Positions 1 through 40,554 of a stretch of 40,554 bases of DNA are shown piece by piece. Location of the stretch: assembly GCA_014534205.1 (NCBI GenBank), contig JACVRX010000002.1:1-40554 (forward strand), read 5' to 3'. The translations under genes were made by a program, and so were the position numbers. The notes under the pieces are model-generated. The model worked only from the letters and a program-made list of their open reading frames with translations. It was not told the origin of the DNA and did not search any database. Every line of letters starts with the position of its first letter. Positions within the stretch are counted from its first letter, which is position 1. Source of the stretch: Jiangellaceae bacterium (lineage in GTDB: Bacteria > Actinomycetota > Actinomycetes > Jiangellales > Jiangellaceae).

Positions 1-681
1 CGAGCCGTAAAGCGCGGCCAGGTAGCGGCCCATCTCGGCCGCGTCGAACGGGCGCAGCTCGTAGCGCTCGACGACCGGCAACCGGGCGAGACGGGCAAGC
101 AGCGGGCGCAACGGGTGCCGGCGGTGCAGGTCGTCGGAACGGTAACTCGCGACGATCAGCAGCCGTTCGTCGCGCATCCGGCCGACCAGGAAAGCCAGCA
201 GGTCCCTGGTCGACTGGTCGGCCCAATGCAGGTCTTCGAGTATCAACACGACCGGTCCGCGGCCCTGCCGGCTGGCCCGGCCCAGCGTCGCGGCGACGGA
301 GTCGAACAGCTGCAACTGGCTTGCGTCGCTGCCCGGCGCGAAGCTTCCGGCGAACTCCAGCCGGGCCTCACGCGTGGTTTGACCGCCCTGCGCAGTGGCA
401 TCCGCGCGGAGCGGCCGCAGCGCCTCGGTGAATGCCAGGTACGGCAGGCCTACGTCGCCGATGTCTAGGCAGTGGCCGAGCAGGACAGTGGCGCCGGTCA
501 CGGTCGCCTTCGCGGCCAGTTCGGTGAGCAGCCGCGTCTTGCCAACGCCGGCGTCGCCGGCGACCAGCACGGCCGTGGGTTGGCTGAGCGCCGCCCGCTC
601 GACCGCGTCGAGCAGTGCGCTGAGCTCGCGCTCCCTGCCGACGAACGGGGTGTCCAGATCCGCCCGAGTCACGCGGTCCAT
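1..681 (-). CDS. LuxR/LAL-family ATP-binding transcriptional regulator, N-terminal part (gene runs off the left edge)
   Basis: Manual reverse-strand translation from ATG at 681: MDRVTRADLDTPFVGRERELSALLDAVERAALSQPTAVLVAGDAGVGKTRLLTELAAKATVTGATVLLGHCLDIGDVGLPYLAFTEALRP..., with Walker A GDAGVGKT and the FVGRERE start typical of LAL regulators; frame stays open to position 1. Confidence 0.85.
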   Translation of the reverse strand, partial: MDRVTRADLDTPFVGRERELSALLDAVERAALSQPTAVLVAGDAGVGKTRLLTELAAKATVTGATVLLGHCLDIGDVGLPYLAFTEALRPLRADATAQGGQTTREARLEFAGSFAPGSDASQLQLFDSVAATLGRASRQGRGPVVLILEDLHWADQSTRDLLAFLVGRMRDERLLIVASYRSDDLHRRHPLRPLLARLARLPVVERYELRPFDAAEMGRYLAALYGS

Positions 682-686
682 GGTGG

Positions 687-720
687 CACGCAGGGCCGAC
701 CATACGGTCGGCCCTGCGTG
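687..720. promoter_or_regulatory. Perfect 15-bp inverted repeat with 4-nt loop (CACGCAGGGCCGACC-ATAC-GGTCGGCCCTGCGTG)
   Basis: Arms 687-701 and 706-720 are exact reverse complements; lies 5 nt upstream of the regulator start codon and 14 nt past the stop of the small upstream ORF. Confidence 0.85.
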
Positions 721-734
721 GGTTGTTGCGCGGC

Positions 735-887
735 TCACGCGGCGCGTGGCAAGAGCTTCCGCCGGAGTGCCCGCGAGCTCCTGCCCGCACTGTCCCGACG
801 CGGCGCACGGGCCCGCCGGAAATCCTCTGCGATCCGCTCTCTGCGGTAGCTCAGCTCGGCCTCGATCCCCGGTGCGACGATGCTCAT
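735..887 (-). CDS. Small hypothetical protein (50 aa, basic C-terminus)
   Basis: ORF MSIVAPGIEAELSYRRERIAEDFRRARAPRRDSAGRSSRALRRKLLPRAA immediately upstream of, and co-directional with, the LuxR-type gene. Confidence 0.4.
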   Translation of the reverse strand: MSIVAPGIEAELSYRRERIAEDFRRARAPRRDSAGRSSRALRRKLLPRAA

Positions 888-1052
888 GGCTGCCGTCCTC
901 TCCGTCGATGTCTGTCGTCGATGCTTCGAGAGTCGTGCTGAGGCCACCCGTGGGACATCGGGTGACCGCGCATGATGAGCCGCGCCGACCACTTATCCCG
1001 ACCGGTGCTCGAGCCGGGCGGCTAAGTGGTCGCGACCTGCCCGGAGCGGTCC

Positions 1053-1129
1053 GGAATGACCCGTACACCATGCCGGTCGGTACCTCACCAGCCCTGCACG
1101 CCTGGATGTACTGACCCGCCTGGTGATGG
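1053..1129 (-). repeat. Diverged copy (copy C) of the ~80-bp palindromic intergenic repeat, inverted orientation
   Basis: Reverse complement CCATCACCAGGCGGGTCAGTACATCCAGGCGTGCAGGGCTGGTGAGGTACCGACCGGCATGGTGTACGGGTCATTCC aligns end to end with 13211-13290 (67 identities in 80 columns, counted by eye). Confidence 0.85.
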
Positions 1130-1317
1130 CAGCGGACCGCACCGCCGCGCCGGCCCCGCTGCGGAGCATTTTCGCAGTCCGCCACCGCTGTGGCACACTG
1201 GCGGCCGTTGCCGGGCTGGATGCGTGCGCCCTGCCGCTGGGGGGTCGAAGCCACGCGGATCTCAGCAGCCGAACCGAACCGCCGACGACCCGCGGCGTCG
1301 ACGAGGAAGTGACCACG

Positions 1318-1668
1318 ATGAACACGCTGGATGCTGTCGACGCTGCCAGTTTGCGCACCGACATCCCGCCCTTCCGGGCCGGAGACACCGTGAAGGTCCA
1401 CGTGAAGGTCGTGGAGGGCACTCGGTCCCGGCTACAGGTCTTCCAGGGCGTCGTGATCCGCCGGCAGGGCTCCGGCGTGCGGGAGACGTTCACGGTGCGC
1501 AAGGTGAGCTTCGGCGTCGGCGTCGAGCGCACGTTCCCGCTCCATTCGCCGATCATCGACCGGATCGAGGTCGTGACCAGAGGCGACGTCCGCCGTGCCA
1601 AGCTCTACTACCTGCGCGGGCTGCGCGGCAAGGCCGCGAAGATCCGGGAGAAGCGCGACAGCGCCTGA
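1318..1668 (+). CDS. rplS: 50S ribosomal protein L19
   Basis: [81 protein letters not shown]-like GAGGAAGTG upstream of ATG. Confidence 0.97.
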
Positions 1669-1776
1669 CGTCCCTGCCTCCGGGCCCGTTGGCGCCACCG
1701 CACGATACCGTCGTCACTGCGGCGCGGCGTCCCGCCGTGCGTCCATGCGGCCGGCTGGGCCCCACAGGGAGAGCAC

Positions 1777-2487
1777 GTGACGGAGAAGACCGTGCCCCGT
1801 GACGACGGTGAGGCGACGGCGGACAAGCCCCGACGGAGCGGCGTCGCGGCGTGGGTTCGTGAGACGGTCATCGTGGTCGGCTTGTCGCTCCTCATCGCGA
1901 CGCTGGTACGGATCTTCCTCGTCCAGGCGTTCCTCATCCCGTCCCAGTCGATGGAAGGCACGCTGCACGTCGGCGACCGCGTGCTCGTCTCCAAGCTGGC
2001 TACCCGCTTCGGCGACGTGCAGCGCGGGGACATCGTGGTGTTCGCCGATCCGGATCAGTGGCTGTCCCCGGTGAGTGATCCGGAGGACACCACGCTGGGA
2101 GGGCGGCTCCGCGACGTCCTGCAGTTCGTCGGTGTGCTGCCGGACGACTCCGAGGGTCACCTGATCAAGCGGGTCATCGGGATCGGGGGTGACACCGTCG
2201 CCTGCTGCGACGAGAAGGGACGGCTGACCGTCAACGGTTTGCCGCTCGACGAGTCGGACTTCTTGTCGACCGGCGACAAGCCGTCGGCCACCGAGTTCGA
2301 GGCCACGGTGCCGGCCGGGCAGCTTTTCGTCATGGGCGACCACCGATCCAACTCCGGAGACTCCCGGGTCAATGGAACCGTGCCGGAAGGCCGTGTCACC
2401 GGGCGGGCGTTCGCCGTGGTGTGGCCGCTGGCGCACTGGGGATCGCTGTCGCGCCCCGAGGCATTCACGGCCGTACCTGAGCCCTGA
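1777..2487 (+). CDS. lepB: Signal peptidase I
   Basis: N-terminal TM segment, IPSQSMEGTL catalytic Ser motif, RGDIVVF, LIKRVIG Lys motif, GDHRSNSGDSR. Confidence 0.96.
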   Translation: MTEKTVPRDDGEATADKPRRSGVAAWVRETVIVVGLSLLIATLVRIFLVQAFLIPSQSMEGTLHVGDRVLVSKLATRFGDVQRGDIVVFADPDQWLSPVSDPEDTTLGGRLRDVLQFVGVLPDDSEGHLIKRVIGIGGDTVACCDEKGRLTVNGLPLDESDFLSTGDKPSATEFEATVPAGQLFVMGDHRSNSGDSRVNGTVPEGRVTGRAFAVVWPLAHWGSLSRPEAFTAVPEP

Positions 2488-2521
2488 CCCGGCGACGGGC
2501 ACGCCAATAAGCTCCACGGTG

Positions 2522-2998
2522 ATGAGCACCGCCGTTGTTCGGCCGACCGTACGGGTGCTGCTGCTCGCCCACGGCCGGGAGCAGCCGCGGGTGCTGCTGT
2601 TCCGCGCGGTCGATGGGTACTGGTTCCCGCCAGGTGGTGCCGTTGAACCGGGCGAGACGTATGAGCAGGCCGCGAGCCGCGAGCTCGCCGAGGAGACCGG
2701 ACGCACCGACGTGGCGCTCGGTCCGCACATCTGGAATCGCCGGCAGGTCTTCGAATGGCGTGGGAGGCTGCTCGACCTGCGCGAGAGGTGGTACCTGGGC
2801 GTGGCGCCCGACGCGTTTGCGCTGGACGTCGCCGGCTGGACAGCCGAGGAGCAGGCAGATATCACTGCGTACCGGTGGTGGTCTTTGGAGGAGCTCGCCG
2901 CAACCCAGGAACCCTTGGTCCCCAGGGCGCTCGCCGAACTCGTCGAGCGGCTGGTGCAGGAAGGAGCCCCGAGCACGCCGATGGAGGTGGGCGTGTGA
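2522..2998 (+). CDS. NUDIX hydrolase
   Basis: Nudix box GGAVEPGETYEQAASRELAEETG. Confidence 0.93.
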   Translation: MSTAVVRPTVRVLLLAHGREQPRVLLFRAVDGYWFPPGGAVEPGETYEQAASRELAEETGRTDVALGPHIWNRRQVFEWRGRLLDLRERWYLGVAPDAFALDVAGWTAEEQADITAYRWWSLEELAATQEPLVPRALAELVERLVQEGAPSTPMEVGV

Positions 2999-3672
2999 CC
3001 GAATTCAAGCGGCCGGTGATCAGGCGCGGTGGCCTCTACGGCTACGAGCGCGCGCTGGCCGAGCTCGGCTTGTCGCCGGTCGCCGGAGCGGACGAGTCCG
3101 GCCGGGGTGCCTGCGCCGGCCCGTTGGTGGTCGCCGCCGCGGTGTTGCCGACTGGTCGGCGGGAGCGGATCCGCGACTTGGCCGACTCCAAGCTGTTGAC
3201 CCCGCCGGCGCGGGAACGGGTCTACGAGGAGGTGATGAGCCGGGCGGTGTCGTGGTCGGTGGTAATCGTCCCGCCGGACGAAGTCGACCGCCGTGGCTTG
3301 CACGTCGTCAACGTCGAGGCGATGCGCCGCGCGCTGGCCCGGCTGGACGTAACGCCAGGGTATGTGCTGACTGACGGCTTCCCGGTGGCAGGGCTCGGTG
3401 TGCCGGGGCTAGCGATGTGGAAGGGCGACCGGATGACTGCGTGCATCGCCGCGGCATCGGTCATCGCCAAGGTCACCCGGGACCGAATCATGACCGAGCT
3501 GCACGATCGGTGGCCGTGCTACGACTTCGCTTCCCACAAGGGATACGTGACGCCGGAGCACCAGGACGCACTGGACCGGCACGGGCCGTCGCCAGTGCAC
3601 CGGCGGTCGTACGTCAACGTGGCTCGGGTCGTGGGCGAGAATGGTGCTCTAGTCCTGGAGGAGATCCGATGA
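2995..3672 (+). CDS. rnhB: Ribonuclease HII
   Basis: VAGADESGRGACAGPLVVAAAVL..., DSKLLTPPARE, AASVIAKVTRDRIM; GTG start overlaps the NUDIX stop. Confidence 0.96.
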   Translation: MTEFKRPVIRRGGLYGYERALAELGLSPVAGADESGRGACAGPLVVAAAVLPTGRRERIRDLADSKLLTPPARERVYEEVMSRAVSWSVVIVPPDEVDRRGLHVVNVEAMRRALARLDVTPGYVLTDGFPVAGLGVPGLAMWKGDRMTACIAAASVIAKVTRDRIMTELHDRWPCYDFASHKGYVTPEHQDALDRHGPSPVHRRSYVNVARVVGENGALVLEEIR

Positions 3673-3989
3673 GCACCGAAGACCTCGAGAAGTACGAAAC
3701 AGAGATGGAGCTGTCGCTCTATCGGGAGTACCGCGACGTCGTCGGACTCTTCTCCTACGTCGTCGAGACCGAGCGGCGGTTTTACCTGACCAACAACGTC
3801 GACCTGCAGGTGCGCAGTGAGGGCGGCGAGGTGTACTTCGAGGTCACCATGAGTGACGCGTGGGTGTGGGACATGTACCGCCCGGCCCGCTTCGTCAAGA
3901 ACGTCAAGGTGGTCACGTTCAAGGACGTCAACGTCGAGGAGCTCGCCAAGAGCGACCTGGAGATCCCCAAGACCGGCCTGGGCAGCTGA
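3669..3989 (+). CDS. DUF2469-family protein
   Basis: MSTEDLEKYETEMELSLYREYRDVVGLFSYVVETERRFYLTN...; conserved actinobacterial neighbour of rnhB. Confidence 0.93.
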   Translation: MSTEDLEKYETEMELSLYREYRDVVGLFSYVVETERRFYLTNNVDLQVRSEGGEVYFEVTMSDAWVWDMYRPARFVKNVKVVTFKDVNVEELAKSDLEIPKTGLGS

Positions 3990-4352
3990 TTCGGCGAGTG
4001 ATCCGGCGAGTGAAACGACGCATGCTTGCCTGATCTCGTGTTGCCGTAGCGGAACCAGGAGCACGCTTCAGCTCCGAAAGTTCAGCCTCGGTGGTCGACG
4101 TGGCTTCATGTAATTGGGCTCAACTGGAGCTGCACCAAGACCGCGCTGATCAAGTAAGGCACTTCTTCCAGCGCCGGCCGCGGCCCTTGACTGCCGACGT
4201 GACACTACAGCGACGCGTTGGCGGCTAAAAGCGGGCGGCAACCCCGACGCCGTCCACAGCGGCCCGGATTCCGACCAGGCGTCCCCAGCCGGCCGCCAAT
4301 AACTGCCTGCGTCCGTCGAGTTGACCGAGGCTCGGGACCGGAGGTGTTGCCC

Positions 4353-4709
4353 GTGCGGGTCAAGGACGCTGTCGGGTCATACGGCGAGGGAGTGGCGGTT
4401 CGGTATCTCGAACAGGCGGGTCTCACCGTGGTCGCGCGCAATTGGCGCTGCGAGCTCGGTGAAATCGACATCGTCGCGCTGGACGGCTCGACCGTGGTGG
4501 TCTGCGAGGTCAAGACCCGAACCGGCTTCGGCTTTGGCTCGGGCCTGGAGGCGGTGACCCGGGCGAAGGCTCGCAGACTCCGGCAGCTCGGCCTGCGCTG
4601 GCTCGCAGAGAACGGCCGGCGCAGCGCGCGGCTGCGCTTCGACGTCCTGGCAGTCCACCGGGGACGCCACGGGCCGGCGACGGTGGAGCACCTGCGCGGA
4701 GCGTTCTGA
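4353..4709 (+). CDS. yraN: YraN/UPF0102-family endonuclease-like protein
   Basis: GEGVAVRYLEQAGLTVVARNWRCELGEIDIVALDGSTVVVCEVKTRTG; GTG start preceded by GGAGGTG. Confidence 0.93.
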   Translation: MRVKDAVGSYGEGVAVRYLEQAGLTVVARNWRCELGEIDIVALDGSTVVVCEVKTRTGFGFGSGLEAVTRAKARRLRQLGLRWLAENGRRSARLRFDVLAVHRGRHGPATVEHLRGAF

Positions 4710-6235
4710 TGCTGTTCTCCCGCTGCCGCAGCGTCGCGCTCTCCGGAGTGAGCGGCACCGTCGTCGACATCGAAGTCCACATCGGCGGTATGCCGGGGTT
4801 CGCGATCGTCGGCCGGCCGGACGCTTCGCTGCTGGAAGCCCGGGACCGGGTGCGGGCGGCCGTGCTGTCCAGCGAGGAGGCGTGGCCGCTGCAACGGATC
4901 ACGGTCAGCCTGTCACCGGCGGCGCTGCCCAAACGCGGCAGTCACTTCGACGTCGGAGTCGCTGTCGCCGTCGTGGCAGCCGCCGCCGAGCCGCCCATAC
5001 AGATCCCTGCCGAGATGGTGTTCTTCGGCGAGCTGGCGTTGGACGGCCGGCTACGCCCCGTGCCCGGCGTCCTGCCCGCGGCCGTCGCCGCCGCGAACGC
5101 CGGAGGGACCCACATCGTGGTACCCGAAGCCAACGCGAGCGAGGCAGCGCTGGTGCCTGGCCTGTCGGTGCTCGGCGCCCGATCGCTGCGGCAGGTGCTT
5201 GCGGTACTCCGTGGCGAACCGGTTCCGCAGGAGCTGGCGAAGCCTGTGGCCGCCGCAGTCCACCGGCTGGACGACGCCGCGCTCGACCTGGCTGACGTGA
5301 CGGGCTTGGAACAGGCGAAGTTCGTCCTCGAGGTCGCCGCGGCGGGTCAACACCACCTGCTCCTCACCGGCCCGCCAGGCGCCGGCAAGACCATGTTGGC
5401 CAAGCGGTTGCCAGGGCTGCTTCCCGACCTGTCGACCGACGAGTCGCTCGAGGTGACCGCGATCCATTCGGTCGCCGGGATGCTGCGTCCGGACCAGCCG
5501 CTGGTCACTCGGCCGCCGTTCGCCGCACCCCACCACACGGCGTCCATGGTGGCGGTGGTCGGCGGCGGCAGCCGGATCTTGCGGCCGGGCGCGGCGAGCC
5601 TCGCCCACCTCGGCGTGCTGTTCCTGGACGAGGCACCCGAGTTCGGCCCGCAAGTACTCGATGCGCTGAGGCAGCCGTTGGAGCAGGGGGAGATCGTCGT
5701 CGCCCGGGCGGAAGCCACCGCGGTCTTCCCGGCGCGGTTCCTGCTGGTGCTGGCGGCGAATCCGTGCAAGTGCGGCAACCACGGCACTCGCGGTCGCAAA
5801 TGCGAGTGCACGCCCGACGCCGTCCGCCGGTACGGGTTTCGAATATCCGGCCCGCTGCGAGACCGGATCGAACTGCGTTGCATCGTCGATCCGCCTCCCG
5901 TCGGCCGACTGGACGCGCCCGCCGGTGGGGAGCCGAGCAAGGTCGTCGCCGATAGGGTCGCGATCGCGCGGGACCGCCAGCGCCGGCGGCTTGCCGGCAC
6001 GCCGTGGCGGGTGAACGGCGAGGTGCCGGGTCCCGCGCTGCGCCGTGAGCTGCGTCCCTCGACGGTGTCGTTGCAGCCCCTCCACGAGGCGCTGTCCCGC
6101 GGTCAGCTCACCGCCCGGGGGGCTGACCGGGTGCTGCGGGTTGCCTGGACACTCAGCGACCTGGCCGGCCGCGATCTGCCCAGCCGCCAGGACGTCGCCC
6201 GGGCCGTGGGGATCCGGCTCGGGATGTCCGGATGA
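4709..6235 (+). CDS. comM: YifB/ComM-family Mg-chelatase-like AAA+ ATPase
   Basis: Walker A GPPGAGKTMLAKRLPGLLP, FLDEAPEF, AANPCKCG. Confidence 0.95.
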   Translation: MLFSRCRSVALSGVSGTVVDIEVHIGGMPGFAIVGRPDASLLEARDRVRAAVLSSEEAWPLQRITVSLSPAALPKRGSHFDVGVAVAVVAAAAEPPIQIPAEMVFFGELALDGRLRPVPGVLPAAVAAANAGGTHIVVPEANASEAALVPGLSVLGARSLRQVLAVLRGEPVPQELAKPVAAAVHRLDDAALDLADVTGLEQAKFVLEVAAAGQHHLLLTGPPGAGKTMLAKRLPGLLPDLSTDESLEVTAIHSVAGMLRPDQPLVTRPPFAAPHHTASMVAVVGGGSRILRPGAASLAHLGVLFLDEAPEFGPQVLDALRQPLEQGEIVVARAEATAVFPARFLLVLAANPCKCGNHGTRGRKCECTPDAVRRYGFRISGPLRDRIELRCIVDPPPVGRLDAPAGGEPSKVVADRVAIARDRQRRRLAGTPWRVNGEVPGPALRRELRPSTVSLQPLHEALSRGQLTARGADRVLRVAWTLSDLAGRDLPSRQDVARAVGIRLGMSG

Positions 6236-7404
6236 CGAGCGCCGCGGTGTCCGCCGATCGGGCGGCGCGGGCGGCACTGTCGGCACTCGTCGACCCCGGT
6301 ACTCCGGCGGGGGTGCGGCTTGCTCGGCAGGTTCTGAACGAGGACGCCTCCGACGTGCTGTCGGCCATCCGCAGCGGCCTTAGCACGCTGGACCGGGATG
6401 GGCGGTTGCGTAGACGCAGCGGCGGTGTCGACGGCGAGACGCTGCTTCGGCACGGTGCCCTGGTGAACGCCCGTTTCCTGTGCCCGGGGGATGCCGAATG
6501 GCCGGCCGACGTAGCCGCTCTCGAACTCACCGACGACTCCGGAGCGCGTCCGGGACCGCCACCGCTCGGCTTGTGGGTCCGTGGCGATCCAGATCTGGCC
6601 GCGGTCACCGACCGTTCGGTCGCGGTGGTCGGCGCTCGCGCAGCGACCGAGTACGGCGTCCGAGTAGCGGTCGACCTCGCCGCAGAGTTCGCCGCGGCCG
6701 GTTGGAGCGTGCTATCCGGGGCCGCCTATGGCGTGGACGCCGCGGCGCATCGGGGCGCGCTCGCCGCGGGTGGGATGACGGTGGCCGTGCTCGCGTGCGG
6801 GGTCGACCAGTTCTATCCCAGCGCGAACACCACACTGCTGCAGCGGGTCGCAGCGGAAGGGCTCGTGGTCAGTGAGTTGCCACCGGGCTCGCACCCGACC
6901 CGGCAACGGTTCCTGGCACGCAACCGGCTGATCGCCGCGATGACGCGTGGCACGGTCGTCGTCGAAGCCGCAACCCGGTCCGGCGCGCTCAACACCGCCA
7001 ACTGGGCAGGCGACATCGGCCGCCCGGTGGCGGCGGTGCCCGGTCCGGTGACGTCGTCCATGTCCGCCGGGTGCCACGAACTCGTCCGGACCGGTGCGGC
7101 GATGCTCGTCAGCAGCGCCGCCGAGGTGGTCGATCTGGTCGGAGATCTGGGAACGGACGCCGCAGCGGATCCGGTCCGTGAGACTCGCCCCTGGGACCAG
7201 CTGGGTCCCGATGCAAGGGAGGTGATGGAGGCGATGCCTGCCCGGCGGATAGTGACCGTGGATTCGATCTGTCTCGACACCGGGATGTCGGCAGCCAGGT
7301 GCCTGGGAGCGCTCGCCGAGCTGTCCCTCGCCGGGATGGTCCTGAGCTGTCCCGACGGCTGGCGGCTCGCTCCCGGCGTGACCACGGCGCGCGGCGGTGC
7401 TTGA
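6232..7404 (+). CDS. dprA: DNA-processing protein DprA
   Basis: VAVVGARAATEYG, SGAAYGVDAAAHRGAL, LARNRLIAAMTRGTVVVEA. Confidence 0.96.
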   Translation: MTSAAVSADRAARAALSALVDPGTPAGVRLARQVLNEDASDVLSAIRSGLSTLDRDGRLRRRSGGVDGETLLRHGALVNARFLCPGDAEWPADVAALELTDDSGARPGPPPLGLWVRGDPDLAAVTDRSVAVVGARAATEYGVRVAVDLAAEFAAAGWSVLSGAAYGVDAAAHRGALAAGGMTVAVLACGVDQFYPSANTTLLQRVAAEGLVVSELPPGSHPTRQRFLARNRLIAAMTRGTVVVEAATRSGALNTANWAGDIGRPVAAVPGPVTSSMSAGCHELVRTGAAMLVSSAAEVVDLVGDLGTDAAADPVRETRPWDQLGPDAREVMEAMPARRIVTVDSICLDTGMSAARCLGALAELSLAGMVLSCPDGWRLAPGVTTARGGA

Positions 7405-7427
7405 CCCGGTCGATCCAGGCGCGCAGC

Positions 7428-8381
7428 GTGGGACGCGTGGCCGTTCGGCGTGGACCCGAGGCGGCGCTGCCGCACGCGTTCCAGCACGCGCTGACCGAGT
7501 TCACCGCCCACCTGCGCGCGGAGCGCGACCGGTCCGCCCACACGGTCCGGGCGTATGTCGCCGATGTCGCCAGCCTGCTCGATCACGTCGTGCGGCTGGG
7601 GCGGACAGACCTGGCCGGGGTGGACGTCGAGGCGGTGCGCGGCTGGCTGGCTCGGCAGCGCACGCAGGGACGGGCGCGAGCGACGCTCGCCCGCCGTGCC
7701 TGCGCGGCGCGTGCGTTCACGGCGTGGGCGCACCGGCGCGGGCTACTGCGAACCAACTCCGGTGCGCGGATCTCCGTTCCAGCTGCGCACCGCGCGCTGC
7801 CGAACGTGTTACGAGCCGACGTCATGGCCCGGGTGCTGGAATCCGCCGCGGCCGCGGCCGCCGCCGACGGCGACCCGGTGGCGATCCGCGACCGCGCCCT
7901 GCTCGAGCTGCTGTACGCCACCGGCGTACGAGTGAGCGAGCTTGTCGGGCTCGACGTTGCGGACGTGGACTACCAGCACCGGGTGGTACGGGTGCTCGGC
8001 AAGGGCCGCAAGGAGCGCAGTGTGCCGTTCGGCATACCCGCTGAAGCTGCGCTGGACGACTGGTTGAATCGGGGACGACCACTGCTGTATCGGCGGGCGG
8101 CCGGCGACGCGCTCTTCGTCGGCCGCCGGGGCGGACGTCTGGGGGTGCGCGCCGCCCGGCAGGTCGTCCACCAGCAGCTGTGCGCGGTGCCCGAAGCGCC
8201 CGACGTCGGCCCGCACGGCCTGCGGCATACGGCCGCGACGCATCTGCTCGAGGGAGGGGCGGATCTACGCAGCGTGCAGGAGCTGCTCGGCCACGCGTCG
8301 CTTTCCACCACGCAGATCTACACGCATGTCTCCGTCGACCGCCTTCGACGGATCCACGCGCAGGCGCACCCACGCGCCTGA
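7428..8381 (+). CDS. xerC: Tyrosine recombinase XerC
   Basis: Core-binding SAM-like N-domain; ATGVRVSELVGL, HGLRHTAATHLLEGG, LGHASLSTTQIYTHV catalytic motifs; exact GTG start uncertain. Confidence 0.93.
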   Translation: MGRVAVRRGPEAALPHAFQHALTEFTAHLRAERDRSAHTVRAYVADVASLLDHVVRLGRTDLAGVDVEAVRGWLARQRTQGRARATLARRACAARAFTAWAHRRGLLRTNSGARISVPAAHRALPNVLRADVMARVLESAAAAAAADGDPVAIRDRALLELLYATGVRVSELVGLDVADVDYQHRVVRVLGKGRKERSVPFGIPAEAALDDWLNRGRPLLYRRAAGDALFVGRRGGRLGVRAARQVVHQQLCAVPEAPDVGPHGLRHTAATHLLEGGADLRSVQELLGHASLSTTQIYTHVSVDRLRRIHAQAHPRA

Positions 8382-8915
8382 CCGTGCCGGCAGGAGGGGC
8401 CGGAACACGTCTTCTCCGAGCGGCAGCAGCCGGGGCCGACCAGTCTGCAGCAGCCCCATCGGGTCGAGATACGTGGCCGCTTTCCGCAAGCCCCAGTGCA
8501 GACAGGTGGCCGGCGCGCAATGGGTCGGCGCGCTGGACACGACCCCGATCTGGTCGCCGGCGACGACGTGCTGGCCGACCGCGACGGAGCCGGTAACCGG
8601 CTCATAGGTCGTTCGGAACAGGCCGTGCCGCACCACTACGACGCCGCGGCCGGCGACCAGACCGGCGTATGCCACCACACCGTCGCCTGCCGCATACACC
8701 GGCAGTCCGACGGTCGCGGCGAGATCGACTCCGCGGTGGCCAGGAAGCCACGGCTGCGCAGGCGGGTCGAACGCGCGGAGCACGTGCAACGACTCGGGAC
8801 CCAACGGCGAGCGCCAGCCGTCCGGCGCCAGTGCAGCAGCCGGCGCGACGTTTGCGAGCGCCTGGGCCCACAATCCGATGACGGCTGGGAGAAGCAGTCG
8901 TATGCCAACGGACAT
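8265..8915 (-). CDS. M23-family peptidase (LytM-like), secreted
   Basis: N-terminal signal-like segment; HRGVDLAATVGLPVYAAGDGVVAYAG...THCAPATCLHWGLR. Confidence 0.9.
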   Translation of the reverse strand: MSVGIRLLLPAVIGLWAQALANVAPAAALAPDGWRSPLGPESLHVLRAFDPPAQPWLPGHRGVDLAATVGLPVYAAGDGVVAYAGLVAGRGVVVVRHGLFRTTYEPVTGSVAVGQHVVAGDQIGVVSSAPTHCAPATCLHWGLRKAATYLDPMGLLQTGRPRLLPLGEDVFRPLLPARSGAWVRLRVDPSKAVDGDMRVDLRGGKRRVAEQLLHAA

Positions 8916-9065
8916 GCCGCCGAGGATCCACCTTCGCGGGTGCTCACGCGCCGCGCGCGCCGTCGGCTGTGGATGGCGGCGCTGCTGGGAAGGCCACTGT
9001 GGAGAAGCCGGACGTTTCTCCGTTCCACTTCTGGCACCTACCGGGCGCCGCCCCAGGAGCTGCGG

Positions 9066-9452
9066 TCAGGCCTTGGCTGCGACCTTGCGCCGGTACTGGG
9101 GTTCCAGCTTGCGGTCGATGTCGCTCGGCTTGATGCCCTGCTCCTGCAACAGCGCGTCGATCTTCGCCTCCAGCCGCTCGGAGCTGTCCGGCGACTCGCT
9201 GGACCCCTTGTACACGAAGTAGGCAGCGGCGATTACGAACGATCCGAGTTGGAGGAACTCGGACTGCCAGTTCTCCAGTGTCGACTGCCAGAACTCCACC
9301 CAGAACTCGCCCGACCAGAATTCAGCCGTCTGCTGGTGCGCTTCCTGCTCACTGACGAAGCGCTGCCATTCGACGAACAGCTGGGCCAGCCAGGTGAGTA
9401 CGAACAGCGCGATGAAGAACAGCCCCAGGCTGCGGTCGCGCACCCAGTTCAT
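9066..9452 (-). CDS. DUF6766-like small membrane protein
   Basis: MNWVRDRSLGLFFIALFVLTWLAQLFVEWQRFVSEQEAHQQ...FLQLGSFVIAAAYFVYKGSSESPD; two TM segments; family assignment from memory. Confidence 0.75.
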   Translation of the reverse strand: MNWVRDRSLGLFFIALFVLTWLAQLFVEWQRFVSEQEAHQQTAEFWSGEFWVEFWQSTLENWQSEFLQLGSFVIAAAYFVYKGSSESPDSSERLEAKIDALLQEQGIKPSDIDRKLEPQYRRKVAAKA

Positions 9453-9588
9453 CGATCCTCCTGATCATGTCCTCCTGATCACGTCCGGTGGCACGGTTGT
9501 AGCTCCGTACTACGGGCGTCCAAACTCGACCGACCGCTGCGCGCGATCCGATGCAGCACCGGCGACGCGGCATCTTAAGGTCGTCGGG

Positions 9589-10311
9589 GTGACCACCCGG
9601 CTCGAGTGCGTGGCCTTCGACGCACTTGATCCCGCCGCGCAGGGGACGTTCTGGTCCACGGTCACCGGCTGGCCCATCACTGTCGCGGAGCAGGACGAGA
9701 TCTGCGTGGAGCCTCCGGCCGGCCTCCCCGGGGTGCCGCTGGTCTTCCTGCCGGCGTCCAACCGCAAGGCCGGCAAGAATCGGATGCATCTGGATCTGCG
9801 GTCGGGCTCCGCTGCAGAACAGGAGGCGACGGTCAGCCGGTTGTGCGAGCTCGGCGCGACATTCACCGACGTCGGCCAGGGCGACGTGCCCTGGACGGTG
9901 CTCTCGGACCCAGAAGGCAACGAGCTCTGCGTTTTGGAGCCGCGACGCCAGTACGACGGCACAGGTGCGATCGGCGCGATCATCATGGACGCGTTTGCAC
10001 CAGGTGTGCTCGCGAGTTTCTGGTCGGCCGCGACGGGTTGGCCCGTGACGCACGGCACGCACGACTTCTACGCACTACGGGCGGCGGATGGTCGCGGACC
10101 GTACCTGGAGCTGCTGCGAACGGCCGATCCCAAGGTGGGCAAGAACCGGCTCCACGTCGACGTCGCACCGGCCGCGGACACCGACCAGGCGGCCGAGGTG
10201 GCGCGGCTACGCGCCCTGGGTGCGACGTTCGTCGACGTCGGCCAGGGCGACGTGTCGTGGACGGTGCTCGCGGACCCGGAAGGCAACGAGTTCCGTGTCC
10301 TGTCGCCGTGA
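9589..10311 (+). CDS. Tandem VOC (glyoxalase-like) domain protein
   Basis: Two homologous halves with [27 protein letters not shown] and [27 protein letters not shown]. Confidence 0.88.
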
Positions 10312-10344
10312 TGAGTGAAGTGGTCGGCGAAACCGGCTCTCCCG

Positions 10345-10530
10345 TACACTGACCGACGGCCTGGGCGCACCAGGTCGAATTTCGCGTGTCCCGCGCGCGG
10401 TCGCACACTCCTCGGTCCCCGACATAGCGGGGTGGATGTCGGCTGGGACACCAGGCGCGACGGTCGAACCGGCCGCCGCGGACAACCGGACGAGCGCCGC
10501 ACCAGGGCGCAGAAGGAGGTAGGCGCGGCC
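10345..10530 (+). promoter_or_regulatory. Candidate rpsB promoter (-10-like TACACT) and long structured 5' leader
   Basis: TACACT at 10345-10350 with ~175 nt before the rpsB start; short CCCCG/CGGGG hairpin at 10417-10432. Confidence 0.4.
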
Positions 10531-11463
10531 GTGGCCGTCGTCACCATGAAGCAGCTGCTCGAGAGCGGCGTGCACTTCGGGCACCAGACCCGGCGCTGGA
10601 ATCCGAAGATGAAGCGGTTCATCTTCACCGAGCGCAACGGCATCTACATCTTCGATCTGCAACAGTCACTGTCATACATCGACCGCGCCTACGAGTTCAT
10701 CAAGGAGACCGTGGCGCACGGCGGCAGCGTGCTCTTCGTCGGCACCAAGAAGCAGGCGCAGGAAGCGATTCACGAGCAGGCCACCAGAGTCGGCATGCCG
10801 TACGTCACCGAGCGATGGCTGGGCGGCATGCTCACCAACTTCCAGACCGTGCACAAGCGGCTGCAGCGGCTGAAGGAACTCGAGGAGCTCGACTTCGACG
10901 ACCTCACTGCTTCCGGCCTCACGAAGAAAGAGTTGCTCATGCGCCGGCGGGAGATGGAGAAGCTTCGGCGCAGCCTGGGCGGCGTGCGGGACATGACCCG
11001 GGTCCCGAGCGCGGTGTGGATCGTCGACACGAAGAAAGAGCACCTGGCAGTCGACGAGGCGCGCAAGCTCAGCATCCCGATCATCGCGATCCTCGATACC
11101 AACTGCGACCCGGACGAAGTCGACTACCCCATTCCGGGCAACGACGACGCGATCCGGGCGGTCAGCCTGCTGACTCGGGTCGTGGCCGACGCCGTGGCAG
11201 AGGGACTCATGGCACGGGCCGCGCAGACGGGCGACGAGGCCGCCGGTCCGGAGCTGGCCGGTGGCGAGCCGCTCGCCGAGTGGGAACAGGAGCTGCTCGC
11301 CGGCCAACCCGACCAGGTGTCCGTCACCGACGAGGTCGACGCCGAGCACGACACGAAGGGTATTGCCGAAGGCACATCGCCGATCGATGCCGAAGCAGCT
11401 GCGGAGTTCGCCGATGAGACGGGTGCGCCGACGAGCCCGCAGACCACTCCACCAACGGCATGA
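10531..11463 (+). CDS. rpsB: 30S ribosomal protein S2 with acidic C-terminal extension
   Basis: [53 protein letters not shown] upstream of GTG. Confidence 0.97.
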
Positions 11464-11531
11464 CGCCACCTCCGTCACGACATGAGCCCGGGCACCGCTC
11501 GGGAGACTGCACCTAACCGAAAGCGAGCGAG

Positions 11532-12353
11532 ATGCCGAACTTCACGGCCACTGATGTCAAGCGTCTCCGCGACGCCACCGGCGCCGGGATGATGGACGCC
11601 AAGCGGGCGCTGGAGCAGACCGGCGGTGACTTCGACCGCGCGGTCGAGCACCTGCGGATCAGCGGTGCGGCGCGCGCGGCGAAACTGAGCGCCGAGCGGA
11701 CCGCATCGAACGGGCTGGTGGCCGTGGCAGGGCCAGCCATGATCGAGCTCGCCTGCGAAACAGACTTCGTCGCGAAGAACACCGACCTCCAGCAGCTTGC
11801 GGCGTCCATCGTCGCCGCGGCCGCCGTGGCCCGGCCGCGCGACGTCGAGGCGCTGCAAGCCGTGACGATCTCCGATGGTCGTACGGTCGCGGCCGCGCTG
11901 GAGGCGGCAGCTGCGGTGATCGGGGAGAAACTCGAACTGCGCCGGCTGGCTGTGTTCGACGGTGACGTCGTGAGTTACCTGCACCGTCGTGCCACCGACC
12001 TGCCCCCGCAGGTCGGCGTGTTGGTCGAGTACAGGGGTGGCGACGCGGTCGCCGCGCGCGGCGCAGCGATGCAGATTGCCGCCATGCGCCCGCAGTTCGT
12101 ACGCCACGAGGAGGTGCCCGCCGAAACCGTCGAACAGGAGCGCCGGATCGCCGAGGCGATCGCCCGTGAGGAAGGCAAGCCGGAACAGGCGGTGCCGAGG
12201 ATCGTGGAGGGCCGGCTGGCCGCCTACTTCAAGGACAACGTGCTGCTCGAGCAGCCGGCGGTGCAGGACGCCAAAAAGACAGTCGGGGCGCTTCTCGCGG
12301 AGGCAGGTGTGACCGTCACCCAGTTCGCCCGCTTCGAAGTCGGCCGAGGCTGA
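11532..12353 (+). CDS. tsf: Elongation factor Ts
   Basis: [42 protein letters not shown]...[10 protein letters not shown]. Confidence 0.97.
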
Positions 12354-12392
12354 CGAGAGCCGGCGGACGGCTTCCAGGAAGGGGCGTCAACC

Positions 12393-13196
12393 GTGGTGGA
12401 CATGGCGGCGACCGCGCCGGCGTCGCCCGCGAGCCCACCGGCTCGATCGAAGCTGCGGGTGCTGCTGAAGCTCTCCGGTGAGGTGTTCGGCGGTGGCGCC
12501 GTGGGCGTCGATCCCGAGGTTGTGCAGACGATCGCCCGGCAGATCGCGACCGTCGTCAACACTGGGGTGCAAGTCGCCATCGTGGTCGGCGGCGGCAACT
12601 TCTTCCGCGGCGCGGAGCTTCAGCAGCACGGCATGGACCGGGCGCGCGCCGACTACATGGGCATCCTTGGCACCGTGATGAACTGCCTGGCGCTGCAGGA
12701 CTTTCTGGAAAAGGAAGGCGTCGACACCAGGGTGCAGACCGCGATAGCCATGGGCCAGGTGGCCGAGCCCTACATCCCGCGCCGGGCCGCCCGCCACCTC
12801 GAGAAGGGGCGGGTCGTGATGTTCGGCGCGGGCGCCGGGATGCCCTACTTCACGACCGACACGGTTGCCGCCCAGCGCGCCCTGGAGATCGGCTGCGACC
12901 GGCTGCTCATGGCCAAGAGCCGGGTCGACGGCGTGTACGAGGCCGATCCGCACATCGACTCGTCGGCGCGGCGGTTCGTCACGATCACGTACGGCGAGGT
13001 GCTGCGCCGCCGCCTTTCGGTCGCCGACCCGGCGGCCTTCAGCCTGTGCATGGACAACCGGCTGCCGATCGTCGTGTTCGGTCTGGTAGGGGACGGGTCC
13101 ATCGCCCGCGCGATTCGTGGGGATTCGATCGGCACCATGGTGGCAGCCGACGTGCCGACGGTGTTGGTCGACGGGGGTACCCCGAAGCCGGTCTGA
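12393..13196 (+). CDS. pyrH: UMP kinase
   Basis: [14 protein letters not shown]...[13 protein letters not shown]...[20 protein letters not shown]. Confidence 0.97.
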
Positions 13197-13210
13197 GCTA
13201 CCGCCGCTGG

Positions 13211-13290
13211 CCATCACCAGGCCTGTCCGTACATCACCAGGCCTGCAGGCCTGGTGATGTACGGACACGCGTGGTGTACGTGGTCATTCC
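13211..13290 (+). repeat. 80-bp palindromic intergenic repeat, copy A; core is a perfect 44-bp palindrome (13224-13267)
   Basis: TGTCCGTACATCACCAGGCCTGCAGGCCTGGTGATGTACGGACA equals its own reverse complement; 73/80 identical to 28834-28913. Confidence 0.95.
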
Positions 13291-13395
13291 GAAGCGCTCC
13301 GTGCTCTCCCCGCGGAGGGGTCGGCCGGGGTACGGTCGGCTGCAAGCCGACAGCACGCCGGGTAGCGGCCCGGCCTACCTGCCATTGGAGCCACG

Positions 13396-13953
13396 GTGAT
13401 CGACGACACCCTTCTCGAGGCCGAGGAGAAGATGGAGAAGGCGGTGTCCGTCGCCAAGGAGGACTTCACCACCATCCGTACCGGCCGCGCGCACCCGTCG
13501 CTGTTCAACAAGATCCTCGTCGACTACTACGGCGCTCCCACACCGGTGAACCAGCTCGCGTCGTTCCACGTCGCGGATGCCCGGATGATCACCATTCACC
13601 CGTACGACAGGAGCTCGCTTGCGGCGATCGAGCGGGCCATCAGGGACTCCGACCTCGGCGTGAACCCTACGAACGACGGCCAGATCCTGCGCGTGGTCCT
13701 GCCGCAGCTGACCGAGGAACGACGTCGCGAGTACACCCGCCTGGCACGGCACAAGGCGGAGGAAGCCCGCGTCTCGATCCGCAACGTCCGCCGCCACGCC
13801 AAGGACGCCCTGGACAGACTGGCCCGGGACGGCGAGGTCGGAGAAGACGACGTGGTACGCGCGGAGAAGCAGCTCGACGCCCTCACCAGGTCGTACGTCG
13901 AGCAGGTCGACGACCTACTCAAGCACAAGGAAGCCGAGCTGCTCGAGGTGTGA
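13396..13953 (+). CDS. frr: Ribosome recycling factor
   Basis: [56 protein letters not shown]. Confidence 0.97.
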
Positions 13954-13955
13954 GG

Positions 13956-14807
13956 GTGACGACCGACGGCTCGGCCCCGGCCACTGTGCCGGCACACGGC
14001 CGGGCCGGTCGAGACTTGCGTGCGGCGACCGGTGTCGGACTCGCTCTCGCCGGCCTGGTCTTGGGCAGCCTGCTGCTGTGGCGCCCGGCCTTCGTGGCGC
14101 TCGCGCTCGCCGTGACGGCTGTGGCCGTCTGGGAACTCCGCGACGCGTTCGCGCTCAAGAACATACGGCTGCCGCTGGTGCCGGTGATACTCGGCGGTGT
14201 CCTGATGATCGTCGGGGCGTACGCCGGCGGTCACCAGACCATGGTGGTCGCTCTCGCGCTCACCGTGGTCGCCGTACTGGTATGGCGGTTGGCCGAGGAT
14301 CCGCCTGGTTATACCGGCGACGTCGCGGCCGGCATCTTCGTCGCTGTCTACGTGCCGTTTCTCGCTGGCTTCGCGATGTTGTTGCTCCGCCCCGACGACG
14401 GCGCGTGGCGGGTGCTTACATGCATCCTCGTGGTGTTCGCGTCGGACACCGGCGGCTACGTCGCCGGTGTGGTCGCAGGCCGGCATCCCCTCGCACCGAC
14501 GGTGAGCCCGAAGAAGTCGTGGGAGGGGCTGGTCGGCGCTGTGGTCGCGTGCGTCGCCGTGGCCTCGCTCGCCGTGGTCGTCCTCCTTGGCGGAAGCTGG
14601 TGGGTCGGTGTCCTCCTCGGTGCGGCGGCGGCCGTCACGGCCACGCTCGGCGACCTGGCCGAGTCGATGATCAAGCGAGATCTCGGCATCAAGGACATGA
14701 GCAGGCTGCTGCCCGGCCACGGCGGGATCATGGATCGGCTCGACTCGCTGTTGCCCACTGCGCCAGTGAGCTGGCTGGTCCTGTCGACGCTTGTGCCGGC
14801 CGGGTGA
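13956..14807 (+). CDS. cdsA: Phosphatidate cytidylyltransferase
   Basis: Polytopic membrane protein; SDTGGYVAGVVAGRHPLAPTVSPKKSWEGLVGA...DLAESMIKRDLGIKDMSRLLPGHGGIMDRLDSLL signature. Confidence 0.95.
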   Translation: MTTDGSAPATVPAHGRAGRDLRAATGVGLALAGLVLGSLLLWRPAFVALALAVTAVAVWELRDAFALKNIRLPLVPVILGGVLMIVGAYAGGHQTMVVALALTVVAVLVWRLAEDPPGYTGDVAAGIFVAVYVPFLAGFAMLLLRPDDGAWRVLTCILVVFASDTGGYVAGVVAGRHPLAPTVSPKKSWEGLVGAVVACVAVASLAVVVLLGGSWWVGVLLGAAAAVTATLGDLAESMIKRDLGIKDMSRLLPGHGGIMDRLDSLLPTAPVSWLVLSTLVPAG

Positions 14808-14892
14808 GACGCTGCATGTTGGGTCTGTGCCCGGGAGCGTGTAGACAAGCTCCGTCACGACTGTCCGCTGGCCGCGTGGACGGAGGGTCACG

Positions 14893-16272
14893 ATGACGGC
14901 CGAACGAGCGCATCTGGTCGGGTTGCTGCTCGGCACCGAGGACGACTGGCCGCGCGCGTTCGAGACCCTGGTCCGCCGGCTCGGCGCGGTGACCGACGAC
15001 CAGGGACACCGCCACGACTTCGGCACCGAACGCATCACCATCGAGCCCTTCGACCTTCGATACAGGCCCCGCTACAACCTGGTGATCGACCGGCTGGCGT
15101 ACTGGTACCACCACCCGCGCGAATGGCTGAAGAAGATCGCGCTGTCCGACGACGTGTACTTGCTCAACAGCCCCTTCACGTTCCAGGCCATAGAAAAGCA
15201 CGCTGCATACTGCGCCATGATGCGGCTCGGCCTGAAAGTGCCGACCACAGTGCTGGTGCCGCCCAAGGACCCGATCGACAACACGAAATACGTCTATACC
15301 GCCGAGCGGTACAACCGCCCGTTCGACCTGGACACCATCGCGGAGCAGATCGGCTATCCGCTGTTCATGAAGCCGTACGACGGCGGTGCCTGGGTAGGAG
15401 TCAGCCGGATAGTCGACCGCGAGGCGCTGCACCGCGCGTACGACGAGTCAGGGCAGCGGCTGATGCACCTGCAGGGGTCGATCGAGGGCTACGACGCGTT
15501 CGCCCGGTCGCTGTCCATCGGCGCCGAGACGATGGTGATGCGGTTCCGGCCGGAGTTGCCGATGCACGACCGGTACGCCGTCCAACACAGCTTTCTCGCC
15601 CCTGAGGTGGGCGCCGAGGTCGTGACGATCGGCAAGCTGGTGAACGCGTTCTTCCGCTGGGAGTTCAACTCCTGTGAGACGCTCGTGCGCGGTCCGGAGG
15701 TACATCCGATCGACTACGCCAACGCTTGTCCGGATGTTGCGGTAACCAGCCTGCACTACTACTTCCCGTGGGCCATGAAGGCGCTGCTGCGCTGGACCGT
15801 GTTCTGTCTCGCCACCGAGCGCAAGGGACGCCCGTTCATGGACCCGGAGCCGTATTACGAGATCGCGGACGACCCGGATCTGGACTACGGCACCCGGCTG
15901 GCCCGCTACCGGTCGCTAGCGGATGAGTACTTCGAGACCGACCGTTATGCGGAGTTCAGTGCCAAGCACCTCCCCGACCTCGACGAGATGGTGCTGAGCT
16001 GGGTGAGCTCCGCCGAGTTCGACGAGCTGCTCGTCGACACCGTCCGCAGCACGTACCCCCCGCACGAGCACGAGCGGTTCCTCGCCCACTTCCGTGGCCT
16101 GATCGGGCTCTGGCGCTCCGACGAGGAAGGCCGGCTCTCGGCTGCCGGGGACGTGCCGGGCGACGCCGCGACTGCGCCAGCGCAGCAGGCCGACGCAGCA
16201 GCCGGCATGTCATCGGCTGCCGCCGGTGCCTCCGGGCAGGAAGGGGATGCAGCCGACCAGACGACATTTTGA
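14893..16272 (+). CDS. ATP-grasp domain protein, substrate unknown
   Basis: Long ORF with ATP-grasp-like IEKHAAYCAMMRLGLKVPTTVLVPP... and GYPLFMKPYDGGAWVGVSRI; Ala-rich C-terminal tail. Confidence 0.82.
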   Translation: MTAERAHLVGLLLGTEDDWPRAFETLVRRLGAVTDDQGHRHDFGTERITIEPFDLRYRPRYNLVIDRLAYWYHHPREWLKKIALSDDVYLLNSPFTFQAIEKHAAYCAMMRLGLKVPTTVLVPPKDPIDNTKYVYTAERYNRPFDLDTIAEQIGYPLFMKPYDGGAWVGVSRIVDREALHRAYDESGQRLMHLQGSIEGYDAFARSLSIGAETMVMRFRPELPMHDRYAVQHSFLAPEVGAEVVTIGKLVNAFFRWEFNSCETLVRGPEVHPIDYANACPDVAVTSLHYYFPWAMKALLRWTVFCLATERKGRPFMDPEPYYEIADDPDLDYGTRLARYRSLADEYFETDRYAEFSAKHLPDLDEMVLSWVSSAEFDELLVDTVRSTYPPHEHERFLAHFRGLIGLWRSDEEGRLSAAGDVPGDAATAPAQQADAAAGMSSAAAGASGQEGDAADQTTF

Positions 16273-16279
16273 CGGGGGC

Positions 16280-16353
16280 CTGCGGAGCAACGAGGAGCCG
16301 AGCGAGGAACGAGCGAGGATCCGAGTGCGACCGTCGAGCACACAACTCCGCAG
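16280..16353. repeat. Low-complexity purine-rich CGAG/GAGCGAGGA segment flanked by 8-bp inverted repeat (CTGCGGAG / CTCCGCAG)
   Basis: Direct inspection: CTGCGGAGCAACGAGGAGCCGAGCGAGGAACGAGCGAGGATCCGAG...CTCCGCAG between ATP-grasp stop and the next gene. Confidence 0.6.
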
Positions 16354-16401
16354 TGACGCTTAGGATTCACCGGCTTCGAACGATGAGGAGAGTGACATCC
16401 G

Positions 16402-17373
16402 GTGGCGGTCACCCGCGACCCCGCATTTCGGACAATTCGCATGCGCGAGGCTTACGACCTAGACGCGGTCGACGACTTCGTCGACCGCGTCATCGATGCT
16501 CTGGAGGGCCGACCTGGCGGCGGCGGCGTGACTGCGGAGGCAATCGAGGCGCAGGAGTTCAAGGTCGTCCGGGTCCGCGAGGGCTATTCGATGGACGACG
16601 TCGACGACTGGCTGGACGCCGCTGCGGCCGAACTCCGGCGGCTCCGGGCCGCCGACGACCGCCAGTACCCAGAGCCGGCGCGACAGCCCGCACGGCAGCC
16701 GTCCTACCAGGAGCCGACGTACCAGCAGCCGGCGTACCAGCAGCCGGCGTACGAGCAAGCGGACAACCATCGAGCCGCATACCAGCCGGCCGGGGCGCCA
16801 GTGGTCGCCGCCCCGGTGCCGGAGCCGCCTGGCCCGCCGGTGCCGGCGGCGGCCCGGCCCGCGCACGCAACTGCGGCGACGCGGGCGAACACGGCCGTCG
16901 AGCCGGAGCCCGCGGTGCGCCAGCCGGCGCGCAGTCACCGGCGTCAGGAACCACGTCCGGTTGCGCAAGTACCGACACCGACGACCGGTCTGCATCACGT
17001 GGAGATATGGGTGCGCGACCTAGATACCGCCACCCGATCCTTCGGCTGGCTGTTCGAACGGCTCGGCTGGACGTTGTTCCAGGTGTGGGAGAACGGCCGC
17101 TCCTGGCGGGCGCCCGGCGACGGCCCTTACGTCGTGCTCGAGCGCTCGCCGGACCTGCGCTGGCAGCCGTACGACCGTACGGCTCCGGGGCTGAACCACC
17201 TGGCGCTGGCGGTGCCACAGCGCTGGATGGTCGACCGGATCGTGTCCGAAGCACCGATGTACGGCTGGCGCCTGCTCTTCCCGGACCGACACCCCTATGC
17301 CGGTGGCGCGCAGCACTACGCCGCGTATCTGGAGAATGGTGAGGGATTCGAGGCAGAGGTCGTTGCGCCGTGA
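16402..17373 (+). CDS. DivIVA-domain protein fused to a C-terminal VOC/glyoxalase-like domain
   Basis: Two DivIVA-type motifs (FRTIRMREAYDLDAVDDFVDRVIDAL; FKVVRVREGYSMDDVDDWLDAAAAEL), P/Q/Y-rich linker, then GLHHVEIWVRDLDTATRSFGWLFERLGW...GLNHLALAVPQ. Confidence 0.85.
   Translation: MAVTRDPAFRTIRMREAYDLDAVDDFVDRVIDALEGRPGGGGVTAEAIEAQEFKVVRVREGYSMDDVDDWLDAAAAELRRLRAADDRQYPEPARQPARQPSYQEPTYQQPAYQQPAYEQADNHRAAYQPAGAPVVAAPVPEPPGPPVPAAARPAHATAATRANTAVEPEPAVRQPARSHRRQEPRPVAQVPTPTTGLHHVEIWVRDLDTATRSFGWLFERLGWTLFQVWENGRSWRAPGDGPYVVLERSPDLRWQPYDRTAPGLNHLALAVPQRWMVDRIVSEAPMYGWRLLFPDRHPYAGGAQHYAAYLENGEGFEAEVVAP
16705..16758 (+). repeat. 15-bp in-frame tandem repeat (TACCAGCAGCCGGCG), ~3.5 copies encoding YQQPA
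   Basis: Units at 16705, 16720, 16735 and partial at 16750. Confidence 0.85.
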
Positions 17374-17386
17374 CGGGAGCGTTGCC

Positions 17387-18850
17387 ATGGCCCCACCAGA
17401 TGAGAAGCGAGTAGTCGACGCCGTCCCGACGAAATTGTTGATCGGCGGTGCGTGGCAGGACGCGGGAAGCGGCCGGACGTTCCCGGTGATCGACCCCTCT
17501 ACCGGGGACGCGTTATGCGAGGTCGCGGACGCAAGCCCGGAGGACGGTGACCACGCGCTGGCCGCGGCCGCAGCCGCTCAGCCGGAGTGGGGCGCGACGG
17601 CACCGCGAGAGCGGGCGGAGATCCTGCGCCGAGCGTTCGAGACGCTCATGCGGCGGCAGGACGACCTGGCTGTGCTCATGACGCTGGAGATGGGCAAGCC
17701 GGTTGCGGAGTCCAAGACGGAGATCGCCTACGCAGCCGAGTTCCTGCGCTGGTTCTCCGAGGAAGCAGCCCGGATCGAGGGGTCGTACCGGGTGGCACCG
17801 GCAGGCGGGATGCGGCTGCTGACCATGCGCCAGCCCGTGGGGCCCAGCCTGCTCATCACCCCGTGGAACTTCCCGACCGCGATGGGGACCCGCAAGATCG
17901 GCCCGGCCGTGGCGGCCGGCTGCACCATAGTGATCAAGCCGGCCGCCGAGACGCCGCTGTCGATGCTCGCGCTGGCGCAGATCCTGACCGAGTGCGGTCT
18001 GCCGCCGGGTGTACTCAATGTCCTCACCACGCGCCGGTCGGGCGAGGTGATGGAGCCGCTGATCCGAGATCGGCGGGCGCGCAAGCTGTCCTTCACCGGA
18101 TCCACGGAAGTCGGCAGCCGGCTGGTCGAGCAGGCCGCCGAACGGGTGCTACGGGTCTCCATGGAGCTGGGCGGGAACGCGCCGTTCCTGGTGTTCGACG
18201 ACGCCGACCTAGACGCCGCGGTCGACGGCGCGGTGACGGCGAAGATGCGCAACATCGGCGAGGCGTGCACCGCGGCCAACAGGTTCCTCGTGCATGAGTC
18301 CCTGGCCGGCGAGTTCACCCGCCGGCTGGCCGATCGGCTGGGAACGTTGCAGATCGGCCGCGGAACCGAGCCCGGTGTCCAGGTCGGCCCGTTGATCACC
18401 GAACATGCGCGGTCCGGGGTGGCGGAGCTCGTCGCCGACGCGGCTGATGCGGGCGGCAAGGTACTCGTCGGAGGGGAGCCGCTGTCGGGCCCCGGCTGGT
18501 TCTTCCCGCCGACGGTCATCGCCGACGTTCCCCCGCATGCCCGGGTGTTCCGGGAGGAGATCTTCGGCCCGGTCGCGCCGGTGACGCCGTTCGGGTCCGA
18601 CGCCGAGGCGCTGGCCTTGGCCAACGACACCGAGTTCGGGCTGGTGGCCTACGTCTACACCCGCGACCTGGACCGTGCGATCAGCGTGGCCGAGGGTCTG
18701 GAGACAGGCATGGTCGGGCTCAACGCAGGCGTCATCTCCAACCCGGCGGCCCCTTTCGGCGGGGTGAAGGCGTCGGGGTTCGGCCGCGAGGGCGGTCGCG
18801 AGGGCATCGAGGAGTACCTCGAGGTCAAGTACGTCGGCATTGCGCACTGA
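17387..18850 (+). CDS. NAD(P)-dependent aldehyde dehydrogenase (succinate-semialdehyde dehydrogenase-like)
   Basis: LITPWNFPTAMGTRKIGPAVAAGCTIVIKPA, FTGSTEVG, MELGGNAPFLVFDDAD, GEACTAANRFLVHES catalytic Cys region, EEIFGPVAPVTPF. Confidence 0.94.
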   Translation: MAPPDEKRVVDAVPTKLLIGGAWQDAGSGRTFPVIDPSTGDALCEVADASPEDGDHALAAAAAAQPEWGATAPRERAEILRRAFETLMRRQDDLAVLMTLEMGKPVAESKTEIAYAAEFLRWFSEEAARIEGSYRVAPAGGMRLLTMRQPVGPSLLITPWNFPTAMGTRKIGPAVAAGCTIVIKPAAETPLSMLALAQILTECGLPPGVLNVLTTRRSGEVMEPLIRDRRARKLSFTGSTEVGSRLVEQAAERVLRVSMELGGNAPFLVFDDADLDAAVDGAVTAKMRNIGEACTAANRFLVHESLAGEFTRRLADRLGTLQIGRGTEPGVQVGPLITEHARSGVAELVADAADAGGKVLVGGEPLSGPGWFFPPTVIADVPPHARVFREEIFGPVAPVTPFGSDAEALALANDTEFGLVAYVYTRDLDRAISVAEGLETGMVGLNAGVISNPAAPFGGVKASGFGREGGREGIEEYLEVKYVGIAH

Positions 18851-19799
18851 GCTGCTCGGGGAGCCGGTCGGGGTCGCAGAGCTCACCCGGCCACGCCGGC
18901 TGCACCCCGGCGACCGAGTGGCGGTCGTCGCTCCCAGCGGGCCGGTGCGGCCGGACCGGCTGGACGCGGGCTGCGCGATCCTGCGCTCCTGGGGGTTGCA
19001 GGTGCTGATCGGTGCGCATGTCACCGGCCGGCATCCACGGTTCGGCTACTTGGCGGGAACCGATGCCGACCGGGCCGCCGACCTACAGGCGGCCTGGCTA
19101 GATCCCTCCGTGGCGGCCGTCCTCTGTGCGCGGGGCGGCTACGGCGCACAGCGGGTGCTCGACCTGCTGGACTGGCCCGCGCTCTCCCAAGCTGGTCCGA
19201 AGGTATTCGCGGGCTACAGCGACGTCACCGCAGTGCACGAGGCATTCGCCACCAGGCTCGGGTTGGCGACACTGCACTCGCCGATGGCCGCGGCGCACGC
19301 GTTCGTCAGCGACCGCCAGACCGCGGAAGGATTCCGGCGCACGCTGTTCGAGCCGGAGACTGTCCAGGCGCTGTGCCTGCCTGGCGCGCTCGCCCTGGTT
19401 CCCGGGCAGGCGACCGGCGTGACCGTAGGCGGCTGCTTGAGCGTCCTGGTCGCCGGTCTGGGCGTTCCCGGGACCAGGCGCTGCGTCGGGGGCGGGATCC
19501 TTGTCCTGGAGGACGTGGGGGAGGAGCCCTATCGGATCGACCGAATGCTCACCCAGCTGATGCGCAGCTGTTGGCTGGACGGTGTCGCCGGGATCGCGTT
19601 CGGGTCGCTGCGCGACTGCGGCCCGGACGGCCTGCTGCGCGAGCTGGTCCTCGACCGGCTGGGACCGCTCGGCGTGCCGGTGGTGTGGAACCTCGGCTTC
19701 GGGCACGGCCCCAGCTCGCTCACGGTGCCGCTCGGCGTCGCCGCCACGCTGGACGCCGATCAGGCCACCCTCACCCTCCACCACCCCGCCCTGCTCTGA
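18840..19799 (+). CDS. LD-carboxypeptidase (peptidase S66 family)
   Basis: VAVVAPSGPV..., ARGGYGAQRVLDLLDW, FAGYSDVTAVHEAF; TTG start overlapping the ALDH stop. Confidence 0.9.
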   Translation: MRTELLGEPVGVAELTRPRRLHPGDRVAVVAPSGPVRPDRLDAGCAILRSWGLQVLIGAHVTGRHPRFGYLAGTDADRAADLQAAWLDPSVAAVLCARGGYGAQRVLDLLDWPALSQAGPKVFAGYSDVTAVHEAFATRLGLATLHSPMAAAHAFVSDRQTAEGFRRTLFEPETVQALCLPGALALVPGQATGVTVGGCLSVLVAGLGVPGTRRCVGGGILVLEDVGEEPYRIDRMLTQLMRSCWLDGVAGIAFGSLRDCGPDGLLRELVLDRLGPLGVPVVWNLGFGHGPSSLTVPLGVAATLDADQATLTLHHPALL

Positions 19800-19812
19800 G
19801 CAGTAACTGTCT

Positions 19813-19967
19813 GGATCACCCGTACCCTGCCTGCCCGTACATGAACGGCCTGCAGGCCCCTTTACGAGCCCTTTACGAGCCCCCCTTTACGAGCCCCTTT
19901 ACGAGCCCCTTTACGAGCGCCCTTTACGAGCCCTTTACGAGCATGGTGATGGGCAGCCTGGTGACGG
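19813..19967 (-). repeat. Probable fourth, interrupted copy (copy D) of the ~80-bp palindromic repeat, split by the TTTACGAG array
   Basis: Reverse strand reads CCGTCACCAGGCTGCCCATCACCA-[array]-GGCCTGCAGGCCGTTCATGTACGGGCAGGCAGGGTACGGGTGATCC, collinear with copy A segments on both sides of the array. Confidence 0.5.
19861..19941 (+). repeat. Short tandem array: 7 copies of TTTACGAG with 11-14-nt period
   Basis: TTTACGAG at 19861, 19872, 19886, 19898, 19910, 19923, 19934, separated by C-rich spacers. Confidence 0.95.
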
Positions 19968-19979
19968 CCGTCGTCCCGG

Positions 19980-21197
19980 GTGACGGTGGCGAGGAACAAT
20001 ACTCGGGTGGGGACCCCACGCCAGGTCGTGATCCTCGGCTCGACCGGATCGATCGGCACCCGGGCGATCGACGTGGTGCGCCGCAACCCGGACCGGTTCC
20101 GAGTGGTCGGCATCGCCGCCAACGGCACCGACCCGCAACTCCTGGCGGCTCAGGCGCTCGACCTCACGGTGGATGTCGTCGCCGTCGCCAAGCCGACTGC
20201 CGCCGAAGACTTGTTGCTCGCCTTCTACACCGAAGCGCAACGCCGCGGGTTCAGCACCGCGGAATATGCAGTGCCCAAGATCATCGCCGGGCCCGACGCA
20301 GCGACCGAGCTGGCGAGGTACGACTGCGACGTCGTCCTCAACGGCATCAGCGGCTCCATCGGCCTCCGCCCCACGTTGGCTGCGCTCGATGCGGGGCGCA
20401 CGCTGGCGCTGGCGAACAAGGAGTCGCTGATCGTCGGCGGTCCGCTAGTAACCGGTGCTGCGCGGACCGGACAGATCGTGCCGGTCGACTCCGAGCACTC
20501 CGCGCTCGCTCAGTGCTTGCGCGGTGGGCGGCGCGACGAGGTCCGGCAGCTGATCCTCACCGCGAGCGGCGGGCCCTTCCGCGGGCGCCGTCGAGACGAG
20601 CTGACCGACGTCACACCGGAGCAGGCACTCGCCCATCCGACCTGGGACATGGGCCCGCTGGTCACCGTCAACTCCGCGACGCTTGTCAACAAGGGGCTGG
20701 AGGTCATCGAGGCGCACCTGCTCTTCGGCGTCCCGTTCGACGCGATCGACGTGGTCGTGCATCCCCAGTCCGTCGTCCACTCGATGGTGGCGTTCGCGGA
20801 CGGCTCGACGCTCGCGCAAGCCAGCCCGCCGGACATGCGGATTCCCATCTCGCTGGCGCTCGGGTGGCCGGAGCGGGTCCCGGACGCTGCGGCGGCCTGC
20901 AACTGGACCGCCGCACACACCTGGGAGTTCCACCCGCTGGATGACGATGCGTTCCCGGCGGTGTCGCTGGCCCGCGAGGTCGGCGCCCGCGGCGGCACCG
21001 CACCGGCTGTGTACAACTCGGCGAACGAGACGTGTGTAGCCGCGTTTCTGGACAGGCGGCTGCTGTTCCCCGGGATCGTCGACACCGTTGCCGCCGTCGT
21101 CGGCGAGCACAGTCCCGGGAACGCCACGAGCGTGGACGACGTTCTTGCTGCCGAGGCCTGGGCACGAATCCGGGCCGGCGAGCTGACCAGGCGATGA
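19980..21197 (+). CDS. dxr: 1-deoxy-D-xylulose-5-phosphate reductoisomerase
   Basis: [87 protein letters not shown]. Confidence 0.96.
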
Positions 21198-21219
21198 AAG
21201 GTCCCATGAAGGCGGAGCG

Positions 21220-22554
21220 ATGGACTGGCTGACCGGTCTGGGCGTCGTCGCGTTCGCGCTTGGATTGCTTGCGTCGATTGCGTTGCACGAGCTCGGACAC
21301 CTGGTGCCGGCAAAGCGCTTCGGCATCAAGGTGAGCCAGTACATGGTGGGCTTCGGCCGTACCGTCTGGTCCCGTCGGCGGGGGGAGACCGAGTACGGGC
21401 TCAAGGCGATCCCGCTCGGCGGCTATGTGCGGATGGTGGGCATGTTCCCGCCGGAGCCGGGTGAGGACCCGCGCCGCCTGCGGACGGCCAGCACCGGTCC
21501 GCTCCAGGCGCTCATCGACGACGCCCGCCGCGCGTCGCGCGAAGAGATCCGGCCCGGCGAAGAGGACCGGCTCTTCTACCGCAAGCCGTGGTGGAAAAAG
21601 CTCATCGTCATGCTCGCCGGGCCCGCGATGAACGTCCTGATCGCCGCCGTCCTCGCAGCCAGCGTGCTCATGACCTACGGCAACCCGGCCGAGCCGGTCT
21701 TGCGGCCGGTGGTGAGTGAAGTGTCGGCCTGCGTCGTCCCCGTCGCCGACGGGAATCGGCCCTGTACGGCGGAGGATCCGCCAACCCCAGCGGCCGCCGC
21801 CGGCATCCGGCCGGGCGATCGGCTGGTGTCCTTCGACGGCGAGCCGATCGACAGCTGGAGCGAGGCACAGGAGCTCATCCGCAGTCAGGCCGCCGGACCG
21901 GTCGAGGTCGTCGTGGTGCGCGACGGCCGCCAGCTGACTCTCGTAGCGGATCTCATCACCACCCAGCGGCGGGCCCTCGGCGAGCCGGCCGAGAACGGGA
22001 TCCGCCAGCCGACCGACGAGCTGGTCACGGTGGGGTTCCTCGGCGTATCGCCCACCCAGCAGCTGGTCCCCGAGGACCTCGGCGGTGCCGTTGGTTGGAT
22101 CGGTGAGTTCACCGTGCTGACGGCGGAGGCGGTCGTCTCCATCCCGCAGAAGATGGTGGGGGTCTGGGAGGCGGCGTTCGGCGGCGCTGAGCGTGACCTC
22201 ACCGGGCCGATCGGCATCGTGGGAGCGGGCCGGATCGGCGGCGAGATCGCCACCGCGGACATCGACGTCGCCGATCGGGTGGCGACGTTCGTGTTGTTGC
22301 TCGCCAGCTTCAACATGGCCATTGCGTTGTTCAACCTGCTGCCGCTGCTCCCGCTGGACGGCGGCCACGCGGTCGGCGCGCTCTGGGAGGGCGTCAAGCG
22401 CGGCTACGCCCGGCTGACCGGTGGTCCGCAACCGCGCCCGGTCGACGTCGCCAAGGCGCTGCCGCTCGCCTACGCGGTGGCGGTAGTGCTGATCGGGATG
22501 AGTGCGCTGCTGCTCTACGCGGACATCGTCAACCCGGTACGCCTCTCCGGCTGA
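21220..22554 (+). CDS. rseP: RIP-type site-2 zinc metalloprotease (M50, PDZ domain)
   Basis: [26 protein letters not shown] (HExxH-like HELGH), PDZ-like region, [14 protein letters not shown]. Confidence 0.95.
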
Positions 22555-22588
22555 CGACGGGCGCTATGTGCTCGGGGAGAATGAGGCC

Positions 22589-23743
22589 ATGAGCGTTGCC
22601 CTCGGAATGCCGACGATGCCCGCGCCCGTGCTCGCGCCGCGCCGCAAGTCCCGGCAGATCCGCGTGGGCAAGGTGCTGGTGGGCGGCGACGCGCCGGTCA
22701 GCGTGCAGTCGATGACCACTACGCCGACGACCGACGTCGACGCGACGCTGCAGCAGATCGCCGAGCTGACCGCAGCCGGGTGCGACATCGTCCGGGTTGC
22801 CTGCCCGAGCCAGGACGACGCCGATGCGTTGCCTGCTATCGCTCGCAAGTCGCAGGTCCCGGTCATCGCCGACATCCACTTCCAGCCGAAGTACGTGTTC
22901 GCGGCGATCGATGCCGGCTGCGCGGGCGTGCGGGTGAACCCGGGGAACATTCGCAGGTTCGACGACCAGGTGAAGGCGATCGCCAAAGCCGCAAGCGACG
23001 CCGGTGTCTCGATCCGGATCGGCGTGAACGCCGGCTCGCTGGACCCGCGGCTGCTCGCCAAGTACGGCAAGGCAACCGCCGAGGCGCTGGTCGAGTCGGC
23101 GGTGTGGGAGGCGTCACTGTTCGAGGAGCACGACTTCCATGACTTCAAGATCTCGGTGAAGCACCACGATCCGGTGGTGATGGTGCGGGCCTACGAGTTG
23201 CTCGCTGAACGTGGCGACTGGCCGCTGCACCTCGGCGTCACGGAGGCGGGCCCGGCGTTCCAAGGCACCGTCAAGTCCGCGGTCGCGTTCGGTGCCCTGC
23301 TGTCGAAGGGCATCGGCGACACGATCCGGGTCTCGCTCTCCGCGCCACCGGTCGAGGAGGTCAAGGTAGGCCTTCAGGTCCTGCAGTCGCTCAACCTGCG
23401 CGAGCGCAAGCTCGAGATCGTGTCGTGCCCGTCCTGCGGCCGGGCTCAAGTGGACGTCTATACCCTCGCCGACCGGGTGACCGCCGGGTTGGAGGGCCTG
23501 GAGGTGCCGTTGCGCGTCGCGGTGATGGGATGCGTGGTCAACGGGCCCGGCGAAGCGAGGGAGGCCGACCTCGGAGTCGCGTCCGGCAACGGGAAGGGCC
23601 AGATCTTCGTGCGCGGCGAAGTCGTGAAGACCGTACCTGAAGCGTTGATCGTCGAGACACTGGTCGAAGAGGCGATGCGCCTGGCCGACGACTTGGCGGC
23701 CGCGGGCGGCCCACCCGGGCCAGCGCAGGTCGTCGTCAGCTGA
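22589..23743 (+). CDS. ispG: 4-hydroxy-3-methylbut-2-en-1-yl diphosphate synthase
   Basis: [79 protein letters not shown]. Confidence 0.97.
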
Positions 23744-23763
23744 TCACGAGAGCGGAGGCGGAC

Positions 23764-24615
23764 GTGGGCCTGCCGACGGCCGCGGCGACTGCGCCAGACG
23801 TCGTCTGCGCGCTGGGCCCTGCTGACCTCGTCGAAGTCGTCGAACTGCTCGACCGCGACCCGATCAACGACGTCTTCGTGGCATCCCGGGTGAACGGGTC
23901 CGGCCTGTCGCCGGGCCGGCTCGGTGGCGAGCTGTGGGGGTGCCGCCGCGGGACCGCACTGACCGCGCTGTGCTACTCGGGCGCCAACCTGGTCCCGGTT
24001 GCAGCCGACCGAGCCGCCGCCCACGCGTTCGCCGAGCGGGCGGCCCGCACCCCCCGCCGCTGCTCGTCGATCCTCGGTCCGTCGTCAGCCGTGATCGCGA
24101 TGTGGGAGCGGCTTCGGTTGGATTGGACACCGGCCCGCCAAGTGCGGCCGAGCCAGCCGCTGCTCGTCCTGGACGGGCCTCCCGCGATCGCGGCAGACCC
24201 GAAGGTGCGCCGCGTGCGGCCGGACGAGCTGGACCGGCTCTTCCCGGCCTGCGTGGCGATGTTCACCGAGGAGGTCGGGGTGGCGCCGGTGCATGGCCCC
24301 TACCGATCGAGGATTGCCGAACTCGTGGCAGCAGGGCGCGCGTTCGCCCGGTTCGAGGACGGGGAGGTCCTGTTCAAGGCCGAGGTCGGGCCGGTGACCC
24401 CGGATGCCTGCCAGGTCCAAGGCGTCTGGGTGTGCCCGGACCGGCGCGGCATGGGTTTGTCCGCCCCTGGGATGGCGGCGGTCGTGCAGCAGGCGCAGCG
24501 GTACCTGGCGCCGGTCGTCACGCTCTACGTCAACGACTTCAACACCGCCGCACGAGCGGCGTACCGGCGCACCGGCTTCCGCCAGATCAGCGAGTTCGCG
24601 ACGGTGCTGTTCTAG
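23764..24615 (+). CDS. GNAT-family N-acetyltransferase (DUF4081-type N-terminal region)
   Basis: C-terminal VQGVWVCPDRRGMGLSAPGMAAVVQQAQRYLAPVVTLYVNDFNTAARAAYRRTGFRQISEFATVLF. Confidence 0.88.
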   Translation: MGLPTAAATAPDVVCALGPADLVEVVELLDRDPINDVFVASRVNGSGLSPGRLGGELWGCRRGTALTALCYSGANLVPVAADRAAAHAFAERAARTPRRCSSILGPSSAVIAMWERLRLDWTPARQVRPSQPLLVLDGPPAIAADPKVRRVRPDELDRLFPACVAMFTEEVGVAPVHGPYRSRIAELVAAGRAFARFEDGEVLFKAEVGPVTPDACQVQGVWVCPDRRGMGLSAPGMAAVVQQAQRYLAPVVTLYVNDFNTAARAAYRRTGFRQISEFATVLF

Positions 24616-24622
24616 CCGGCGG

Positions 24623-25426
24623 TCACCACCCCAGCGTCGCGACGAATTCGACGACATCGTGGGCGACGCGGTCCGGCTGCTCCCAGAGCACGAGGTGGCC
24701 CGTGTCCTCGTACACCAGCAGGCGCGACGCCGGGATCGCGGCCGCGAGCACGTCCATGTCCGCCCGAATGAACTCGTCCTGCGCACCCCAGATGATCAAC
24801 GTCGGAGCAGTGATCGTGCCCGACTCGGTCGGCGGCACGGCGGCGGCGAGCCCGGCCAGGGCGGCCCGCCAGACGTGGGCCGGCGTCCGGACACCGTCGC
24901 GGATCCGGTCCTGCAGGTACCAGTGCGGCACATCGTGGTAGCGCGGGAACCAGGCCAACGAAGCTTCTACCCAGGCAGGATCGACTGGATCGACGAGCTG
25001 ATCCACCTCGTCGGCGAAGGGCGGTCGCCCGACGAGGCTCCGCGGCGATCCAACGAGGACCAGGCCGGCAACTCGGTGCGGAAAACGAACGGCCACCTCT
25101 TGTGCGACGTACCCACCGCTGGAGGACCCGACGAGCACGGCAGCGGGCACGCCGACGGCATCCATGAACGCGTCGACGTCATCGGCGAAGTCGCCCAGGG
25201 CGTAGCCTCCTTCGGGCTTGTCGGCTTCGCCGTGGCCACGCAGGTCCAATGCGTAGACACGCATCGGCGCCGGCAGCGCTCGAACCAGCCGGTCGAAACA
25301 CCCAGCCGATTCGACCCATGGGGGCAGCAGGAGCACCGGTCGCCCGGCTGGGTCGCCATGCTTGATGCAGGCGATGGTGACGCCAGTCCGGAGCTGGACT
25401 CGACGCCGGCCCGAAGCCGCGCTCAC
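24623..25426 (-). CDS. Alpha/beta-fold hydrolase
   Basis: LRGHGEADKPEGGYALGDFADDVDAFMDAVGVPAAVLVGSSSGGYVAQEVA nucleophile elbow; DTGHLVLWEQPDRVA His region. Confidence 0.92.
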   Translation of the reverse strand: MSAASGRRRVQLRTGVTIACIKHGDPAGRPVLLLPPWVESAGCFDRLVRALPAPMRVYALDLRGHGEADKPEGGYALGDFADDVDAFMDAVGVPAAVLVGSSSGGYVAQEVAVRFPHRVAGLVLVGSPRSLVGRPPFADEVDQLVDPVDPAWVEASLAWFPRYHDVPHWYLQDRIRDGVRTPAHVWRAALAGLAAAVPPTESGTITAPTLIIWGAQDEFIRADMDVLAAAIPASRLLVYEDTGHLVLWEQPDRVAHDVVEFVATLGW

Positions 25427-25484
25427 GGTCCGATGCTAGGGGCGTGTGCCAGGGCCGGACCGGCCCGTGGCGCAAACTAGCCCG

Positions 25485-26672
25485 GTGATCCGACCCCTGC
25501 TACTGGGTGTCACGGTCACCGCGCTCGCACTCGGTGGGTGCACGGGCGAAAGCGAGCCGGCGACACAGTCGTCGGTCCCGCCACCGGTGACCGAGACACC
25601 CACGCCGACGCCAACCCCCACGCCCGAGCCGCGGACCTTCACCGTCGTCGCGACCGGTGACGTGCTGCTGCACGAAAGACTGTGGACACAAGCCGAACGC
25701 GACGCTTCCGGCGGCGTTCACATGGACTTCGGCCCACAATTGGCCAATATCAAGCCGGTCGTGTCGGCGGCGGACCTCGCCGTGTGCCACCTGGAAGTTC
25801 CGCTGGCCGACGCGGACGGCCCATTCGAGGGGTACCCGACGTTCTCCGGACCGCCGCTGATCGTGGCCGGGCTGGCTGCGACCGGGTACGACGTCTGCAG
25901 CACGGCGTCGAACCACACGTTCGATCAAGGTGCCGCCGGGGTGATCCGGACGCTGGACGCGCTCGATGCGGGCGGAATCTCGCACGCGGGCTCGGCGCGC
26001 TCGGCGAAGGAGGCGGAGCAGACCACGGTCATCGACGTCGAGACGGCCGACGGACTGGTCAAGGTCGCGCTGCTCTCCTACACGTACGGCTTCAACGGCA
26101 TCCCATACCCGGACGGCCAGACGTTCTGGGCCAACGAGATCGACGAGGTGGAGATACTCCGCGACGCTTCGGCCGCTCGGCAGCACAGTGCGGAGGTGGT
26201 GATCGTCTCCCTGCATTGGGGCACCGAGTACGACCATCGCCCGAACGCTCAGCAGGTCGAACTCGCACCGCGGCTGATCCGCTCACCGGACATCGACCTG
26301 CTCCTGGGCCACCATGCACACGTCGTCCAACCGATCGAGAACATCGCCGGCGAGTGGGTGGTGTACGGCATGGGCAACCTGATGGCCAACCATGCCGAGC
26401 CCGAGGGACCGAAAGCCGAAGGCTTGCTGACCCGCTTCACCTTTACGGAGGACCTCGCAGCCGGGCGGTTCGTCGCCACCGCCGCGGAGTACCTGCCGCT
26501 CTACCAGACGTACGAGTTCCCGGTAGAGGTCCTGGCCGTCCCTGCGGCCCTGGCGAGCGCAGACACCGGGACGGCGAGCGCGGACCGGTTGAACACGGCG
26601 CTCGATCGCACCAGCAAAGTCGTCGGCAGCCGCGGTGCCGCAGCAGCAGGATTGACCCTGCTGAAGCGGTAG
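25485..26672 (+). CDS. CapA-family (PgsA-like metallophosphatase) lipoprotein
   Basis: Lipobox LALGGC, T/P-rich linker, [51 protein letters not shown]. Confidence 0.92.
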
Positions 26673-26733
26673 GCAGCCTGCGGGTATCCTCGGCCGGTCA
26701 GCCGACCTGCGCAGATGGAAGACGGAGAGTCCT

Positions 26734-28524
26734 GTGGTGCTGCGGATGTCGACGCTGTTCCTCCGCACGCTGCGCGAAGACCCCGCGGACGCCGAGGTAC
26801 CGAGCCACCGGCTGCTGGTGCGCGCTGGTTACGTCCGCCGCGTCGCCCCCGGCATCTTCTCTTGGTTGCCGTTGGGGTACCGGGTGCTGCGCAACGTCGA
26901 GCAGATAATCCGCGAGGAGATGGACCGGTCTGGCGCGCAGGAGGTGCACTTCCCGGCGTTGCTTCCACGCGAGCCCTACGAGGCGACCGGACGCTGGACC
27001 GAATACGGCGCCAACCTCTTCCGGCTGCGCGACCGCAAGGGCGCCGACTACCTGTTGGGCCCGACGCACGAGGAGCTGTTCACGCTGCTCGTCAAAGACC
27101 TGTATTCCTCGTACAAGGACCTGCCACTGTCGCTGTACCAGATCCAGACGAAATACCGCGATGAGGCGCGGCCGCGGGCGGGCCTGTTGCGCGGGCGCGA
27201 GTTCAACATGAAGGACTCGTACTCGTTCGACGTCGACGACACCGGGTTGCGGCGCTCGTACGAGCAGCATCGCGCCGCCTACATCCGAACGTTCGACCGG
27301 CTGGGTCTGGATTACGTCATCGTGGCCGCGATGTCGGGCGCGATGGGTGGCAGCGCCAGCGAGGAGTTCCTCGCGCCGTGCGACATCGGCGAGGACACCT
27401 ACGTCCGCTCGCCGGGGGGGTACGCGGCGAACGTGGAGGCCGTGCGGACGCCGACGCGAGAGCCGGTTCCGTACGACGACGTGCCGGCTGCCCACGTCGA
27501 GGAAACGCCGGACACGCCTACCATCGAGACGCTCGTCGCTCTCGCGAACGAGCGATTCGCACGGCCGGACCGGGCGTGGGTTGCCGGTGACACACTGAAG
27601 AACGTCGTCGTGATGCTGCGGCAGCCGGACGGCACCCGCGAGCCGCTGGTCGTCGGAGTTCCGGGTGATCGAGATGTCGACCTGAGGCGGCTTTCGGCGG
27701 CGGTGCTTCCTGCCGAACCGGAGCCGTTCACCGACGCTGACTTCGCCGAGCATCCGCTGCTCGTCCGCGGCTATATCGGCCCGGCGTCGTTCGACACCGA
27801 CGAGCCGGCCCAGTACCTCGGGGTCGAGGCGTCGGCCAAGGTGCGGTACCTGCTGGACCCGCGGGTCGTGGCGGGTACCCGCTGGATCACTGGGGCGAAC
27901 AGCGCCGGCCACCATGTCTTCGACCTGGTCGCCAGGCGCGACTTCACCGCCGACGGGACGATCGACGTCGCCGACGTGCGTGCCGGCGACCCGGCGCCGG
28001 ACGGCAGCGGGCCGCTGGAGCTTGCCCGCGGGATCGAGATAGGGCACATCTTCCAGCTGGGCCGTAAGTACGCCGAGGCGCTGGACCTGAAGGTGCTCGA
28101 CGAGAACGGCCGGCTGGTGACCGTGACGATGGGCTGCTACGGCATCGGCGTCTCGCGTGCCGTCGCCGCCATCGCGGAGCAGAACCACGACGACGCCGGG
28201 CTGGTGTGGCCGCAGGAGGTGGCACCGGCCGACGTGCACGTGGTCCCCACCGGGCGCGAGGAGGCGGTCATCGCCGCGGCTGAGCAGCTCGCCGGCGGAC
28301 TGGACGCCGCCGGAGTCCAGGTTCTCCTCGACGACCGGGACGTCTCCCCGGGAGTCAAGTTCAACGACGCCGAGCTCATCGGCGTGCCGCTGATCGTGGT
28401 GGTCGGGCGTGGTCTGGGGCGCGGGGCGGTCGAGGTGCGGGACCGGCGCAGCGGCGAGCGGACAGACGTGCCCGTCGGGGACGCCGTCGATCGGCTGGTC
28501 GCCGCTCGCGCGATCCGTCCCTAG
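26734..28524 (+). CDS. proS: Prolyl-tRNA synthetase (bacterial type with editing insertion)
   Basis: [78 protein letters not shown]. Confidence 0.96.
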
Positions 28525-28833
28525 GAGGCACTGCCGCACCGCAGCGTTCCGCGGCCCGTTGTCTGTTGCCCGAAGGCCGCCGGCTGGCCGCGCTTGGATA
28601 GTTATCCCTGCGGCGACACGCGATGGCGTTGACTATCAACGGCAAGCGGCGCCACATCACCCGGCGCCACATGCCCATCCGCGATTCGGCGCTGCACGTC
28701 CGGGAAATAGCAGCCGCGGCTCTCGTACCCACGCCGTGTCGTGGCCAACTGGCGCCGGGCGGTCGAGCACCGGGCGCGGCAGCTGTCCGGGCCACAGGCC
28801 GGGCCACAGGGACGAGTGCGGCCGCGGCAGCTG

Positions 28834-28913
28834 CCATCACCAGGCCAGTACGTACATCACCAGGCCTGTAGGCCTGGTGATGTACGTGCAGGGGTGGTGT
28901 ACGTGGTCATTCC
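28834..28913 (+). repeat. 80-bp palindromic intergenic repeat, copy B
   Basis: CCATCACCAGGCCAGTACGTACATCACCAGGCCTGTAGGCCTGGTGATGTACGTGCAGGGGTGGTGTACGTGGTCATTCC; 7 differences in 80 from copy A. Confidence 0.95.
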
Positions 28914-28927
28914 AGAACGGTGACCGG

Positions 28928-29371
28928 TCAGCTAGGCGGGTCGAGGCCGGGCAGGGCGGGCGTGTCGGCGGTCCAGTGGGCGGCGCGGACGGCCGTCTGC
29001 ATGAGCGCCTGGGCGGTCCACTCGCGCAGCGTTCTGTTCGCGGCGGCGGCCACCAGGTCCGCGTAGAGCGGGGCGAGCCGGCGTTCGAGCAGACCGGCCA
29101 GCCGGCGGGCGGCTGTCCGGTCGGCGACCGGGAATGGCACCGCGTAGCCGGGCAGCGCCGCCACCGGATCGGCGCTGCGCGCGCGGACCTGCACACTGAG
29201 CTCGTCGCGGGCGGCGCGATGCCAGTCGTACGCGGTCCGGACGGCGGCCTCGTCGCCCGGCGCGGCGAACGGGCCGAGCAGGCCGTAGCCGTAGACGCAC
29301 GCGTGCTCGCCGGCCAGCACCGCCTGTAGGGCGTCCAGGGTCGGCGGTGCAGCGGCGGGCTCCGGGGTCAT
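28928..29371 (-). CDS. DUF4439/ferritin-like domain protein
   Basis: LDALQAVLAGEHACVYGYGLLGPFA...AVRTAYDWHRAARDELSVQVRARSADPVAALPGYAVPFPVAD. Confidence 0.82.
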   Translation of the reverse strand: MTPEPAAAPPTLDALQAVLAGEHACVYGYGLLGPFAAPGDEAAVRTAYDWHRAARDELSVQVRARSADPVAALPGYAVPFPVADRTAARRLAGLLERRLAPLYADLVAAAANRTLREWTAQALMQTAVRAAHWTADTPALPGLDPPS

Positions 29372-29961
29372 GCCGCCGCCAGCAGCGACCCGTGGGCGGC
29401 TTCACATGCCCCAACGGCAGCCACCAGTTCGGCGAACAAGTCGTCCGTGCAGCGCAGGCAATCCTGCAATCGGGCGGCGGCCGCCGCCTGCTCGGCGGCG
29501 CGCAGCGCCGCCACGGCGGCCGCGGCGTCGGCCGGCACCGCCGGCTGTGCTCCGTGACCCAGACCCGCCGTTCCGCTGGTACCCGTTGCGGACGGTGCCC
29601 CGGGCGATGGAGCGCTGGTCGAGGCTGGCGGTGAGGCAACCGCGCCGGACAGTTCGATGGCCGTAAGGTGTCGGCGGTGCCGTTCCTGGAACGGATCCAG
29701 CCGGGCGGCAAGTCCAGGGTGCGCCGCCGCGGTCGCCGCGTAGAGCGCCAGCATCCGCTGCTCCGCGGCGACCAGTTCGCGGCGGAGCCGCTCGTCGGGC
29801 GTCACCGAGCCGGGAGCCGGTGTGGGCGAGCGCCGTTGTTGTTGCTTTCCGGTGCAGGCGGCCAGCAACCCGGCCACTAGCCCGGTCACGGCGCCCGCGA
29901 CCAGCGCCCGCCGGGACAGCCGCATCCCGAGCCGATCGGGCACCGGCACACGGTAGGCCAC
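29368..29961 (-). CDS. Lipoprotein with ferritin-like helical features
   Basis: RR-containing signal (LSRRALVAG) and lipobox LLAAC; helical Ala/Glu/Gln-rich region; 4-nt overlap with the DUF4439 gene. Confidence 0.75.
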   Translation of the reverse strand: MAYRVPVPDRLGMRLSRRALVAGAVTGLVAGLLAACTGKQQQRRSPTPAPGSVTPDERLRRELVAAEQRMLALYAATAAAHPGLAARLDPFQERHRRHLTAIELSGAVASPPASTSAPSPGAPSATGTSGTAGLGHGAQPAVPADAAAAVAALRAAEQAAAAARLQDCLRCTDDLFAELVAAVGACEAAHGSLLAAA

Positions 29962-30074
29962 CTGTCACGGCAGCAGCGGACCAGGTGCCGGGCGGTACGC
30001 TGATCAGGACACGGACTGGCGGCAACGCCGCGGCCGAAGCACGGCACAAGTCGACAGCGAGGAGGTCTGCGGGG

Positions 30075-30548
30075 ATGTCCGCCCCGACCACCGATCTCCT
30101 CCGGCCGGTGGTCGAGCCGGTATGCGCGGCGCACGGGCTCGACCTGGAAGATCTGTCCGTACGGCCAGCGGGACGACGCCTGCTGGTCCGGGTGGTCGTC
30201 GACGCTGACGGCGGGGTCGACCTCGACCGCTGCGCCGAGCTGTCGCAGGCGCTGTCCGCAGTGCTGGACGACTCCGACGTCCTGGGTGACAGTTCGTACA
30301 CCCTCGAGGTGAGTTCGCCGGGAGTTTCCCGGCCGCTGCGCTCGCCCAGGCATTGGCGGCGGAACGTCGGCCGCCTGGTCCGGGCGCACCTTCTCGACGG
30401 CGACGAGGTGATCGGCAGGGTGACGGCCGCCACCGAGACCGACGCGGTCCTCGACGTCGAAGGCGCCGCCCGCGCCGTGTCATACGACTCCGTCCGCTCG
30501 GCTCGCGCGCAGGTCGAGTTCCGCCGTATCGACGAGGTGGGGGAGTGA
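30075..30548 (+). CDS. rimP: Ribosome maturation factor RimP
   Basis: [59 protein letters not shown]...[14 protein letters not shown]. Confidence 0.95.
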
Positions 30549-30552
30549 CGCC

Positions 30553-31614
30553 ATGGACATCGACCTCACCGCACTGCGCGCCCTGGAGCGGGAAAAGCAG
30601 ATCTCGTTCGACCTCGTCGTGCACGCGCTGGAGCAGGCCCTGCTGGTGGCGTACGAACGCACGGAGGGCGCACACCGGCCGGCCCGCGCCGAGCTGAACC
30701 GCAAGACCGGGCACGTCACCGTGTGGGCACAGGAAGTCGACGACGACGGCACCGTGCTGCGGGAGTGGGACGACACGCCGGAGGGATTCGGCCGCATCGC
30801 GGCGACCACCGCCAAACAGGTGATCTTGCAGCGGCTACGCGACGCCGAAGACGAGATCACCTTCGGCGAGTTTCAGGGCAAAGAGGGCGACGTCGTGTCG
30901 GGCACCGTGCAGCAGGGCCGCGACCCGCGCACCGTGCTGGTCAACCTGGGCAAGGTGGAAGCGGTGTTGCCACCCCAGGAGCAGGTCCCGGGCGAGCGGT
31001 ACGAGCACGGCAGCCGGATCAAGTGCTACCTGCTCCAGGTGCGCAAGGGCATGCGCGGGCCGCTCGCGACCGTCTCGCGGACTCACCCCAACCTGGTCAA
31101 GAAGCTGTTCGGGCTGGAGGTGCCGGAGATCGCGGACGGCACGGTCGAGATCGCCGGCATCGCCCGGGAGGCGGGGCATCGCACCAAGATCGCGGTGCGC
31201 TCCCTCGTTCCCGGGGTCAACGCCAAAGGCGCATGCATCGGCCCGATGGGCGCTCGGGTCCGGGCCGTCATGGCCGAACTGCACGGCGAGAAGATCGACA
31301 TCGTGGACTGGTCGGACGACCCGGCGCAGCTCGTCGCGAATGCGTTGTCCCCGGCGCGCGTGCAGCACGTCGAAGTGGTCGACGCGCAGGCCCGTTCGGC
31401 CCGCGTCACGGTTCCCGACTACCAGCTCTCGCTCGCCATCGGCCGAGAAGGCCAGAACGCTCGGCTGGCTGCGCGGCTCACTGGGTGGCGCATCGACATC
31501 CGGCCGGACACGGCCCCACCAGACGCCGAGCCGGCCCCCGGCGCGAGTGCCCTCCCGGATGACGCCGCGGACCGCGCCGGACTGCACCTGGCGCCAGACT
31601 CGGCGTCGCACTGA
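30553..31614 (+). CDS. nusA: Transcription termination/antitermination protein NusA
   Basis: [26 protein letters not shown]-type N-domain, S1 and KH motifs ([54 protein letters not shown]). Confidence 0.96.
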
Positions 31615-31633
31615 ATCGGGCGGTAGACTCCCC

Positions 31634-31963
31634 ATGGAAGGCCGTGCGGCCGTCCGGTCACCCGCGCGCACCTGCGTCGGATGCCGGGCCCGTGCGGATA
31701 AGTCCGACCTGCTGCGTGTCGTGGCGGTCACGGACGACGCCCGGCCCGGGGTCGCGGTGCTCGCTCCTGACCGACTCGGCCGGCTTCCGGGGCGGGGCGC
31801 CTACCTGCACCCCCACCCGCGGTGCCTCGAGCTTGCCGAGCGCCGCCGCGCGTTCCGCCGGGCCCTGCGCCTGACCGGTCCGCCCGACACCTCGGCGCTC
31901 CGGCGCTGGGTCGCGCAGCAGGGTGCCACCGGTCCATACACGGACCGGACAACGGCCGGGTAA
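31634..31963 (+). CDS. ylxR: YlxR-family (DUF448) protein
   Basis: SPARTCVGCRARADKSDLLRVVAV...PGRGAYLHPHPRCLELAERRRAFRRALRL. Confidence 0.93.
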   Translation: MEGRAAVRSPARTCVGCRARADKSDLLRVVAVTDDARPGVAVLAPDRLGRLPGRGAYLHPHPRCLELAERRRAFRRALRLTGPPDTSALRRWVAQQGATGPYTDRTTAG

Positions 31964-32075
31964 CCGGCAGAAACATGGAGACGTGACGTGACGCTCATGG
32001 CCGTTAGATGAGCCCGACGCGATGAGCACCACCGGCTAGGCGGCCCGGCCAACGCCCGGGCCGAGAGGGAGAGCA

Positions 32076-34880
32076 GTGGCAAAGGTCCGGGTGTACGAGC
32101 TCGCCAAGGAGTTCGGCGTAGAGAGCAAGGTCGTGCTGGCCAAGCTGGGCGACCTCGGTGAGTTCGTTCGGTCGGCGTCGTCCACCGTAGAGGCGCCGGT
32201 CGTCCGCAAGCTCAAGGAGGCGTTCGCCGCCGCGCCGCCACCGGCGCCGGCGGCCAAGAAGGCGGTTGCGCCGAAGGCGGATGCGACCGCCGCACCGGAG
32301 CCGGTGAGGGAACCCCCCGCTGCCGTCCCTGTCGCGCCGCTCACAGCCGATCCGGCCGGGCTGCCCACGGAGCCGCGGCGAGACGGCACGCTGCGCCCCG
32401 AGCCGCCGGTGTCGCCGCCGACGGTCGCACCGGCTGCAGCCGCGGAGGCGCCGATGGCCCCGAAGCCGGGGCCAGGGGTGCCACGCCCCGGTACGGCCCG
32501 ACCCGGCGCTGTTCCCCGGCCGGGGAACAACCCGTTCGGCACCGACAGCACCGGCATGGGCAGCACCGGCATGGGCCGGCGCCCGGCGGGTCCACGACCA
32601 GGCAACAACCCGTTCTCGGCGGGCGGCAGCACCGGTATGCAGCGCCCGCAGGGTCGCCACGACGGCGCGCCCGCCGGGCCGCGCCCCTCGCCGGGCGCGA
32701 TGCCGCCCCGGCCGGGCGGCGGTGGCGCTGGTGGTCCCCGTCCGAGCCCCGGCATGATGCCGGACCGCCCCGGTGGCCCCCGAGTTCCAGGAGCAGGAGA
32801 TCGCGGTCGCGCCGGCGGGCCGGGCCGACCGGGTCCCGGTACGACCGAGCGTGGCCGGCCCGGCGCTGGTCGGCCCGGAGCCGGCCCCGGAGCCGGCTTC
32901 GGCGGTCGTAGCGCGCCCGCCGGCCTCGGTGGTCGTCCAGGTGCTGGCGGCCGCGGCCGCGGCGGCGCGGCCGGTGCCTTCGGCCGTCCCGGCGGCAAGC
33001 CGACGCGCGGCCGCAAGAGTAAGCGGCAGAAGCGCCAGGAGTACGACAACATGCAGGCGCCGACGATCGGCGGCATCCGGGTCCCGCGGGGGAACGGAGA
33101 GGTCGTCCGGCTGCCGCGCGGGGCGTCGCTCACCGACTTCGCCGAGCGCATCGACACTGAGGCGGGTGCGCTGGTACAGGTGCTGTTCCACCTCGGCGAG
33201 ATGGTGACTGCGACGCAGTCCGTCGACGAGGACACCTTCAAGCTGCTTGGTGCCGAGCTCGGTTACGACGTGCAAGTCGTCTCACCCGAGGACGAGGACC
33301 GCGAGCTGCTGGAGTCCTTCGCGATCGACTTCGAAGCCGAGGAGGACGATGAGGACCTGTTGCCGCGGCCGCCTGTCGTCACGGTCATGGGCCACGTCGA
33401 CCACGGCAAGACCAAACTTCTCGACGCCATCCGCAACGCGGACGTCGTCGAGGGTGAGGCCGGCGGCATCACCCAGCACATCGGTGCCTATCAAGTGCAC
33501 GTCGAGCACGAGGGTGCGGACCGCACCATCACCTTCATCGACACTCCGGGGCACGAGGCGTTCACCGCGATGCGAGCCCGCGGCGCTCAGGTGACCGACA
33601 TCGCGATCCTGGTGGTGGCCGCCGACGACGGCGTGATGCCGCAGACCGTGGAGGCGCTCAACCACGCGCAGGCTGCCGACGTGCCCATCGTCGTGGCGGT
33701 CAACAAGGTCGACCTACCCGGTGCGAACCCGGGCAAGATTCGCCAGCAGCTGACCGAGTACGGCCTGGTCGCCGAGGAGTACGGCGGTGACACCATGTTC
33801 GTCGACGTCTCCGCCAAGCAGCGGCTGGGCATCGAAAAGCTGCTCGAAGCGGTCATCCTCACCGCGGACGCGGCGCTGGACCTGCGGGCGAACCCGTTCG
33901 CGCTGGCCCGCGGCGTGGCGATCGAAGGACACCTGGACCGCGGCCGCGGCCCGGTCGCGACCGTGCTCGTGCAGCGCGGCACGCTGCACTCCGGTGACGC
34001 GATCGTCACTGGACAGTCGTACGGGCGGGTACGGGCGATGCTCGACGAGTTCGGGAAGCCGATCGAGGAGGCGGGACCGTCCCGCCCGGCCCAGGTCCTC
34101 GGTCTCACCAGCGTGCCGAACGCCGGCGACAAGTTCCTCGTCGCCGACGACGACCGCACCGCCCGGCAGATCGCCGAGAAGCGCGAGGCGATGGAGCGCA
34201 ACGCATCGCTTGCCAAGGCGCGCAAGCGAGTAACGCTCGAGGACTGGCTGGTGGCAAGCAAGGTCGAGACGCTCAACCTGATCATCAAGGGAGACGTCTC
34301 CGGCTCGGTGGAGGCGCTCGAGGACGCACTGCTCAAGATCGACGTCGGCGAGGACGTCACCCTGCGGATCATTCACCGCGGCGTCGGCGCGGTGACCGAC
34401 AACGACGTCAACCTGGCGTCGATCGACCAGGGCATCATCATCGCGTTCAACGTCCGGGCGGCGAAGAGCACCGAGCAGCTTGCCGAGCGGGAAGGCGTGG
34501 AGATCCGCTACTACTCGGTCATCTACCAGGCGATCGACGACATCGAGGCCGCGCTCAAGGGCATGCTCAAGCCGGAGTTCGAGGAAGTCGCCCTCGGGTC
34601 GGCGGAGGTCCGCGAAGTGTTCCGATCCTCGAAGTTCGGCAACATCGCCGGCTGCATGGTGGCGGGCGGCGTGATCCGCCGCAACGCCCGGGCGCGGCTG
34701 ATTCGCGACGGCGTCGTGGTGGCCGACAACCTGGCCATCGAGTCGCTGCGCCGGTTCAAGGACGACGTCACGGAGGTCCGCGAGGGCTTCGAATGCGGCA
34801 TCGGCCTCGGGTCGTTCAACGACATCAAGGTCGACGACCAGATCGAGACCTTCGAGGTGCGGGAGAAGCCGCGCAGCTGA
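32076..34880 (+). CDS. infB: Translation initiation factor IF-2
   Basis: IF-2 N-domain, G/P/R-rich linker, [55 protein letters not shown]. Confidence 0.97.
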
Positions 34881-34910
34881 GTCCAGTCGGTCACGTTCAG
34901 CCTGCCTCGC

Positions 34911-34957
34911 GGTGGTACACCAGGCTCGGGTGCCGCTCGGGTGCCTGGTGAACCACC
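34911..34957 (+). terminator. Long imperfect hairpin downstream of infB (candidate attenuator/terminator, no U-tract)
   Basis: GGTGGT-A-CACCAGGC ... GCCTGGTG-A-ACCACC: 14 bp with one A.A mismatch, 17-nt loop. Confidence 0.6.
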
Positions 34958-35014
34958 GACTACGGTGCTGAAACCTGATGCAGTGGGTGGCGCGGAGGAG
35001 GAGGACGAGGGGGC

Positions 35015-35374
35015 GTGTTCACCGGCACGCTGAGCCTGGACCTGTTGCTCGGCGACGTCCGATCGCTCAAGCAGAAGCGCGCGGTCATCCGGCCGATCGT
35101 GGCCGACCTGCAGCGCCGGTTCCCTGTCGCCGCGGCGGAGGTCGGGCATCTCGACCTGCACCGGCGGGCGGAGCTCGGGATAGCTGTCGTCGCGGCGGAC
35201 CCAGGGCATTGCCACCGGCTGCTGGACGGCGCCGAACGGCTGGTCGCCCAGCGTCCAGAGGTCGACCTGCTGTCCGCGCACCGGGTGATCTACTCGAGTA
35301 CCGACGAGCCGGAAGGGAGCACGACGTGGCCGACCGAGCCCGCGCCCGAAAGCTGGCCGACCGGATCCGGGTGA
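35015..35374 (+). CDS. DUF503-family protein
   Basis: MFTGTLSLDLLLGDVRSLKQKRAVIRPIVADLQRRFPVAAAEVGHLDLHRRAELGIAVVAAD; canonical position between infB and rbfA. Confidence 0.92.
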   Translation: MFTGTLSLDLLLGDVRSLKQKRAVIRPIVADLQRRFPVAAAEVGHLDLHRRAELGIAVVAADPGHCHRLLDGAERLVAQRPEVDLLSAHRVIYSSTDEPEGSTTWPTEPAPESWPTGSG

Positions 35375-35766
35375 TCGTCGCCGACACCCTGGAACGGCGG
35401 GTGAAAGATCCCCGGCTGGGTTTCGTCACCATCACCGAAGCCCGAGTGACGGGTGACCTGCGTGATGCGACGGTGTTCTACACGGTGTACGGGGACGCCT
35501 CGGCGCGTGCCGACACCGCGGCTGCGCTGGAAAGCGTCAAGGGCTTGCTCCGTAGTGAGGTGGGGCGGCAGACCGGGGTCCGCTTCACCCCGACTCTGAC
35601 GTTCGTGGCCGATGCGGTGCCGGAGAGCGCGGCCCGTATCGACGACCTCGTCCGGCGGGCGCGCGAGTCCGATGCCGAGGTGGCGCGCAGCGCGGCGCGG
35701 GCGTCGTTCGCGGGTGAGCCCGACCCGTACCGGTCGCCAGCGGGCCGCGAGGACCGCGTCGAGTGA
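35326..35766 (+). CDS. rbfA: Ribosome-binding factor A
   Basis: ADRARARKLADRIRVIVADTLERRVKDPRLGFVTITEARVTGDLRDATVFYTVYGD. Confidence 0.95.
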   Translation: MADRARARKLADRIRVIVADTLERRVKDPRLGFVTITEARVTGDLRDATVFYTVYGDASARADTAAALESVKGLLRSEVGRQTGVRFTPTLTFVADAVPESAARIDDLVRRARESDAEVARSAARASFAGEPDPYRSPAGREDRVE

Positions 35767-36686
35767 GTTTCGCAGCCCGGGGCGGGCTGGTTGTCGTCGA
35801 CAAGCCGGCCGGCTGGACCTCGCACGACGTCGTGGCGCGGATACGCAAGCTGACCGGCATCCGCAAGGCGGGTCACGCCGGCACGCTGGACCCGATGGCC
35901 ACCGGCGTCCTGGTCGTGGGCGTCGGGCGAGCCACCAGACTACTCGGCTACCTGACCGGTGCGGACAAGAGCTACTCCGGGACGATCCGGCTCGGTGCGG
36001 CGACGCTGACCGACGACGCCGAGGGCGACGTGGTGGGCGGCGCCGACGCGTCCGGCGTGACGGACGCAGCTGTGCGGGCCGAGACCAAGACCCTTACCGG
36101 CCAGATCCGGCAGGTTCCCAGTGCCGTCTCTGCGATCAAGGTCCGCGGAGTCAGGTCCTACACCAGAGCTCGAGCAGGCGAGCCGGTCGAGCTCGCCGCC
36201 CGCGACGTCATCGTGCACCGCTTCGACGTCGTGGCCATCCGGCGGGACGGAAGCTACGTCGACGTCGACGTCCACCTGGACTGCTCGTCCGGCACATACG
36301 TCCGCGCCGTGGCGCGCGATCTCGGTGCTGCCCTGGGCGTGGGCGGCCACCTGACCGTGCTCCGCCGCACCCGCGTCGGTCCCTTCGGCCTTGATGCGGC
36401 ATGCACGATGGACGAGCTCGGCCGGGAGTTCGTGTTGATGCCGCTGGAGCAAGCGGCGGGCGCGGCGTTTCCCCGGCTCGACGTCGACGCCGCGACGGCG
36501 GAGCGGGTCGCGCACGGAGCGCCGTTGCCGCGGACCGGTCGTGGGCCGGGACCTGTCGCGGTGTTCGGCCCGGAGGGCAAGCTGCTCTCGCTGGTCGAGG
36601 ACCGGGGTCCACGGGCAAAGCACCTGGTGGTGTTCGCCGACGGCGCCCCCGACGGGGCGGACGTCGAAACGGCGGAGCAGCCGTGA
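35763..36686 (+). CDS. truB: tRNA pseudouridine(55) synthase
   Basis: GGLVVVDKPAGWTSHDVVARIRKLTGIRKAGHAGTLDPMATGVLVVGVGRATRLLGYL. Confidence 0.96.
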   Translation: MSFAARGGLVVVDKPAGWTSHDVVARIRKLTGIRKAGHAGTLDPMATGVLVVGVGRATRLLGYLTGADKSYSGTIRLGAATLTDDAEGDVVGGADASGVTDAAVRAETKTLTGQIRQVPSAVSAIKVRGVRSYTRARAGEPVELAARDVIVHRFDVVAIRRDGSYVDVDVHLDCSSGTYVRAVARDLGAALGVGGHLTVLRRTRVGPFGLDAACTMDELGREFVLMPLEQAAGAAFPRLDVDAATAERVAHGAPLPRTGRGPGPVAVFGPEGKLLSLVEDRGPRAKHLVVFADGAPDGADVETAEQP

Positions 36687-37621
36687 CCATCTGGCATTCG
36701 CCGGCCGAGGTCCCGAGGGACCTCGGCCCTACCGCGGTCACGATAGGAGTGTTCGACGGCGTGCACCGCGGGCACCGGGAGGTCGTCGGGCGGGCGGCGG
36801 AGCACGCGCGTGCGCTGGGCGTGCCGGCGGTGGCGATCACGTTCGACCCGCACCCGATGGTGGTGATCCGGCCGGAGGTCGCGCCACCGCTGCTGCTTCC
36901 GGTGGGCGGCCGGGCGGAGCTGCTGAAACAGGCAGGCGCGGACCACGTGCTGGTGCTGCTGTTCGGTCGGGAGCGGTCCGAGCAGAGTGCAGAGGACTTC
37001 GTCGCGGAGATCGTGGTCGACTTGCTGCATGCCAGGGCCGTCGTCGTCGGTTCCGACTTCCGGTTCGGCCACCGCGCCGCGGGCGACGTCCCGCTGCTAG
37101 AGCGGCTCGGCAAGGAACACGGCTTCGTGGTCGAGCTCCTCGACTCGATGGGCAACGCCATCGTGCCGCGCTGGTCCTCGACGCACATCCGGGAGCGGCT
37201 GCTCGTCGGGGATGTGGCGACCGCGGCGACGGCGCTCGGCCGTCCGTTCCGAGTTGGCGGCGTCGTGGTACGCGGGCACGGACGCGGCAGGGCGATGGGG
37301 TTTCCGACGGCCAACGTGCCCCCGCCGGAAGGGCAGGTCGTGCCGGCGGACGGCGTCTACGCCGGCTGGCTCACGCGGGTACCGGACGGCGAGCGCTGGC
37401 CGGCCGCGATCTCCGTCGGTACCAACCCGACGTTCGGCGGCGTCGAGCGCACTGTCGAAGCGTACGCACTGGACCGCGACGACCTGGAGCTGTACGGGGT
37501 GCCGGTCGCCGTGGAGTTCGTCGAGCGGATCCGCGGGCAGGTGAAGTTCGACTCCGTCGACGCGCTGGTGATGCGCATGCGCCGCGACGTCGAGGAAACC
37601 CACGCGCTGCTCGGCGTGTAG
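36683..37621 (+). CDS. ribF: Bifunctional riboflavin kinase/FAD synthetase
   Basis: VTIGVFDGVHRGHREVVGRA, VVGSDFRFGHRAAGDVPLL, RGRAMGFPTANVPPPEGQVVPADGVYAGWL. Confidence 0.96.
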   Translation: MTIWHSPAEVPRDLGPTAVTIGVFDGVHRGHREVVGRAAEHARALGVPAVAITFDPHPMVVIRPEVAPPLLLPVGGRAELLKQAGADHVLVLLFGRERSEQSAEDFVAEIVVDLLHARAVVVGSDFRFGHRAAGDVPLLERLGKEHGFVVELLDSMGNAIVPRWSSTHIRERLLVGDVATAATALGRPFRVGGVVVRGHGRGRAMGFPTANVPPPEGQVVPADGVYAGWLTRVPDGERWPAAISVGTNPTFGGVERTVEAYALDRDDLELYGVPVAVEFVERIRGQVKFDSVDALVMRMRRDVEETHALLGV

Positions 37622-37627
37622 AGATCG

Positions 37628-38074
37628 TCAGGTCGACCCGCCGTCGACTGGTTGGAGCAACGCCACCGGGATCGTCCGCCGCGCTCGCCGTTCGTACCTC
37701 GCCAGCTTCGGCGCTTCAGCGAGCACCACGGTGTTCCACGTGGCGTCGCGTTCGGCGCCGACCAGCTCGCGCGGGCGGACCTTCAGCCGTTTCGCTCCGA
37801 CCTGAACATCGGCTAACTGCGCTGCGCGGAGGTTGCGGAACCAGTCGGGCTCACGCGGAGAGCCGGAGGCGGTGCCCCATACGACGAACCCGCTGGGCGT
37901 CTGCAAAAAGCGCACACAGGTCGCGCGCGGGATGCCGGTCCTCCTCCCTGGCGTCGTGATCACCAGCACCTTGACCTGTCTACTGGCCCTGGACGGCCGT
38001 CCGTTCAGAGTCCGGTACATCCAGACGCCGATCCGGTTCCCTACCCGTGTAAACCTGCGCTTCATGTTGCTCAC
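37628..38074 (-). CDS. DDN-like nitroreductase/F420-dependent oxidoreductase family protein
   Basis: VWMYRTLNGRPSRASRQVKVLVITTPGRRTGIPRATCVRFLQTPSGFVVWGTASGSPREPDWFRNLRAAQLADVQVGAKRLKVRPRELVG. Confidence 0.9.
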   Translation of the reverse strand: MSNMKRRFTRVGNRIGVWMYRTLNGRPSRASRQVKVLVITTPGRRTGIPRATCVRFLQTPSGFVVWGTASGSPREPDWFRNLRAAQLADVQVGAKRLKVRPRELVGAERDATWNTVVLAEAPKLARYERRARRTIPVALLQPVDGGST

Positions 38075-38309
38075 GAGGCCGCATTCTTCCGGCCGCTGCG
38101 GCTACTGGTCGTACCAAGGAATGACCGAAGTCTGCGGCAGTAGCACGAGCTGCAGTGAACAGACTTGGATCACGGTGGATGCGGCCGCAATTACCGGCTG
38201 AACACCCGCCGCTGGTAGTCTTTGCCTGCCGTCGGAACGGCCGCGGACGTCGAGAGAGCCCCGGTGGACGTGCCCGGGAGCGCCGCGCACCAACTTACGA
38301 AGGAGTTCC

Positions 38310-38579
38310 GTGTCGATCGACACTGCCACCAAACAGCAGATCATGGCGTCGCATGCCCGGTCCGAGGGCGACACGGGCTCTCCGGAGGTCCAGGTCGCGC
38401 TGCTCACGCACCGGATCAACCACCTCACCGAGCACCTCAAGGAGCACAAGCACGACCACCACAGCCGCCACGGTCTGCTGCTTCTCGTCGGGCGTCGGCG
38501 CCGGCTGCTCGGCTACCTGTCCCGCACCGACATCACGCGTTACCGCCAGCTGATCGAGAAGCTCGGTCTGCGGCGCTGA
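38310..38579 (+). CDS. rpsO: 30S ribosomal protein S15
   Basis: [70 protein letters not shown]. Confidence 0.97.
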
Positions 38580-38686
38580 CCCGTGGCGTCCGGAGCGGTC
38601 CCCATCGGGAGGCCGCTTCCTGGCATCGCATCCCACAACTGAACAACGACCACAACCACCATTGAGGTGGCCGAAGGAATGTCGCC

Positions 38687-38744
38687 GGTCCTCGGTAGTG
38701 GCATCCGGGATCCGCCAGGCGCCCGGGTGCTTCCATCGAAGACC
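38687..38744 (+). ncRNA. Candidate Actino-pnp RNA (structured leader of pnp)
   Basis: Outer helix GGTCCTCG/CGAAGACC (one mismatch) enclosing GCATCCGGG/CCCGGGTGC (one G.U), with GTAGTG and TTCCAT internal strands, upstream of pnp; matches the position and type of the Actino-pnp motif. Confidence 0.75.
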
Positions 38745-38789
38745 GAACATCACCGCCGGCCACCCTCGAAACCCGAAGGAGGGTGACCC

Positions 38790-40554
38790 GTGACGGGTCG
38801 AGACATCCATACCGCCGAGGCCGTCATCGACAACGGCCGGTTCGGCACCCGCACCATCCGGTTCGAGACCGGACAACTCGCCGGGCAGGCCGCCGGATCC
38901 GCTGTGGCCTATCTCGACGACGAGACCATGCTGCTCTCCGCCACCACCGTGTCAAAACAGTCGCGGGAGCAGCTGGACTTCTTCCCGCTGACGATCGACG
39001 TCGAGGAGCGGATGTACGCGGCCGGGCGCATCCCCGGCTCGTTCTTCCGCCGTGAGGGCCGGCCCAGCGAGGAGGCCATCCTCACCTGCCGGCTCACCGA
39101 CCGGCCGCTCCGACCGTCGTTCGCCAAAGGACTGCGCCACGAGATCCAGATCATCGTCACCGTCATGTCGCTTCACCCGACGCACCTCTACGACGTCGTG
39201 GCGATCAACGCTGCGTCGGCTTCCACCCAGCTCGCCGGGTTGCCGTTCAACGGGCCCATCGGGGCGGTCCGCGTCGCGCTGATCGACGAGCAGTGGGTGG
39301 CGTTCCCCGATCACGCGCAGCTCGAGGACGCGGTCTTCGACATGGTGGTGGCCGGCCGGGTGCTTCCCGACGGCGACGTGGCGATAATGATGGTCGAAGC
39401 GGAGGCGACGGCGAGCACGTGGAGTCTTCTCCAGGCCGGCCGGCCGCGGCCCACAGAAGAAGTTGTCGCTGCCGGACTCGAGGCCGCCAAGCCGTTCATC
39501 ACCGCACTGTGCGAAGCCCAGCAGCGGCTGGCGGCCAGCGCCGCCAAGCCGGTCGGCGAGTACCCGCTCTACGTCGACTACACGGACGACGTCTACGCCG
39601 CCGTCGAAGCCGAGGTCCGGTCTGAGCTCGCGCAGGCGCTGACGATCCGGGCCAAGGTCGAGCGCGAGCACCGGATGGATGAGTTGCGGGAACGCGTACG
39701 CGACGTGCTCGGCGCCAAGCTCGAAGGCCGCGACAAGGAAGTTGCGGCGGCCTACCGAGCGCTGACCAGAGCGCTCGTCCGCGAACGCGTGCTGCGGGAC
39801 AAGGTGCGCATCGACGGCCGCGGCACGACGGACATCCGCACGCTGTCCGCCGAGGTCGGCCCGGTGCCGCGCGCGCACGGTTCCGCGCTGTTCGAGCGAG
39901 GAGAGACGCAGATCCTCGGCGTCACGACCCTGAACATGCTGAGCATGGAGCAGAAGCTGGACACGCTGGCGCCGGAGAAGTCCAAGCGCTACCTGCACCA
40001 CTACAACTTCCCGCCGTACTCCACCGGCGAGACCGGTCGGGTCGGCTCGCCGAAGCGCCGGGAAATCGGACACGGCGCACTGGCCGAGCGGGCGATGATC
40101 CCCGTGCTGCCGACGCGCGAGGAGTTCCCGTACGCAATCCGGCAGGTGTCCGAGGCACTCGGGTCCAACGGGTCGACCTCGATGGGGTCGGTCTGTGCCT
40201 CCACCATGTCCCTCCTCAACGCCGGCGTGCCGCTGCGCGCGCCGGTCGCAGGCATCGCGATGGGGCTGATCTCCGGGGAGGTGAACGGGCAGCGCGGCTA
40301 TGTCACGCTGACCGACATCCTGGGTGCCGAGGACGCCTTCGGTGACATGGACTTCAAGGTCGCCGGGACGCGGAACTTCGTCACCGCCATCCAGCTCGAC
40401 ACCAAGCTCGACGGCCTCCCCGCGAGCGTGCTCGCCGGGGCGCTCACCCAGGCGCGCGAGGCCCGCCTGCACATCCTCGACGTCATGTCCGAGGCGATCG
40501 ACGGCCCCGACGAGATGAGCCCGTACGCCCCGCGGGTGACCACGGTGCGCATCC
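38790..40554 (+). CDS. pnp: Polyribonucleotide nucleotidyltransferase, N-terminal part (runs off the right edge)
   Basis: [120 protein letters not shown]. Confidence 0.96.

Follow-up and report, generated by a model that had tools for sequence, protein, structure and literature searches.

The window analysed here is a stretch of 40,554 nucleotides from G000, a Jiangellaceae metagenome assembly of 1.66 Mb in 126 contigs (75.6% complete). Its pyrH-frr gap contains a repeat unit made of a half-site, a palindrome and a tail, and three more copies, of decreasing quality, are found in the same window. The features are the following:

1050..1131, - strand: third copy of the repeat, diverged (57.6 bits)
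12393..13196, + strand: pyrH, upstream neighbour of the unit, its stop codon 13-14 nt before it; a close homologue exists in 22/22 Jiangellaceae
13210-13290 (about 13209..13292), + strand: type-A repeat unit of 81 nt (half-site, palindrome and tail), 90.4 bits against the family profile
13211..13223, + strand: half-site CCATCACCAGGCC, a sharp inner boundary of type-A units in the alignment of 59 left ends
13224..13267, no strand: perfect 44-nt palindrome with a 20-bp stem and a TGCA centre; the stem covaries in 52 distinct copies
13268..13290, + strand: tail ending in TACGTGGTCATTCC (reverse complement GGAATGACCACGTA), the outer terminal motif
13396..13953, + strand: frr, downstream neighbour of the unit
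about 19824..19969, - strand: fourth copy, degenerate, as two weak fragments (E = 0.1-0.7 each)
28833-28913 (about 28832..28916), + strand: second type-A copy, in a convergent intergenic region, 91% identical to the unit at 13210-13290 (91.8 bits)

The palindrome at 13224-13267, the half-site that precedes it and the tail are all as the first-pass annotation of this DNA had stated. The recurrence that it placed near 28834-28913 was confirmed at 28833-28913, and the two further diverged loci that it mentioned are also present (1050-1131 and ca. 19824-19969), the latter weakly (E = 0.1-0.7 for each fragment). The middle of this degenerate copy, in the loop region, is interrupted by a tandem CCCTTTACGAG array (19856-19954). 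The two ends of the unit are CCATCACC and TCATTCC, and the folding of its strand is far beyond chance, both as RNA (-63.5 kcal/mol, z = -9.6 vs. shuffles) and as DNA (-34.8 kcal/mol, z = -8.7 vs. shuffles). No Rfam model matched it at the gathering level, the weak matches being mostly to microRNA models, as expected of any long hairpin, and a unit whose novelty had at first been left undecided is without a curated Rfam match. Searches of plasmids, phages and viral contigs gave no match to the unit. A known cis-regulatory element, the Actino-pnp RNA (RF01688), is found elsewhere in the window (38684-38747, + strand, 61.4 bits).

At the pyrH-frr locus the unit is present in G000 only. It is missing from the corresponding gaps of 20 related Jiangellaceae (that of G003 was unreadable), and the terminal motif was not found in any of these 20 gaps. 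The gap measures about 199 nt in G000 vs. roughly 60-145 nt to the frr start in the others, and the distance from pyrH to a fixed point inside frr is 220 nt vs. 84-166 nt. Used as a query, the unit matched G000 and 11 or 12 further Jiangellaceae genomes, and none of the genomes of other families searched.

The four copies belong to a large dispersed family. A profile search (nhmmer) detected 83 copies above 35 bits in 830 kb of G000, far from the few copies to which the family might have been limited, and the 42 copies counted over the 482 kb of contigs C1-C38 (mostly taken in order) would amount to ca. 145 in the 1.66 Mb assembly. The intergenic placement first noticed in the window extends to the genome, with 74 of the 77 placeable copies between genes although 86% of the sequence is coding (gene context and coding fraction were obtained with a simple in-house ORF caller). 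The asymmetric architecture proposed in the first-pass annotation holds for the 63 type-A copies (half-site, palindrome, tail) and fails for 17 type-B copies with a tail at both ends, 16 of which were recovered by a terminus scan, each spanning 86 nt. Lone tails are probably deletion remnants. The tail faces the 3' end of a gene in 34 of 59 type-A copies, at a median distance of 10 nt, and copies are denser (per kb of intergenic sequence) in convergent gaps than in divergent ones.

Pairing in the 20-bp stem reaches 91% over 52 distinct type-A copies, and 36 double changes were counted, whereas shuffles gave at most 18 and a slid control at most 15. Such strong pairing, together with this number of double changes, means that the stem is maintained, through selection or hairpin-templated repair. 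A structured-RNA role, one half of the original reading, is neither shown nor excluded by the covariation, which is equally expected from a DNA-hairpin function or from hairpin-templated repair. The other half, a REP/MITE-like repeat, has gained from the high copy number, the dispersed and intergenic distribution, the presence or absence of the unit at pyrH-frr and the lack of an Rfam match.

The unit also matches the ends of an element of 1.2-1.35 kb that has the terminal motif AATGAYCACGT and carries one gene, to which we refer as AbiEi-Vsr after the predicted domains of its product (see below); the terminal motif of the tail is the motif that bounds these elements. Jiangella has composite elements with these same ends, often of 189 bp, in which the terminal repeat AATGATCACGT, a hairpin and a half-site lead to a short centre, after which the mirror image follows. 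AATGAYCACGT termini are common to type B, the 189-bp forms and the gene-carrying form, and the last of these would be the autonomous one. The G000 gene (contig C4:2676-3635) is located between two units with their tails outward, whose identities to the window unit are 91 and 86%. The first-pass view that no coding gene explains the unit therefore stands within the window and not genome-wide, given this single-copy gene between such units on contig C4. Units within 450 nt on both sides were found for seven of 661 genes in G000, the AbiEi-Vsr gene among them.

Close homologues (>=53% identity) were found in 15 of the 22 Jiangellaceae, exactly one per genome, the copy in G015 being broken (truncated, with a stop). 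Fourteen of these 15 have inverted units on both sides, with scores of 25-72 vs. at most 14 in shuffles, and the remaining one, in G008, has a unit at one end only. The bounding repeats are copies of each genome's own repeat. The gene is found in at least five different neighbourhoods (neighbours were named by eye from translations or sequence): PAC2/mshC in Jiangella and in genus g6, gpmA/phoU-like in G000, an ABC-transporter gene in G001 and G004, and other contexts in G010/G014 and in G015. Between the PAC2-family gene and mshC, the segment enclosed by the ends is 1.2 kb long and has one gene of about 320 codons. This segment is oppositely oriented in the Jiangella genomes G006 and G002 (L210 3410-4660 and L211 3533-4770), as if it had inverted between its own terminal repeats. 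At these two loci the element has one plausible gene over 1.2-1.35 kb, considering only the bounded segment for an AbiEii partner. The element is missing from this position in Jiangella G015, G017, G018 and G021, where a different segment of 420-500 nt lies between the same flanks, which rules out calling those loci simple empty sites. Two G006 loci 133 kb apart (L219 and L220) share both the element and near-identical flanks, indicating that a larger segment was duplicated.

The product of this gene appears to combine two domains. Pfam AbiEi_4 matches 14/14 aligned members (E <= 5), with 31.1 bits for the G000 protein against a cut-off of 25, and 40.2 and 45.2 bits for two others; the PADLOC models also label the protein AbiEi. 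A search of PDB sequences with the protein profile gave no match. The model of the whole protein (pLDDT 82) resembles the AbiEi antitoxin 6y8q (E = 4e-4), with weaker matches to the I-Bth0305I homing endonuclease and to Vsr. When the C-terminal domain was modelled alone (AF2, pLDDT 86), I-Bth0305I and Vsr (3r3p and 1cw0) became the top Foldseek matches, with a probability of 1.00 and modest E-values (0.003-0.02). Residues E206, D240, E251, D253 and K257 (G000 numbering) are invariant, including in the homologues from other families, and the predicted fold together with these catalytic-type residues (E, D, E-x-D, K) fits a Vsr-fold nuclease. From these models we read the protein as an AbiEi-type winged-helix DNA-binding domain fused to a Vsr/homing-endonuclease-like domain, a putative nuclease.

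Gene and repeats tend to be found in the same genomes. The 22 Jiangellaceae were searched with units taken from G000, G006 and G001, and at least three matches were found in 14/14 genomes with an intact gene, most of them with dozens, and in three of the eight without an intact close gene (G011 with three, G003 with five and G012 with twelve); the other five had no matches at all. These counts are lower bounds, as a part of the candidates was scored, and the two strands of one palindrome count separately. The Fisher test gives p = 0.002 when three matches are required and 0.0004 when ten are, for genomes that are not phylogenetically independent. Among the 14 genomes with an intact gene, the repeats of G001, G004 and G010 differ in sequence and were numerous only when the end of the G001 gene itself was the query. 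G005 has the gene, yet just three matches. No close gene was detected in G012 or in G003 (81% complete); the repeats of G012 are possibly a remnant population following gene loss.

Of 395 genomes of the class, the Jiangellaceae included, 112 have homologues that a profile search detected. Among 15 loci fetched from other families, 13 are flanked on either side by matching units (inverted or direct), with scores above all nulls (25 mismatched pairs, maximum 16.5), and the same flank test applied to pyrH as a control was positive in 0/59 cases (scores <=14.5). Termini of the form TTGAYCACGT recur in several of these families, and in G245 the end unit of the gene is dispersed dozens of times. The G245 gene follows fbaA (L308 1101-1246, judged from the translation), and the conservation of the DNA upstream points to fbaA as the neighbour in some other families too (equivalents in G048, G053 and G070). 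No tRNA or known RNA was found adjoining the gene in other families.

The actinomycete DnaA box is TTGTCCACA, and a motif that resembles it, YTNTCCACM, lies upstream of the gene, at no more than 260 nt, in 38/43 loci: 14/14 close homologues, 12/15 paralogues and 12/14 wider homologues. The controls had it less often (5% of the regions upstream of pyrH, 8% of random windows), a contrast that is partly post hoc as the motif had been noticed in the same sequences before counting. So large a contrast makes chance unlikely. The motif is absent downstream of all 14 close loci. The form YTNTCCACA, often as two sites, precedes nearly all AbiEi-Vsr genes (L230-L259, L302-L316). These DnaA-box-like sites suggest that expression of the gene may be tied to the initiation of replication.

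The association between gene and repeats is plain from the repeat family itself, the matching inverted units around the gene, the co-occurrence of both and the several locations of the gene. The best explanation, to which we give a probability of roughly two in three, is that the units are non-autonomous REP/MITE-like repeats dispersed by the AbiEi-Vsr nuclease, an analogue of the RAYT-REPIN system with an unrelated enzyme. The unit at pyrH-frr would be a non-autonomous copy of one end of a mobile element of ~1.2-1.35 kb, whose ends would each combine an AATGAYCACGT terminal inverted repeat with a subterminal hairpin. The AbiEi-like domain may recognise the terminal motif or the hairpin, and the Vsr-like domain would nick or cut at the ends, probably with the hairpin single-stranded at the replication fork. 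Intergenic sites, mostly near gene 3' ends, would then receive copies of the ends and of internally deleted forms (about 80, 86 and 189 bp), while the gene would stay single-copy, like RAYT with REPINs. We infer the DNA cleavage, the mobilisation of the short copies and the coupling to replication. The pattern is RAYT/REPIN-like because a single-copy gene is bounded by a species-specific hairpin unit and dispersed units are found wherever the gene is intact. Several observations weigh against this explanation: neither a target-site duplication nor a clean empty site was detected, a different segment occupies PAC2-mshC in genomes without the gene there, G012 and G003 have repeats but no detected close gene, G005 has few matches, G008 has one end only, eight distant paralogues have no flanking repeats above the null, and the E-values for the C-terminal domain are modest.

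The strongest of the alternatives, although an improbable one, is that a transposase we have not seen acts in trans and the AbiEi-Vsr gene is a passenger (e.g., a defence or regulatory gene) caught between two repeat ends. Mobilisation by the AbiEi-Vsr protein is an inferred step, PADLOC labels the protein AbiEi, and in an assembly as incomplete as G000 (75.6%) a transposase could be missing. A mere passenger would not be expected, however, to be bounded by matching units in 14/15 close and 13/15 other-family homologues when the unit sequences differ, nor to co-occur with the repeats of its own species, and no Y1 transposase was found in the 22 genomes.

Another alternative, to which we give still less weight, is a homing endonuclease that cuts element-free sites into which recombination then copies the element; such a system would use pre-existing cognate sites only, with no true transposition. 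The nearest solved catalytic fold is indeed that of the homing endonuclease I-Bth0305I, the gene is often at one locus within a genus, and the sequences just outside the termini of the Jiangellaceae relatives are complementary to each other above expectation (0 of 2000 shuffles), as if the target were palindromic. This last signal is not significant in G000 (p = 0.57) and for this reason we do not take it as a main argument. Against homing stand the ~145 copies at unrelated intergenic sites of one genome and the five or more neighbourhoods of the gene. As to the insertion sites themselves, direct repeats flanking the elements were not in excess over shuffled pairings (16 and 32 elements), so that no target-site duplication was detected, nor did the relatives examined provide a clean empty site whose flanks could be aligned. 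Within 40 syntenic Jiangella stretches (<=20 kb), there was no empty/filled pair for the short copies; the only four elements detected there by the terminus search were all gene-carrying.

We consider it very unlikely that the units are selected cis elements (terminators or mRNA-stabilising hairpins) spread by ordinary duplication, with the link to the gene being secondary. Their proximity to gene 3' ends (34/59 type-A tails, median 10 nt), the greater density in convergent than in divergent gaps and the covarying stem would fit such a role, but REPs in other bacteria are also mostly downstream of genes (PMC3733652), the units have no T-run, the same pyrH-frr site is empty of the unit in 20 related genomes, the repeats are missing from five relatives without an intact gene, and their sequence is species-specific and matches the ends of the gene. 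Finally, a classical REP/REPIN family moved by a RAYT (Y1 transposase), the kind of enzyme that the first-pass annotation had in mind, would likewise consist of intergenic hairpins in high copy, with inverted doublets, but it can be practically discarded, as Y1_Tnp (PF01797) is absent from 22/22 Jiangellaceae genomes in searches that detected the positive controls, and the ends of the unit are neither GTAG nor CGTC.

The preferred reading, dispersal by the AbiEi-Vsr protein, can be compared with several known systems. REPs are defined by GTAG or CGTC tags (PMC3733652), and the GTAG-tagged REP/REPIN elements are those found with RAYT (Bertels and Rainey, 2011, PMC3116915; PMC8049555). Our repeats are like them in being short high-copy intergenic hairpins, in singlets and inverted doublets, with the same repeats on both sides of a single-copy gene, and in being commoner in the genomes that hold the gene. 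They differ in the enzyme, AbiEi-Vsr-like rather than an HUH/Y1 transposase, in the lack of a GTAG tag, and in the length of the unit (about 80 nt), its longer stem and its AATGAYCACGT terminus. Among the CGTC-tagged REPs, families without a dedicated transposase have been found (Di Nocera, 2013, PMC3733652); the present family is also REP-like but has no CGTC tag and does have a candidate enzyme. As in IS-derived MITEs, the terminal inverted repeats are shared with a longer gene-carrying element and there are internally deleted short forms; unlike them, there is no known transposase domain, target-site duplications were not seen and the parent element is single-copy. The C-terminal domain is similar in predicted fold to I-Bth0305I and to the Vsr mismatch nicking enzyme, but here it is fused to an AbiEi-type domain, and palindromic ends bound the gene and are dispersed genome-wide. 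The N-terminal domain is like the AbiEi antitoxin of type IV toxin-antitoxin systems, although unlike the stand-alone antitoxin it is followed by a nuclease-like domain, and the bounded element contains a single gene.

To our knowledge, only one enzyme family, the RAYT (HUH) transposases, has been proposed as a mobiliser of REP-type repeats, and in the literature within our reach (which leaves out most subscription journals and bioRxiv) no paper that we found connects AbiEi, DUF559 or Vsr proteins with repeats. Here a candidate enzyme of unrelated fold is tied by position and co-occurrence to its own repeat family, and its relatives in many actinomycete families are tied to palindromic units of their own. 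This suggests that actinomycetes spread REP-like repeats by an enzyme unrelated to RAYT, the only kind known. The wider proposition could go either way: that these elements form a widespread, undescribed class in actinomycetes, in which an AbiEi-Vsr nuclease as the sole enzyme spreads its own terminal palindromes, coupled to replication through the DnaA boxes of its promoter, as a second and independently evolved RAYT-REPIN-like solution. If the protein does move the repeats, it would represent a new class of mobile-element enzyme and would give a function to a large group of proteins known to models only as AbiEi antitoxins, and the origin of the enzyme-less REP families would become directly testable.

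The Jiangellaceae also have more distant paralogues of the gene. Flanking repeats above the null were not found for eight of the 15 that we looked at, and the other seven have their own units on either side, mostly as direct copies. These seven (L246, L247, L248, L249, L252, L254 and L259) are AbiEi-like, with hairpin units of the GCTTGGTGCGCTG...CAGCGCACCAAGC type, some of which have a GGAAAGCG-like centre. One distant-paralogue unit had 4 to 10 matches in G012 and G010.
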